A stretch of 53,706 bases of DNA, taken from positions 1-53,706 of the forward strand of contig JAUVZB010000008.1 in assembly GCA_030602785.1 (NCBI GenBank). The letters are read 5' to 3'. The notes under the pieces were generated by a model. The model did not search any database. It had not been told where the DNA came from and saw nothing but the letters and a program-made list of their open reading frames with translations. The stretch comes from Dehalococcoidia bacterium. Its GTDB lineage: Bacteria > Chloroflexota > Dehalococcoidia > GIF9 > AB-539-J10. Shown one piece after another: positions 1-53,706 of this stretch (positions are counted from its first letter, which is position 1; the number at the start of each line of letters is the position of its first letter). Position numbers and translations under genes: made by a program.

Positions 1-25
1 TGAGGCTACACAGAGTAGGGCAGGG

Positions 26-1018
26 TTGGTGCACCACTTCACGAAGGCCGAGGGTACGCATTCAGTTCTCCTGCGCCCCGTGGCCGATCTGCTCCCTTCG
101 TACCGATGCCGAGGAGCCTGTTTCTCCGACAGGCTCCTAGGGGCGTTTGGCTTCAACCCGTTGATTGACAGGCCTGTTCTGATTCTCAAGGGCGAACGCT
201 ATTGCGTGCCTGTGCCGTCGTTGGCGGTTCTTGCTGCAACGCGCGGACTCTATTATGACTGTCTCGAGAGGTTGCCTGATTCCGAGCGCAAGCGATTCAT
301 GACATGGTTTGGCTTCGCGTTCGAGTCTTACGTTGGGAAGCTCCTGCGCTCGTCGATTGACTGCAGCAGTGTGTGGTCCGAGCCGAAGTACGCCGGTCCT
401 AGGGGAGAAATGGGTGGGCCCGACTGGGTCGCACGGGTAGCCAACACTGTACTTGCCATCGAGTGCCGGTCGGGGCGTCTGCACAAGCGCGCGAAGACTG
501 AAGCAGACTACGATGAAATTGCCGCGCTGCTGCACAGGAACGTCTTGGACACCCTACTGAAGCTACCAGCGAAGATTGAAGACCTAGCCAGCGGGTCGGC
601 CGGGATTGAACTGGATCAGGGATTGGACTACATGCCCATTGTGGTTATCTATGAGCCTCTTCATCCACACGCGATGTTCATCTCAATGATACGTGAGGAG
701 CTATCGTCCCAGAACTTGGGCGACATGGAATTCGAACTCATGTCAGTCGAGGATCTAGAGTACTGGCTGGCTTGGAGCCAATACGGGAATATCTGTCAGG
801 TGCTTCGTGAGAAGTGGTCTGACCCTGACACAAGGGACTCGGACACGCGATCGTATCTTGGACGACGGGCGCGAGACACTGGAATCAAGGAGTTCCGCCA
901 CCCTCTTCTAGAAGCCGAGTTTAATCGGTTCTGGCATGATGCCGTGCCGGAACTCTGGGCGCGGATTAGGAATCCACCCTTGAGTGGCGCGGGAGAATCC
1001 GTCGACTCTGTCAGCTAG
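26..1018 (+). CDS. Hypothetical protein, possible PD-(D/E)XK-type nuclease fold
   Basis: I do not recognise the family. The reading frame is open to the left edge of the window, so TTG at 26 or GTG at 29 may be internal and the true start may lie upstream. Around residues 129-149 a GPDWV motif is followed by AIECRSGR. This spacing resembles the PD...(D/E)xK core of restriction-endonuclease-like folds, but with ECR in place of ExK, so the match is weak. There are no membrane segments and no signal peptide. The codon use looks less GC-biased than in the terminase downstream, and the gene precedes the phage packaging genes by about 100 bp. It could be phage cargo or the flank of the prophage. 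Confidence 0.55.
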   Translation: MVHHFTKAEGTHSVLLRPVADLLPSYRCRGACFSDRLLGAFGFNPLIDRPVLILKGERYCVPVPSLAVLAATRGLYYDCLERLPDSERKRFMTWFGFAFESYVGKLLRSSIDCSSVWSEPKYAGPRGEMGGPDWVARVANTVLAIECRSGRLHKRAKTEADYDEIAALLHRNVLDTLLKLPAKIEDLASGSAGIELDQGLDYMPIVVIYEPLHPHAMFISMIREELSSQNLGDMEFELMSVEDLEYWLAWSQYGNICQVLREKWSDPDTRDSDTRSYLGRRARDTGIKEFRHPLLEAEFNRFWHDAVPELWARIRNPPLSGAGESVDSVS

Positions 1019-1234
1019 CCTGCTATTCTGGGGACTGCGTTCAACAGAACGCACAGCATTCACGTGCCCTCTCAACTCGAACCAGCCACGTTCTTGACCT
1101 CCCCTTGATTCCGTCATATACTAAAACTAAGCAATGAAACCCGACACGCCCATTCTGTCAGCCCTGACGTATACGAACAGTATGCACTGCGCGTACTGCC
1201 TTCTGCTCTCGGTGCCCGCGTCAAGCGGGCCTCC

Positions 1235-2671
1235 GTGATGCTTCGCCCGTACCAGCGGGAGGTGGCCAGGGCCGTCATGGACAGCGTCCGGCACGGCAGC
1301 GGCCTCACCTTCTCCGTTGAGATTGCCCGCCAGGGCGGAAAGAACGAGCTGTCCGCCCACATCGAGCTGCTGCTGCTCACCCTCTCAATGGCAGACGGCG
1401 GCAGCGTCATCAAGTGCTCCCCCACCTTCAAGCCGCAGACGGTCATCTCCATGCGCCGCCTGAGGGACCGTCTTGATGACTACGGCTTCGGCGGCCTCTA
1501 CCGCACTGAGATGGGCTACATCGTCGCACTCGGCACCGCCCGCGTGGTCTTCCTGTCCGCGGAGGAGAACTCCAACGTGGTCGGCCACACGGCCGACCTG
1601 CTGCTGGAGATAGACGAGTCGCAGGACGTCAGCAAGGAGAAGTACACCAAGGAGTTCCGGCCGATGGGCTCCTCCACCAACGTGACCACCGTCCACTACG
1701 GCACCACCTGGGACGAGTCCACGCTGCTGGAGCAGGTGAAGCAGTCCAACCTGGAGCTTGAGCAGCGCGACGGCATCCGCCGTCACTTTCGCTACGACTG
1801 GCACGCCGTCGCAAGGCAGAACCCGGCCTACGGGGACTACGTCCGTTCGGAACGCGAGCGCCTCGGCGAGGACCACCCGCTCTTCCGCACGCAGTACGCG
1901 CTGCTGGCAATCGCCGGCGGTGGACGGCTGCTCACACGTGCGCAGGTCTCCTCCATGCTCGGGGAGCACCCCCGCCTCCGCTCCCCGGAGCAGGGCGCGA
2001 CCTACGTCGCCGCCGTCGACATCGGCGGCGAGGCCCAGTCCGGACAGGAGGGCTCCGCCGCCCGCCAGCTGGACTCCACGGCAGTCACCATCGCGGCCGT
2101 CGAGACCACCCGCCGCAGCCCCTCCGCCCCGGAGCTTCCCGTCCTCAAGGTCGTCGAGCAGGCCACCTGGATCGGCGTCCCGCACGCGCAGCTCATCACG
2201 CAGCTATCCGGCCTGCTGCGCCCGTGGCGGCCGCGCTGCATCGTCGTTGACGCAACGGGCATGGGCCAGCCCGTGGCCGGACTGCTCAAGCGGGAGTTCG
2301 GCGGCCGCGTGCAGCCCTTCGTCTTCACGGAACGCTCCAAGTCCGACCTCGGCTACGAGATGCTGTCGCTGGTCAACGGCGGCCGCCTGAAGCTCTACGC
2401 GCAGGACGGCTCACCCGAGTACCGCCAGACGCTGCACCAACTTGAGCGCGCTCGCGCCGTCTATCGTCCCAACCGCACCATGGGCTTCCATGTGGACCCG
2501 TCCGAGGGGCACGACGACCTGCTCATGAGCCTCGCGCTCCTTGGCGTAGCCGTGAAGGACTTCACCCCGCGCGTGGCCCGCGGCGCGGAGCGCGCAGAGC
2601 CCCTCTACGAGCCACAACCCCTCCGGGCTGCCCGCCGCACGGCGGTCCAGAGACCGCTGTTCACACTCTGA
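1235..2671 (+). CDS. terL: Phage terminase large subunit
   Basis: This is the ATP-driven DNA-packaging motor and headful nuclease. An atypical Walker A (ARQGGKN, residues 31-37) and Walker B (LLLEIDESQD, 121-130) form the ATPase. The RNase H-like nuclease shows the acidic residues AVDIGG (D262), VVDATGMGQP (D339) and EGHDD (426-428). GTG 1235 and ATG 1238 are the first start codons in frame, but the frame is open back to 1109. Translation upstream (YEQYALRVLP before ASVMLRPYQ) looks like a genuine terminase N-terminus. A short frame starting at ATG 1134 could join it through a one-base shift near 1161, so the N-terminus may be truncated in this copy. No small terminase is visible. The portal gene follows after 18 bp. 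Confidence 0.93.
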   Translation: MMLRPYQREVARAVMDSVRHGSGLTFSVEIARQGGKNELSAHIELLLLTLSMADGGSVIKCSPTFKPQTVISMRRLRDRLDDYGFGGLYRTEMGYIVALGTARVVFLSAEENSNVVGHTADLLLEIDESQDVSKEKYTKEFRPMGSSTNVTTVHYGTTWDESTLLEQVKQSNLELEQRDGIRRHFRYDWHAVARQNPAYGDYVRSERERLGEDHPLFRTQYALLAIAGGGRLLTRAQVSSMLGEHPRLRSPEQGATYVAAVDIGGEAQSGQEGSAARQLDSTAVTIAAVETTRRSPSAPELPVLKVVEQATWIGVPHAQLITQLSGLLRPWRPRCIVVDATGMGQPVAGLLKREFGGRVQPFVFTERSKSDLGYEMLSLVNGGRLKLYAQDGSPEYRQTLHQLERARAVYRPNRTMGFHVDPSEGHDDLLMSLALLGVAVKDFTPRVARGAERAEPLYEPQPLRAARRTAVQRPLFTL

Positions 2672-2689
2672 GAGTGGAAAGGAGACAGC

Positions 2690-4075
2690 ATGACAGCAAT
2701 GGCAGCAGCTTCAGTCCCGGGCAGCACAGCAGAGGCGGCCTTCGTGCCGTCGGAGCTTGCACGGCGTGACACCGACCGCATGGCTGCGTACAGGCGCAAC
2801 CTGGACTTCTACCGCGGCGTCCAGTGGGAGACGTCCTCCCGCCGGCGCCAACTCGTCTTCAACTACGCCCGCGTGGCGGTGGACAAGATCACCAGCTACC
2901 TCGTCGAGGGCCTCTCCACTGCCTGCTATCCCGTCGAGCCGTTCGCCGAAGGCGCCGACCCCGCCCTCAAGGAGCGCATCTGCCATGCGGAGTCGCTGCT
3001 GCAACGGATGCGCGACGAGAACGGGCTCGACTCGCTCGACTATGAGACGGAGATAGACTGCGCCGTCCTCGGCGACGCCTGCTACAAGGTCACCTGGGAC
3101 GCCGACGCGGAGCGCGTCCGCATCACCGCCCCACCCGTCACCGGCCTGTACGCGTGGTGGCCCGGCGACGATCCCTCCCGCGTCCGGCGCGTCGCCTCAC
3201 GCTACCGCCTGTCGCAGGAGGAGCTGGCAACGCTCTACAGAGTGACGGTTCCGAAGCGCACGGCCCACGTGACCGAGCTGTGGACCGACCGTGAGTTCGC
3301 ACTCTACGTGGACGATGCGCTCATCGAGCGCAAGCCCAACCCCTACGGTTTCATCCCCTTCGTCATCTTCCCGAACCTGAGGGAGCCAAAGCAGTTCTGG
3401 GGCACCTCTGACATCCCGTCGCTCATCCAGCCGCAGCGCGAGCTGAACCGCGCCGTCTCCCAGCTCTCCCGCATCCTCGAGTTCTCCGGCAACCCCATCG
3501 CCGTCCTCGAGAACGTGGACGAGTCCCAAGACATCCGCACCGCCCCGGGCCAGGTCTGGTCCGTCCCGGAGGGCGCCCGGGCCTACCTGCTGGACCTGCT
3601 CCAGGGTGGCGGTGTGAGGCTGCACATCGACTACATCGAGACCGTCTACCGCACGCTCCATGACCTGAGCGAGACGCCCCGCGCCGCGTACGGCGGCACG
3701 GAGAAGGAGCTGTCCTGCGCGGCGCTCGCCATGGAGATGAACTCCCTCATCCAGAAGGTTTCGCGCAAGCGCGGCATCCGCAGCGCGGTCTACCACCGGC
3801 GCGATGAGATGGTCCTACGGCTGGCGGAGCGCTTCGCAGGGGTGGACTTCTCCGGCGTCACGCACCGCACAGTCTGGGGCCCGGTCCTGCAGGAGGACTC
3901 CACGCGCATGGCGCAGGAGGAGCAGGGGCTTGTGCAGGCGGGCATCCACGCGCGCCGCACGGCGATGGACCGTCTCGGCGTGCGCAGCCCGGACGCCGAG
4001 TTCCGGCTCTGGTGCGACGAGCGCGAGCGGATACTCGGCATGAACCAGCAGTACCGCGTGAAGGGGCACGAGTAA
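2690..4075 (+). CDS. Phage portal protein (SPP1 gp6-like)
   Basis: The dodecameric portal forms the DNA entry vertex and docks the terminase. The 461-residue length, an N-terminal helical region with FNYARVAVDKITSYL at about residues 60-75, a central LNRAVSQLSRILEFSGNP stretch and the position directly after terL support the assignment. The start is ATG 2690 behind a good ribosome site (GGAAAGGAG). The C-terminus ends VKGHE and appears altered: the last codons lie in a 16-bp sequence that recurs at 5023-5038, where the same frame would read VKGHDARAE and then stop. The repeat block downstream was therefore probably inserted into the 3' end of this gene and replaced its last few codons. Confidence 0.9.
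   Translation: MTAMAAASVPGSTAEAAFVPSELARRDTDRMAAYRRNLDFYRGVQWETSSRRRQLVFNYARVAVDKITSYLVEGLSTACYPVEPFAEGADPALKERICHAESLLQRMRDENGLDSLDYETEIDCAVLGDACYKVTWDADAERVRITAPPVTGLYAWWPGDDPSRVRRVASRYRLSQEELATLYRVTVPKRTAHVTELWTDREFALYVDDALIERKPNPYGFIPFVIFPNLREPKQFWGTSDIPSLIQPQRELNRAVSQLSRILEFSGNPIAVLENVDESQDIRTAPGQVWSVPEGARAYLLDLLQGGGVRLHIDYIETVYRTLHDLSETPRAAYGGTEKELSCAALAMEMNSLIQKVSRKRGIRSAVYHRRDEMVLRLAERFAGVDFSGVTHRTVWGPVLQEDSTRMAQEEQGLVQAGIHARRTAMDRLGVRSPDAEFRLWCDERERILGMNQQYRVKGHE
4056..4071 (+). repeat. 16-bp direct repeat, left copy (portal 3' end)
   Basis: GCGTGAAGGGGCACGA occurs here inside the portal codons and again at 5023-5038. It brackets the REP-rich block exactly, like the target duplication of an insertion or the endpoints of a repeat-mediated expansion. 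Confidence 0.85.
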
Positions 4076-4360
4076 TGGCAGCGAAGGTGGGCGCGAGACA
4101 ACCGGATGGCGGGCAGGCATGGGAGCCTGCCCCTACACCAGAACAGGAGGTCATTGTTGGCGACAACGATGGGTTCAGGAAGATTGGATGTGGGGCAGGC
4201 GGCAGCGTGCCCGGGGTGGATGTGGCGTCGGAATGTAGGGGCGGGCTCCCATGCCCGCCCATGGGGGAACGGATGTGGCGTCCGAACGCAGGGGCGGACC
4301 TCCGTGTTCGCCAATGAGAGGTAGGGCTGTGCCCCAATGTAGGGGCGGGCTCCCATGCCC

Positions 4361-4970
4361 GCCCGCGGGCAACGGGGACGGTGTATCCGTAGGGGCGATG
4401 GCATGCCTCGCCCGTCGGGTGGTGAATCAATCGAGGCGGTGTATGTGGGCAGCGGTTCACATCACGAGCAATGTAGGGGCAGGCTCCCATGCCTGCCCGT
4501 GGTGGGGGTGATGGATGGGGCGCAATGTAGGGGCACGTCGTACGTGCCCGCGGGAGGATGGGGTGTGGCGTATCCGTAGGGGCGATGGCATGCCTCGCCC
4601 GTCGGGTGGTGAGCCGATCGTGGTTGTGTTTGAGGACGCTCCCACGACTGTCGAAGCGCAGGCGCAACGCGTCCTACACCCGGGAATCAATCGTGATGGC
4701 GGCCAACGGCGGCGCGTATCAGTGGCGCTACGGGAGAGGCATGCCTCTCCCCTACGAATGGCGCTTCCGCGCCGACAAGTCCGGTAGAGGTGGAATAGGG
4801 GACTATGGCTGTAGGGGCAGATCTCAAGAGCGCCCATGGGCAACAGGGACGGTGTATCTGTAGGGGCGATGGCAAGCCTCGCCCGTCGGGCGGTGAATCA
4901 ATCGAGGTGGTGTATGTGGGCAGCGGTTCACATCACGAGCAATGTAGGGGCAGGCTCCCATGCCTGCCCG
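4361..4970 (+). repeat. Pair of ~139-bp direct repeats inside the REP block
   Basis: The segment 4361-4499 recurs at 4832-4970, an offset of 471 bp, with only a few mismatches. Each copy contains one family-B and one family-A palindrome plus the identical spacer GTATGTGGGCAGCGGTTCAC. The block therefore grew at least partly by segmental duplication and not only by independent insertions. Confidence 0.8.
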
Positions 4971-4993
4971 GAGCGTGGATCGGCGATCTGATT

Positions 4994-5019
4994 CAGAGGC
5001 CGTTCAAGAACGGCCTCTG
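4994..5019. other. Perfect 12-bp inverted repeat
   Basis: CAGAGGCCGTTC and its exact reverse complement are separated by AA. The structure lies just inside the right edge of the REP block and four bases before the right 16-bp direct repeat. There is no T-tract, so it is unlikely to be an intrinsic terminator. It may be an element end or a hairpin that recruits a transposase. Confidence 0.6.
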
Positions 5020-5022
5020 ATG

Positions 5023-5038
5023 GCGTGAAGGGGCACGA
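5023..5038 (+). repeat. 16-bp direct repeat, right copy
   Basis: This copy is identical to 4056-4071. Read in the portal frame it continues as GTG AAG GGG CAC GAT GCA CGG GCA GAG TGA, giving a plausible ancestral portal C-terminus and restoring a normal gap to the scaffold gene. Confidence 0.8.
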
Positions 5039-5114
5039 TGCACGGGCAGAGTGAGAGAGCAGAGAGCTGCCGGCGCAGCAGGCCGCTTCACAGTAAAGGA
5101 GAGGAGGATACGCA

Positions 5115-5639
5115 GTGGATAACGGACATAACGACACGGCCGTTGCCGCCCCCGGCAACGGAGACTCTACTCCGGAGGAGCGCGGCGACATTGGGTCGCA
5201 GCTCACCGGCGAGCAGCGCGAGCACGGTGAGACAGGGCCGACTATCGCCGGACAGGGCGAGCGCATCGGCGAGCTTGAATCGCAGCTCGAGCAGGTCCGC
5301 AGTGAGCTGACCGTCAAGCAGGACGAGCTGGACAACTCATGGGCGGAGATGACCGCCCTCCGTGAGAGGAAGGACGCGGCCGTCTCCGGCTATCGCGACG
5401 CACTCCGGCTTGCGCATCCCGAGCTGCCGCCCGACCTCATCCACGGCGAGACGCCGGAGGAGCTTGCGGCCTCGGTAGAGGGTACGAAGGCCCTGGTGGA
5501 AAAGGTCCGCGCGGCGCTCCGGTCCGAGAAGGACGCGGCCCGCATCCCCGCCGGCGCGCCGGTCAGCTCCGGCCCCGACCTCGCAGGGCTCAGCCCCCGC
5601 GAGAAGATAGCCGCCGGCATCGCCGGTCCATCGAAATGA
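5115..5639 (+). CDS. Phage scaffold-like protein
   Basis: This 174-residue acidic, Gln/Glu-rich protein sits between portal and major capsid genes, where capsid-assembly scaffolds are usually found. Residues about 48-85 (GERIGELESQLEQVRSEL onward) form a strongly predicted coiled coil. The N-terminus is low-complexity and the C-terminus is short and basic. GTG 5115 is preceded by AAAGGAGAGGAGG, a very strong ribosome site. There are no protease motifs. The role is inferred from gene order and composition because scaffold sequences are poorly conserved. The protein would help the capsid protein form a procapsid and then be lost. Confidence 0.7.
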   Translation: MDNGHNDTAVAAPGNGDSTPEERGDIGSQLTGEQREHGETGPTIAGQGERIGELESQLEQVRSELTVKQDELDNSWAEMTALRERKDAAVSGYRDALRLAHPELPPDLIHGETPEELAASVEGTKALVEKVRAALRSEKDAARIPAGAPVSSGPDLAGLSPREKIAAGIAGPSK

Positions 5640-5658
5640 CAGGGAGGAATGGAGACAC

Positions 5659-6579
5659 ATGGCACTGACACTCATAGAGGCAGAAAAGCTATCGAACGAC
5701 GTCCTGCTGCAGGGCGTCATCGAGACCATCGTGAAGGACAGCCCCATCCTTCAGGTGCTCCCCTTCATCCAGATCCAGGGCAACGGCCTCACCTACACCC
5801 GCGAGTCCGTTCTGCCCTCCATCGCCTTCTACGACGTAGGCGACACCTGGGCCGAGTCCACTCCCACCTTCGCACAGCTCACTGCCACCCTCAAGATAAT
5901 GGGCGGCGACGCGGATGTGGACAACTACCTCAAGTCGACCCGCTCCAACATCCAGGACCTGGAGACCGCCGTCATCGAGCAGAAGGCCAAGGCCCTGCGG
6001 CACACCTTCGAGGAGTACTTCATCTACGGCAACTCCGCAACCGGTAGCAAGCAGTTCGACGGAGTCCGGAAGCTCATCGACTGCACGGCTGCGTCCGACC
6101 AGGTCGTCGCCGCGGGTGCGTCCGGTGCCACGCTGACGCTGGCGATGGTCGACCAGCTTGTCGACGCCGTGAAGGGCGGCAAGCCCGACCTGCTCCTCAT
6201 GTCGCGCCGCAGCCGGCGCAAGATTCAATCACTCGCACGGGCGGCCGGCAACAACCTGCAGGTCGGCGAGGGCGTCCTCGGGCAGCAGGTGCAGCTCTAC
6301 AACGGCATCCCCGTCGGAGCGTCCGACTGGGTGCTGGACACGCACACGGTGTCGTCGAGCGTCGAGACCGCCACCACCGGAGCACTCTGCTCCACCATCT
6401 ACGCCCTGCGCTTCGGCGAGGGCGCTCTCTGCGGCCTCTCGAGTCCCGAGATGCTGCAGGTGGAGCGCGTCGGCCAGCTCGAGACCAAGGATGCTACGCG
6501 CAACCGCATCAAGTGGTACGTCAGCCTGGCCCTGTTCTCAACTGTGACCGCTGCCGCACTCATCGGAGTGAAGGACTAG
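5659..6579 (+). CDS. Phage major capsid protein (HK97-fold type)
   Basis: This 306-residue shell protein begins MALTLIEAEKLSNDVLLQGV and contains LPFIQIQGNGLTYTRE, followed by the FAQLTATLKIMGGDADVD stretch. Those features are typical of the smaller HK97-fold capsid proteins (SU10/encapsulin-like group) found after a scaffold gene. The C-terminal KDATRNRIKWYVSLAL strand fits the axial domain. The start is ATG 5659 behind GGGAGGA. No delta domain or prohead protease is fused to it, so a separate scaffold (5115-5639) is likely used. The usual next gene is displaced by about 1.2 kb of REP/RAYT DNA, which separates the capsid gene from the next structural gene. Confidence 0.87.
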   Translation: MALTLIEAEKLSNDVLLQGVIETIVKDSPILQVLPFIQIQGNGLTYTRESVLPSIAFYDVGDTWAESTPTFAQLTATLKIMGGDADVDNYLKSTRSNIQDLETAVIEQKAKALRHTFEEYFIYGNSATGSKQFDGVRKLIDCTAASDQVVAAGASGATLTLAMVDQLVDAVKGGKPDLLLMSRRSRRKIQSLARAAGNNLQVGEGVLGQQVQLYNGIPVGASDWVLDTHTVSSSVETATTGALCSTIYALRFGEGALCGLSSPEMLQVERVGQLETKDATRNRIKWYVSLALFSTVTAAALIGVKD

Positions 6580-6591
6580 CGCAGGTGCGGA

Positions 6592-6983
6592 ATGTAGGGG
6601 CAGGCCTCTGTGCCTGCCCGTGGGAGGGGGCGATGGGTGGCGCCGTGTCCGAACGTAGGGGCGGGCTCCCATGCCCGCCCGTGGGGCAAAGGGGACGGTG
6701 TGCAATGTAGGGGCAGGCCTCTGCGCCTGCCCGCGGGGGGACGGGGTGTGGTGTATCTGTAGGGGCGATGGCATGCCTCGCCCGTCGGGTGGAGGCCATG
6801 GAGGTCGAGATGACAACGATGGGCGTGAGACGACCGGATGGCGGGCAGGCATGGGAGCCTGCCCCTACAACAGAACCGCCATCCCGTATCCCGTGGTGGA
6901 AACGGTGTGGCGTGAGAATGCAGGGGCTGATTGTTGGGGACAATGGTCGGCGCAGGGCAGGCATGGGAGCCTGCCCCTACGAC
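6592..6983. repeat. REP-like palindromes downstream of the capsid gene
   Basis: Palindromes of the same families as at 4.1-5.0 kb occur near 6595-6620, 6656-6681, 6708-6733, 6760-6789, 6842-6868 (inverted) and 6954-6981 (inverted). Two copies (6595 and 6708) share a new centre, GGCCTCTGYGCC. They lie directly 3' of the RAYT gene on the opposite strand. No credible protein-coding frame is present. Confidence 0.8.
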
Positions 6984-7001
6984 GGGGAACGGGTGCGGGA
7001 G

Positions 7002-7682
7002 TCACACCTGCCACGGATCTGTGACGCTTGCACGGGTGGGGATTGGCCCGGCAGAGGGGTTCTCCCGGTCGAGAGTCCAGTCGAGCGGGTTGTTGGCAAT
7101 GTACTCCCGGATGCGTTGGAGAGAATCGTCATCCCGAATGACGTGTTCGTAGTAGTTGCGCTGCCACAGGCGGCGGTAGGTCGGCCTGGAACCGCTGCTG
7201 TGCTCGAGTTCGGCGAATCGACGCGTGGTGAGGGTCTTGAATCGGTGGACGATATCCGAGAGTCCGAATGTAGGTGCAGGTTTCGAACCCGCCTGTGGGG
7301 TGGTGTTGGGTTCAGACGTAGGGGCGGGCTCCCATGCCCGCCCGTCCTGTGGAGGGGAGTCATCGGGGTGCCCGCCTGTGAGAACGAGGATTCCGTGGAT
7401 GTGATTCGGCATGACGATGAACGCGTCAGTCTGCGCGGCCGGATAGTGGTGTGGCAACTGGGACCACGTCGAGGCGACCATGGAGCCGGCAGCAGTCAGA
7501 GATACGCCGTCCGCCACCACCTGACCGAAGAGACAGAGCTTCCGGGCCGTGCAGATGGTGATGAAGTAGGCGCCGGGGGCGGAGTAGTCGAATTCGGGAA
7601 GTCGAAGCGATGACCGACGGTGAGGGAATTGGGCGCTGGGCTTGTCTGAACCGGGTTGGCTGCCCACGGCGAGATTGTACAC
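7002..7682 (-). CDS. REP-associated tyrosine transposase (RAYT, Y1/HUH family)
   Basis: RAYTs are single-domain HUH endonucleases that nick and join REP palindromes as single strands. Residues 21-44 (HRRSSLRLPEFDYS, then GAYFITICT) are the typical opening. MPNHIHGI (91-98) holds the HUH metal-binding pair H94/H96, and NYYEHVI (176-182) supplies the catalytic tyrosine. I chose GTG 7682 because the family opens just before HRRS, a GAGGG site lies upstream and further upstream is REP DNA. Residues about 114-138 (GRAWEPAPT onward) are translated REP sequence inserted in frame between the HUH and the DIVHRFK helix. The gene is antisense to the phage late genes and is flanked by REPs on both sides, so it probably moved in as a REP/RAYT unit. 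The enzyme looks intact. Confidence 0.88.
   Translation of the reverse strand: MYNLAVGSQPGSDKPSAQFPHRRSSLRLPEFDYSAPGAYFITICTARKLCLFGQVVADGVSLTAAGSMVASTWSQLPHHYPAAQTDAFIVMPNHIHGILVLTGGHPDDSPPQDGRAWEPAPTSEPNTTPQAGSKPAPTFGLSDIVHRFKTLTTRRFAELEHSSGSRPTYRRLWQRNYYEHVIRDDDSLQRIREYIANNPLDWTLDRENPSAGPIPTRASVTDPWQV
7262..7345. repeat. REP pair inside the RAYT coding sequence
   Basis: A full family-A palindrome (7319-7345) and a degenerate copy in the same orientation (about 7262-7295) lie inside the transposase gene. On the minus strand they are read in frame as GRAWEPAPT...SKPAPT, extending the loop after the HUH motif by about 25 residues without a stop. Confidence 0.8.
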
Positions 7683-7696
7683 CGTCCCTCGACCCG

Positions 7697-7723
7697 CGGG
7701 CAGGCATGGGAGCCTGCCCCTAC
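7697..7723. repeat. REP palindrome immediately 5' of the RAYT gene
   Basis: An inverted family-A copy (GGCAGGCATGGGAGCCTGCC core, flanked by CCTAC) sits 15 bp upstream of the chosen RAYT start. This is the usual REP-RAYT arrangement, where flanking REPs are the recognised ends. Confidence 0.75.
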
Positions 7724-7792
7724 ACATGCCACCAGAAGCCGCCCCGCAACCAGTGAACCGAAACAACAGAAACAGAGGAGGAACAACACAGC

Positions 7793-8224
7793 ATGGCAGT
7801 AGAAATGTCAGGCATCGTCGCGCTGGCCTTCCAGCTCGACAAGAACGCAGCGGCCCTCGAAGCAACCGACCAGGCACTCGCGCCCGCACAGGGCGCAGGC
7901 TCCGTGACCGTCCTGCACGCCATCCAAGACGGTTACATCCGCGGCCTCGACTGCGAGATTGAGGCCGCCCAAGACGCTGGCGACGACGTCATCTTCAGCG
8001 TCTACGTCGGCGGGACCCGCGACGCCGACTCCGAAGTCACCCTGTCCGGCTCAGGCACCGCCTCCGGGGCAACCCACGGCGAGCAGCGCTTCGACAAGGG
8101 CGACATACCCGTCTCTGAGGGCGACTCGATAGTCGTCAAGGCGAAGTCCACCGACGCCACGAACTGCACACCGGCCGGCCTGGTGGCCGTGGTCTACCTG
8201 CAGCTCGGAGAGAGCGAGATCTAG
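7793..8224 (+). CDS. Small phage virion protein (decoration-like)
   Basis: This is a 143-residue protein with no recognised family. It is rich in Ala, Gly, Asp and Val and predicted to be mostly beta, with alternating strands such as DVIFSVYVGGT and GDSIVVKAKST. It has no transmembrane segment, and its short N-terminus resembles head-decoration or stabilising proteins. It follows the capsid gene in gene order once the REP/RAYT insertion is ignored. GAGGAGG lies about ten bases before ATG 7793. The function as a capsid accessory protein is inferred from position and composition only. Confidence 0.6.
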   Translation: MAVEMSGIVALAFQLDKNAAALEATDQALAPAQGAGSVTVLHAIQDGYIRGLDCEIEAAQDAGDDVIFSVYVGGTRDADSEVTLSGSGTASGATHGEQRFDKGDIPVSEGDSIVVKAKSTDATNCTPAGLVAVVYLQLGESEI

Positions 8225-8236
8225 GACCCAACGACA

Positions 8237-8270
8237 CGGGGAGGGGGGCCCGCAACAGCCCTCCTCCCCG
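8237..8270 (+). other. Strong GC hairpin between late genes
   Basis: The 13-nt arms 8237-8249 and 8258-8270 (CGGGGAGGG side and its complement, with one G-U pair) enclose an 8-nt loop. The GGGAGGA ribosome site of the next gene begins right after the hairpin. With no T-tract it may stabilise or partition the late mRNA instead of terminating it. Confidence 0.5.
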
Positions 8271-8282
8271 GGGAGGAACAAC

Positions 8283-8702
8283 ATGGAAGAGTTCCCGCGA
8301 ACCATCTACGGACACGACAGCGCCGGAGAGCCGCAGTGCCCCGCCGTGGACTCCGCCGGCATCCTGGACGTGTCCGCCACGCGCGTTTCCGGTTGGAAGA
8401 CGGCCACCATCACCGTCGCCTCGGACGACGACCTCTCGAATGAGGTCGACCTGGGCGAGCACTTCCGCTACCTCGCCGTCATCATCCCGACCATCGACGA
8501 GGCCCGCGTCGGTGTGCAGGTCGCCACGGCCTCCGGAGGCAGCTTCGTCACGCTCGGCTGCGGCAGCGCCGCGAAGACCGACCCGACGACCGGCGCGTAC
8601 GCCACCGTCTTCGACATCGGCGGTTGGCGCTACGTGAAGGTCAGCACCAGCGCCGCGCAGTCCGCGGATCGCAGCATCAGCATCCAGGGAGTCAGGGGGT
8701 GA
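8283..8702 (+). CDS. Hypothetical phage structural protein
   Basis: This 139-residue beta-rich protein has no recognised family. The middle carries FRYLAVIIPTIDEARVGVQVA and YATVFDIGGWRYVKV, a pattern of strands common in small head or tail accessory proteins of uncultured phages. ATG 8283 has a GGGAGG site 7 bases upstream, and the gene ends 4 bp before the next start, so it is translated in one late operon. No signal peptide or membrane span is present. Confidence 0.6.
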   Translation: MEEFPRTIYGHDSAGEPQCPAVDSAGILDVSATRVSGWKTATITVASDDDLSNEVDLGEHFRYLAVIIPTIDEARVGVQVATASGGSFVTLGCGSAAKTDPTTGAYATVFDIGGWRYVKVSTSAAQSADRSISIQGVRG

Positions 8703-8706
8703 TGAC

Positions 8707-9282
8707 ATGGGCATAGAGATTCACGACGGCATCGAACTCTGGAAGCCCCGCATCTTCGACCCGCGGCAGGTCATGGTTCCCGGCAGCTTCTACGGTTTGT
8801 GCCAGGGCACCAACACGGCCGCCCTCACGGCGGACCAGCTCTACGGGCAGTACTTCCCGCTCCCGCGCGGCGCGACGTTCGACCGCATCGGCATCGATGT
8901 CCACACCGGAGCCGCCGGCAAGCACGTGCGACTTGGCATCTACAGGGACGACGACCTGGACGGCTACCCCGAAAGCCTGGTCCTCGACGCCGGTCTTGTG
9001 GACGTTGCCACGAGCGGCGAGAAACACATCATCATCAACCAGCACCTGGAGGCAGGCCTCTACTTCCTTGCCTTCATCTCGGATGGCGCACCGACGCTGT
9101 GGCTTACTTCCACTCCAGCCTATCCCAGCCCGCTTGGCCTGGGAGGGACCATCGCCTACCCGGTGTTTGTCTACGCGAAGACCGCCGTAGGCTATGGCGT
9201 GCTCCCTGACCCGTTCACAGCGGGAGGCTCCGGCCAGAACGACGCGTGGAGTATCGCACTGCGCCTGTTCTCACTCGACTAG
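8707..9282 (+). CDS. Hypothetical phage structural protein, beta-sandwich type
   Basis: This is a 191-residue protein with no recognised family. Residues about 40-190 read like a jelly-roll or carbohydrate-binding-type sandwich: FPLPRGATFDRIGIDVHT, HVRLGIYRDDDLDGYPESL, and LEAGLYFLAFISDG (a pattern seen in phage fibre or adhesion domains). It could be a capsid fibre or tail fibre. The start ATG 8707 lies just after the previous stop, without a strong ribosome site, which suggests coupled translation. A gap of about 700 bp follows. Confidence 0.55.
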   Translation: MGIEIHDGIELWKPRIFDPRQVMVPGSFYGLCQGTNTAALTADQLYGQYFPLPRGATFDRIGIDVHTGAAGKHVRLGIYRDDDLDGYPESLVLDAGLVDVATSGEKHIIINQHLEAGLYFLAFISDGAPTLWLTSTPAYPSPLGLGGTIAYPVFVYAKTAVGYGVLPDPFTAGGSGQNDAWSIALRLFSLD

Positions 9283-9983
9283 GAGATTGTGCAGAAGATG
9301 AGGCGGCTTGTCGTGACCGGCCCCCGGGGGCAAAGAAAGCGGGGAAGGGGTGGCAGCTTCCCTTCCCCGAAGGAGAGGAGGACCCTGTGGGAAGCTATTC
9401 GAACTACGTCTTCCTACCCCTCTTCCGTACCACCACAGGTTCCTTCAGCGCATGGTAATCGCATACGAATATCGTGTCAAGCTGCATCGACAGTGCGGTA
9501 CTCGTACCGCGGGCAGAAAAGGGAGAAATCTGCCGGAAACTGGAGGAATCTGCCGGGAAAGCGAGGCCCCCACTCTTTCCTCAGGCTGCTGCCGAAGGAG
9601 GACGCAGCATGGAATCCAATCGAAGCGGGAGCCCGCTCTGCTCTTCTGCCCTGTGGATTCCCATTCCAGGCGGGAGGGAGACGCAGTACGCGTGTCGGAT
9701 TTCTCGTGGGAAAGGTCGCCGACCGCCGGGGGCCGATAGGCGGGCCCCATGCCCTGAGGGATGTTCATCCTGGCGGAAGATGTCACGCAAGCGGCGTGTC
9801 CTGCACCCGCCGTATGACACGAGGTGGTGAGAGAGGAGGCTCCCCTCTCCTCTCTCACCGGAAGGGGGATAGGAGGGAAATACCGCTGCAGTGCTGCGGA
9901 TACACGCACCGGGCGGATAAGCGAATGAGAATGCCAGAGAAAGGAAGCATCTGTCAAATCGGATGACACTGTGGAGGCAGAAA
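9283..9983 (+). other. 701-bp stretch without a confident gene, two hairpins
   Basis: Open frames here are Arg/Ser/Gly-rich, mixed in codon use and not convincing. Two hairpins stand out: GGGGAAGGG...CCCTTCCCC (arms 9341-9349 and 9360-9368) and GTGAGAGAGGAG...CTCCTCTCTCAC (arms 9827-9838 and 9847-9858). A very strong ribosome site (AGGAGAGGAGG) precedes GTG 9387, which opens only a 23-residue peptide (VGSYSNYVFL... to a stop at 9458); it may be the remnant of a longer gene. Another good site (AAGGAGG) precedes ATG 9609, a 73-codon Arg-rich frame ending at 9830 that I do not trust. The gap may hold a decayed late gene. Confidence 0.5.
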
Positions 9984-10598
9984 ATGGCAACAACAATGTC
10001 GATTTTGAGGTCGCGCCTGCGCATTGACCTCAGCGAGGCGACCGCCGACCGCTGGAGCGATGATGACCTTGACCGTCACATCCAGCACGCCATCCGCGAT
10101 ATCAACCGCGTTGTGCCCCGGGAGATGAAAGCGACTGGCCTCACAATCGCCGACCCCGCCTCACGGGAGCTGGATATCTCCTCCCTCACCGGCCTGGTTG
10201 AGGTCATCGCCATCGAGTACCCGGTCGGCTCCTATCCGAGGCGTCTGCGCCATTTTGAGACCTGGGGCTCGACGCTGTCACTGCTGGCCGACACCATGCC
10301 GTCAGCGGGCGCCGGCGTCTGTGTCTACTACACGATACAGCACACCGTCGACGCGGCAGGCTCGACCCTCCCTGCGTACCTGGAGGACATCGTTCTGGTC
10401 GGTGCGGCCGGCTACGCCCTGCTGGACTACGCTGCCTGCACCGTGAACCGCGTCAATGTCGGTGACCGCGCCCCCGACCAGCTCCGCGCTCACGCCAACG
10501 ACCTTCTCATGCAGTTCCGGCAGGACCTCACCGCCCTCAAACGCGAGCGCTACCGCGTCGTCAAGACCGGGGAGCTCTGGACGGAGGACACACGATGA
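9984..10598 (+). CDS. Phage head-tail connector-like protein
   Basis: This 204-residue protein is mainly helical. It begins MATTMSILRSRLRIDLSEAT, followed by WSDDDLDRHIQHAIRDINRVVP, the pattern seen in phage adaptor/connector proteins that close the portal after packaging. The C-terminal helix (LRAHANDLLMQFRQDLTALKRE) fits the same group. ATG 9984 follows GGAGG by seven bases, so I preferred it to an upstream ATG at 9963. Its stop overlaps the next start (ATGA, 10595-10598). The connector role is inferred from fold-like features and gene order. Confidence 0.65.
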   Translation: MATTMSILRSRLRIDLSEATADRWSDDDLDRHIQHAIRDINRVVPREMKATGLTIADPASRELDISSLTGLVEVIAIEYPVGSYPRRLRHFETWGSTLSLLADTMPSAGAGVCVYYTIQHTVDAAGSTLPAYLEDIVLVGAAGYALLDYAACTVNRVNVGDRAPDQLRAHANDLLMQFRQDLTALKRERYRVVKTGELWTEDTR

Positions 10599-10828
10599 GA
10601 AAGCCCACCACCATCGTTCACATCGGACTCGGAGTCGTCACGGCCCTGGTTGCGCTCAGCAGCCCGGGTTTGGCGGCCCTGCTCTTCGGCAGCTTCGCTC
10701 TCTACGAGTACTGGTCGGAGAAGAGAGGCTGCCCGGGAGGCTACGCGGACTTCTGGGAAGGATTGCTCGGCCTTGGCCTGACAGCCACGCTCATCGTTCT
10801 CGTGCAGTTCGTTCGCGCCATTCTGTGA
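10595..10828 (+). CDS. Small two-span membrane protein (holin-like candidate)
   Basis: This 77-residue protein has two hydrophobic segments, at about residues 7-34 (IVHIGLGVVTALVALSS... to FGSFALYEYW) and 56-75 (GLLGLGLTATLIVLVQFV), joined by a short charged loop with two cysteine/glycine-rich turns. It overlaps the connector-like gene by 4 bp (ATGA) and lies 12 bp before the tail-protein gene. Size and topology fit a class II holin, but there is no family signature and a second holin-like gene exists at 12938. Confidence 0.6.
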   Translation: MRKPTTIVHIGLGVVTALVALSSPGLAALLFGSFALYEYWSEKRGCPGGYADFWEGLLGLGLTATLIVLVQFVRAIL

Positions 10829-10840
10829 CAGGAGGTAATC

Positions 10841-12934
10841 ATGGCCTGCAGCGCAACGCTCAAGGCAGCTCTCAAGCAGACGACTCTCGATCCCCTGGTC
10901 CGCGTCGTCCTCACCAGTGGGGCCAGCAGCTATACCTACGCCCTCACCAGGCTCCTCGCGGCCGATGAGGTCCAGGAGCCCTACTCCCATACCGCGGAGC
11001 TTGTCCTCGACAACTCCGACGGAGAGTTCACTGCCAGGGACCTCCGTGGCTACCAGGCCGTCATCGGCTGGGGCGCGGTCAGCTCCGCCGGCGCGGAGTA
11101 CTGCGACGGGCCCCCGCTCCGGGTCATCCGGCAGGAACTGGTCAGCGAGGAAGGCAAGCTTACCTGTCGACTGCTGTGCATCGGCATCCCGGAGCAGCTC
11201 GCCGAGGACCGCGCCTCGGATGCATACGTGTCGGAGAGCACCGACACCACGACGGTGCAGGGCGTGGTGAACGCCATTCTCGCAGCCACCATGTCCTGCT
11301 ACACCCATTGCGACGCGGTCCCGTACCAGTGGGACAGCACGGACTCAATGGCCACAAGCTACAAGCCGAGGGACGGCTTCCGTGTCTACACCAACGGGTC
11401 ACGCCTTGCGGGCATCCGTCGGCTGCTGGACTTCACCACCTGCGTCATGCGCGTGGAGGACGATGGCAAGGTCCACCTGTTCACGCCCACTACCACCGGC
11501 ACGACCTATGACCAGGAGTTCAGCCTGGCAGCCGGCTCGCACGCCTTCTTCCAGAAGGCCGGGAGGCAGACGCTGGTCATCCCCAACAGGGTCATCGCCC
11601 ACAACCCCGAGGACTGGCCCACGTCCTGTTCCGGCAGCGCCACGGACGCAGCCAGCTACGCGCTGCTGCCCAAGACGCAGTACCAGGTCGTCGCCGCAGC
11701 GTCCAACGCGGAGGCGGCCGCCGTTGCCGCCTGCATCCTGGCCAAGTATCAGCTTCACACCCCAGTAGCGCGGCTCACTGTGCCCCTTACCCCCGCGGTT
11801 AGGCCCTTGGACTATGTGAAGGTCACCGACGCCCGCCTGAGTGATTCTGTGACCGGCAACGTCGGCCTGGTGCGGCACCGCTACGCCGCCGGAGGCTACC
11901 GCAAGCCCTTCACCTGGCAGACCGACATCGAGCTGGGCGGCTGGTCCAGCGTCCGTGCCCTTGCCAACAAGCTGGAGGTCTACCCCACCCCACAGGGATA
12001 CGACCGCCTCAATCGGCTCGTTGTGAAGGACCTCGAAGCCGAGAATATCCGCGCCGACAACATCGTCCTGGAGTGGCTCACGACGGCCGGTGACATCGAC
12101 CTGTCGAAGATAGGAGACGACCTCGACAGCCTGGGCGACGGCACGACGTACGCGAAGCTGAAGAAGACCAGCATCTCCGCCGGCAACATCCTGCTGTCGA
12201 GCGCCGTGGAGGTCAAGACGGGCACGAACAGCAAGTGGTACGACATCGGCTACGTCGAGATTGACTCCGACTACGGCATCACCATCTCCGGGCAGGACCT
12301 CATTTTCGAGCTTGGCACCGAGCAGCACTACATCTACCCGTCCTCGGGTGAACTGGACATAATGTCGGAGTCGGGCTGCGACATCCGCTTCCTGAACGGC
12401 CCGGTCAAGCTGTCTTGCGACCTGGACCCGAAGACGGACAGCTCCTATGACCTCGGCTCGAGCAGCTACCGCTACGACGACGTCTGGTGTGACGACCTTC
12501 ATGTCACCACCCCGCCCTGGGATTCAGCGGACGACCTCGCCCTGGTCCGCGCCATGCGCGCAGACCCGCAGGACGGCCGCAAGTACGACCGCTCGACTAT
12601 CCCGCCGATGCTCCGGGCATCGCACCGCAAGGCCGAGAAGGTCGAGAAGCGCCGCCGGCGCATCGACCGCGACCACGACGAGATTCGCGCCATCCTCGAC
12701 CGCGAGATCTCCCGCGAGACTCGCCCTGAGAAGAAGGCGATGCTTCTGGCCCGCCGCTCCCGCGTCGGCTCCGACCGCGAGGCCCGCATCGCCCGCTATG
12801 CCGCGTCCCTTGATGACGACTCAACCCTCAGCGTCGGCAACGCCATTGGCCTGCTCATCGGCTCCGTCCGCCAGCTTGCCGACCAGGTGGACGCTCTCAC
12901 CGCCCGGCTCGACAACATGAAAGGAGGAGAATGA
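10841..12934 (+). CDS. Large phage tail / receptor-binding protein
   Basis: This 697-residue protein is translated from ATG 10841 behind ACAGGAGGTAA. The N-terminal half (to about residue 370) has beta-rich segments such as HTAELVLDNSDGEF and PLDYVKVTDARL, as in baseplate-hub or tail-tip proteins. A central collagen-like linker is absent; instead there is a NIRADNIVLEWLTTAG stretch, and residues about 510-560 (DPKTDSSYDLGSSSYRYDDVW) match the segment seen just before tail-fibre tips. The last 170 residues are basic and helical, with a possible coiled coil ending DQVDALTARLDNMKGGE. It probably contacts the host surface. No separate tape-measure or sheath genes occur nearby. Confidence 0.65.
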   Translation: MACSATLKAALKQTTLDPLVRVVLTSGASSYTYALTRLLAADEVQEPYSHTAELVLDNSDGEFTARDLRGYQAVIGWGAVSSAGAEYCDGPPLRVIRQELVSEEGKLTCRLLCIGIPEQLAEDRASDAYVSESTDTTTVQGVVNAILAATMSCYTHCDAVPYQWDSTDSMATSYKPRDGFRVYTNGSRLAGIRRLLDFTTCVMRVEDDGKVHLFTPTTTGTTYDQEFSLAAGSHAFFQKAGRQTLVIPNRVIAHNPEDWPTSCSGSATDAASYALLPKTQYQVVAAASNAEAAAVAACILAKYQLHTPVARLTVPLTPAVRPLDYVKVTDARLSDSVTGNVGLVRHRYAAGGYRKPFTWQTDIELGGWSSVRALANKLEVYPTPQGYDRLNRLVVKDLEAENIRADNIVLEWLTTAGDIDLSKIGDDLDSLGDGTTYAKLKKTSISAGNILLSSAVEVKTGTNSKWYDIGYVEIDSDYGITISGQDLIFELGTEQHYIYPSSGELDIMSESGCDIRFLNGPVKLSCDLDPKTDSSYDLGSSSYRYDDVWCDDLHVTTPPWDSADDLALVRAMRADPQDGRKYDRSTIPPMLRASHRKAEKVEKRRRRIDRDHDEIRAILDREISRETRPEKKAMLLARRSRVGSDREARIARYAASLDDDSTLSVGNAIGLLIGSVRQLADQVDALTARLDNMKGGE

Positions 12935-13131
12935 ACGATGACAGCTACCCGCGTAGACCCTGCGGAAACTGCGGATGCTCCCGATACTGGAGGCGAGCCG
13001 ATGGACAATGGCTCTGCGCCACCTGTCACCCCTCCCCCTACCCCGCTCCGGGTGCCGCCGGTCACCAGCCCGTATCGTGGCCTGCTCACCCTCAGCCTCG
13101 GGCTCACGCTCTGCATCGTCGCCGTCGCTGA
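12931..13131 (+). CDS. Small zinc-ribbon-like protein
   Basis: The first 35 residues contain CGNCGCSRYW...WLCATCHP, two CxxC pairs spaced about 15 residues apart around an aromatic/Gly turn, a typical zinc-ribbon pattern. ATG 12931 overlaps the previous stop (ATGA) and follows AAAGGAGGAG closely, so coupled translation is likely. After residue 35 the frame becomes Pro/His/Arg-rich, and it overlaps the holin-like frame starting at 12938 in another frame. Only the N-terminal part may be functional, or both products may be made. Confidence 0.45.
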   Translation: MNDDSYPRRPCGNCGCSRYWRRADGQWLCATCHPSPYPAPGAAGHQPVSWPAHPQPRAHALHRRRR

Positions 13132-13243
13132 GGCCGCCGGCGCGGCCGAGGCCCCCACCTGGTTCCTCGCCTTCGCCATCCCAGTCCTCACCGAGTACCT
13201 CGCGGAGTGGCTCGCCTACTGGCGGAAGCGCGGCGTTCTGTAG
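12938..13243 (+). CDS. Holin-like membrane protein
   Basis: The C-terminal 65 residues carry two hydrophobic spans (about 48-66, LLTLSLGLTLCIVAVAEAA, and about 73-90, WFLAFAIPVLTEYLAEWL), ending in a basic tail YWRKRGVL. That is typical of class II phage holins, which make membrane holes for lysis. Starts at ATG 12938 or ATG 13001 are possible. The first 45 residues are a Pro/Thr/Glu-rich stretch that is read from the same DNA as the zinc-ribbon frame, so ATG 13001 (MDNGSAPP) may be the better start. No endolysin gene follows, so the lysis cassette looks incomplete. Confidence 0.6.
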   Translation: MTATRVDPAETADAPDTGGEPMDNGSAPPVTPPPTPLRVPPVTSPYRGLLTLSLGLTLCIVAVAEAAGAAEAPTWFLAFAIPVLTEYLAEWLAYWRKRGVL

Positions 13244-13383
13244 AAACCGTGCAGTCGCCTGTCATGCCCCCATAGGGCCGCGCCCGCGTTCATGCCTGAG
13301 AAGCGCCTGGAGGGCATCCCTACATAGTTGTTGCAGGCCTTCTGCTGTCTCTCCCCTGTTCTTGTGTACAGATGCAGTTGAGA

Positions 13384-15999
13384 CTAGCTCTCCTTGAAGA
13401 CGAACACCAGCGCTGCGACAAGCGCTAGGGCCATCACGGCTATCGCGATGATTCCCGCCGTGCCAAGGGCGTTGTCCTGCTGCGAGGGCACCGAGCCCTG
13501 GACCACACGAGGTGCGAGCACCGTGAATTGTCCCTGCATGCCGTCGACGCTGACCACATACGTGCCGGGAACCGCCCTCACAACGTTAAAGACGACCCGC
13601 TGGCAGGAGCCTGCCGACACGCCGACGGTCTGACTCTGCTCGGCATAGCCATTGATGTAGAGGACTACGCTGTGGGTGCCGGTCTGTCCGCCATGGTTGG
13701 CGATGTTGCTAGAAATCTCAACTTGCTGGTTGGGCAGGACCTGCTGCGGTGATACGAGCAGGTAAGAGGCAGCGAAGTCTGCCGGCTCGGGTGGTGGCCC
13801 GTAGGCTTCCTGTACCCTTATGCTTCCCTGCACGCTGTCGATCTCGTCTTCATCATTCAGAGTGGGAATGCCAGTAGCAAAGGGGAGGCCTATCAGGTCT
13901 GATAGGCTGGGGCTGGTAGAGTCAGTGATGGTAACCAGAACGCATCCGCCATCGTAAACCTGGTCGCTACAAGCCTTCCAGTTTTCGCTTGTCTCGTCCC
14001 AGTAGTAGATGATTGTGTCCTCATCTACCGGGCAGAAATTAACTGTGAGACTGTTGACACCGCTAGCACTGTCCAGATGGACATCGTAGTAATCTCCTGT
14101 GGCTTCGAAGGTAGGAGTGCCACCGGGGTTTTCCTCATATTTAGCGGTAGTGACGATGTGTTCTCCACTAGCTTCGACCTCCACCGCTCCGACGCCGTCA
14201 ACGGTAGCACCGGCATCAACCAAGCCATTACCGACGATGATTTCGGTTTTTGTTTGCTCGGAGTTAGCCTCTCCCTCTGGAACGAAGAATACTGCGGCGG
14301 CATCTTTCACACTGCCAGCCGTTGCAGTTATCGTAGCAACGATAGTCTCGGTGCTCGCCACCGAGCTTAAGGTTGCTGTAGCCACGCCGTCTGATGTTTG
14401 TTTGATAACTGTGCTTGAGGCAAAGCTACCCTCGTCGGTTTCAAATAGCACATCGGTGCCATCGGCTACAGGGTTGCCCGCTTCATCAGTAACACTGGCT
14501 GTAATGACCGAGGTCGATGAGCCATCGGCAGGGATATTGAGAGGATCGACGGTTAATTCTATTGCAGCCGGTGGGCCTGCTGGTGGAACTATTTGCCAGG
14601 GGCAGTAATCCACATTGTCACTGACCCTGTCGCCACTCCCATCAGCGTTTAGGTCACCACAAGTCCATGTCTCTGTCACGGGGTCATATGCGCATTCAAT
14701 ACTGCCGATAGTATCCTCTGGCCCGCTGGCATCGCCCCACCAGTTGTTGGTAGCGTCGACAATTATTGATGGCTTCTCGGTATAACCGTATTCTACTCCG
14801 TAATTGGTATTGCCATTTATGTTGTTGAATTGGGCGGTCACATCCGGGTCTGGACCGTTAGGGGTTCCATCAGAAAGCCGGCGCACATCAACCAAAATGC
14901 CGTCATTGCCGTTGGCAACAATATCATTGCCAGTAATGTTTACAGTTCCGCTAGCCACAAAAATCCCATGACCTGCATTTTCACTTATTGTATTGTTTGT
15001 GACTGTCTGATTCCCGGGGCAAAACCAAAATCCTGATACTCCGTTTCCACCATTGCCAGTAATAGTGTTATCTTCTATGGTTCTTACCTGTCCCGAGCCC
15101 GACTGCCCAGCACCTAGACATATACCGTCTCCACTATTATTTTCTATGGTGTTCCCAGTGAAGGTACCCCCTTCAGTAATGTATGTCTGTATGCCAGCGG
15201 CAGTATTACCGCTTATTTCGTTATCCAGGATTTGAGGTTCGATATCGACGCCATATAGGTATACACCAATGGGATCATTATTGGTGATTGTATTGTGTTG
15301 TATCACCGGGTCGGTATGTAAACCGGGGTTGCTAGATAGCAAAATCCCACTACTGGCTGGCTCAGTGCCAGCATTGCCAGTTATTACATTGTTCTCAATT
15401 ATGGTAGTGGATGTAGCGTGGTTAATATACATTCCAGGTCCCGCAGAATTGTTCGCTATAACATTCCTGTTGATGTCTGAGCTGGTGATATAGTACAGGC
15501 CTACCCCACGCCTATTCTGCTTTATGATGCAATCTGAAACCACCACATCGTTGATTTCCTGCACCTGGCCACTATCGCCGATCTTTATCCCATAATTGGC
15601 AGCGTTTTTAACCGCAAAGCCGTTAACTGTCACTCCACTTGTCGTTATTTCAACAGCATTGCCAGTTGCTCCTGTAGCATCTATCACTGATTCCGCTGAT
15701 TCATCTGTTCGTGCCCCTGCTGCCGTGGGGTCAACGCCGAACTGAGCACCATTTAAGGTTAGAGATTTACCAATCGTTATCGGGAAGGTTTCACCATTGG
15801 TAGTAGCGCTGTAAGTCCCCGCCGCCACATTGATGATGTCACCAGGGTTAGCGGCATCAATGGCAGCTTGAATAGTTGCGTAGCCACCAGGGACATTGAT
15901 TGTTACCGCCTCCACCGTCTTCGCCAAGGGCACTGCCACTATTCCCAGGGACAACACCAAGGCAAACAAAGTGCCGAACACCCTCTTCTTCATTTTCAA
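13384..15999 (-). CDS. Secreted right-handed beta-helix protein with CARDB module and membrane anchor
   Basis: An N-terminal signal peptide (KKRVFGTLFALVLSLGIVAVPL) precedes a right-handed parallel beta-helix of about 400 residues with NosD/pectate-lyase-like coils (repeated NNxITGN units). A bacterial Ig-like (Big_1) domain follows with TLTVDPLNIPADGSS-type strands. Near the C-terminus lie a CARDB-like domain (VVLYINGYAEQSQTVGVSAGSC) and a hydrophobic anchor, GTAGIIAIAVMALALVAALVFV. TTG 15999 has AAGGAG eight bases upstream; ATG 15993 is the alternative. The beta-helix DNA is noticeably more AT-rich than its neighbours, which suggests transfer. The protein probably sits on the cell surface and binds or degrades a polysaccharide, but no catalytic residues can be assigned. 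The last 130 residues match the end of the divergent neighbour. Confidence 0.75.
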   Translation of the reverse strand: MKMKKRVFGTLFALVLSLGIVAVPLAKTVEAVTINVPGGYATIQAAIDAANPGDIINVAAGTYSATTNGETFPITIGKSLTLNGAQFGVDPTAAGARTDESAESVIDATGATGNAVEITTSGVTVNGFAVKNAANYGIKIGDSGQVQEINDVVVSDCIIKQNRRGVGLYYITSSDINRNVIANNSAGPGMYINHATSTTIIENNVITGNAGTEPASSGILLSSNPGLHTDPVIQHNTITNNDPIGVYLYGVDIEPQILDNEISGNTAAGIQTYITEGGTFTGNTIENNSGDGICLGAGQSGSGQVRTIEDNTITGNGGNGVSGFWFCPGNQTVTNNTISENAGHGIFVASGTVNITGNDIVANGNDGILVDVRRLSDGTPNGPDPDVTAQFNNINGNTNYGVEYGYTEKPSIIVDATNNWWGDASGPEDTIGSIECAYDPVTETWTCGDLNADGSGDRVSDNVDYCPWQIVPPAGPPAAIELTVDPLNIPADGSSTSVITASVTDEAGNPVADGTDVLFETDEGSFASSTVIKQTSDGVATATLSSVASTETIVATITATAGSVKDAAAVFFVPEGEANSEQTKTEIIVGNGLVDAGATVDGVGAVEVEASGEHIVTTAKYEENPGGTPTFEATGDYYDVHLDSASGVNSLTVNFCPVDEDTIIYYWDETSENWKACSDQVYDGGCVLVTITDSTSPSLSDLIGLPFATGIPTLNDEDEIDSVQGSIRVQEAYGPPPEPADFAASYLLVSPQQVLPNQQVEISSNIANHGGQTGTHSVVLYINGYAEQSQTVGVSAGSCQRVVFNVVRAVPGTYVVSVDGMQGQFTVLAPRVVQGSVPSQQDNALGTAGIIAIAVMALALVAALVFVFKES

Positions 16000-16870
16000 T
16001 GCTTTTGCTCCTTCATTGCTGTCAGCGGTAACGCTGGCGCTCGCCGATAATCCGACTCCCTCACCTCCTGACGTCCGTTTCTCGGCGACACCCAGGAGCG
16101 GCACCGCGCCGCTTCGCGTGCAGTTCACGGACGAGACGCCCGTGGAGGAGCTTTCGTTTCTGCCGGCGAAGGGGCTGCTACAACTATTCCCTCAGTACAC
16201 GATGTGCGAGTGGGAGTTGGATCACTGGGACTTCGGAGATGGTGGAACCAGCACGGCAGCGAATCCCAGCCACGTGTATACCCAGCCGGGGCAGTACACC
16301 GTGAGTCTCACCTATGAGTGCAGGGATGTCTACAAGGGCAGTTTCTTGCCACCGGGGGAGATTCTCAACAACGGCACTGCCGAGACAAGTGCCACCGTGA
16401 CCACCACCATGGAGCTCTACATCACCGTGCTCGATCCAAGGGAGGAGGTCAGTCCGCTTGAGCCTGCGAAGATGTCCGTCTCCTACCTCGACATCGCCCC
16501 GACGCAGGTCCATCTCAACCAGGTGGTCCGCATCTCCGCGAATGTCTGCAATCAGGGCGAGGAGGATGGGACGAAGACCGTGACCCTCATGGTTAACGGC
16601 CACGCCGAACAGAGCCAGACGGTCGGCGTGTCAGGTGGCTCCTGCAAGCTGGTCGTCTTCAGCGTGTCCAAGGCGCTTCCAGGCACGTACCAGGTCTCCG
16701 TTGACGGCATGCAGGGACAGTTCAGCGTCCTCGGCCCGCCGCGCCTCGTGCTGGCCGACACCGCGCCACCACAGCAGGACACCGGCCTCGGCACGGCAGG
16801 CATCCTTGCGATTGTCGTCGTGGGCATTGTCCTTATCATCGCGCTGGTGCTGATTCTCAAGAAGGAATAG
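15971..16870 (+). CDS. PKD- and CARDB-domain surface protein, start uncertain, probably 5'-truncated
   Basis: A PKD domain (from about 16060: VRFSATPRSGTAPLRVQFTDETP to the WDFGDGGTST...YTQPGQYTVSL motif) is followed by a CARDB-like module (VTLMVNGHAEQSQTVGVSGGSC) and a C-terminal transmembrane anchor (GTAGILAIVVVGIVLIIALVLIL). No normal signal peptide or ribosome site is visible. Possible starts (GTG 15971, TTG 16016) lie inside the antisense signal-peptide codons of the divergent gene. The true 5' end has probably been lost where the AT-rich beta-helix gene arrived. It ends with an intrinsic terminator. It could act as a surface adhesin if it is still secreted, but expression is doubtful. 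Confidence 0.6.
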   Translation: MPNTLFFIFNAFAPSLLSAVTLALADNPTPSPPDVRFSATPRSGTAPLRVQFTDETPVEELSFLPAKGLLQLFPQYTMCEWELDHWDFGDGGTSTAANPSHVYTQPGQYTVSLTYECRDVYKGSFLPPGEILNNGTAETSATVTTTMELYITVLDPREEVSPLEPAKMSVSYLDIAPTQVHLNQVVRISANVCNQGEEDGTKTVTLMVNGHAEQSQTVGVSGGSCKLVVFSVSKALPGTYQVSVDGMQGQFSVLGPPRLVLADTAPPQQDTGLGTAGILAIVVVGIVLIIALVLILKKE

Positions 16871-16898
16871 CTCTTTCCCTTGGAAGGAAACAACTCGC

Positions 16899-16927
16899 AG
16901 GGGGTGGCCTCAGGGCTGCCCCCTTTT
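16899..16927 (+). terminator. Intrinsic terminator after the PKD/CARDB gene
   Basis: Arms 16899-16909 (AGGGGGTGGCC) and 16914-16924 (GGCTGCCCCCT) pair with two wobbles around a 4-nt loop and run into TTTT. Confidence 0.75.
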
Positions 16928-17014
16928 GTGCTGTCGTAGTCGGCGGCAGCCACTGCGATGCGAAGTGCATTATGGTACATTCGCACGTATGTTGACCATG
17001 GAGGTGACCGAGCA

Positions 17015-17932
17015 GTGAGGATTGCAGTTGTTGGAATCGGCGGCTACCTTGGCGGACGACTGGCTCACCGCTTCCCTCCCGGTGGGGAGCACGAGATACT
17101 GTTCGCGGAACTAAGCGGCCCACACCTGGACGCCATCAGAAAGAACGGCCTGAAGCTGCTGGCCAAGGATGGTGATGCCACGGTCAGACCATCCCTGGCA
17201 ACGGATTCCCACGGTGAACTCGGGACGGTTGACGTTGCGCTTCTCTGCCCTAAGGGCTACGACCTGCTCGAGGCTGCGAAGATGATGAAGGTGGCCGTCG
17301 ACAGCCACACCGTGGTCATACTGCCCGGCAACGGTGTTGGCAACGCCGAACTGGCGCGCGAAGGGCTGGGTCGCGGCGATGTGCTCAGCGCCTGTATCTA
17401 CATCTCCACGCACATCCAGTCGCCGGGCGTCGTCGAGCAGATGGCGGGCCCCCGGAAGTTCTTCTTCGGCAACCCGAATGGGGAACTCGAGCCATATCGG
17501 GCGATCGAGGCCATGTTTCTTGAGGCAGGTCTCAATGTGGAACTGACCCCCAACATCCTCCGCGAAGTGTGGTCGAAATACCTCTTTGTGGAACCGCTGT
17601 CTGTCCTGACATCCCTCTATGAGGTGCCTCACGGGGGCTTGCTGGACGACACCGCCAGGAAGAAGCAACTGCTTGAGATGATGTCAGAGGTCGGTTCTCT
17701 CGCCGGCAAGGTGGGGGTCGACTTGCCGGACGGCATCGTTGAGCAGTCGATGGTGAAAGCCGAGGGATTCCCGTCTGAGACCAGGACGTCGATGCAGCTC
17801 GACTTCCAGCACGGCCGGCCGACGGAAGTTGAGACGATGATTGGCTATGCCGTGCGCAAGGGGAGAGAACTCGGCGTGCCCCTGCCTCATCACGACGAAG
17901 TCTATTCCGCGCTCTTGCGCAAGACCAGGTAG
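17015..17932 (+). CDS. Ketopantoate reductase-family oxidoreductase (PanE/ApbA-like)
   Basis: This NADPH-dependent 2-oxoacid reductase family usually reduces 2-dehydropantoate to pantoate in CoA synthesis. The 305-residue product begins RIAVVGIGGYLGGRLA, a GxGxxG Rossmann motif. It then has LPGNGVGNAELA and, in the C-terminal helical domain, EVWSKYLFVEPLSVLTSLYE, with the catalytic lysine in WSKY. GTG 17015 lies about seven bases after GGAGGTGA and gives the usual length, so I preferred it to an upstream frame start. It stands alone and converges on leuB. A relative acting on another 2-oxoacid, for instance in catabolism, cannot be excluded. Confidence 0.8.
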   Translation: MRIAVVGIGGYLGGRLAHRFPPGGEHEILFAELSGPHLDAIRKNGLKLLAKDGDATVRPSLATDSHGELGTVDVALLCPKGYDLLEAAKMMKVAVDSHTVVILPGNGVGNAELAREGLGRGDVLSACIYISTHIQSPGVVEQMAGPRKFFFGNPNGELEPYRAIEAMFLEAGLNVELTPNILREVWSKYLFVEPLSVLTSLYEVPHGGLLDDTARKKQLLEMMSEVGSLAGKVGVDLPDGIVEQSMVKAEGFPSETRTSMQLDFQHGRPTEVETMIGYAVRKGRELGVPLPHHDEVYSALLRKTR

Positions 17933-17971
17933 CAGTGCCCCGGCCGGGGCTTCCTCTCATTTCGAATGACT

Positions 17972-17996
17972 GAAGGCGCCGGAGTCCGGCGCCTTC
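17972..17996. terminator. Bidirectional terminator-like hairpin between panE-like gene and leuB
   Basis: GAAGGCGCCGG and its exact complement (17986-17996) surround AGT. The 11-bp stem sits between convergent genes, but no T-tract follows on either strand. Confidence 0.55.
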
Positions 17997-18036
17997 AACG
18001 TTGACACAGGTGCTGGTGGTCAGGCGTTCACGTCTG

Positions 18037-19122
18037 CTAGATGGCCGCCGCTATGAGGTCGCCCATCTCTATCGTGTTGACGGCGGTCTTGCCCTCTTCC
18101 ATGATGTCCGTGGTGCGGTGTTGAACCACAGCCTTCGCCACCGCCTTGTCGATGGCTTCGGCTTCCTGGTGGAGTCCGTACGTGTACTCGAGCATGTAGC
18201 CGACGCTGAGTATCGTGGCGATGGGATTGGCGATGCCCTGACCGGCGATGTCGGGCGCAGACCCGTGAGCAGACTCGTAGAACCCCCAGGCACGCTCGTT
18301 GCCAGTCGGCAGGCCGGCAAGTTGTGCGGACCCACCCATACCAAGCGAACCCGAGATTGCCGCAGCCTCGTCACTGATGATGTCGCCATACAGATTGGCC
18401 ATCACGAGCACGTCGAACTTGGCGGGATTCCGCAAGAGCCATGCCGTGCACGCATCAGCAAGCACATGTTCAAGCTGGACGTCGGGGTACTCCTTGCTCA
18501 TCTCAATGGCCATCGCGCGCCAGAGTTTGCCCGTCTCGGTGACATTCTGCTTCTCAACGGAGGCAATCTTCTTTCTGCGTAACCGCGCCAGTTCAAATCC
18601 GACGCGAAGGATGCGCTCTATCTGGGGCTCGCTGTAGAGCATAGTGTCTACGGCCCAGCGCACGCCTTTCTCAACCCACTGCTTCTTGGGCAGGCCGAAG
18701 TAGGCACCTCCGGTGTTCTCCCGCACCACTACCAGATCCATTCCCTTGACTGTCTCAGACTTGAGTGGCGAGCATCCCTCCATGCCCGGGTAGACCTTGG
18801 CCGGCCTCAGGTTCGCGTACACATCGAATTCTTTCCTGATCTGGAGTCCGCACGTGTTCGTATATGCCTTCGACCCAAGGTAATCCCACTTTGGGCCGCC
18901 GACGGAGCCATGGAGAAATGCGTCGGAGTCCCGGCAAAGTTGAACGTTCTCATCGGTGAGCGGCGTACCGAACTTGTCGATGCTCACGCCTCCGATGTCA
19001 AAGTACTTGAGCGTGAATTCGTGACCGTACTTCTTCTCCACCGCCTTGAGGACCTTCACGCCCTCAACGATAATCTCGGGTCCGATGCCGTCGCCTGCCC
19101 CTACTGCAATGGTTCCTTTCAT
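18037..19122 (-). CDS. leuB: 3-Isopropylmalate dehydrogenase
   Basis: LeuB oxidises and decarboxylates (2R,3S)-3-isopropylmalate to 2-oxoisocaproate in leucine synthesis, using NAD+ and a divalent metal. The 362-residue product has SVGGPKWD near residue 75, typical of LeuB. It also has VVRENTGGAYFG, LADACTAWLLRNPAKFDVLV, ANLYGDIISDEAAAISGSLG (metal-binding Asp) and ESAHGSAPDIAGQGIANP (NAD-binding). ATG 19122 is preceded by GAGAGGAGG at a good distance. No other leu genes are nearby, so a role in tartrate/isocitrate-type catabolism is the main alternative. A hairpin lies in the leader, at 19154-19174. Confidence 0.87.
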   Translation of the reverse strand: MKGTIAVGAGDGIGPEIIVEGVKVLKAVEKKYGHEFTLKYFDIGGVSIDKFGTPLTDENVQLCRDSDAFLHGSVGGPKWDYLGSKAYTNTCGLQIRKEFDVYANLRPAKVYPGMEGCSPLKSETVKGMDLVVVRENTGGAYFGLPKKQWVEKGVRWAVDTMLYSEPQIERILRVGFELARLRRKKIASVEKQNVTETGKLWRAMAIEMSKEYPDVQLEHVLADACTAWLLRNPAKFDVLVMANLYGDIISDEAAAISGSLGMGGSAQLAGLPTGNERAWGFYESAHGSAPDIAGQGIANPIATILSVGYMLEYTYGLHQEAEAIDKAVAKAVVQHRTTDIMEEGKTAVNTIEMGDLIAAAI

Positions 19123-19153
19123 GTGCTTTGCCTCCTCTCGTTGTAGAAAGAAG

Positions 19154-19174
19154 CGGATGCCGTTTCGGCATCCG
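19154..19174 (-). promoter_or_regulatory. Leader hairpin upstream of leuB
   Basis: CGGATGCCG and its complement enclose a 3-nt loop, 32 bases before the leuB start and just before its ribosome site. On the leuB strand the hairpin is followed by CTTCTTTCT, a pyrimidine run compatible with attenuation or mRNA stabilisation. The rest of the 319-bp leuB/MBL intergenic region shows no gene, leader peptide or other clear motif. Confidence 0.45.
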
Positions 19175-19441
19175 TCGATATCAAGCATGGCTGCCCTTGG
19201 TGACCGCGGAGGAAGAGCGGATTCAATGAATGCAGCCCGATTGCATAGGTGTCGTGCACGACGCTGTCCCCTCGTGGATGATAGCCCTCTGAAGTCGGCT
19301 GGTAAAGTTTGGAGGAACCCATCCCACGTTTACAAGGAACAGTTGCGCGTCCCTGCGTGCCGGAATCCGGTCTGATATATTGCGATTGATTGCGCCGGCG
19401 CGTGACGGAGACTCCGGCGAATGGCCAGAAGGAGGACTTCC

Positions 19442-20197
19442 ATGGGTAGTCAGTCTGTATATGCCATCAAACCGGTGAGTGTAGGTGCGTTGACCATCTC
19501 CAAGTCCCACCTTGTCTTCGGCGTTGGATACGGGGAGATGATCGATAGCGTTGTCTTCATGTGGTACGTGGAGGGCGCAGGGCGGCGTATCCTGGTCGAT
19601 ACCGGTTGCTGCGACCCGGAGCGGTCAGCGAAGAACCACTATCCGCTGAGAAGGAGTCCGGACGAGGAACCTGTGAAGGCGCTGTCCAACATAGGGGTGG
19701 CCCCGGGCGATATCGATACTGTCATCTGCACGCATCTGCACTGGGACCACTGCTACAACCAGGAGCTATTCACAAAGGCAAGATTCTACGTCCAGAGAAC
19801 GGAGCTGCAGTATGCCGCGGTGCCTCACCCGATGAACTGCAAGGCGTATGAGTCCACCACCATCGGTATGACACCGCCGTATCTGAAGACAAGATTCGAG
19901 GTGCTGGACGGCGATTTCGAGATAGCTCCCGGTCTCACTGCGGTGTTCGCGCCCGGGCACACTCCCGGCATGCAGGGTGCGGCAGTGAACACGACGGACG
20001 GCGTCTACTTCATCGCGGGCGACAATCTCCCTCTGTACGACAACTGGGAGGGCAACCAGCTCCAGAAACACATCCCGGGCATCAACTTCGTCAACGTGGA
20101 AGACTACTATCGTACGTTTGGGCTTATCGAGCGCATTGCGGACCACGTCCTGCCCGGCCATGACCCGAGGGTGCTGGACAAGGCGGTGTATCCGTAG
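19442..20197 (+). CDS. MBL-fold metallo-hydrolase (N-acyl homoserine lactonase-like)
   Basis: Metallo-beta-lactamase-fold enzymes use a dinuclear zinc centre to hydrolyse esters, lactones or thioesters. The motif THLHWDH is at about residues 98-104, a further His is in APGHTPGMQG (about 173-180), the bridging Asp is in FIAGDN, and the last His is in LPGHDPRVL. The 251-residue length and ILVDTGCCDPE opening resemble AHL-lactonase-like or cyclase-type relatives. ATG 19442 has AGAAGGAGG seven bases upstream. The substrate is unknown. The gene follows leuB on the opposite strand and is not in a defined operon. Confidence 0.75.
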   Translation: MGSQSVYAIKPVSVGALTISKSHLVFGVGYGEMIDSVVFMWYVEGAGRRILVDTGCCDPERSAKNHYPLRRSPDEEPVKALSNIGVAPGDIDTVICTHLHWDHCYNQELFTKARFYVQRTELQYAAVPHPMNCKAYESTTIGMTPPYLKTRFEVLDGDFEIAPGLTAVFAPGHTPGMQGAAVNTTDGVYFIAGDNLPLYDNWEGNQLQKHIPGINFVNVEDYYRTFGLIERIADHVLPGHDPRVLDKAVYP

Positions 20198-20326
20198 CGG
20201 CCATTCTGCGTGCCGGTGTCGGCCCCTCGGTATTCCTGGCCCGGCAGTTGAGGCCAATCGTATTCCGCGACGGGGAATCCAGTTGCTCGTGCGGGAACAA
20301 CGCCGCGTGAGTGGAACAGGAGGAGA

Positions 20327-20731
20327 GTGACGGAAGCGTTGGGCGTTCTCATGTTTGCCGGGATGCTGGTTCCCGGTATCGTCATCATCGCGGTTGGAGC
20401 GGTCGGCCTGCGTCGTGCACGCAACGTGATGAGGCGCGGCCTGTCCTGGCTGGCGATTGCCGTTGGTGCGTTGCTGGAGGTGTTGCTTGGAGTATCAGTG
20501 GTGTCCGAGCAAGTGCCGGAGAACACGCTTCCTCTCGTTTCCATGGTTGGCATCGGTGTCGTCGGCTTCATCTTCTGGGTGACCGTACTTGCCGATTGCC
20601 TGAAGAACGAGTCCCGCAAGGACAACAAACGGCGCGTCTGGGCGCTCGTCATCGTATTCACGTTGGTAGTGGGCGCGGTACTGTACTGCTTGCTGCGTCG
20701 TCCGAAGAGGGTGGCGGAACTGAGCCGATAG
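20327..20731 (+). CDS. Small membrane protein with PLDc_N-like C-terminal segment
   Basis: This 134-residue protein has about four hydrophobic segments (5-25, 41-58, 67-88, 102-118). The last half (FWVTVLADCLKNES...RRVWALVIVFTLVVGAVLYCLLRR) matches the two-helix pattern of the PLDc_N domain found at the N-terminus of cardiolipin synthases and in many short membrane proteins of unknown role. No catalytic domain is attached. GTG 20327 is preceded by AGGAGGAGA. The function is unknown. Confidence 0.6.
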   Translation: MTEALGVLMFAGMLVPGIVIIAVGAVGLRRARNVMRRGLSWLAIAVGALLEVLLGVSVVSEQVPENTLPLVSMVGIGVVGFIFWVTVLADCLKNESRKDNKRRVWALVIVFTLVVGAVLYCLLRRPKRVAELSR

Positions 20732-20812
20732 CGTGCAGATACGGCATACGGGCGGATGGCTTGTTGTTCAGGGCCCTGTTGGCCTTTACGGCGTTGTGTG
20801 ACGACACGGCGA

Positions 20813-21117
20813 CGGGCGAGGCATGCCATCGCCCCTACGACTATTCCCGGAGCCAACCACCCACGAACGGGTACGTGCAACGCGCCCCTGCCTCCGGATA
20901 TGGCAATGTGAAACCGTGTCCAACACAACCCTGTGTGATACACCATCGGGCGGGCGAGGCATGCCATCGCCCCTACGACTATTCCCGGAGCCACCACCCA
21001 CGAACGGGCACGTGCAACGCGCCCCTGCCTCTGGATATGGCAATGTGAAACTGTGTCCAACACAACCCTGTGTGATACACCATCGGACGGGCGAGGCATG
21101 CCATCGCCCCTACGGAT
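20813..21117. repeat. 138-bp tandem repeat with REP cores
   Basis: About 2.2 copies of a 137-138 bp unit begin at 20813, 20951 and 21088. Each starts with the family-B palindrome GGCGAGGCATGCCATCGCCC in inverted form, followed by a GTGCAACGCGCCCCTGCCTC segment, which is another REP variant, and the same AACACAACCCTGTGTGATAC spacer. The block fills the 430-bp gap between the membrane protein and the acyl-CoA synthetase, where I see no gene. Confidence 0.8.
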
Positions 21118-21160
21118 AGAGGGGTATGGTGACTCGTGACTCGCAACTGCCGCGCAGAGA

Positions 21161-23224
21161 CTAGTCCACGATGATTCTCGCGTCCACGGCGTAGAGGTCT
21201 GAGCCGAAGCCCTTCACCGGGTTCAGGTCCATCTCGCGTATCAGCGGGAAGTCGGTGACCAGCAGTCCAACCCGAATGAGCCAGTCCGCCAGCATCTCGA
21301 TGTCCATGCCCAGCTGCCCGCGAACCCCTTCGACAAGCGGGAATGCCCTGATGCAGCGGACCATCTTCTCCGCCTCCTCGTGTGACAGTGGAGTGAGGCA
21401 GAAGTTGATGTCCTTCAAGGCCTCCGTGTATATGCCACCGAGACCGAACGCCACGAGGTGGCCGTAACCCTCCTCGCGGTTCGCGCCGATGAGGACCTCT
21501 GTGCCTTGCACCATCTGCTGGACAAGACAAGCGTACGCGCCCTCGATGCGCATCAACTCGTCCCAGGCCATGCTCGCCTGCTCGATGTTCTCGATGCCGA
21601 GCTTCACACCGCCAACGTCGCTCTTGTGCAGTGGCCCGACTACCTTCATCGCCCACGGGAAGGGGATGTCCAGCGCCTCCATATCGGTCCTCTGTGTCAG
21701 TTCCGCGAGAGCAGGCGTCCTGATGCCGGCAGCCTGAAGCACGTCCTTCGCATCATCCGGCTCAAGCGTCCCCGTGAGGGTCTCGAACAGAGAGGAGAGC
21801 CAGGCGCGGTCGTAGCCCGGAAGCTCACGAACCGGCAAGGTCACCCTTGGCCTGTTGACCACGCGTCCAAGTGCACGGGCCATGCTCACCTCGTCGTCGA
21901 AGTAACAGCGCCCCACCCCTCGCAACTTCGCCAGCGGCTCCGCCGCAGAGGTTGGGGACAGGAAGCACTGCAGTACGGGGATGTCGAGAGTGTCCTGTGC
22001 CTTCATGATGGCCTCGAGTATCGCCCACGTGTCGGACAATCCAGACTCCCCGTCGATAAGGAGGATGTAGTCGACGTTCTCCTTTTCCTCCTCGGTGATG
22101 ATGCTGAGCACTGCGCTGATGCTCTCCGCGTTCCTCGTAGGAAGGCAGTCAACGGGATTGCCCACCCCCGCTCCGGGCGGGAGAACTCCTGCGATTCGTG
22201 TCCTGGTGCGCTCCGAGAACGGTGGAACCGCAAAGCCCTGGCGGTTCAGCTCATCCGACAGCATCACTCCCGGCCCTCCCGCGTCGCTCACCACCGCCAC
22301 TCGTCTCCCATCCAGATGGTCACCCATGTTGATGAGCGCCGTCGCCACGTCGATCAGCTCCATCCGTGACTGCACCCTGACTATTCCCGCCTTGTCGAAC
22401 AGCGCCTGCACCGCAGTGTCGCTGGTCGCCATTGCGCCCGTGTGACTGGCTGCCGCTCTGCTGCCGGCCTCGGTTGCGCCCGACTTGATTCCCGTCAGCA
22501 GGAATCCCTTCCGGCTGAGGCTTCGTGCGTGTGCCAGGAACTCACGCGGCCTTGTCAGGACCTCGACGTAGAGCAGTTTGATGAGGGAGTCGTCCGGCTC
22601 CCGGGCCTCGTCGTACAGTTTCAGCAGGTCGGTGACGCCCGTCTGGGCGGAGTTGCCCACGTTCAGGAGCGAGTTGAACGGCAGTCCGCGGGCCGTGGCG
22701 TTCTCGTAGACGAAGTCCACCGTTGCGCCGGAGCCGCTCAGGAAGTCCACTCCACCCTTCCTGCTCACCGGTGGCAGGCCACTGAACTTACCGGCGTGGG
22801 CATGAGAGACGATGCCGGAGCAATTCGGTCCGATGAGCAGAATGCCGTGCGCATCGGCTATCTCAACAAGACGACGCTCCTGCTGTCGCCCTTCCTCACT
22901 CGCCTCGCCGAAGCCGTTGCTGAGCACCACCACCGCCTTCGTGCCCTTCTTCGCAAGGTCCAGAAGCGACTGCCGCACCAGCCTGGCCGGGATAGCGACG
23001 AACGCCAGTTCGGGCGCGACCGGCAAATCATCGACGGACTTGTACGTGCGGGCACCCTGCACTACGTCGCTCTTCGGGTTCACAAGCAGGAGTTCGCCCG
23101 AGTAGCCGCGCAGGAGGATATTCCTCACCAACAGGCCTCCGGGTTTCGTAGTGTCCTCGCTCGCACCGATGACGGCGATACTCCCAGGCTCAAGCAGTGT
23201 CTGCAGCGTGGCCCGAGTTGTCAT
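21161..23224 (-). CDS. ADP-forming acyl-CoA synthetase (fused alpha-beta, acetate-CoA ligase type)
   Basis: This enzyme converts acyl-CoA plus ADP and phosphate to free acid, CoA and ATP. The 687-residue chain has a CoA-binding Rossmann domain (GSIAVIGASEDTTKPG), a CoA-ligase domain with LLIGPNCSGI, the SHTGAMATSD motif near residue 258 with the phospho-histidine, and a C-terminal ATP-grasp domain (FPWAMKVVGPLHKSDVGGV, AFGLGGIYTEAL). ATG 23224 has GGAG seven bases upstream. The indolepyruvate oxidoreductase gene lies 78 bp upstream on the same strand. Together they would give substrate-level ATP from aromatic or branched 2-oxoacids. The specific acid cannot be told. Confidence 0.85.
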   Translation of the reverse strand: MTTRATLQTLLEPGSIAVIGASEDTTKPGGLLVRNILLRGYSGELLLVNPKSDVVQGARTYKSVDDLPVAPELAFVAIPARLVRQSLLDLAKKGTKAVVVLSNGFGEASEEGRQQERRLVEIADAHGILLIGPNCSGIVSHAHAGKFSGLPPVSRKGGVDFLSGSGATVDFVYENATARGLPFNSLLNVGNSAQTGVTDLLKLYDEAREPDDSLIKLLYVEVLTRPREFLAHARSLSRKGFLLTGIKSGATEAGSRAAASHTGAMATSDTAVQALFDKAGIVRVQSRMELIDVATALINMGDHLDGRRVAVVSDAGGPGVMLSDELNRQGFAVPPFSERTRTRIAGVLPPGAGVGNPVDCLPTRNAESISAVLSIITEEEKENVDYILLIDGESGLSDTWAILEAIMKAQDTLDIPVLQCFLSPTSAAEPLAKLRGVGRCYFDDEVSMARALGRVVNRPRVTLPVRELPGYDRAWLSSLFETLTGTLEPDDAKDVLQAAGIRTPALAELTQRTDMEALDIPFPWAMKVVGPLHKSDVGGVKLGIENIEQASMAWDELMRIEGAYACLVQQMVQGTEVLIGANREEGYGHLVAFGLGGIYTEALKDINFCLTPLSHEEAEKMVRCIRAFPLVEGVRGQLGMDIEMLADWLIRVGLLVTDFPLIREMDLNPVKGFGSDLYAVDARIIVD

Positions 23225-23302
23225 GTGTCAACTCCGTGTGCAAGAGAAGGGTCCTCCCTCTCCTCTGCCGTTATCGCTCCTGCGGGGGGAGGCAAGGTAG
23301 TT

Positions 23303-25813
23303 CTATCTCCCCACGGGCTGCGGCATCCGTCTGCCGGCATTGAACGCAGCATAGTTTGCCGCCCAGATTCCAGGCTGTGAATTGACTCTCCTCAGTGCCT
23401 CGTGCCACAGCTCAACAGGGAAGACGTCGAACGGCGGTGTCGTACTGAGAATACCGAGCATCACCACGTTTGCCATGCGCCCAGTCGGGTCGCCGAGTTC
23501 AAGCGCCTCGCCGAGCACGTCAACTTTCACGACGTTGTACGTGTTCAGCATCATGTCTATCTGCTCGTTCGACGGATATTCCTCCTCACGGAGGGTCGGT
23601 GGGACCACCTTCGTGTCGGCAAGCAGCACGGTGCCGCCCGGCCTGAGGGTATCGAGGAACCCGGCGCGCAGTATCTCGCTATGTTCGAGAGCGATGAGCA
23701 CGTCGGCGGTGCCGGGCATCAGCACGGGGCTGACGACATCGCCGCACGCGAAGGTGCTGATGACTGGGCCGCCCATCTGGGACATGCCGTGCGTCTCGCC
23801 CTTGACGATGTTCTTCTCGCCGTAGCCTGCGAGAAAGGCCAGCTGGGTCAGCACACGGCCGGAGAAGATACTGCCCTGGCCGCCCACACCGCGGATGGCG
23901 AGCGATATGCGTGTGGGTAGTGCGTCGTGTGCCATTCCTGCCGGCGCTTCGGCCTTTGGTGGTGCGGGGAATACCGGCGCTGCCGGTCGGTCGAGTTCGG
24001 ATATGTCGATGGCTTTCAGCGCGCCGAACGGGCACATCTGGAGGCACGACGGGGTATGTCCGCCGCAGCCGGAACAAAGCTGGTTGATCACTGGGACGCC
24101 GTCGGGGTCCTTCTCTATGCCGGGGCAGATGAGGCAGAGCCCGCACTGCTTGCAGAGGTCGGGGTCCGCTACCACACGCTGCGTGCTGACATCGCTCTGC
24201 CTGAGACATTCCCCCTCTCGAATGACGACCGTGGAGTACGTGCCGTTCGCGGCGTCCTTGAGTGCTGTCGTGAGCGCGTCGTGGACACCCTTGCGGTTGT
24301 ACGCGGCGACGACATGCAGATTGGCGCCGTGGGTCTCAAGCGTCTTGGGGAGGTCGAATCTGATTGGCTGGCAGGCCAGGTTCACCGGAGATGTGGGGGA
24401 TGGCTGGCCGCCAGTCATAGCAGCCCACGAGTTATCCAGGACGACTTTCACGCCCGCCATGTTCCGGTACACGGCGTTGCGAGTGGCAGCCATACCGGTG
24501 TGGCACTCGGTGCTGTCGCCGACCACGGCCAGACACCGCCAGGTCTCCTCGGGACGCGAGAGAGTGAAACCCTGCCGCATGGCTTCACCTGCGCCCATGG
24601 CGAGACAGGTATCGACCGCGTTCAGGTAGTAGAGAAGTGCATAGCAGCCGATGTCACCGAACACCGCGTCAATGAGCCCCTTCTTGCGCATCGCGGCCAC
24701 TTCCTCGCCGAAGAGGCGGTACGGACAGCCGGGGCAGATGGCGGGCGGGCGGGGCACCGCAGGGACGACACTCCGGGGATGCGTCAGTTCAAAGCCCAGC
24801 TTCTCCGCGATGAGTGCCGGGGACCATTCATTCAACGGGTCGTGTGCGTCCTTACCCTTGACCTTCAGTCCCTCCTGGAGCAGCGCTTCCTGTACGAATC
24901 GATAGCCGTCCTCTATGACGAAGACGGGTCCATCTATGGATTCGCAGAAGCGGCGGATGAGATCCAGCGGGAGAGGATTCGTGAAGGCGAGTGAAAGGAC
25001 GTCGATATCGGGTGCAAGCGACTCCTTCACCTCGCGCGTGTACATGTCGCAGATGCCATACGTGATGACACCCAGTCTGCCCGTGCCTCTCTCCCAGTGG
25101 TTCAGTGGGCTGTCCTCCACCAGCTTGGTGAGTGCAGGGATGCGTTCTGTGACAACATTGTCATAGTTAGCCCGGGCGACAACAGGCATCACGTTGAACG
25201 GCTTGAGGCTCGGGGGCACCTCAACCGGTCCGCGAGATTGTGGCTCCATCATGCGTACCAGTCCTTCGCTGTGGCAAAGGATGCCGCTGGGCATGACGAC
25301 AACCGGAGTCCTGTACGTACGTGCAATCTCCACCGCGAGCGCTGCAGACTCGTGCATCTCCTGGTGGTTGCGCGGCTCGAATACGGGGACGAAGCAACTC
25401 TTGAAGAGGTATCGTGGATCGATTGTATGTTGAGTGGAGCTGGGGACGAAGTCACTCGCGATGTAGTACACGAGTCCGCCCCGCGGCTGTGTGTAGAGCG
25501 CTCCGCTGGTGAAGATATCGCCTGCCTGGAAAAGGCAGGGGATCTTCATCGTCACCACGCAGTCGCGCCCCGCCAGAGTGTGACCGTGTCCTACCGCAGA
25601 GGCAACTGCTTCGTTGACCGACCATCCCACCGTGATGAGGTCCTGTACCTGGGAAAGACCCCGATGTATGACCTCGGTTGAGGGCGTTCCGGGATAGCCG
25701 TCTGCGGCGTGTATACCACCACGTACGCATCCAACCGCGAACGCGATGTTGCCCTGCAGGACCTCCGTCTGGCCGTCCGGTGCAAGACACAGCTGCCTTA
25801 TCTGATTCGTCAT
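23303..25813 (-). CDS. iorA-iorB: Indolepyruvate:ferredoxin oxidoreductase, alpha and beta subunits fused
   Basis: This enzyme oxidatively decarboxylates aryl-pyruvates to aryl-acetyl-CoA and reduces ferredoxin. Residues 1-540 are the TPP-dependent part, with ADGYPGTPSTE, CPGCPYR, GDIGCY near 388 and the TPP loop VVGDSTECHTGM. An eight-cysteine ferredoxin domain, CKQCGLCLICP...CSGCGG...CLQMCP, lies around 558-600. From about 634 the IorB subunit follows (GVGGQGSIFSGRVL). In most genomes iorA and iorB are separate, so 836 residues equals the sum. ATG 25813 follows AAGGAGG. It is upstream of the ADP-forming synthetase in one apparent operon, probably for peptide or amino-acid fermentation. Confidence 0.88.
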   Translation of the reverse strand: MTNQIRQLCLAPDGQTEVLQGNIAFAVGCVRGGIHAADGYPGTPSTEVIHRGLSQVQDLITVGWSVNEAVASAVGHGHTLAGRDCVVTMKIPCLFQAGDIFTSGALYTQPRGGLVYYIASDFVPSSTQHTIDPRYLFKSCFVPVFEPRNHQEMHESAALAVEIARTYRTPVVVMPSGILCHSEGLVRMMEPQSRGPVEVPPSLKPFNVMPVVARANYDNVVTERIPALTKLVEDSPLNHWERGTGRLGVITYGICDMYTREVKESLAPDIDVLSLAFTNPLPLDLIRRFCESIDGPVFVIEDGYRFVQEALLQEGLKVKGKDAHDPLNEWSPALIAEKLGFELTHPRSVVPAVPRPPAICPGCPYRLFGEEVAAMRKKGLIDAVFGDIGCYALLYYLNAVDTCLAMGAGEAMRQGFTLSRPEETWRCLAVVGDSTECHTGMAATRNAVYRNMAGVKVVLDNSWAAMTGGQPSPTSPVNLACQPIRFDLPKTLETHGANLHVVAAYNRKGVHDALTTALKDAANGTYSTVVIREGECLRQSDVSTQRVVADPDLCKQCGLCLICPGIEKDPDGVPVINQLCSGCGGHTPSCLQMCPFGALKAIDISELDRPAAPVFPAPPKAEAPAGMAHDALPTRISLAIRGVGGQGSIFSGRVLTQLAFLAGYGEKNIVKGETHGMSQMGGPVISTFACGDVVSPVLMPGTADVLIALEHSEILRAGFLDTLRPGGTVLLADTKVVPPTLREEEYPSNEQIDMMLNTYNVVKVDVLGEALELGDPTGRMANVVMLGILSTTPPFDVFPVELWHEALRRVNSQPGIWAANYAAFNAGRRMPQPVGR

Positions 25814-26038
25814 GGGGAGCTTCCTCCTTGCGTAGCATGTGGGGGATGAAACCCTTGCCCTCGTCCGCGCGCGAACAGCCCTGCGCAGGAATGGGCAGCG
25901 GAGCAAGACGCGCTCCTGGGGGGAGCCAGAACGAGGGCCAGGGTCGGGGAGCGATAGTGAGGCTTGGTGGCGTCTGACATAAGCACCGTCAATCGGTGTG
26001 AGAGGTGGTCAGTCCACGAGTCGTTTACCTGTCTTCAT

Positions 26039-26752
26039 TCAGGTGCCCGGTTGCAGGTTGCCTTCGCCTTCCCGGCGCGATGGACGTCCAATGATTCCTT
26101 CCCTTCTTCTTCGGATGTGCTCTGCCATGAGGCGCTCGGCAGTCTTCCCATCGCGTTTCGCAATGGCATCGAATATTCGCGTGTGTTCTTTCAGTGCATC
26201 GCTTGAGGTCTTGCGGTGCGCTCTTCGGACGGAAGCAACCCTGGCGATTGCGATGCAGTTATCGAGCCGCTCTCTGGCGAGTGCCAACGCGCGGTTCCCT
26301 GCGATGGAGGCAATCACCTCGTGGAACTGGCTGTCCAATTCCATGAGTGCATCGTATTCATCTGCTTGCAGAGATGCCTCGAAGGACCTCAGGCTCTCCG
26401 TGAGCGCGCTCATGTCGCTCTCCGACGCTCTTTCCGCTGCCAGCCTGGCCAGTGGAGGTTCAAGTATCTCCCGTGCCTCGTAGAGATCGACGATTTCGTC
26501 AGTGGAAAGACGGGTCACGTACACTCCTGACCTCGCGTTGTTGCTTGCGAGGCCGTCGGCCACAAGTCGGCCAAGGGCTTCCCTGACAGGCGTCTTGCTT
26601 GTGCCCAATGCGAGCGCCAGGTCACCTTCGTGGAGTCTGGTTCCGGGAGGAATATGCCCCATGCGAATGCTTGTGCGAATCGCATCGTAGGCCGCGTCGG
26701 CGAATTTCCCGTGGGTTCGTATTGGACTCAGATTCACTACTGTCTGCCTCAT
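26039..26752 (-). CDS. GntR-family transcriptional regulator (FadR/FCD type)
   Basis: An N-terminal winged helix-turn-helix (DAIRTSIRMGHIPPGTRLHE, then GTSKTPVREALGRLVADGL) precedes an all-helical FCD ligand-binding domain, ending RRREGIIGRP. FCD metal-ligand histidines appear in SQFHEVIASIAGN and AEHIRRRREG. Such regulators sense small carboxylates. The gene lies 225 bp upstream of the fused ior gene on the same strand, so it may control the ior-synthetase operon, and it has its own strong promoter with an overlapping palindrome. Confidence 0.85.
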   Translation of the reverse strand: MRQTVVNLSPIRTHGKFADAAYDAIRTSIRMGHIPPGTRLHEGDLALALGTSKTPVREALGRLVADGLASNNARSGVYVTRLSTDEIVDLYEAREILEPPLARLAAERASESDMSALTESLRSFEASLQADEYDALMELDSQFHEVIASIAGNRALALARERLDNCIAIARVASVRRAHRKTSSDALKEHTRIFDAIAKRDGKTAERLMAEHIRRRREGIIGRPSRREGEGNLQPGT

Positions 26753-26815
26753 TGCCGCCCAACGCAGATATTGGAGTTCCGGAGGCTGCTGTCCGCTCTC
26801 GGGGAGGCGAAATGC

Positions 26816-26855
26816 GGATATATATATTTATATCCTCCCCGCAGTCTGTTGTCAA
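26816..26855 (-). promoter_or_regulatory. Sigma70-type promoter and candidate operator of the GntR gene
   Basis: On the minus strand, TTGACA (26850-26855) is followed after exactly 17 bases by TATAAA (26827-26832), a near-consensus promoter aimed at the GntR gene start (26752). An inverted repeat, GGATATA and TATATCC (26816-26822 and 26829-26835), overlaps the -10 box, a natural place for autorepression by a GntR dimer. No other protein-binding site was recognised. Confidence 0.65.
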
Positions 26856-27027
26856 GGGTACAGTGAATGCCAGAACACGGCTGGAGGCGGTTGGCTATGT
26901 GGAAGTCGAGAAGATGTTCATCGACCGTCACCCGCACACGGTAGTTCGCATGACCGGCGAGGGACGTGAGGCCTTCGAGAACTATCGGGAGCACTTGTCT
27001 GGCTTGCTGCGCGACGACCGTCGTTGA
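26851..27027 (+). pseudogene. C-terminal remnant of a winged-helix transcriptional regulator
   Basis: The last 45 residues (TRLEAVGYVEVEKMF, then HTVVRMTGEGREAFENY and a stop at 27027) match the end of a MarR/PadR-like winged-helix domain. The N-terminal helices are missing and the preceding DNA is AT-rich promoter sequence for the GntR gene. It appears to be a left-over 3' fragment from an older insertion or deletion, with no start codon in a useful place. Confidence 0.55.
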
Positions 27028-27089
27028 CCAGCGTGAATACGCGTTCGGCGCCGCGCCAGTGATCGAGGGCGGCCAGATTGGCCGAGTTC

Positions 27090-28367
27090 CTAGTCATACT
27101 GACCAGTGTGCTGAGCGGCAAAGACCGTAAGCTTTGTCGCATCGCCGATTCTTCGGATCTCTGGACGTTTGTCTGAGAGACGTTGACTGTCCCGAACAAG
27201 GTTGAGGAACCCTTCTCCTCGTGCTTCCATGAAACTCGTGCCAGTGATGGGGCTGGGGAAGTCCCGCATGAAGCCAGCCAGCAACTGGTTGCGCCTGACC
27301 GGCTGGCACCCAGTGTAGAGGGCCTCCTCAGTGAGGGAGTTGTGGAGACCCCCGGGGTTCTGGAACTCGATGCGGTTGGGGAAGAGGCGGATGATGATCT
27401 GAGAACCGGCGATCTCATAGTCACGATGGACAACGGAATTGACTGTAGCCTCCTGCAGCGCAGTGCTGACGTAGGCAGGGCGATCCGTCCTGCCGTACTC
27501 GCCTTTGAGAGACACCGTGGCAATCAGCGGTGAAGCCGCGAAGTATGCAAGCGCCTGAACAATCTGCTCAGGCAGCGGACCGCGGAGTTGTTTCGTATCG
27601 ACGGTCTCACCATCCGGTACGTCGTGCCGATAGGCCGCGATGTCCAAGTAAGCTCCGTTCAGAACCCTGTGGGGACTCTCGCAGAACAGCAGAATCCCAA
27701 GATTTGTGGGTGTGACACTCCCCTCAATCTCCACCGCAAGTCTGAAGTTCACAAGCAGCCTCTCGAATGTCAGTCCGTCTTCCTGGAAACTGCGACCGAA
27801 CCTTCGGCTGTAGTAGCTATCGACACGGGATCGGTCGATTGTCTCCAAGCGCTGCCCGAGTGCCGGTCGCTCCTCAAAAGGGATGAGCAGGCTTCGGGCT
27901 GCAAGAAGCCTGCCAAGTTGCTCGGGTGGCATATCGAATCGGTGAGTCCCTAGCCTCCCCAAGTAGCGCCCTCCTGACGTCCGATGAACGTAATAGGCCG
28001 ACTTCTTCACCCATGTCTTCAGACACAACTGTAGTGCTCCATCTTCGTCCGGCAGTTCGACCCAATCGAGAACGAGTTGAATCAGTGGTCTGCAATTGTT
28101 CAGTGCGACGTTTACCACGAACTGTTCCAGAACGTCACGCTTCTCCCGCGTGATGCCGATAACAGTGCCATCTTTGCGCACACCCAGCAGCACTATGCCG
28201 CCATCGCTATTGGCCATTGAGCAGAGCACCTCTGCCAGCTCTGAGGTTGCTTTGCCGGCATCTCCAAGCATAATCTGATTACCCTTGAAGATGATCTCCT
28301 TCAGTTCGAGGTAGCTGTCTTCTCCGGCTGCGATCTCGACAAGCAGTGTCGTTGTGTCATCGTACAT
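27090..28367 (-). CDS. AlbA_2 (Schlafen-like) and HATPase_c-type domain protein
   Basis: This 425-residue protein has an N-terminal AlbA_2 domain (GEDSYLELKEIIFKG, CSMANSDGGIVLLGVRKDG, residues about 14-130), related to Schlafen RNA/DNA-binding cores. A C-terminal GHKL ATPase-like part carries TALQEATVNSVVHRDY (an N-box-like stretch, about 303-318) and FQNPGGL (a G-box). The family (COG2865-like) is often annotated as a transcriptional regulator, but members are also found in anti-phage islands. It lies 27 bp downstream of the TrlF-like gene on the same strand, so the two are probably co-transcribed. Whether it senses or cleaves nucleic acid cannot be told. Confidence 0.75.
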   Translation of the reverse strand: MYDDTTTLLVEIAAGEDSYLELKEIIFKGNQIMLGDAGKATSELAEVLCSMANSDGGIVLLGVRKDGTVIGITREKRDVLEQFVVNVALNNCRPLIQLVLDWVELPDEDGALQLCLKTWVKKSAYYVHRTSGGRYLGRLGTHRFDMPPEQLGRLLAARSLLIPFEERPALGQRLETIDRSRVDSYYSRRFGRSFQEDGLTFERLLVNFRLAVEIEGSVTPTNLGILLFCESPHRVLNGAYLDIAAYRHDVPDGETVDTKQLRGPLPEQIVQALAYFAASPLIATVSLKGEYGRTDRPAYVSTALQEATVNSVVHRDYEIAGSQIIIRLFPNRIEFQNPGGLHNSLTEEALYTGCQPVRRNQLLAGFMRDFPSPITGTSFMEARGEGFLNLVRDSQRLSDKRPEIRRIGDATKLTVFAAQHTGQYD

Positions 28368-28394
28368 GGTGGCAACTCCCTGATCGGCGCGTAT

Positions 28395-31256
28395 CTAGAA
28401 GTGGTACTTCTCCTTGCGTAGTTGGAAGGCTTTCTCAGACCCCTCCATGATGTCCAGCACAGCTCGAGTGACGTCAGGCCTGTCGAGTCCTCCTTGAGCT
28501 CTGCAGACACCGCGGCCCCCTTCCGCCCTCAACGCGTAGACCAGTTCCGCGTCTGCGTTGACGGGGATGTTGGCGCTGTGGGTCACGATTATCAGTTGTC
28601 GAGTGAGTTTGGCCTGCCGGAGCATTGGCACAAGCTCATGGAACAGGAATTCGCTGTCCAGCTCGTCCTCGGGCTGGTCGATAAGAACCGGGCCGCTGCC
28701 GTGGGCCAACAGTAGTGACAGAATGGCGGTGTTCTTCTGTCCTGTGGAGAGATCCCGTCTGTCAAATGAGCCGGCAGGTGTCCCGTCACTTCGGAGAAGG
28801 ATCACGTTCGCGGAATCCGGTACGCGTGTCATCATTAGCTCGAACCATTGCCCTGCGTGCTCGTGCCGAATCTCCTGCAGGTCACTGCGGTACCTCCGGA
28901 TAAGAGACGGGACGTCGTGTGCGTCGAGGTGTCTCTCAAGCCACTGGACAGGATTGCCGTATGGAACTGAGCCTTCATTGTCGGCAATCGCCGCCTGAAA
29001 GGCGTCGAACAGCTTGTCACCTATGTTGTTGTCTCCCGAGTCATGAGAGTATCGGTCCCAGTCCCGCCCCACATTCTTGCGGCGGTCCGGAGCCAGCGTG
29101 CTCCAAGAGCGCAAGAAGGCATCGCGGTCTCCGGCATACTTCACGTCGGCCTTGATCACTGGCGAGGGCGTACTCGTAAGCGTCCGCGGCATCGTGGAAC
29201 TCTCGATTATTTCTTTCAGCACTGCCTTTCTGGTGCCGGTCTCGGCCTCCCACTTGGTCGTCAGTTGTGCTATCAGTTCGTCTGAGTTCGGTCTGCTCCT
29301 GGTGGCACGATCCAATTCCGCTTCCTTAGCCTGAAGCGCAGCTTGAGTGGCCTTCAGTCTCTGGCCAGTCTCCCTAAGGTGCTCAGCTTCATCAGGTGTC
29401 AGTCCCTTGTCCTGACACGCTTTGAGAAAGGCACTCTCTGCCTGCTCCACGGCGGCATGCAGCTCAGTCCAACGCGGATGGCCAACTGTGGCCTGGTCGA
29501 TGCCGCTGCGGAATCGCCCGGCGGCAGTACGTATGGAATCTGCGAGTTCCTGGTAGGCAATCGACGTAGCCTGCTCGAACTCTGTGAAGAAGTCCGGAAT
29601 GGGGAAGTCTTGTGTTCGGCTGCCAAGAGGCAGTCTCCTATTCTCAACGTCGTCTGCGACCGTGCGCAGTTCCGCAAGGGTCTCATCTGCCTTCTGGCGA
29701 GCTGCCCTGAGGGCGCGGCCAGCCTCTTGGGAGGCGCGATGTCTCTTGAGCTCATCCTGCACCTGGGACCTTGCCTCGAGTTGTCGGGTGAGTTCAGCCA
29801 CTTCCTGTCTGAGGTGAACCAATTCTTCCTTGAGGCGCGTAAGGGAACTCTCCATCTGTCTGGCAAGGCGTAGCCTGTCGGTTAGCCTACGCGCTTCGTT
29901 TCGGTGCGGCTCCAGAAGGTCAGCACATAGAGCGTCGATGAACTGGACCAGCGAGTCCTGCCTTTCGGCCAGCTGAGTAATTTCCTCTTGGCTGAAGATT
30001 GTTGGACGCAGTTGCTGAAAGACCGTGGGCGGGTCTTCTACGTCACGCCCCTCGATCCGAGCGGGCATTTCCTTCTTGTCTACCACGAAGTGGTCCTCAA
30101 CACCGTCGTGATGGACGTGAAGGTCGATCCTCGTACTGTCTGTGAAGGTGTTCCGCAGGCGTCTCACCTGCTCTGCTGCCTTGTGCGACTCTGTCTCCGT
30201 CTGTCCAAGAGACATCTCACCTCGCATGCCCAGGCGCAGACTCTCGAACAGCATTGATTTCCCGCTACCGCGTCCCCCGATGATACAGTTCAGTTCGGGA
30301 GACAGCACCAACTGCTGGTCTTCAAGGAACCTCATTCCCCCGACCTGCATCTCTGTGATGTGGGTGTGCGTGGAAACAGGGCGAAGGGGCTGTCGGGCAA
30401 TCCTAGATTGATGGTCGAGGAATGCCTGGCGCAGGGATTCAATGGAGGGGTGTGACATCTTGATCCATGTGTGGCGGTATCCCACCGCGTTGGGTTGTGA
30501 AGGATCGCCCAGCGACTTGCCGTCCGAACCGCAAATGCCAGCCGGTACACGCCTCGACTCCCGCCGCCAGTGAGAATTGGTGCCGCCCAAGATCGACTTG
30601 ACTTTGTCGCTGCTGGGCTCCCAAGTGTTCACTTCCAAGGCCAGAAGGTCTTCGTTGTCTCTGTAGTCACCGCTGTTTGCGGGATCGTTACAGATGCCGT
30701 CCTTGCTGAAGGCGTGGGCTGCAACCACAATGCCTTTCATCTCCTTCTGGACCTTTGTCAGGACCTCTTTCAGGGAACAGCACTGTCCGTTGTATGTGGG
30801 CTGTCGAAGGACGCCATCTCGAATCCTGGCTCCTGGAGCAAGTCCCATGTTTGTGAGAGCGTCGTTGAGGGAAACCAGGCCACTGCTTCGCCGAAGTGGC
30901 TCGAAAAGACAAAGGACGTGGTAGCGGATGTCCAGTTCGAAGCCCGGGAAGATCGTGAGAGGTTCCCGTCCCATCTCCTTCGCGACCGTAGCGTTCTGGT
31001 CAATCAGGTGGGTTAGAAACCACTGGTGGGGATCCCTCTCGTCCGTGAGGTTATGGTCCGTGATGCCGATGCACTCGAGTTGCAGTTCGTGACAGCGACG
31101 CAGGAATGCCCGAGCATGGTCCTGCATTTGCGCCTCGTTGCGAGGACTGGCGATCTTGAAGGACCCATCCTGCCAATGACGTGTGTCTTCAGGAGTGTGA
31201 ATGTGCAGGTCGCACTTGCGCCAACGCATTCCCTGGTACTCAGCGGTTGTCGCCAT
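28395..31256 (-). CDS. TrlF-like protein: PHP domain fused to SMC/ABC ATPase
   Basis: An N-terminal PHP metal-dependent phosphoesterase domain (CDLHIHTPED near residue 15, GITDHNL, AAHAF) is followed by an SMC/RecF-type ATPase. The ATPase has Walker A IIGGRGSGKS near 329, a long coiled-coil insert (about 430-560), the signature LSTGQKNTAIL near 837 and Walker B LIDQPEDELD near 857. The 953-residue length fits the TrlF family. ATG 31256 is preceded by GGGGGGTG; further upstream the frame does not look coding. PHP-SMC proteins of this kind occur in mobile and defence-type loci. A DNA- or RNA-processing role under ATP control is inferred, together with the AlbA_2 protein just downstream. Confidence 0.8.
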   Translation of the reverse strand: MATTAEYQGMRWRKCDLHIHTPEDTRHWQDGSFKIASPRNEAQMQDHARAFLRRCHELQLECIGITDHNLTDERDPHQWFLTHLIDQNATVAKEMGREPLTIFPGFELDIRYHVLCLFEPLRRSSGLVSLNDALTNMGLAPGARIRDGVLRQPTYNGQCCSLKEVLTKVQKEMKGIVVAAHAFSKDGICNDPANSGDYRDNEDLLALEVNTWEPSSDKVKSILGGTNSHWRRESRRVPAGICGSDGKSLGDPSQPNAVGYRHTWIKMSHPSIESLRQAFLDHQSRIARQPLRPVSTHTHITEMQVGGMRFLEDQQLVLSPELNCIIGGRGSGKSMLFESLRLGMRGEMSLGQTETESHKAAEQVRRLRNTFTDSTRIDLHVHHDGVEDHFVVDKKEMPARIEGRDVEDPPTVFQQLRPTIFSQEEITQLAERQDSLVQFIDALCADLLEPHRNEARRLTDRLRLARQMESSLTRLKEELVHLRQEVAELTRQLEARSQVQDELKRHRASQEAGRALRAARQKADETLAELRTVADDVENRRLPLGSRTQDFPIPDFFTEFEQATSIAYQELADSIRTAAGRFRSGIDQATVGHPRWTELHAAVEQAESAFLKACQDKGLTPDEAEHLRETGQRLKATQAALQAKEAELDRATRSRPNSDELIAQLTTKWEAETGTRKAVLKEIIESSTMPRTLTSTPSPVIKADVKYAGDRDAFLRSWSTLAPDRRKNVGRDWDRYSHDSGDNNIGDKLFDAFQAAIADNEGSVPYGNPVQWLERHLDAHDVPSLIRRYRSDLQEIRHEHAGQWFELMMTRVPDSANVILLRSDGTPAGSFDRRDLSTGQKNTAILSLLLAHGSGPVLIDQPEDELDSEFLFHELVPMLRQAKLTRQLIIVTHSANIPVNADAELVYALRAEGGRGVCRAQGGLDRPDVTRAVLDIMEGSEKAFQLRKEKYHF

Positions 31257-31525
31257 CGCACACCCCCCATTGACGTCTGGACATTCCACGACACGGCTTG
31301 TTGAGGATTCTACATCACTCAGATGTGTGGACGCGAGCCTTGTGGGCAAATGGTGTCTCTCTCGCGCAGAAGTCACCCTGTTCTGACTGTGAGGATTGGC
31401 CGGGTCTGCCCTCACGGAACGGGACCAGATGGGTTGTCGTTCCGGGTGCATGGCTTGAATCACTGGCTGTGAGAATGCTGGTGGGTGTTGTGCCCACGGG
31501 AACCGCATGATGACGGAGGGTGAGT

Positions 31526-32788
31526 TTACGGAACCGTTGCACCGGTCGGCAGTTCGCGCCTCATCGCCTCGTCGAACCACCTGGTGCCCGGCAAGCGGTA
31601 GCGCTTGCCGACGGACTCGTCCAGTTCGATGCCGAATCCGGCACGGTCCGGCGGTGTGACCCAGCCATGCCGGAACCACTCGGACATGTCGCCCTGTGCC
31701 AGTTCATAGAAGAAGGGCACATCGTGAGCATGGAACTCGCACACCAGCAGATTCGGGATGGTGAGGCACAGATGCGCGCTCGCCATCATTGCGATTGGAC
31801 TGCCAATCATATGCGGGGCGAACGGCTTGTTCGCGGCCGCGCACATATCGGCTATCTTCCTGCCCTCAGCCAGGCCGCCGGCCTTCTGCAGGTCGGGCGT
31901 GATGACATCCACCAAGTCGTTCACAATGAGACGCCAGAACCCCTGCCTGAGCTGCAGGTTCTCGCCTGTGGCGATGGGCGTGGTCGTGTGTTGACGCAGG
32001 TAGGCCAGTGACTGCTCATCGTGCGGCGGGACCGGGTCCTCCAGCCAGAGCAGCCGCATCGGCTCAAGCTGCTTAGCGACTTGCAGAATCTCGTTCGGAC
32101 GATAGCGCCAGTGGGCGTCCATGGCGACGTCCACGTCCGGTCCGACCGCATCCCTGATGGCTGCGGTGAGTCCAACCATCCAGTCGATCTCCCTGCTCGT
32201 CAGCGTGTAGCCGGTCGCCGAGTCGAACACGGTGTTTGGCAGGTCGAGGTCGAACTTCATCGCCGTGTAGCCGCGCTGTGCCATCTCGGCCGCGCGCTCA
32301 GCAGAGCCCGTGATGATTTCCTCGGGAGAGAGGTCTCGCGACGGCGTTTCGACGCGCCATGAGGGAGCAGTTGGCTGCAGCAGCGGAGAGAGACACTCGA
32401 GTGCGCCGGCGGCATGACAGTCAACGTAGATACGCACGTCATCGCGGAACTTGCCGCCAAGCAACTGCCAGACGGGCAAGCCCAGGTGCTTCCCCTTCAA
32501 ATCCCACAGGGCCGCTTCGATGCCGGTTATCGCGTTCCAGATGATGCCGGCGGTAGCCCCGGCTCCGGTGGCGGCCCAGCGCATCTTCTCGACCAGCCTC
32601 TCGATGCTCGTGAAATCCTCGCCAATAAGAATGTCGGCGAACTCGGCGATGATCCCGGGTAGTCCCGGGGCAAGGAAGCACTCCCCTGTCCCGTAGAGAC
32701 CTCCGTCCGTGTCGCTGTAGACCCGCACGTAGGTCCAGTGGAAGTTGGCCTGGACAACCGCTGTCGAGAGACCGGTAATGCGTGCCAT
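31526..32788 (-). CDS. Enolase-superfamily sugar-acid dehydratase-like enzyme
   Basis: These enzymes abstract the alpha-proton of sugar acids and lose water. The 420-residue protein has the MR/MLE N-terminal capping domain, then a barrel with MKFDLD, AMDAHWRY (a DxH metal/acid pair), LLWLEDPVPP, IATGENL (three metal acids D, E and E) and FAPHMIGSP. The DxH arrangement is like the mannonate/RspA group. It starts at ATG 32788 and lies 26 bp after the RraA-like gene on the same strand, which suggests one catabolic pathway for a sugar acid. The true substrate is unknown. Confidence 0.8.
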   Translation of the reverse strand: MARITGLSTAVVQANFHWTYVRVYSDTDGGLYGTGECFLAPGLPGIIAEFADILIGEDFTSIERLVEKMRWAATGAGATAGIIWNAITGIEAALWDLKGKHLGLPVWQLLGGKFRDDVRIYVDCHAAGALECLSPLLQPTAPSWRVETPSRDLSPEEIITGSAERAAEMAQRGYTAMKFDLDLPNTVFDSATGYTLTSREIDWMVGLTAAIRDAVGPDVDVAMDAHWRYRPNEILQVAKQLEPMRLLWLEDPVPPHDEQSLAYLRQHTTTPIATGENLQLRQGFWRLIVNDLVDVITPDLQKAGGLAEGRKIADMCAAANKPFAPHMIGSPIAMMASAHLCLTIPNLLVCEFHAHDVPFFYELAQGDMSEWFRHGWVTPPDRAGFGIELDESVGKRYRLPGTRWFDEAMRRELPTGATVP

Positions 32789-32814
32789 CGGGCACCTCCT
32801 CCGCTGTGCTGGTA

Positions 32815-33510
32815 CTACATTATGCCGTAGGTGTTGAACGCCTCGACGGTGCTCATGCCGGCTTCCAGAGCCTGCCTCACCGTCTGCTCGCCGCGTGCCT
32901 TCTCCAGTGCTCTAGTGAATGCCTCTTCTTCAGCCTCACGCGGGATGACACACACGCCGTCAAGGTCTCCAAAAAGAATGTCGCCGGGCCTGACGTATGC
33001 CTCACCAATCTGCAGCGGCACGCGGTAGTCCATCACCTTGCCCCGCGGACCCTGGTCCTGGGCGTAGTTGCCGTACGAGAAGCAGGGGAACTTGAGGCTT
33101 CGGATCTCGCGGGTATCTCGCGAATAGCCGTCGACGACAACTCCGGCTGCGCCGAGATGCATCGCGCGAACGCTCATCAGGCCGCCCCAGAGGGCGTAGG
33201 TGGGGCTGGAACCGGCGGAGATATAGACCTCGTTGGGCTTCAGGTTATCAACCGCCTCGAAGACGAGTCCGAACGGCTTCCTCATGATTGGATTGGCGCC
33301 ACTGCCTTCGGCTTCGCCGAAAACGTCGGCTTCCAGCACGGGCATCGCCCGGCCGATAACGACCATGTCGTCGTTCAGCGGCTTGATCTGCGGTGGCAGG
33401 AACTGCTTCTGCAAACCCATCTGGTCCATCACGTCGCCCACGACAGCCGTGAACAGGTCTCGTTTGGCCAGATCGAACAGTTCCTCGTCGGATTTCCAGA
33501 GTCGCGTCAT
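32815..33510 (-). CDS. RraA-like family protein (4-hydroxy-4-methyl-2-oxoglutarate aldolase type)
   Basis: RraA-fold proteins are trimeric aldolases, oxaloacetate decarboxylases or regulators. The 231-residue protein shows FTAVVGDVMDQMG, GGLMSVRAMHLGAAGVVVDGYSRDT (the GxLxxxRA-type metal site with DGxxRD) and VRPGDILFGDLDGVCVIP, all family hallmarks. ATG 33510 has AGGAG nearby in the complement. It is the first gene of a pair with the enolase-superfamily dehydratase, which fits a pyruvate-releasing aldolase step after sugar-acid dehydration. Confidence 0.82.
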   Translation of the reverse strand: MTRLWKSDEELFDLAKRDLFTAVVGDVMDQMGLQKQFLPPQIKPLNDDMVVIGRAMPVLEADVFGEAEGSGANPIMRKPFGLVFEAVDNLKPNEVYISAGSSPTYALWGGLMSVRAMHLGAAGVVVDGYSRDTREIRSLKFPCFSYGNYAQDQGPRGKVMDYRVPLQIGEAYVRPGDILFGDLDGVCVIPREAEEEAFTRALEKARGEQTVRQALEAGMSTVEAFNTYGIM

Positions 33511-34104
33511 TGAGTCTCCTTTCAGTTGTGCCTGTGGACAGGCTGCTGGATGTTGAGACGGCTTCCGTAGCAGAAGGCGACGTGCGACAGGTTCGGGTTG
33601 CCAACACCCCTTCTACCAGCAAGCCGCTTGCTGGAATGCTAGCACACTCGTGCGACACCTCTCGAACAAAAGAGGAATCGCATGCTCCTTTGCCTTGCTC
33701 TTCCTCATCGAAGACCGCTGCGGCATACTTGGAACGTGGCCCATCAAGGCCGGTGGTGGGGCTGAAGCAGTGGCGGACGGACAGGCGGACCACGCGAGAA
33801 CATCGAGGAACATCATCCTTTTCGTGCTGGCGGGACGGCCGATTCACGGTCTGCAGTTCCCAGCTGGTGCGTGACAACAAGGACAACCGCCACCTTCGCC
33901 CGAGCGTAGTAGTATGCGCCAGAGGGTCGTGTGGTGGTGAGGCGCCATAGACGCCAGTACGGGTTGTCTGCGACTTGGTGTGGAGTCAAGTGTTCCGTGC
34001 GGCTTGAGTTGACACAGGGAGTCAGAGCAGTCCACAATTGCGGTAGTTCTCTACTTACAGTAGGGAATCCGTAGAGGTTTCGGCCGCTGAACCAGCCTGG
34101 CGAA
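33511..34104. other. 594-bp stretch without a recognised gene
   Basis: Both strands were checked. Reading frames here are short and antisense in character, and codon use is mixed. The right end holds GCCGCTGA and its complement (34083-34090 and 34105-34112), a hairpin that overlaps the stop of the next minus-strand gene and may protect its mRNA end. Otherwise I see nothing. Confidence 0.5.
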
Positions 34105-34578
34105 TCAGCGGCTTTTCTTTCTCTTCGGCACGTGCGATTGCCAGGGCGTGTGGCCGCGTATCTGCGCGATGGTCTGAGGGTCCGCCACGTAGGCTGTCAG
34201 GAACTCTCCCTTGCAGGCAGGCTTTGCCTGCACTACCACAACGTAGTGGCCTTGGATGACTGCGACCCGCCGTGTCTTGTCTTCTTTCCTGCGTTTGGAG
34301 TCCCAGCCGCAGTAGAGTTCGGCCTCAGGGTCTCGAAGGGCCGCCCCGATCCAGTCTATCCTCTCCGCCCGCTGACGAGAGAAGAGGTCCTTGGTGCCGG
34401 TTGAGCGGCTGGATGATTCATAGAAGGCGTGGTCGAAATCTCTCTTCCGGAATCGGACCAGCATGCGGTCGAAAGTGGCCACAACGCCGCTGCAGTATGC
34501 TTTCTGGAAGTGCGCACGATACTCGTCCTCAGTGGCGAATGTGACCAGAGGAGGGTAGCCAGGCTTGTCGTTGGTCAC
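34105..34578 (-). CDS. Small PBECR-like nuclease candidate
   Basis: This 157-residue basic protein starts at GTG 34578, whose GTGA overlaps the stop of the DUF3800 gene, a 4-bp coupling. The second half (QRAERIDWIGAALRDPEAEL, then KTRRVAVIQGHYVVVVQ and EFLTAYVAD, before a Lys/Arg tail) has the pattern of the phage-Barnase-EndoU-ColicinE5-RelE (PBECR) fold used by RNase toxins. That fold has a helix with DP, beta strands ending TAYV, and basic residues. I do not see a definite catalytic triad. An RNase effector role is an inference and another fold is possible. Confidence 0.55.
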   Translation of the reverse strand: MTNDKPGYPPLVTFATEDEYRAHFQKAYCSGVVATFDRMLVRFRKRDFDHAFYESSSRSTGTKDLFSRQRAERIDWIGAALRDPEAELYCGWDSKRRKEDKTRRVAVIQGHYVVVVQAKPACKGEFLTAYVADPQTIAQIRGHTPWQSHVPKRKKSR

Positions 34579-35306
34579 TGGAGGCGTATCTTGAACACGT
34601 TGAACTTGCGAACCCATCTGGTGGTCGGTGCTATCGGATGACCCAGGTGGGACTCGACCCTGTGGATGGCTTCCAGCTTGGACTGACTGGTGGTAATCGA
34701 ATTGAACTTCGCTGCCGTGGCTCCCAGCAGGACATCGGTGAGTTGGATTAGCGGGGATTCCCGAGATGGCACAGCTTGCACACTCTTGACTTCGGCCAGC
34801 AGATTGGCAGCCTGCAGAAAGTGTCTCAGGGTCTGCAGCCTGGTCCGGAGGCGATTAGTCTTCGTGTCCAAGAATACCCGGTAGCTGCAGAAATCCTCCG
34901 TCCAGTGCTTCAGCAACTGATAGCAGAATTTGTAGTAGCCAAGCTCTTGATCCGCCTGATGATACCTGCTGAGGTCCACCGTGCGTGAGTCGATGGCAAT
35001 GCAGCGAAAGTTGATGTCAGCACCTGCCTCAAAGAAGATGTCAATGATGTCCAGGTAGAATGGAAGCTGGGAAGGGCTGATGCTCCGCCACTTCGCCTCT
35101 CCAAAGCACCCATGACGTAGCCTGGCCTCCCGAATACGTGCCTTCATTGAACTGCGTTTCGCAGCCGGAAGCCAGAGTCCGCCAATCAGGAAGAACCGGC
35201 TGCTTTCCTCTGACAAGGGGGCGCGTGGGGTGCGTCCGGCAGAACAGAGCAGTTCCTGATTGCTCTCGTCGCAATAGACCTCGAAATCCAACGGCACGTA
35301 CCTCAC
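34575..35306 (-). CDS. DUF3800 protein (RNase H-like)
   Basis: The N-terminus FEVYCDESNQEL (about 8-19) has the YxDES motif of DUF3800, followed by SRFFLIGGLWLP. Acidic positions recur at FRCIAIDSRTVD and RVFLDTKTN, and the C-terminal LIQLTDVLLGATAAKFN matches the QxxDxxxGA end of the family, which is related to RNase H-like nucleases. The length (243) is normal. It is the first gene of a coupled pair with the small nuclease-like protein, and a candidate promoter lies 24-52 bp upstream. DUF3800 proteins are frequent in phage-related and defence loci. Confidence 0.75.
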   Translation of the reverse strand: MRYVPLDFEVYCDESNQELLCSAGRTPRAPLSEESSRFFLIGGLWLPAAKRSSMKARIREARLRHGCFGEAKWRSISPSQLPFYLDIIDIFFEAGADINFRCIAIDSRTVDLSRYHQADQELGYYKFCYQLLKHWTEDFCSYRVFLDTKTNRLRTRLQTLRHFLQAANLLAEVKSVQAVPSRESPLIQLTDVLLGATAAKFNSITTSQSKLEAIHRVESHLGHPIAPTTRWVRKFNVFKIRLQ

Positions 35307-35329
35307 GCCTCAATGTGGGATGTCTGGCA

Positions 35330-35358
35330 ATTGTATGTGACGATTGGTGCTGACGCAA
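35330..35358 (-). promoter_or_regulatory. Candidate promoter of the DUF3800 operon
   Basis: On the minus strand TACAAT (35330-35335) lies 17 bases after TTGCGT (35353-35358), about 24 bases before ATG 35306. The -10 box is good and the -35 box is poor. Confidence 0.4.
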
Positions 35359-35563
35359 TGAACCCAAGCCTTCACACGCGCAGACTCCGAACGGAGCATC
35401 GCAGTTCGTACCCCGGTTTGCGATAGTCTTTTCTGGTATGCTGTGCGGCCAACAGGCAGGACCGTGTCTCACAGTCCCCGGTGCGGCGCCCGGCATCGAT
35501 GCAGTGCCCTCTCCTGTCACCCGGGAGTCGACTCCGGCATGTAAGGAGTCTCGTAGTACGACA

Positions 35564-36721
35564 GTGGACGTACAAGTCGAGGAAATCGCTCTCGGAGACC
35601 CACGGCTGAAGCTCTTCGCCGAACTGCCGTGGCGCCTGTATCGCAATGACCCCTGCTGGACGCCACCACTGCGCGGCGACCTGCTCGGCAGCCGGATTCT
35701 CGGCCTTTCGGGGCTTCTCACTCCCAGGCACGCGTACCATCGCGAGGCCGAGGTCACTCACTTCCTGGCCTGGCGCGACGGGAAGACGGTCGGACGTGTC
35801 TCGGCTGCCATCAACAGGCGGTTCAATGAGCATCACGGATGCCGCATCGGTTCCTTCGGGTTCTTCGAAGTTGTGGAGGACTATGACGTGGTGAGCGCCC
35901 TGCTTGACCGCGCGCGCGACTGGGTGAGGGAACGAAGCATGACGGTCCTTCGCGGTCCGGGCGAATACTCAAACAGCACTTACGAGCGCCAGGGCATCCT
36001 GGTAGACGGATTCGAATTCCCGCCGACTGTGGAACTGACCCACAACCCTCCGTACTACGGGGAGTTCATGGAGCGCTACGGATTCACCATGGCGATGGAC
36101 TACCATGCCTACATCATGGACATTCAAACGCCCATCCACGAGGCACTGAAGGTGTTGGGTGAGCGTGCGAAGCGGCGACACAACATCACGACGCGCCAGG
36201 TCAACCTCAAGGAGCTGCGCTCCGAGGTGCGCCTGATAGCAAAGCTCTTCAACGAGGCCTGGGCCGCAAACTGGGGCTTCCTGCCTCTTACGGATGGCGA
36301 GGCTGACGCCATCGCGGACACGCTGCGTCCGGTCATAGACCCCGGTCTGATGCGCTTCGCCTATGTTGACGGCGAGCCCGCCGCTGTGCTTGGCGCGCTG
36401 CCGGACCCGAACTACGCCCTTCGCCCGCGCTGGAAGTGGTACGGCGATTCCGACCTCGTCCGCGTGGCCAGACTGATGTGGCTGCGCCGGCGCATACCGC
36501 TCGTCAGGCTGATGTTCTTCGGTGTCCCGCCACGTTTCCGCCGCATGGGAATCGATGGACTCCTGTACGGGGAGGTGAAGGAGTACGCGCAGCAGCGGAG
36601 CTACCAGCAGTGCGAGGCCTCCATGCTGCTGGAAGAGAACTACCGCATCATCAGGTCCTCGGAGTTCATGGGCGGGTGCCGCTACAAGACCTGGCGCATC
36701 TACGACCTGCCGCTGGAGTAG
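35564..36721 (+). CDS. GNAT-fold N-acyltransferase-like protein
   Basis: This 385-residue protein of unknown substrate opens with LPWRLYRNDPCWTPPLRGDLL, a motif common in uncharacterised acyltransferase-like proteins of environmental bacteria. It has two GNAT-like halves: GKTVGRVSAAINRRFNEHHG with a GFFEVVEDYDV stretch in the first, and PPRFRRMGIDGLLYGEVKEYA (an acetyl-CoA loop) in the second. GTG 35564 was chosen because earlier codons are Pro/Ser-rich with little order. AAGGAG is present but rather far (about 15 bases), so the start is uncertain. It diverges from the DUF3800 pair. Confidence 0.65.
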   Translation: MDVQVEEIALGDPRLKLFAELPWRLYRNDPCWTPPLRGDLLGSRILGLSGLLTPRHAYHREAEVTHFLAWRDGKTVGRVSAAINRRFNEHHGCRIGSFGFFEVVEDYDVVSALLDRARDWVRERSMTVLRGPGEYSNSTYERQGILVDGFEFPPTVELTHNPPYYGEFMERYGFTMAMDYHAYIMDIQTPIHEALKVLGERAKRRHNITTRQVNLKELRSEVRLIAKLFNEAWAANWGFLPLTDGEADAIADTLRPVIDPGLMRFAYVDGEPAAVLGALPDPNYALRPRWKWYGDSDLVRVARLMWLRRRIPLVRLMFFGVPPRFRRMGIDGLLYGEVKEYAQQRSYQQCEASMLLEENYRIIRSSEFMGGCRYKTWRIYDLPLE

Positions 36722-36815
36722 ACGCCCGTCAGGTGACGTGTGGTTGCCTCAGGCGCGAAGGACACCCCTGGCTATGACTGGTCCAGAGGAGAATCACGTT
36801 CGGCTGCGTTGTCCC

Positions 36816-37742
36816 CTAGTCAGACACTTCGACCCTGTTCCGGCCATTCTGCTTGGCCCGGTAGAGCGCATCATCCACACGGCCGATGAATTCCAGATGG
36901 TCCTCACCCGACCTGTAGCTGGAAATTCCCACGCTGACGGTGACGTGGAACACGGTTCCGTCATGGGCCGTCATCCCTGCTGCTTCAACGGCCCTGCGCA
37001 TCCGCTCGCCCACTATGCGTGCGGCCAAGGTATCGGCCTTTGGCAGAGTTGCAAGGAACTCCTCGCCGCCGTAGCGTCCCACTATGTCGACTTCGCGCAC
37101 GGACTGAGACAAGACCGCCGCCACAGCCTCGAGGACACGGTCACCGACAAGATGGCCGTAGCGGTCGTTGACCTTCTTGAAATGGTCGATATCCACCATG
37201 AGCACGGCGAGTGCCTCATCGTAGCGCTTCGCACGCTTAATCTGGTCGTCGAGCAGTCCCAGGACCGTTCGCCTGTTGTATAGTCCCGTGAGGGAGTCAA
37301 ATCTTGCCAGCCTCTCCAGTTCCTCCTGACTGGCTCTGCTCTGCTGCACCTGTCTCCAGCGTCGGAGCGCATTGTCAATTGCGTTCTCCAATCTCTCCCT
37401 GGACAGCCCTGCCTTCGAGAGGTACCCGACCGCGCCCTCCTGGATGGACTCAGCAGCGATGTCTTCGCTTCCAAGCCCTGTCAGCATCACCACCGGAGCC
37501 ACGTGGCTGTGAGTAATCTCGGTCAGCCACTCCATCCCTGACTTCTCCGGCATCTGGAGGTCCATGAAGACAAGGTCGATGCTCCCTCTATCCAATGCGC
37601 TCTGGATCTCGTCCTTATCTCCCGCCTCAAGCAGCACAATCTCCCGGTCGTCTATCTGTTTGACGTAGGCACGAACCAGCTTGCGGTCTACAGGATCATC
37701 GTCGCAAACGAGTATCTTGAGCAGCGACTTTCGGTCTTCCAT
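36816..37742 (-). CDS. Response regulator with GGDEF diguanylate cyclase domain
   Basis: A REC domain (ILVCDDDPVDRKL; phospho-Asp in LVFMDLQMPEKSG; residues about 8-125) is joined by a short helix to a GGDEF domain (DSLTGLYNRR, DIDHFKKVNDRYGH, and GGEEF at the active site, RYGGEEFLATLP). It makes cyclic-di-GMP from two GTP when activated. The Asp/Glu metal residues are present. No clear RxxD inhibitory site is visible (preceding residues VREVD), so product feedback may be weak. It is the last gene of the kinase-regulator operon, 6 bp after the frameshifted regulator. Confidence 0.88.
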   Translation of the reverse strand: MEDRKSLLKILVCDDDPVDRKLVRAYVKQIDDREIVLLEAGDKDEIQSALDRGSIDLVFMDLQMPEKSGMEWLTEITHSHVAPVVMLTGLGSEDIAAESIQEGAVGYLSKAGLSRERLENAIDNALRRWRQVQQSRASQEELERLARFDSLTGLYNRRTVLGLLDDQIKRAKRYDEALAVLMVDIDHFKKVNDRYGHLVGDRVLEAVAAVLSQSVREVDIVGRYGGEEFLATLPKADTLAARIVGERMRRAVEAAGMTAHDGTVFHVTVSVGISSYRSGEDHLEFIGRVDDALYRAKQNGRNRVEVSD

Positions 37743-37748
37743 TCTCCC

Positions 37749-38194
37749 TCAATCCTCCTTTGGAGGCCGTTTGCACAACACGAACCAGTATGCCTCGATT
37801 TTCTGCATGACCTGCTTGAACTCGTCCAGGCTCACCGGCTTGTGGACATAGCCGCTCGCCTGCAGCTTGTAGCTGTCGATTATGTCCCTCTCGGAATCGG
37901 ATGTGGTGAGGATGATGACGGGAATCTGTTTCAGGTCCTCCTCCAGCTTGAGGCGCCTGAGGAACTCCTTGCCCCCCATTCCCGGCATGTTCAGGTCGAG
38001 CAGAATCAGGTCCGGCCGGGGGCACCGTCGGCGTACTCGCCCCGGCGATGCAGGAAATCGAGCCCTTCCTCACCACTGCCCACCACATGCACATCATTGG
38101 CAAGCCTCTGGTCTCTGAAAGACATCTTGATGAGTTTCTGGTCTGCAGGGTCATCTTCCACCAGCAGAATGGAAAGTGGGTGCATCGCATTCAT
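37749..38194 (-). pseudogene. Response regulator (REC), frameshifted in a C-run
   Basis: ATG 38194 encodes MNAMHPLSILLVEDDPADQK, the start of a REC domain, but the frame stops near 38006. The continuation (PDLILLDLNMPGMGGKEF with the phospho-Asp, IPVIILTTSDSERDI, GYVHKPVSLDEF) is in another frame and ends at 37749. One extra C in the coding-strand CCCCC run (38018-38022) would restore an intact regulator of about 148 residues. The gene is either broken or the assembly lost a base. It sits between the histidine kinase and the GGDEF regulator and would receive phosphate from the kinase. Confidence 0.8.
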
Positions 38195-38201
38195 CGTCCG
38201 C

Positions 38202-40196
38202 TTACTCCTTTCGCTCATTCTCCTCTTCCCCAACGCGGGAAGGGAGCGTAAGCCAGAAGGTGGAGCCCTCGCCGGGCGCCGACTCAATCCCTATCCGTCC
38301 ACCGTTGCGCTCGACAATTTTCTTGCAGACCGCAAGCCCGATGCCCGTTCCTTCATAGCGGGCCCTGGAATGAAGGCGCTTGAACATGGTGAACACCTGC
38401 TCAAGGTATTCTGCGGGAATGCCTATCCCGTTGTCCTTGACCTCAATCCGCACCATGCCGGCCTCCGTCTCGCGTGAGGTGATGGTTATCTCAGGAGGAA
38501 TCCCATCTCGATGGAATTTGAGGCCGTTTGCCACGAGGTTCTGGAAGAGCTGGCGTATCTGCGACGGGTCCCCATGCACCACGGGCAGCGACCCGGGCAC
38601 GCGCATTGACCCGTCTGTCTCTTCAAGCATTGTCGCTACTTCAAGCTCCTGAAGGCCCGCCACCACGTCGTTCAGGTCCACTCGCTCTGCGGCCTTCGCC
38701 TTCGTCGTGACCCTGGAGTAGGTGAGCAGAGCATCAATCATGGCCTGCATCCGCTGCGCTCCGTCCACCATGAACCCGAAGTTCTCCTCCTCGTCCTCGT
38801 TCAACTTGCCCTTCAAGGTGTCCGCCAGGATGGACCCGAACGAGCTGATTTTGCGGAGCGGTTCCCTCAGGTCATGTGAGGCAACGTATGCGAAATCCTC
38901 AAGCTCCTTGTTCGAGGCGTCCAGTCTCTCGTTGATACGCCGAAGGTCCTCGATGAGAGCTTCCCGTGCCTCTTCCGCCTCCTTGCGCCGCTCTATCTCC
39001 TGGCTCAATTCCGTGTTTGTCTTCGTCAGCTCCTCTGTTCTCTGTGCAACCATGGACTCGAGGCCCCTGCTGTACTGCTCCAACTGCTCCCGCGACTCCA
39101 GCAAGTTGACACTCATCGTGTCGAACGCCCGGGATAGCTCTCCGATCTCGTCTCTGGCGCTGGTTCCAACCCTGTGGCCGAGGTTGCCCTTCGCCAGTTC
39201 TTCAACACCTCGATGCAGCGTCATGAGTGGTCGCGAGACGTAGCGGGGGAGCAGAATCCCAACCACAACCCCCAGCAGCAACAGGACCACGAACACCCGT
39301 AGCACCGCAGATGCCAACACCGTGACGGGCCGGAACGCTTCATCAGCGCCTTTCTCGACGACAAGTATCCAGTCTGCCTCCATGATATGGGCGTGTGTGC
39401 CGAGCACGTCGCGTCCCATGTAGTCCTCATAGACATGAGATGCCATCTTGTCGGGCTGGCCCCCGGGTTCTTCGGAAGCTGCCCTGTGTTCCTCGATAAC
39501 GGCGGTCTCAATCTTCTGTGTCAGAAACGTTTCCTCCATGAACCTTGATGGCGTGAGCATGAAGCCGTCATGGTTCAGCAGATACGTTTCACCGGTACTG
39601 CCAAGGCCTGTACGGTCCTTGCAGATTGCGTTCAACGCCCCCATCGACATTCTCATGGCGACCACGCCGAGGAATGCTCCGGACGCATCGTCAAGCACCG
39701 GGGCCGAAAAGGAGAGGGACGGCAGTTTCGTGTCACCGGGGAGCATGGGCCCCTTGATGGAGGTCCCTTCCTTGCCTCCGGTGAAGAGGGAGTCTTCACT
39801 CTTGTCCAGCCCCACCTTCTCCGGATTGTCTGAAGCGACAATCGTGCCTGAAGGGTCGAGGACGAAGACGTCGTAAGCGAACTGGCTGCCAGCGGCAGTG
39901 CTTCTCGCCCTCCGGGTAACCAGGGCAAGCTTGTAATCATAGTCAGGGCTGCCCAGGCTCGTTGCGAGGAGGTTCTTCGTGACGACGCTCTCCGAGAGCT
40001 GCTCGACTCTCTGCTTCTCCGACAGTAGATAGGTGTCTATGTGGCGAGCCCTCGATTGTGCCGTCGTCTCAAGGTGGTTGTTGACCTGCTGGGTGATGAT
40101 GTCTTCCGCAACCGTGTTGGTCACAAGAACTGCTGTCGTGCCTGTAGTGAGGATGGCCAGAAGAAAGGCAAGAAGCACCTTGGTGCGTATCCGCAT
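38202..40196 (-). CDS. Membrane sensor histidine kinase (dCACHE-HAMP-HisKA-HATPase)
   Basis: This 664-residue protein has two transmembrane helices (about 7-29 and 284-309) around an extracytoplasmic dCACHE-like sensor (YDVFVLDPSGTIVAS, FLGVVAMRMS). A HAMP segment and a coiled coil follow, then HisKA with SHDLREPLRKI (His near 438) and HATPase boxes NLVANGLKFHRD, DNGIGIP and GTGIGLAVCKKIVER. ATG 40196 has AGAGGAG eight bases upstream. It precedes the response regulator by 7 bp and the GGDEF regulator, forming one operon. It probably senses a small molecule outside the cell and drives c-di-GMP output. Confidence 0.88.
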   Translation of the reverse strand: MRIRTKVLLAFLLAILTTGTTAVLVTNTVAEDIITQQVNNHLETTAQSRARHIDTYLLSEKQRVEQLSESVVTKNLLATSLGSPDYDYKLALVTRRARSTAAGSQFAYDVFVLDPSGTIVASDNPEKVGLDKSEDSLFTGGKEGTSIKGPMLPGDTKLPSLSFSAPVLDDASGAFLGVVAMRMSMGALNAICKDRTGLGSTGETYLLNHDGFMLTPSRFMEETFLTQKIETAVIEEHRAASEEPGGQPDKMASHVYEDYMGRDVLGTHAHIMEADWILVVEKGADEAFRPVTVLASAVLRVFVVLLLLGVVVGILLPRYVSRPLMTLHRGVEELAKGNLGHRVGTSARDEIGELSRAFDTMSVNLLESREQLEQYSRGLESMVAQRTEELTKTNTELSQEIERRKEAEEAREALIEDLRRINERLDASNKELEDFAYVASHDLREPLRKISSFGSILADTLKGKLNEDEEENFGFMVDGAQRMQAMIDALLTYSRVTTKAKAAERVDLNDVVAGLQELEVATMLEETDGSMRVPGSLPVVHGDPSQIRQLFQNLVANGLKFHRDGIPPEITITSRETEAGMVRIEVKDNGIGIPAEYLEQVFTMFKRLHSRARYEGTGIGLAVCKKIVERNGGRIGIESAPGEGSTFWLTLPSRVGEEENERKE

Positions 40197-40537
40197 CAGC
40201 CGGACTCCTCTGCCTGTTGTCCTTCGTCCATCGACGGCATTGTGGAGGATATCCTCATAATCAGTCCCCTGTACTCCATTCAATATGGCACAGTGCCGCT
40301 ACGGTGTAAACAGGCAGGCGTGACTCCCGGCACAGAGAACATGGTACTGCATGCAACATGGGGCCTGGCTCGAACGGGACCGCACCGTGATGCCGTGCAG
40401 CGCGGCACGCGCTGATGCAGTTCCCTGCGCCGGCCTTCGGGCTGACGGTGGAAGAGGTGCTTGAGTACGAGGGGTGATGGAGAGCAGGAGAATGCAGACC
40501 GATGGTTAGCAAGGCGAGCTGTTTGAAAGCCCTCTGC
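40197..40537. other. 341-bp stretch between the kinase operon and hicA
   Basis: There is no confident gene. A short frame at 40415-40477 (plus strand) reads MQFPAPAFGLTVEEVLEYEG and could be the last codons of a lost protein. The rest has no good start, no repeats and no terminator-like hairpin that I can defend. Confidence 0.4.
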
Positions 40538-40773
40538 TCAATCGAGAAGAGCGGCGAAGGTGTCCCGGTCCATTTCGATATCCCTCAGGAGCTTTGATAG
40601 CAATCCGGGACCGATGGTCTCACCGCTGTGCAGCGGCACCACGGTTGACCGGCCATCATCGTGTCTCAAGTACACGTGGCTGCCGCACTGCCGCACTGCC
40701 GCACTGCATGGAAGCCAGTGTGACGCAGGGCTCGCACCACTTGCTCACCGGTGACCCTTGGGAGGCGGGTCAT
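40538..40773 (-). pseudogene. hicA: HicA toxin gene, disrupted by 8-bp repeat expansion
   Basis: HicA is an mRNA-cleaving toxin. The start TRLPRVTGEQVVRALRHTGF is typical. In the present sequence the frame runs into AAATCT and a stop, because three copies of an 8-bp unit (40681-40704) lie where two would be in frame. With two copies the product reads RQCGSHVYLRHDDGRS, VVPLHSGETIGPGLLSKLL and ends FAALLD, an intact 75-residue HicA with its catalytic His. The start overlaps the hicB stop (ATGA). The toxin is therefore off here and may be phase variable. Confidence 0.8.
40681..40704. repeat. Three tandem 8-bp units in hicA
   Basis: TGCCGCAC is repeated three times (coding strand GTGCGGCA), followed by a partial unit. 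One unit fewer restores the hicA frame. Confidence 0.85.
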
Positions 40774-40982
40774 ACTGCGACCGTCTGGAAACCGACCAGT
40801 TCCAGTTCCGCGGCGGTGTTCTCCCCACGCACTTCCAGGCATAGGGAGATCGCTTCGCGGGCCCGTTCCAGCAGCTCGTCCATTGACCGTGCCTGGGTAT
40901 GGCAACCGCGCAGCGCCGGCACCGTGCCGACAAGGAATCCGTCTTCGTCACGCTCGATAATCACAGTGAAACTCTTTGGCAT
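40770..40982 (-). CDS. hicB: HicB-type antitoxin
   Basis: HicB binds and inhibits HicA and represses the operon. The 70-residue product starts MPKSFTVIIERDEDGFLVG, continues TVPALRGCHTQARS and ends with the MDELLERAREAISLCLEV helix, all typical of the partial RNase H-fold HicB domain. ATG 40982 has GAGGGAAG upstream. The C-terminal DNA-binding part is missing or very short, so this is the short HicB form. It precedes hicA with a 4-bp overlap. The intact antitoxin with a broken toxin is consistent with toxin silencing. Confidence 0.82.
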   Translation of the reverse strand: MPKSFTVIIERDEDGFLVGTVPALRGCHTQARSMDELLERAREAISLCLEVRGENTAAELELVGFQTVAV

Positions 40983-41219
40983 CGCGACTTCCCTCAATTT
41001 CTCCGAGCCAACGATTGGAGCAGGCCCGGTAACCACTGCAATTCTAGCGCTCCACATGCGGCAAGGCAATCATCGGTCGAGAGAGCGCCTTCAGTACAGG
41101 ACATGCCTTTGGACTGACGACTGACGAGGTGCCTGAGCATGAGTGGTAGAGAATAGGGCCTCTCTTCTCTCTACGGCTGCCTAGTCAGCGGCGCGTAGTG
41201 GGTGAGTCAGTCGCCCCTG

Positions 41220-42401
41220 TCAGATGTGCCCCGTGAGCCCCATGATGACCACGGTGCCGATGATGAGGATAAGGCCGATGGCGGCAGCCAGCAGGGCATA
41301 GTCTCCCGTGGACTTCTTGCGACGCGGCCCTATGGTCGGCTCGGGAGGACGTCGCGATCGGCGCGGGCGTTCCGCGCGGGGGCGGACGCTCCTCGTGCCT
41401 CTCCTTCGGCCGCGTGTGACGTACTCCGGGACAGGGCCGTCCTGTGGAGCAGCATACCCTGCCTGCTGCGGTGTGAAAAAGTTCCTGCACACCACGCAGC
41501 ACCACAAGGACTGCACGTCGCTGTAGATGAGCCCCGCGCCGCAATGCGGGCAGGCCGGTTGTGAAGGGGGAGGGCGGCGGCGCCTTCTCCGAGGCGGTGA
41601 TGGCGCATGGAGTACCGCCATGTCCCATCTGCCCGTGGTGTTGTCGAAAGAGAAGCTGCGCCCGCTACATTGATTGTTTGCGCAACGCCACACGCCCTGC
41701 TCGATGTCGTAGAAAAGCATGGGCGTACCACAGTGAGGGCACTCGTCGCGCAGTGGCCGGTGGCAGTTCCAGCATGGCTCGCCCACGTGTGAGGGGTTGG
41801 GGCTGAGCGCGCCGCAGGCGGTGCACTTCTTCACCAGGCCGCGCTCGGCCGATGGCCTGAGCCACTCATCGACGAGCGCCGGCCACGCGGCGTTCGCCAG
41901 GTGTGTCTTTCGCTGGTTCTCGGTGACCGCCCTGAATGCGTCGCAGTTCGTCTGCGGTGAGTCGTAGGGACAGAGGGAGGGCTGGCGGTCGTAGAAGAGA
42001 GCGCACCAGGAGCACTGGGTAGCTTGAAAGGCGCGGAATCGGGCCCTCCGAAGTGGCGGCGAACCCGGAGCGTCAATGGCATAGATCTCGGCCGAGCCCG
42101 AGATGTCGAAACGACAGCCGCAGTGCTTGCATTGCCACCGGTGGTCGTTCATGGTGATGACCTCGTGCGTGCCGCAAGTGGGGCACTCGACGGGGCTGCG
42201 GTCATACTCTGCGCGTGTCTTCTCGTCGGCGAGCACCTGGTAAGCGGTGTTTATGCGACGAAAAGTGGCCTCAGCCTCCTGATTGCCCGGGTTGCGGTCC
42301 GGATGCCAGGCGCGGGCGAGCCGGCGGAAGGCGGTGCTTATGTCCTCTTGCGTGGCCTCCCCGCTTAGCTCGAGGACTTCGTAGTAGCGGTACTTCCTCA
42401 T
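41220..42401 (-). CDS. DnaJ-domain, zinc-ribbon membrane protein
   Basis: The first 70 residues form a J domain (YYEVLELSGEATQEDI, the HPD motif in WHPDRNPG, then FRRINTAYQVLAD). After it come several CxxC pairs in four zinc-ribbon-like units (CPTCGTHEV...CKHCG, CTACGALS, CPHCGTPM, CPHCGAG). A Pro/Arg-rich linker leads to one C-terminal transmembrane helix (YALLAAAIGLILIIGTVVIMG). It would recruit an Hsp70 to the membrane. ATG 42401 starts the J domain directly. There is no G/F region, so it is a DnaJ type III protein. The client is unknown. Confidence 0.8.
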   Translation of the reverse strand: MRKYRYYEVLELSGEATQEDISTAFRRLARAWHPDRNPGNQEAEATFRRINTAYQVLADEKTRAEYDRSPVECPTCGTHEVITMNDHRWQCKHCGCRFDISGSAEIYAIDAPGSPPLRRARFRAFQATQCSWCALFYDRQPSLCPYDSPQTNCDAFRAVTENQRKTHLANAAWPALVDEWLRPSAERGLVKKCTACGALSPNPSHVGEPCWNCHRPLRDECPHCGTPMLFYDIEQGVWRCANNQCSGRSFSFDNTTGRWDMAVLHAPSPPRRRRRRPPPSQPACPHCGAGLIYSDVQSLWCCVVCRNFFTPQQAGYAAPQDGPVPEYVTRGRRRGTRSVRPRAERPRRSRRPPEPTIGPRRKKSTGDYALLAAAIGLILIIGTVVIMGLTGHI

Positions 42402-42531
42402 TCTACTGTGATGGAATTCGGCGCGAGGCCGAGCGGCGCGGCGTGTTCGTTCCAATGCCGGGCGCAAGACCTGTCACAGAACGATACCACAGGGGGAGAG
42501 CGCCTGCCTACGGTGGATGTTAGGCATCAAG

Positions 42532-43041
42532 TCAGTCGTGTAGCAGCATCTCGAGGACCTGCACGTCCACCGGCATTCCGAACTTGTGTCCGACTTCTCT
42601 CAGGGTTCCGACGTCCTCAAACCCGACGCCCCGCACCATGTTGAGGCTCGTCTGGTTCGTGGTCGAGATTTGGGCCACCAGCACGTGGAGGCCTATAAGG
42701 CGTGCCCGCTTCACCAGTTCCTTCATCAGCGTCTTCCCTACACCCCGTCCGTGCCGTTCAGGCATGACATATACCGAGGCTTCGGCTGTGTCTCGATAGC
42801 CGCACCGGTCGGACCATGCGCTTATGGAGGCCCAGCCGACCACCTCTCCGTTCAATTCCGCAACCATCACCGGATGCCGTTCATCGTGGTGCCGGAACCA
42901 CTCCCCCTGGCTCTCAAGCGTCGGCGTTGAGATGTCCATCGTGGCCGTGGTGTGTTCGACGGCGTGTGTGTAGATGGCTGTCAAGGCCGGCAGGTCATGT
43001 GTCGTTGCGTCACGAACGTGCGCCGATTCTGTTGCCATCAT
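42532..43041 (-). CDS. GNAT N-acetyltransferase (phosphinothricin-acetyltransferase-like)
   Basis: The 169-residue protein has AHVRDATTHDLPALTAIYTHAVEHT at the N-terminus, VMVAELNGEVVGWASISAW, the acetyl-CoA loop ERHGRGVGKTLMKELVKRA and STTNQTSLNMVRGVGFEDVGTLREVGHK. That order matches PAT/YncA-like acetyltransferases. ATG 43041 or 43038 fits the family length, while upstream codons look non-coding. The acceptor may be an amine of a xenobiotic or amino acid. It is a single gene. Confidence 0.82.
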   Translation of the reverse strand: MMATESAHVRDATTHDLPALTAIYTHAVEHTTATMDISTPTLESQGEWFRHHDERHPVMVAELNGEVVGWASISAWSDRCGYRDTAEASVYVMPERHGRGVGKTLMKELVKRARLIGLHVLVAQISTTNQTSLNMVRGVGFEDVGTLREVGHKFGMPVDVQVLEMLLHD

Positions 43042-43370
43042 GTCGACGAGATTGTAGTGGGCGGAGAGGCCTGTTTCAAGAGCTTTGGCCCGAGTTAGTG
43101 ACTCGACGAGAAGAAGGGGGGATGGAGAATCGCCTTCGCTGTTCGGAATCCTCAATTCGGAGTGCACGGCGTGATGAACTGAAGACAATGGTAAGGTGGG
43201 ATTCTGCGAATTCCGTGCAGGGGCGGACACGTACGGGCGACGCAGTACGAAAATGTGATGGACCAGCGTCCTGCCCGCAGCGCTCACGCTATTGACCGCA
43301 TCGAATCGGCGTACTAGCCTGTTGCAGGAGCAGGAAGTCCCGCGTCTCGCATCTGCAACGAGGCAAAGGC
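43042..43370. other. 329-bp stretch, one degenerate REP-like sequence
   Basis: There is no gene. GCAGGGGCGGACACGTACGG and the following bases (about 43216-43240) resemble the REP variant with a CGTACG centre at 4528. Divergent small genes border it, so promoters for both may lie here, but none is clear. Confidence 0.4.
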
Positions 43371-43664
43371 ATGAACTATCAGCGGCGGGAGGAGGCGAAG
43401 AAGGCCTACGTCGGCGCGGCAGTGTGTGCGCTGGCGCTCGTTATCGGCTGGGTGCTGCTTCTTCCTCACCTGACATGGGGCTGGTCGGTAATCGTAGTCA
43501 ACGGCATGGCATACATGCTCTCCATAGTCATCCTTGCCGGCCTCTACGGGCAGCTCAAGCGCGCCATGCGACCTTTCCACGCGTTCCTGCTGGCGGCAGG
43601 CACGTGGCTCTTCATCATTGTCCTTGTGCGGCAACTCTTCGTCATGTTGCTGGACGTCCTCTGA
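43371..43664 (+). CDS. Small three-span membrane protein, unknown function
   Basis: This 97-residue protein has hydrophobic helices at about 12-32, 38-58 and 70-92 (AYVGAAVCALALVIGWVLLL, VIVVNGMAYMLSIVILAG, FLLAAGTWLFIIVLV) and a polar N-terminus MNYQRREEAK. No family is recognised. ATG 43371 is preceded by a weak GCAAAGG. Codon use and a sensible topology support a real gene. Confidence 0.5.
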   Translation: MNYQRREEAKKAYVGAAVCALALVIGWVLLLPHLTWGWSVIVVNGMAYMLSIVILAGLYGQLKRAMRPFHAFLLAAGTWLFIIVLVRQLFVMLLDVL

Positions 43665-43881
43665 CCAGGGCACACCTGCGTGGGGGGCGCGCTCTCTACC
43701 GGGCTACCCCACCACCCGCAGCGAGGGGCCTGTCTGCGGATGCTCTGCATCACGCGCTTGCGTGGGGCCTTGTGCTCGACGAACGCCCCGGCGAAGGCTG
43801 TTCCCGTGCCTGCGGAACAAGAGTCCGCGCACCCGGGCACGCCGACGAATCCGGGTGTCTACGCAGTCCCGAAGGCGGAGC

Positions 43882-44082
43882 CTATTCGGGTGTTCTCAGG
43901 TACCTTCTCACGAGGAACACTGCGAGGGCGACAAGTGCCACGCCCTCGATGACGAGCAGCGCGAAGGTCGATTCTGATGGATTGGTCATCCTTGCAGCCA
44001 CCATCAGGCAAACTACGCCCCCTATGGCCGGTGCGCACCGGACGGCAATGTCCTTTCGATAACTGCGGACTGCCTTTGCCAT
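43882..44082 (-). CDS. Small two-span membrane protein, unknown function
   Basis: This 66-residue protein has an N-terminal basic stretch (MAKAVRSYRKD), two hydrophobic helices (APAIGGVVCLMVAARM and ALLVIEGVALVALAVFLV) and a short basic tail RRYLRTPE. ATG 44082 is preceded by GGGGGTACCC, a modest ribosome site. The function is unknown. Confidence 0.45.
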   Translation of the reverse strand: MAKAVRSYRKDIAVRCAPAIGGVVCLMVAARMTNPSESTFALLVIEGVALVALAVFLVRRYLRTPE

Positions 44083-44153
44083 GGGTACCCCCGCACTTCT
44101 GATGCAGCGAGTCTACGACGGAACGCGAGGCGACGCAAATGACTCGTGGGACA

Positions 44154-44306
44154 TTATGCTGCGCTCGAAGTGAAGGCCCTCCCGTCGGCCTTACACAGGC
44201 CCTCCGCAACCCTCTTGCCCGAGAGGGCATTCATGGGGAGAGCCCCCGCGGACGTGGCCCACATGCCGGCTCCGACGATGATGATTGACTTCTCTTTCAT
44301 GCTCAT
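44154..44306 (-). pseudogene. Internally deleted FAD-dependent oxidoreductase (phytoene-desaturase type)
   Basis: Reading MMSMKEKSIIIVGAGM (a GxGxx dinucleotide-binding start) runs directly into GALPMNALSGKRVAEGLCKADGR, which looks like the last helix of a CrtI-like or GGR-like FAD oxidoreductase. About 400 residues between them are missing, so this is a deletion remnant of 50 codons. A ribosome site (AAAAGGGATG) remains. Confidence 0.6.
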
Positions 44307-44569
44307 CATCCCTTTTGAGGCACTACGGCTCATTCCTGAATGCGGCGCGAGTGTCGCCGTGTACACCATGCCGCGAACCGCCCGTGCCGCATGTGGCTGA
44401 ATGCCAGGGGGCGCCATGTCTACCCTCCCCACCACACCCCTGAGCGAGGCGAGCATTGAGACAGAACGCGATCAGCATTGCAGGGCGCGCGCTGGCCGAT
44501 GTGCGCCGCCCGCCCGTCCATGTGTACAATCGACCGCAGGGGTAAGCGCCCCCGGGGAGGTACTGCGAG

Positions 44570-45112
44570 ATGAAGATAATCGCTATCTGCGGGTCGCCAC
44601 GCAAAGGCAACACGGAGTGGATGCTCACGACGGTGCTTGAGTCCGCCAGGGCGGAAGGAGCTGAGACGGAGCTGCTGTTGCTGAGAGACAGGGACATAGG
44701 GCTTTGCAGGGGCTGCCTCACGTGCGAGGTTGGTGATGACAGGCAGCCGGGCGTCTGCATCATCAAGGACGGTATGGAAGAACTGCTGCCGAAGATGCTT
44801 GCGGCGGATGCCATCGTGTTCGGGACGCCGGTCTACTTCTACATGTTGTCGGGCCTGCTCAAGAACTTCATGGACAGGACCGTCCCCATCTGGCCTCTCC
44901 TCAAGGGCAAGAGGGCCGCGGGCGTTGCCGTGGCGAATGACACGATGGGCAGGGCGCTGGAGAACCTGAGAACCTATTCGGACCTGTGCGAGATGCAGTG
45001 GATCGGTGATGTGAGTGCCCTGGCGGAGGAGCCGGGCGAGGTGGCAGAGAACGAGGCAGTGGCGGAGTTGCTCTCAGGGCTGGGAAGGAAGCTCGCTGTC
45101 CGGAGAGAGTGA
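44570..45112 (+). CDS. NAD(P)H-dependent FMN reductase / iron-sulfur flavoprotein-like
   Basis: The flavodoxin-like fold shows the FMN phosphate loop ICGSPRKGNTEWM and the FGTPVYFYMLSGLLKNFMDRT motif. A cysteine cluster LCRGCLTC...GVC (C-x2-C-x2-C-x9-C, residues about 45-62) recalls the compact 4Fe-4S motif of archaeal Isf, with a wider last gap. The 180-residue length is normal. It probably transfers electrons between a flavin and an Fe-S cluster. ATG 44570 has GGGGAGG upstream. Neighbours do not define its partner. Confidence 0.82.
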   Translation: MKIIAICGSPRKGNTEWMLTTVLESARAEGAETELLLLRDRDIGLCRGCLTCEVGDDRQPGVCIIKDGMEELLPKMLAADAIVFGTPVYFYMLSGLLKNFMDRTVPIWPLLKGKRAAGVAVANDTMGRALENLRTYSDLCEMQWIGDVSALAEEPGEVAENEAVAELLSGLGRKLAVRRE

Positions 45113-45131
45113 CGCGGCGCAAGGCGTCGGC

Positions 45132-46463
45132 TCAGCCAAGCCAGCCGAGCAGGATGATGGCGAGCGCGGCAATCGGCAGGTAGCGCCCCACCTCTATCAT
45201 CCAGCCGGCTGAGTAGTGGAGCGGCCCCAGCCTGCGCCCGGGGTCGTTCATGGCGCCGAACAGCTCTCTTCGTGGCAGCAGCCAGGCGATGAGCGCTGCG
45301 CCGACAATCCCCGCGACGATGACCACGCCCGAGCCTGTTACGAGGTCCATGAAGTCCAGGAACGGAATGCCTCCGACAAGAAGGCCGGGAGAGGAGAAGC
45401 TGAGAGCCGAAGGAATGCCAAGGGCCATGGTCACGCCGACGGCGACAAGTGCGGCCTTCCTGCGGTGGAGTCGGAACTCGTCTCTCAGCGGCGCGAGCAC
45501 AACAGCAAGCCCGCCAACACACGAACTGAACGCGGCGGCGAAGAGCAACAGGTAGAAGGCGATGGCGATGTAGAGGCCACCGGGCAGCGAGCCGAAGATC
45601 TGCGGAAAAGCGGTGAACGAGAGTGCGCTGCCGACGTCGGGCGCGATGCCGAACGTGAAGACGATAGGGAAGACCATGAGCCCGGCGGTGATGGACACCG
45701 CCGAGTTCGTGAGGGCGACTGCCGTTGATGAGGTTACCACGTTGACGTTCCTGGGGACGTAGCTCCCGTAGGTGATGAGCATGCCCTGGCCGATAGCAAG
45801 TGAGTAGAATGCCTGGGAGGCTGCCATGCGCCAGAGATGCGGTTCCAGCAGCGCCCGCGCATCGAAGCGAAGGTAGAACTCCCGCGCCTCATGCGCGCCC
45901 GGGAGGGACTGCGCGTAGACGGCAAGCCCGCCGACTATGACTACCAGGAGCGGGAGGAGCACCCGGCCAGTCATCTCAAGACCTCGCAGTCCCCGCAGCA
46001 GCACGAGGAAACAGAGCCCCCCGATTGCGAGTAGATACCAGAGCGAGTTGAAGCCGGCCGTGAACTCCTCGAAGGTCTTCAAATCGCCTCTCACCGCGTC
46101 CACCGCATAGCCCAGAGTCCAGCCGCTGACGACGAGGTAGTAACTCATGATGGCCACGAGCATGGTCACGATGAACCATCCCGCCCACGGGCCCCACCGC
46201 GGGTTGATGTGGCGGAAGAGGCCCACGGGGCCGCGATCCACCAGGTTGCCCGCGCTCGCTTCGAGAACGCTAATGGGGATGCCGATGGCGAGGATACAGA
46301 AGGTGTAGGCGACCACGAAGCTGCCGCCGCCATTCTGACCTGCCATGTAGGGGAAGCGCCAGATGTTCCCCAGTCCTACCACGCCGGCGACCGAGGCAAG
46401 GATGTAGGCGCGCTGTGACTTCCAGAACGGATGGGTGGGAGCACCCTCCGCGACGTGCGCCAT
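45132..46463 (-). CDS. Sodium:neurotransmitter symporter family (NSS/SNF) transporter
   Basis: These are LeuT-fold Na+-coupled amino-acid transporters. The first helix, ILASVAGVVGLGNIWRFPYMAGQNGGGSFV, carries the unwound GxGNxWRFPY Na+ site, and eleven to twelve helices follow. ATG 46463 gives the common start (MAHVAEGAPTHPFWKSQRA). GTG 46511 would add 16 residues and has a weak AAGG nearby, so the start is uncertain. The length of 443 residues is near the bacterial norm. The substrate is probably an amino acid, which fits the amino-acid-fermenting genes elsewhere in the window. Confidence 0.85.
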   Translation of the reverse strand: MAHVAEGAPTHPFWKSQRAYILASVAGVVGLGNIWRFPYMAGQNGGGSFVVAYTFCILAIGIPISVLEASAGNLVDRGPVGLFRHINPRWGPWAGWFIVTMLVAIMSYYLVVSGWTLGYAVDAVRGDLKTFEEFTAGFNSLWYLLAIGGLCFLVLLRGLRGLEMTGRVLLPLLVVIVGGLAVYAQSLPGAHEAREFYLRFDARALLEPHLWRMAASQAFYSLAIGQGMLITYGSYVPRNVNVVTSSTAVALTNSAVSITAGLMVFPIVFTFGIAPDVGSALSFTAFPQIFGSLPGGLYIAIAFYLLLFAAAFSSCVGGLAVVLAPLRDEFRLHRRKAALVAVGVTMALGIPSALSFSSPGLLVGGIPFLDFMDLVTGSGVVIVAGIVGAALIAWLLPRRELFGAMNDPGRRLGPLHYSAGWMIEVGRYLPIAALAIILLGWLG

Positions 46464-46767
46464 CCCGGAGCTGCGGCGTGGGCCGGTTGTGGAGTGGGAT
46501 TCGGACTCGCTCACCAGAACGAAAACCTTAGCACATCGTCTCATGCGAACGGAAGAGGTGGCGGACTGCGCCCGTTTCGCTGCTGTCTGCACACGGATTG
46601 GAGGAGGTGTCTTTCTATGCACTCAAGGGGCTAGTGGTGTTCATCCGGGCGAACTTGCCGTTGGTGCGTGCAAGGAGCCCCGCCACCCATCACCAGGAGC
46701 TATCCTTGTCCTGCTTGCTGTGCAGGCCAGAGGCACCTTCCACTCATACGTGGGACGACTGCAGTGC
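46464..46767. other. 304-bp stretch between the transporter and the PAS kinase
   Basis: There is no gene, repeat or clear hairpin. It contains the transporter upstream region and the 3' flank of the kinase. Confidence 0.4.
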
Positions 46768-49455
46768 TCAGGAGGGCGTGTCAGGAGAGGCCCACTCCGG
46801 CAGGCACGGTTGCACGGGGATTGTGACCTCAGCCGTTGTCCCTTTGCCGGGCTCGCCGTGGATGACCACGCTGCCTCCGAAGAGATTGACACGCTCGCGA
46901 ATGCTGATGATTCCGAGCGACTCTTTGCTTGCCAGCTCTTCTTCAGTGATTCCGCGGCCATCGTCCGTGACCGTGAGGACCAGGCTGTCGCCTGAATTAC
47001 GCAGGCCCACAGACAAAGTGCTCGCCTGTGCGTGGCGGACTACGTTGGCAAGAAGCTCCTGGAGGATACGGAACAGCGTAGTTGCACAGCTCGCGGCTAT
47101 GGCGGAGTCGTCGGCTGTGAGTTGGAGACTGGTTCGTAGTCCCGTCCGTGACGCAAACTCCTGCACGTTCCACTCGATTGCAGCCGAGAGACCGAGGTCG
47201 TCGAGCACGCCGGGCCTCAGGTCGGAGGACAGCTGTCTCACATCCCCGGAGATGTCGTCAACCAGCTCCACCATCCGGTCGAGCGACGCAGGGTCGATGG
47301 ATTCGCCGAGGGTTACCCTGCGCCGCGCATCGGACAGGTCCAGCCGCAGTGCGTTCAGGGGCTGAGAGCACCGGTCGTGGAGTTCCCGCGCGATGGCGGC
47401 CCTCTCCGCCTCGCGGCCGTTGACGAGATAGGCATGAAGCTCGTTGAGCTTGTCACGCGAGTCCTGCAGCTCCCGGCGGGCTCTCATGGATTCGGTTATG
47501 TCCCGGGTGCTGCTCTGGATGGCCGTTATGGCGCCCGTCTCGTCCCGGCGCGCAACGATGTTGCAGAGGCAATCCATGACCGTGCCGTCCTTCTTTCTGA
47601 AACGGAGTTCGGCATTCGTAATTCCGCCGGTCTCACGGAGTTCTTTCAGGAGAATGGCGTCGCGCTTCTCCGGGTTCTCGTGGACGGTGTATGCCGTGAT
47701 GCCCGGAAGCTCCTCACGGGAGAAGCCGAAGAGGTCGAGCCATGCCTGGTTAACGTCGACGAATGTGCCATCCGGCCGCACAAGAGCGATGGCGTCCCGC
47801 GACAGCTCGAACAGCGTTCTGAATTCCTCCTCGCTCTCACGCAGAGTTGCCTCGGCTCTCTTCTTCTCCGTGATGTCGCGGAAGACGGACTGAAATGCAA
47901 CGGTGTTTCCGTCCTTGTCGCGCCTGGCCACCACGCTCGCCAGGCCATCGAATACGGTCCCGTCCTTGCTCTTGAACTGCACCTCGTAGTCCAGAAGGGT
48001 GCCAGCCCTGGCTATGCGTTCGAGGAAGTGCTTGCGTCCGTCCGGGTCTGCGTACAAGTCCACAGCATTGAAGCTGGACAGGTCGTCACGGCAGTATCCT
48101 ACGAGGTCGAGCCATGCCTGGTTGACGTCGATGAATGTGCCATCCGGCCTAATGAGAGTGATGGCGTCCCGCGACAGCTCGAACAGCGTTCTGAACTCCT
48201 CCTCGCTCTCACGCAGAGCTGCCTCCGCTCTCTTTCGATCAGTGATATCACGAGCGACCCCCAGCAGACCCTCGATGGCGCCGGAGGGTCCACGTATCGG
48301 CCTGACCAGGTTCTCCATCCAGACGGTTGACCCATCTTTGCGGTAGTATTCCACTTCGAGTGTGGCTGCCCGCTCCGGGTCGCCGTTGCCTCGTGCGTCT
48401 CGCTCGAACTCCTGCTGGAGGATTTCGAGAATCCCGCGGACGGAGTCCGGCGTTGCCATCTCATCGAGGCGCTGTCGCTTTCGCTCGTCCGGAGAAAACC
48501 CGAGCTCCTTCTTGATGGAAGGGCTCACGTATGTCGTGTGGAAGTTGAGGTCTGCGGTCCAGACGATGTCGACGATGTTGTCCGTGAGGAATCTCAGCTT
48601 CTTCTCCGACTGAAGCAGCTCTGTCTCCGTCCTCTTGCGTTCCGTGATGTCGCGGAAGACGGTCTGGTAGCCCATCACGCTGCCATCAGCGGCGCGGCGC
48701 ACGGTCACCGAGCGCAGGCAGTCCATCACCGTGCCGTCCATCTTCTTGTGGCGCACCTCTCCATCAACGATGGAGCCTTTCTCCGCCATTTCCCGAAGGA
48801 AGACGTCTCTGTCCTCGGGCTCCGCATACAGGTCGCGAGCGTTGAGCCACTCGAGGTCCTCCGGCGAGTAGCCGAAGAGCCGGAACCAGCTTGCGTTGAC
48901 CTCGACGATGCGCCCCTGCGAGGTCGTCAGGCCTATAGCGTCGATGGACTGCTCGAACAGAGCCCTGTACTTCTGCTCGCTCTCGCGCAGGGCGCTCTCA
49001 GCCTCATGTTGCTCAGTCACGTCGGTGATGATGCCGGCCACTCCGGCGAACTGCCCGTCTTCAAATTGCGGACGGAAAGACTGGCGAGCGAAGCGATACC
49101 GGCCGTTCTTCACCAGCACGCGGCATTCGGCGGTTCCCACCTTGCCTTCCTGGCATCCTTGCCACACTTCCAGCGCGCCGGCCAGGTCTTCAGGGTGAAC
49201 CAATCGCAGGAAAGGACTCCCAATCAACTCTGAGGGCTTGTAGCCGGCGATGCTCTCAACCTGGTGGCTGATGTACGTGATATTGCCCTCAGCGTCGGCC
49301 CTGCACACGATGTCGTTGAGGTCCGCGACAAGGCTGCGGCACGTCTCTTCGGACGAGCGCAACTCGGAGAACTCGTGGGGTTTGGCAGTGCGGTTGGACG
49401 GATTCCCCTGTGCTCTTGACTCCTCGTGTTCCAGCCTCAACCTCCCGGAAAGCAA
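46768..49455 (-). CDS. Soluble five-PAS histidine kinase, NarL-type (HisKA_3)
   Basis: This 895-residue protein has five PAS/PAC units (about 35-150, 157-280, 285-410, 415-535 and 540-660), then HisKA_3 with REAERAAIARELHDRCSQPL (phospho-His in ELHD) and a HATPase with LFRILQELLANVVRHA and TDDGRGI. No transmembrane segments are present, so it is cytoplasmic. PAS units 4 and 5 are nearly identical at their start (SEEEFRTLFELSRDAI, DGTF, DVNQAWLDL), which points to a recent internal duplication. No NarL-type regulator lies next to it. The signals could be redox or small ligands; no haem or flavin site can be assigned. Confidence 0.88.
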   Translation of the reverse strand: MLSGRLRLEHEESRAQGNPSNRTAKPHEFSELRSSEETCRSLVADLNDIVCRADAEGNITYISHQVESIAGYKPSELIGSPFLRLVHPEDLAGALEVWQGCQEGKVGTAECRVLVKNGRYRFARQSFRPQFEDGQFAGVAGIITDVTEQHEAESALRESEQKYRALFEQSIDAIGLTTSQGRIVEVNASWFRLFGYSPEDLEWLNARDLYAEPEDRDVFLREMAEKGSIVDGEVRHKKMDGTVMDCLRSVTVRRAADGSVMGYQTVFRDITERKRTETELLQSEKKLRFLTDNIVDIVWTADLNFHTTYVSPSIKKELGFSPDERKRQRLDEMATPDSVRGILEILQQEFERDARGNGDPERAATLEVEYYRKDGSTVWMENLVRPIRGPSGAIEGLLGVARDITDRKRAEAALRESEEEFRTLFELSRDAITLIRPDGTFIDVNQAWLDLVGYCRDDLSSFNAVDLYADPDGRKHFLERIARAGTLLDYEVQFKSKDGTVFDGLASVVARRDKDGNTVAFQSVFRDITEKKRAEATLRESEEEFRTLFELSRDAIALVRPDGTFVDVNQAWLDLFGFSREELPGITAYTVHENPEKRDAILLKELRETGGITNAELRFRKKDGTVMDCLCNIVARRDETGAITAIQSSTRDITESMRARRELQDSRDKLNELHAYLVNGREAERAAIARELHDRCSQPLNALRLDLSDARRRVTLGESIDPASLDRMVELVDDISGDVRQLSSDLRPGVLDDLGLSAAIEWNVQEFASRTGLRTSLQLTADDSAIAASCATTLFRILQELLANVVRHAQASTLSVGLRNSGDSLVLTVTDDGRGITEEELASKESLGIISIRERVNLFGGSVVIHGEPGKGTTAEVTIPVQPCLPEWASPDTPS

Positions 49456-49529
49456 CAGTCGAAGAAAGCCAGATTCTCCAGTTTACCATGTGGTTCAGCG
49501 CGGGGGAACAGGTTTCAGGCAGTTTCGGC

Positions 49530-50501
49530 TCACCGTGCCCGAAATCGGCGGATGAAGAAGCGGTGGTCACCGAAAGCGACCTCCTTCAGCTTCTCCTGCC
49601 GCACAATCCACTCCACCATCTCCCAGCTGCTCCCTGTCTTCTCGAGGAAGGCCTCCACCTGGTCCGAACGCATCGGGTGGACGGATGTGATGGCCAGAAG
49701 GTCTGCCTCAGCGTCGCCCGTCGAGGCGAAGGCGGCCCCTTCGAAGCCGATGAGCATCTCAACCTGCTCCACAGACCCGGACAGTATCTCGTACGCGCGC
49801 ACGAGAACGTCCTCCCCGGGGGGCAACACTCCCTCGACCGCCGGCGGGCGAATCGGAATCGAGATATACGAGCGCCGTGGTCTCAACCACTCGAAAAAGG
49901 CCGCCAGCGGCTTCAGGTCGTCAGGCGAGTCGTTCATTCCCTTCACGAGCATGGTTTCGGTATCCAGCTCCCCCTTGAACTCCCGTGCAAACTGGAGCAC
50001 GCCGTCCAGCACATCCCGGAGCCGCAGGTCCCCGTGCGGGCGGTCGACACGGCGCCATGTATCGTGGCGCACGGCGTCCAGCTTGACGGAGACGCGGTCG
50101 GCCCTGGCAAGGTCTCGGCGCACGTCGCCATCTGAGAGGAGCGACGCGTTCGTGATGACCGCGAGCGGCACACCGGTTGGCCGCAGGAGGTCGAGCTGGT
50201 CCCCGAGCCTGGAGTCCAGTGTCGGCTCCCCATCCGGCACGAAGGTGAGATAATCAACCTGCTCGCCCCTCTCCGCGAGCTTCCGAAGCGTGGACCTGAC
50301 GTCCCCGAGCAACTCCCCGGGGTCACAGTGAGGCTCGCGGTGCACGGTGAGGCGACTCGTGCGGCCGAGCTGGCAGTAGACACAGGAATAGCTGCAGGTT
50401 TTCGGCGGAATCGTGTTGATGCCCAGGCTCTGGCCGAAGCGCCGTGACGGCACCGGACCGAAGACGTGGAGGGGTTGCGGAGACTGCTCGGGAACTGTCA
50501 T
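49530..50501 (-). CDS. Radical SAM protein
   Basis: SAM-binding 4Fe-4S motif CSYSCVYCQLG (CxxxCxxC, near residue 37) is followed by TFVPDGEPTLD (the GE motif) and IPIRPPAVEG. The family (COG0731-like) includes the wyosine-type enzymes and several unassigned ones. GAGGA precedes ATG 50501, so I preferred it to ATG 50516. It may be co-transcribed with the Fe-S cluster genes upstream (136 bp gap), which would supply its cluster. The substrate is unknown. Confidence 0.8.
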   Translation of the reverse strand: MTVPEQSPQPLHVFGPVPSRRFGQSLGINTIPPKTCSYSCVYCQLGRTSRLTVHREPHCDPGELLGDVRSTLRKLAERGEQVDYLTFVPDGEPTLDSRLGDQLDLLRPTGVPLAVITNASLLSDGDVRRDLARADRVSVKLDAVRHDTWRRVDRPHGDLRLRDVLDGVLQFAREFKGELDTETMLVKGMNDSPDDLKPLAAFFEWLRPRRSYISIPIRPPAVEGVLPPGEDVLVRAYEILSGSVEQVEMLIGFEGAAFASTGDAEADLLAITSVHPMRSDQVEAFLEKTGSSWEMVEWIVRQEKLKEVAFGDHRFFIRRFRAR

Positions 50502-50637
50502 GGATTCCTCAGACATTCATCGTGGTTGTCAGCGTTCCGCATGAGGGGTGTGTCTCCGCATTGCTCACAGCCCGGGCGGTTCAGTATTCCCGCTTTCCAT
50601 CCGTCGTTCTCGTGAGTCGCACGGGCGCGAGAGTCGT

Positions 50638-50907
50638 TCAAGCCATTGTGCCGGGTGGGGTGAACGGGTCCTTGCACTCCGGCCAGGCGATGCCGTGCTT
50701 CGCGCCGCGGAACATGTAGAGGACACAGCGGTCGAGCTTGCCACCCCGGCGGTGCTTCATCTCCTCGAAGAGCGTCTCGGGGTCGGCCTGAAACATCTGC
50801 TCCGGGGTCTCAATACCGAGCTCCAGAAGGACGTGGGCCGTCTTCTCTCCCACGTTCCTCAGCATCGTCAGTTGGCGCACCCTCTCTTCCACATTGTCCG
50901 TGCTCAT
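50638..50907 (-). CDS. Cdd1 (pathogenicity-locus) family helix-hairpin-helix protein
   Basis: The 89-residue product has LTMLRNVGEKTAHVLLELGIETPEQMF, a helix-hairpin-helix, and DRCVLYMFRGAKHGIAWPECKDP, the end of Cdd1-type proteins, related to the TfoX C-terminal domain. ATG 50907 overlaps the IscU-MIP18 stop by 4 bp, so translation is coupled. It may bind DNA, but its role is unknown. Confidence 0.72.
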   Translation of the reverse strand: MSTDNVEERVRQLTMLRNVGEKTAHVLLELGIETPEQMFQADPETLFEEMKHRRGGKLDRCVLYMFRGAKHGIAWPECKDPFTPPGTMA

Positions 50908-51539
50908 TCGGTGAACTTCACCTCCACTTCGCTCACGTCCCACAGAGGCTCTATCTTCTCCATTATCTCACGCCTGATGTTGTTGGCAAACTGGTTGGCA
51001 ACGGGCAGGTCCACGGCCACAGTCACTTTGCCGCTCTCAACCACGATGCCAGTCAGCAGTTCTGTCTTGACGAGGTCAAGGCCAACCAGGGGGTTCATCA
51101 CCTTCTTGAGCCGTCGGCGGACCTCTTCGACGGTCGTTGGCCGCCGCTCCTTCACGAGCCCGTGAGTCTCCTCGTAGTTCTCGATGGCTGCGCGCAGACT
51201 GTCCACCGCGAGCACGGAGCAGTGCACCTTGATGGCCGGCAGACCGCCGAGCGCGTCGGCCGCTTCTTTCCAGTTTATCTTCCTGGCCTCGTCGAGCGTC
51301 TTGCCCTTGGCCAGTTCCGTGATGATAGAGGCCGTGGCAATGTTCGAGGCGCAGCCATAGGACTCGAACGTGATGTTGTCTATGCGCTTCGTCTCATCGT
51401 CCACCTTGAGGTACACGCTCACCATGTCGCCGCAGGCCGGGCTACCCTCGGTTGCCTTGGCGTTGGCGCCATCCAGCCTACCCACGTTGCGGGGATTCCT
51501 GAAATGGTCGAGCACCTTTTCGCTGTACGGGGAACTCAT
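50904..51539 (-). CDS. IscU/NifU-like Fe-S scaffold fused to MIP18-like domain
   Basis: Residues 1-125 are an IscU scaffold with the three cluster cysteines in SPACGDMVSVYL, SYGCASNIATAS and KVHCSVLAVDSL. Residues about 130-211 (RLKKVMNPLVGLDLVKTELL, then GKVTVAVDLPVANQFANNIR) are a MIP18/FeS_assembly_P (DUF59) domain. It would assemble a cluster and pass it to targets. ATG 51539 has AAGGAGG seven bases upstream. The C-terminal fusion suggests that one protein does both assembly and delivery. It lies in one run with the IscS-like gene, although the racemase gene intervenes. Confidence 0.85.
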   Translation of the reverse strand: MSSPYSEKVLDHFRNPRNVGRLDGANAKATEGSPACGDMVSVYLKVDDETKRIDNITFESYGCASNIATASIITELAKGKTLDEARKINWKEAADALGGLPAIKVHCSVLAVDSLRAAIENYEETHGLVKERRPTTVEEVRRRLKKVMNPLVGLDLVKTELLTGIVVESGKVTVAVDLPVANQFANNIRREIMEKIEPLWDVSEVEVKFTE

Positions 51540-51617
51540 CTTCTGTCCTCCTTAGCTTCCTTTGAGTGACATCCCGTGGACTCCACAGATGCGACAGCCC
51601 TGCCAGGCACGCCTTTC

Positions 51618-52283
51618 TCAGTATTGTAGCGCTGTCAGGACATCGACCGCGTGCTGGACTCCAAGGGGCGGACTCATCAAGACGGGAACGGGAGTCTCCC
51701 CCAATTCAGGCTGTAGCGCCAGCATGCTTCCCTGCGCACATACGACGACGTCCACCTCGTTCATCAGCTTGTGGATAGAGGCGAGGACAATCTCGTTGTG
51801 CCCCTTGCGGTCGCCGGCGATAATGCGCTCAAATGCCTCCGCGCAGAGCACCTCTGTGATGACTGCCTCCGTGCCGAGCCGCTCCGCTGTCCTCTGAATG
51901 AGGCGAACGGTCGGCCCCATCGTGGAGGAGGCAGTAGCGACAACTCCGATGCGGCTGCCGGTGCGACAGGCGACCTCGGCCATTCTTTCATCTATCTTGA
52001 CGAGAGGAACGTTCACCATGCCGCGCGCGATGTCCGCCGCTTCGCCCACTGATGAGCACTGGTTGAAGATAAGGTCCGCTCCAAGCATCTCAGCCTGCAC
52101 GGCGTAGTTGCAATAGCGTCGCAGAACTCCGGGTGTGACGCCCCCATTCGCCAGTACCTCCGGCTGCATGCTGTCATCGATGATGTTCCTGACCGTGACG
52201 TCGGGTGCAATATCCGCGAACAAGTTCATGAGGTCTTCCCCCGCGAGCCTGTTGGTGTGGATAATGACTACCGTCCTGGACAT
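51618..52283 (-). CDS. Asp/Glu/hydantoin racemase-family protein
   Basis: The 221-residue protein has the two-cysteine pattern of the family: IFNQCSSVGEAADI (about residue 75) and DVVVCAQGSMLALQP (about 180). The cysteines act as acid/base on opposite faces. It could be an aspartate or hydantoin racemase, or an arylmalonate-decarboxylase-type enzyme, with the substrate unknown. Its place between the IscS-like and the IscU genes is unusual for an Fe-S operon. ATG 52283 lies after a modest GGAAGTGAG. Confidence 0.75.
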   Translation of the reverse strand: MSRTVVIIHTNRLAGEDLMNLFADIAPDVTVRNIIDDSMQPEVLANGGVTPGVLRRYCNYAVQAEMLGADLIFNQCSSVGEAADIARGMVNVPLVKIDERMAEVACRTGSRIGVVATASSTMGPTVRLIQRTAERLGTEAVITEVLCAEAFERIIAGDRKGHNEIVLASIHKLMNEVDVVVCAQGSMLALQPELGETPVPVLMSPPLGVQHAVDVLTALQY

Positions 52284-52366
52284 CGTCTTCTCACTTCCCT
52301 TCGTAGCGTTTCGGTGTAGCTACTGATCCGCTCCCGCGTGGCGTTGAGCCGGGGCGAAACAGCGTG

Positions 52367-53542
52367 CTACCCGTTGTCCTCGCGTGGTGCGAGAGGGCTT
52401 ATCTTCCTCAAATCTCTGACGACCTGCGAAACAGCATCGACGATGCCATCAACCTCCTCCATCGTGTTGTAGCGGCCGAAGGTGAAACGGATGGAGCCGT
52501 GCGCCCGTTCATGGTCGCCGCCGATGCCGAAGATTACGTGGCTGCCCTCAAGCGACCGCGAGAAACAGGCGGAGCCTGTGCTCACCGCGAAGCCACGCAT
52601 GTCGAGATGGAGCGTCACGGACTCGCCCTCCACGAAGTGGAACGTGACATTCGCGTTCTGGGGTGTTCTGTTCGTGCGGTGGCCGTTGAGCGTTGTATTC
52701 GGCACTTCATGGAGCAGCCGGTCGATTACGCGGTCTCGCATTGCGCGCAGGCGCGTTGTCTCCTCTTCCGTAATCAGCTCTGCGGCCTTTGCGAAGCCCA
52801 CGGCAGCCGGAATGTTCTCCAGACCGGCACGGCGGTCGAATTCCTGAAAACCGCCGTCCATCCACTTCGTTACGGGCGTGCCCTTGCGGATGTAGAGGCC
52901 GCCGATGCCATGTGGTCCGTGTATCGTATGCGCCGCAATCGTGATGAGGTCGACCGGAACATCCCGCACGCTCAGGGGCACGCGCGGGAACGTGTGGGTA
53001 GCGTCCGTATGGAAAAGCGTGCCTTTGTCCCTGCACAGCTTCCCGATGCTCGCAATGTCCTGCACCGTGCCTATCTCCTGGTTTGCGTGCTGGATAGAGA
53101 CCAGGATAGTCTCCTTCGTGATGGCTTTCTCCAGGGCGTCGAGGTCGGCAAGGCCATCGCCATCAACGGGCAGGTACGTGACGCGGAAGCGCAGGCGCTC
53201 AAGCGCCTGCGCGCTGCTGAGAACGGGAAAGTCCTCTATCTTCGAGACGATGATGTGCTGCCCCTTCTTCTGCCCGAGGGCCAGTGCGACTCCCTTCAGA
53301 GCCATGTTGCTCGATTCCGTGCTGCCGGACGTGAAGACGAGCTCCTCCTGCGTGGCGCCAATCCGTTGCGCGAGCAACTCCCGGGCAGCATCGAGCCCCT
53401 CACGTGCCTCAATGCCCAGCGAGTAGCCGAACTCCGAGGTGGCGACTGCATACGTCTCGAAGAAGTAGGGCCGCATCGCCTCCAGCACTCGCTCGTCGAG
53501 TCGGCTGGCGGCGGCGTTGTCCATGTATGTGCACTTCTGCAT
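52367..53542 (-). CDS. IscS/NifS-like protein lacking the PLP lysine
   Basis: This is a class V aminotransferase fold with MDNAAASRLD, GSTESSNMALKG, NQEIGTVQDI and the catalytic-cysteine loop STGSACFSRSLE (C326). The PLP Schiff-base Lys is replaced: AAHTIHGPHGIGGLY has Thr206 where E. coli IscS has Lys206. His104 is Asp (KIEDFPVL) and Gln183 is His (TDATHTF), while Asp180 is kept. A normal desulfurase reaction is therefore unlikely. From memory, Archaeoglobus fulgidus IscS also lacks this Lys and works structurally with IscU. ATG 53542 has GGAGGGAC upstream. It probably acts with the IscU fusion two genes downstream. Confidence 0.85.
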   Translation of the reverse strand: MQKCTYMDNAAASRLDERVLEAMRPYFFETYAVATSEFGYSLGIEAREGLDAARELLAQRIGATQEELVFTSGSTESSNMALKGVALALGQKKGQHIIVSKIEDFPVLSSAQALERLRFRVTYLPVDGDGLADLDALEKAITKETILVSIQHANQEIGTVQDIASIGKLCRDKGTLFHTDATHTFPRVPLSVRDVPVDLITIAAHTIHGPHGIGGLYIRKGTPVTKWMDGGFQEFDRRAGLENIPAAVGFAKAAELITEEETTRLRAMRDRVIDRLLHEVPNTTLNGHRTNRTPQNANVTFHFVEGESVTLHLDMRGFAVSTGSACFSRSLEGSHVIFGIGGDHERAHGSIRFTFGRYNTMEEVDGIVDAVSQVVRDLRKISPLAPREDNG

Positions 53543-53706
53543 CTTGTGTCCCTCCGGGCAAGGCCCCTAGGAGCCTGACTGACTAATCCGTCCTGAACCT
53601 TTCGCTATCATCTGTGGTGGAGATTACCATTGGGAGGTGACGGTCGGAGGTGTCTTGCTTTGCCGGAACGAGGTCTCCTCGGATCGCAGTGGGGTGCGTC
53701 CTCGGC

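Follow-up and report, generated by a model that had tools for sequence, protein, structure and literature searches.

A lysine-less IscS-like protein encoded with TusA, DsrE, and an IscU-MIP18 fusion is a probable persulfide relay

Lysine-less IscS proteins are linked genetically to the sulfur carriers TusA and DsrE. One such protein is encoded in the window, the 53,706-nucleotide stretch of Dehalococcoidia DNA analyzed here (contig JAUVZB010000008.1). Judged from its sequence, the protein is an IscS-like hub that lacks the catalytic residues of a cysteine desulfurase and that probably works as a persulfide relay. The conserved presence of TusA and DsrE as neighbors suggests that cluster assembly in these cells is supplied with sulfur already in a reactive form.

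An IscS fold with a replaced PLP pocket

The iscS-like gene lies at positions 52367 to 53542 on the minus strand as an intact open reading frame, which begins with an ATG at 53542, ends with a stop at 52367, and encodes an IscS-fold protein of 391 amino acids without the PLP lysine. The product matched PF00266 (class-V aminotransferase/IscS fold) at 230 bits and missed the IscS/NifS equivalog cutoffs of TIGR02006 (360 of 643 bits) and TIGR03402 (429 of 531 bits). A structure model built from the protein's own family had a pTM of 0.87, with uncertainty at the Cys326 loop and at the loop spanning residues 29 to 41. In the PDB, the model matched human NFS1 and the IscS proteins of E. coli and A. 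fulgidus, with TM scores of 0.85 to 0.9 against 1P3W and 4EB5. The closest solved relative is A. fulgidus IscS2, for which the structure comparison gave 42% identity.

A sequence-only reading of the window had proposed that the residues that bind and activate PLP were lost while the loop cysteine was kept, and inspection of the minus-strand codons confirmed each of the residues named. With numbering after E. coli IscS, which also served as one row among the lysine-type sequences, Thr206 (ACG, 52925-52927) occupies the site of the PLP-binding lysine, and Asp104 (GAC, 53231-53233) and His183 (CAC, 52994-52996) stand in place of the usual His and Gln. Asp180 (GAC, 53003-53005) and the mobile-loop, sulfur-handling Cys326 (TGT, 52565-52567) are retained, and the pocket differs at two further positions, where Gln replaces Asn155 and His replaces Tyr208. 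Of the features that mark an IscS/NifS desulfurase, the fold and the mobile-loop cysteine are present in the product, and Lys206, His104, and Gln183 are absent.

The replaced pocket is conserved. Within the genus, six genomes hold the gene, the window genome and five sisters; their proteins are 76 to 83% identical with identical pocket residues, and dN/dS was ~0.07. A homologue scan was performed with one genome per species, the best 80 homologues being 67 to 83% identical. Alignment at positions 104, 183, and 206, the check that the sequence-only reading had called for, bore out its expectation: Asp104, His183, and Cys326 are found in 84 of 84 distinct family members and Lys206 in none, with position 206 being Thr in 81 and Leu in 3. 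Asp180 is present in all members and Thr75 and His205 are present in nearly all, and Cys326 is present in all 204 aligned IscS rows. Because the residues are identical across the genus genomes and recur in 84 distinct relatives, Thr206 is due neither to chance nor to sequencing error, and a decaying pseudogene is likewise ruled out by the sister genomes, the low dN/dS, and the wide conservation. An in-frame TAG noted in two homologues does not fall within aligned residues 1 to 385 and is probably the ordinary stop at the gene end.

When the family was compared to lysine-type IscS, 20 positions were fixed differently, about half of them in or adjoining the old PLP pocket, and the coordinated pocket replacements Asp104, Gln155, His183, Thr206, and His208 were all fixed. 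The family forms one fully supported clade with a long stem and occurs in at least nine phyla (about ten) of Bacteria and Archaea, in genomes that are mostly metagenome bins and for which individual phylum labels could be wrong. The bacterial holders are Chloroflexota, Thermodesulfobacteriota, Myxococcota, Nitrospirota, Actinomycetota, and Atribacterota, and the archaeal holders are Methanobacteriota, Thermoplasmatota, Heimdallarchaeota, and an Altiarchaeales single cell.

Genetic linkage to IscU-MIP18, TusA, and DsrE

The gene at 50904 to 51539 on the minus strand encodes a genuine fusion of IscU and MIP18 (211 amino acids; PF01592 plus PF01883 [MIP18/DUF59]), as had been proposed. The fusion missed the TIGR01999 cutoff (124 of 192 bits) and carries the MIP18 domain in addition, and its model superimposed on A. 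fulgidus IscU (4EB5 chain C) with an rmsd of 1.0 A. The cluster-site residues Cys36, Asp38, Cys63, and Cys107 are invariant in 30 aligned members. That the iscS-like gene sits beside its IscU partner held for the relatives, as the two were adjacent in all 78 testable loci, but in the window an Asp/Glu-racemase-like gene (51618-52283, minus strand; PF01177) intervenes. Among the loci compared, one or two copies of the racemase-like gene between iscS and iscU were found only in the window genus, and a sequence search of the PDB gave no match to its product. Separately, a gene for a radical SAM protein (49530-50516, minus strand) stays close to the operon in several sister genomes.

In relatives, gene order is tusA-dsrE-iscS-iscU-MIP18 in a tightly spaced unit, such that the gene-order comparison suggested by the sequence-only reading revealed carriers that lie off the window contig. 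The operon is conserved across about ten phyla, in anaerobic Bacteria and Archaea. Upstream of the iscS-like gene only the last 164 bases of the contig remain (53543-53706, minus strand), and dsrE and tusA are expected just past that end. In the window genome, the two lie outermost at one end of another contig (C61, locus L140), dsrE at 206 to 655 and tusA at 631 to 858, both on the minus strand, which fits a place directly upstream of the iscS-like gene. No sequence overlap joins C61 to the window contig (C81), and thus their adjacency is taken from the sister genomes. With loci cut by contig ends omitted, DsrE adjoined the iscS-like gene in 73 of 77 testable loci and TusA did so in 70 of 74. 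In Methanococcoides vulcani, carriers are absent from beside the gene, and matching DsrE and TusA are encoded elsewhere in the genome.

The carriers have the cysteines expected of them. TusA of the window genome matched PF01206 at 76 bits and missed the E. coli TusA equivalog cutoff (38 of 78 bits), and the CPxP cysteine is present in 145 of 146 TusA matches. DsrE of the window genome contains a conserved cysteine and satisfied PF13686 at 130 bits but missed NF047629 (68 of 210 bits), and we therefore call it DsrE2-like rather than DsrE2 proper. TusA proteins of these operons (L140 631-858 and relatives) contain the sequence GTHPaSKKEIPMA at a place where, in a by-eye comparison, the E. coli protein has a loop rich in Asp that includes the conserved Asp45 and Asp51. 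Docking of the operon TusA on IscS may differ from that of E. coli TusA.

Carrier linkage extends beyond the window family to other lysine-less IscS. Every distinct IscS locus in the collection was counted, and a gene was scored as linked when TusA and/or DsrE lay no more than 1.5 kb away on its strand. Carriers were found near 125 of 130 testable lysine-less genes and near 0 of 63 lysine-type genes, in a sample of related rows picked by similarity to a few queries and searched with carrier profiles built from the window family. The Fisher p value for association of lysine loss with linkage was ~2e-45, which, given these limits of the sample, does not stand for that many independent events. 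We conclude that lysine-less IscS is linked genetically to TusA and DsrE.

The best tree divided lysine-less IscS into three well-supported clades with different pockets. The first is the window family, with Thr or Leu206 and Asp104/His183. The second is the A. fulgidus type, with Asp206 and His104/Ala183. The third, from Chloroflexota, has Gln, Glu, Ser, or Ala206, with His104 and mostly Ala183. In the window and A. fulgidus clades the carriers are mainly encoded upstream of iscS, and in the Chloroflexota clade downstream of iscU. Both A. fulgidus IscS genes encode the motif SSNDIYGP and are immediately preceded by a dsrE gene (L270, 3976-4326; L271, 5772-6365), and IscS1 also has a tusA gene. 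Several independent losses of the lysine cannot be claimed as proven, as AU tests did not reject a single lysine-less clade (P = 0.16 and 0.31) and the tree holds too few independent pairs.

A proposed persulfide relay and its alternatives

We propose, with moderate confidence, that the PLP-lysine-free protein is a docking and persulfide-relay hub that is loaded by TusA and DsrE and that passes sulfur to the IscU scaffold. Because a Schiff base with PLP is impossible without the lysine, the protein would take no sulfur from cysteine by the normal route. Instead, sulfane sulfur carried by the DsrE2-like protein and by TusA, through its CPxP cysteine, would be loaded onto Cys326 and transferred from there to the IscU domain for cluster building. 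The MIP18 domain would probably help in cluster delivery. We infer the direction of sulfur flow, the persulfide chemistry, and the role of MIP18, and flow could instead run from the IscS-like protein to TusA, as it does in E. coli. The relay is supported by the replacement of Lys206, His104, and Gln183 throughout the family with Cys326 and Asp180 kept, by the association of lysine loss with carriers, and by conservation of the operon. It is further supported by the fit of the A. fulgidus loci, by the carriers encoded elsewhere in M. vulcani, and by ten genomes in which lysine-type IscS was not found. The docking of TusA on E. coli IscS and the sulfur transfer between DsrE and TusA of Metallosphaera, both described below, also favor it.

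Four of those ten genomes, in which a lysine-type IscS was not detected, are the window genome (95% complete), a pair of its sisters, and a fourth member of the class; the other six are those among 23 further genomes that showed lysine-less IscS only, at the threshold used. Most genomes with the family hold a lysine-type IscS too, and thus the main task of the lysine-less protein may differ. SufS was considered as the real desulfurase of the window genome and rejected on the two best other class-V matches, SerC and a remote class-V protein that scored well under the SufS cutoff. Rhodanese domains, conceivable loaders of TusA or DsrE, were present in 10 of 10 genomes checked, but such domains are common and their presence is weak evidence for that role. 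As a separate observation, four loci (L158, L159, L200, and L202; about 1-2649) encode a molybdopterin oxidoreductase followed, in one open frame, by a lysine-type IscS domain (PF00384, PF01568, and PF00266; 1,146 to 1,226 amino acids). The IscS domain may act in sulfurating the molybdenum cofactor of its fusion partner.

The sequence-only reading had suggested that the protein donates its cysteine to cluster assembly or uses sulfide, and such a model has been published for lysine-less A. fulgidus IscS-IscU, as reported in PMC7585200. Here, the protein would be structural and would lend Cys326 as a ligand to the nascent cluster on IscU, sulfur would come as free sulfide, and TusA and DsrE would serve another branch of sulfur trafficking. 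SufB was found in 13 of 15 genomes that carry the family, and the minimal SufB-SufC system of methanogens is able to use sulfide (PMC12192291). The model leaves unexplained, however, why TusA and DsrE are found with lysine-less IscS, that of A. fulgidus among them, but not with the lysine type. The conserved carriers point instead to persulfide delivery, and we regard the sulfide model as unlikely.

Another explanation is that the pocket has been rebuilt for a new ligand, for example, a metal held by Asp104, Asp180, His183, and His205, and performs a new sulfur reaction. The replacements are coordinated and fixed, unlike the products of drift, but the putative ligand set was chosen by eye from sequence, and we consider this explanation improbable.

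The broader claim that the protein follows a nonstandard sulfur route stands insofar as the residues that normal PLP chemistry requires are lost and their replacements fixed across Bacteria and Archaea, but the absence of PLP itself is uncertain. The 4EB5 crystal of A. fulgidus IscS is described with PLP despite the missing lysine (PMC9769115), and, by analogy, PLP might still bind the window protein. Retention of Asp180, Thr75, and His205 likewise means that a phosphate cofactor may still fit the pocket. The protein could then remain a cysteine desulfurase through noncovalent PLP, with TusA and DsrE as acceptors like TusA of E. coli. That outcome is quite improbable: none of the 84 members retains the lysine, the stacking His104, or Gln183, and A. 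fulgidus IscS, which lacks the lysine and Gln183 only, is reported to be inactive (PMC7585200). Finally, a noncatalytic role outside sulfur transfer, as a regulator or as a chaperone for the folding of IscU-MIP18, is highly improbable given invariant Cys326 and the ten genomes without detected lysine-type IscS at the thresholds used, even though such pseudoenzymes are common and IscS1 of M. acetivorans is insoluble when produced without its IscU (PMC7585200).

Relation to known systems and implications

The loss of the lysine is itself already published, for A. fulgidus IscS and M. acetivorans IscS1. M. acetivorans IscS1 and IscU1 (MA0808 and MA0807) were compared through their description in PMC7585200. 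Like the window protein, IscS1 has lost the PLP-binding residues and has the diagnostic loop STGSACFS, and IscU1, at 24.2 kDa, has the size of the IscU-MIP18 fusion (PMC7585200). Moreover, congeneric Methanosarcina loci have the order tusA-dsrE-iscS-iscU-MIP18, and by all signs M. acetivorans IscS1 and the window protein belong to the same family. PMC7585200 describes four neighbors of unknown function for iscS1 and names neither TusA nor DsrE nor the MIP18 domain.

A. fulgidus IscS-IscU (PDB 4EB5, 4EB7, 4HVK, and 4R5F) shares with the window system the missing lysine, the cysteine loop, the IscU partner, and TusA and/or DsrE nearby. The sequence-only reading invoked this pair as a precedent, and the comparison is apt for a lysine-less protein acting with IscU but does not extend to membership in one subfamily: A. 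fulgidus IscS has Asp206, retains His104, has Ala183, and is placed by the best tree in a clade apart from the window family, and its IscU is not fused to MIP18.

The E. coli IscS-TusA-IscU system (PDB 3LVJ and 3LVL; PMC2854127) resembles that of the window in fold, cysteine loop, and partners. E. coli IscS, in contrast, is a PLP-lysine desulfurase that passes sulfur to TusA, and tusA does not lie beside iscS. TusA docked on E. coli IscS places the two cysteines ~4 A apart, and TusA and IscU are sterically incompatible on IscS (PMC2854127), such that TusA and IscU would need to dock on the lysine-less protein in turn. In Metallosphaera, according to PMC4175335, DsrE and TusA transfer a sulfur group between their own cysteines. 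The modules of that sulfur oxidizer, as described there, also combine TusA and DsrE-family carriers in one cluster, but beside heterodisulfide-reductase-like genes and for oxidation rather than with iscS and iscU. The minimal ISC system, MIS (MisS/MisU; PMC12192291 and PMC11559095), is likewise a minimal IscS-IscU pair in anaerobes, but it is described with a cysteine desulfurase, whereas the system here lacks the desulfurase lysine and adds sulfur carriers.

A search of openly available literature found no report of TusA or DsrE with lysine-less IscS and none of an IscU-MIP18 fusion. The founding 2022 MIS/SMS survey may already include genes of this type; with that reservation, lysine-less IscS was known, and the carrier linkage and the fusion appear to be new.

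The linkage to TusA and DsrE, which lysine-type IscS lacks, names candidate sulfur donors for lysine-less IscS, that of A. fulgidus included. A wider reading, which we offer tentatively, is that a branch of ISC systems common among anaerobes, including A. fulgidus, builds clusters without desulfuration of cysteine by its own IscS, and that TusA and DsrE bring sulfane sulfur from inorganic sources to the hub and thence to IscU. If so, the PLP desulfurase would be one of two ways of loading the same hub, and anaerobes would be able to make iron-sulfur clusters without recourse to cysteine, with cluster assembly tied to inorganic sulfur metabolism.
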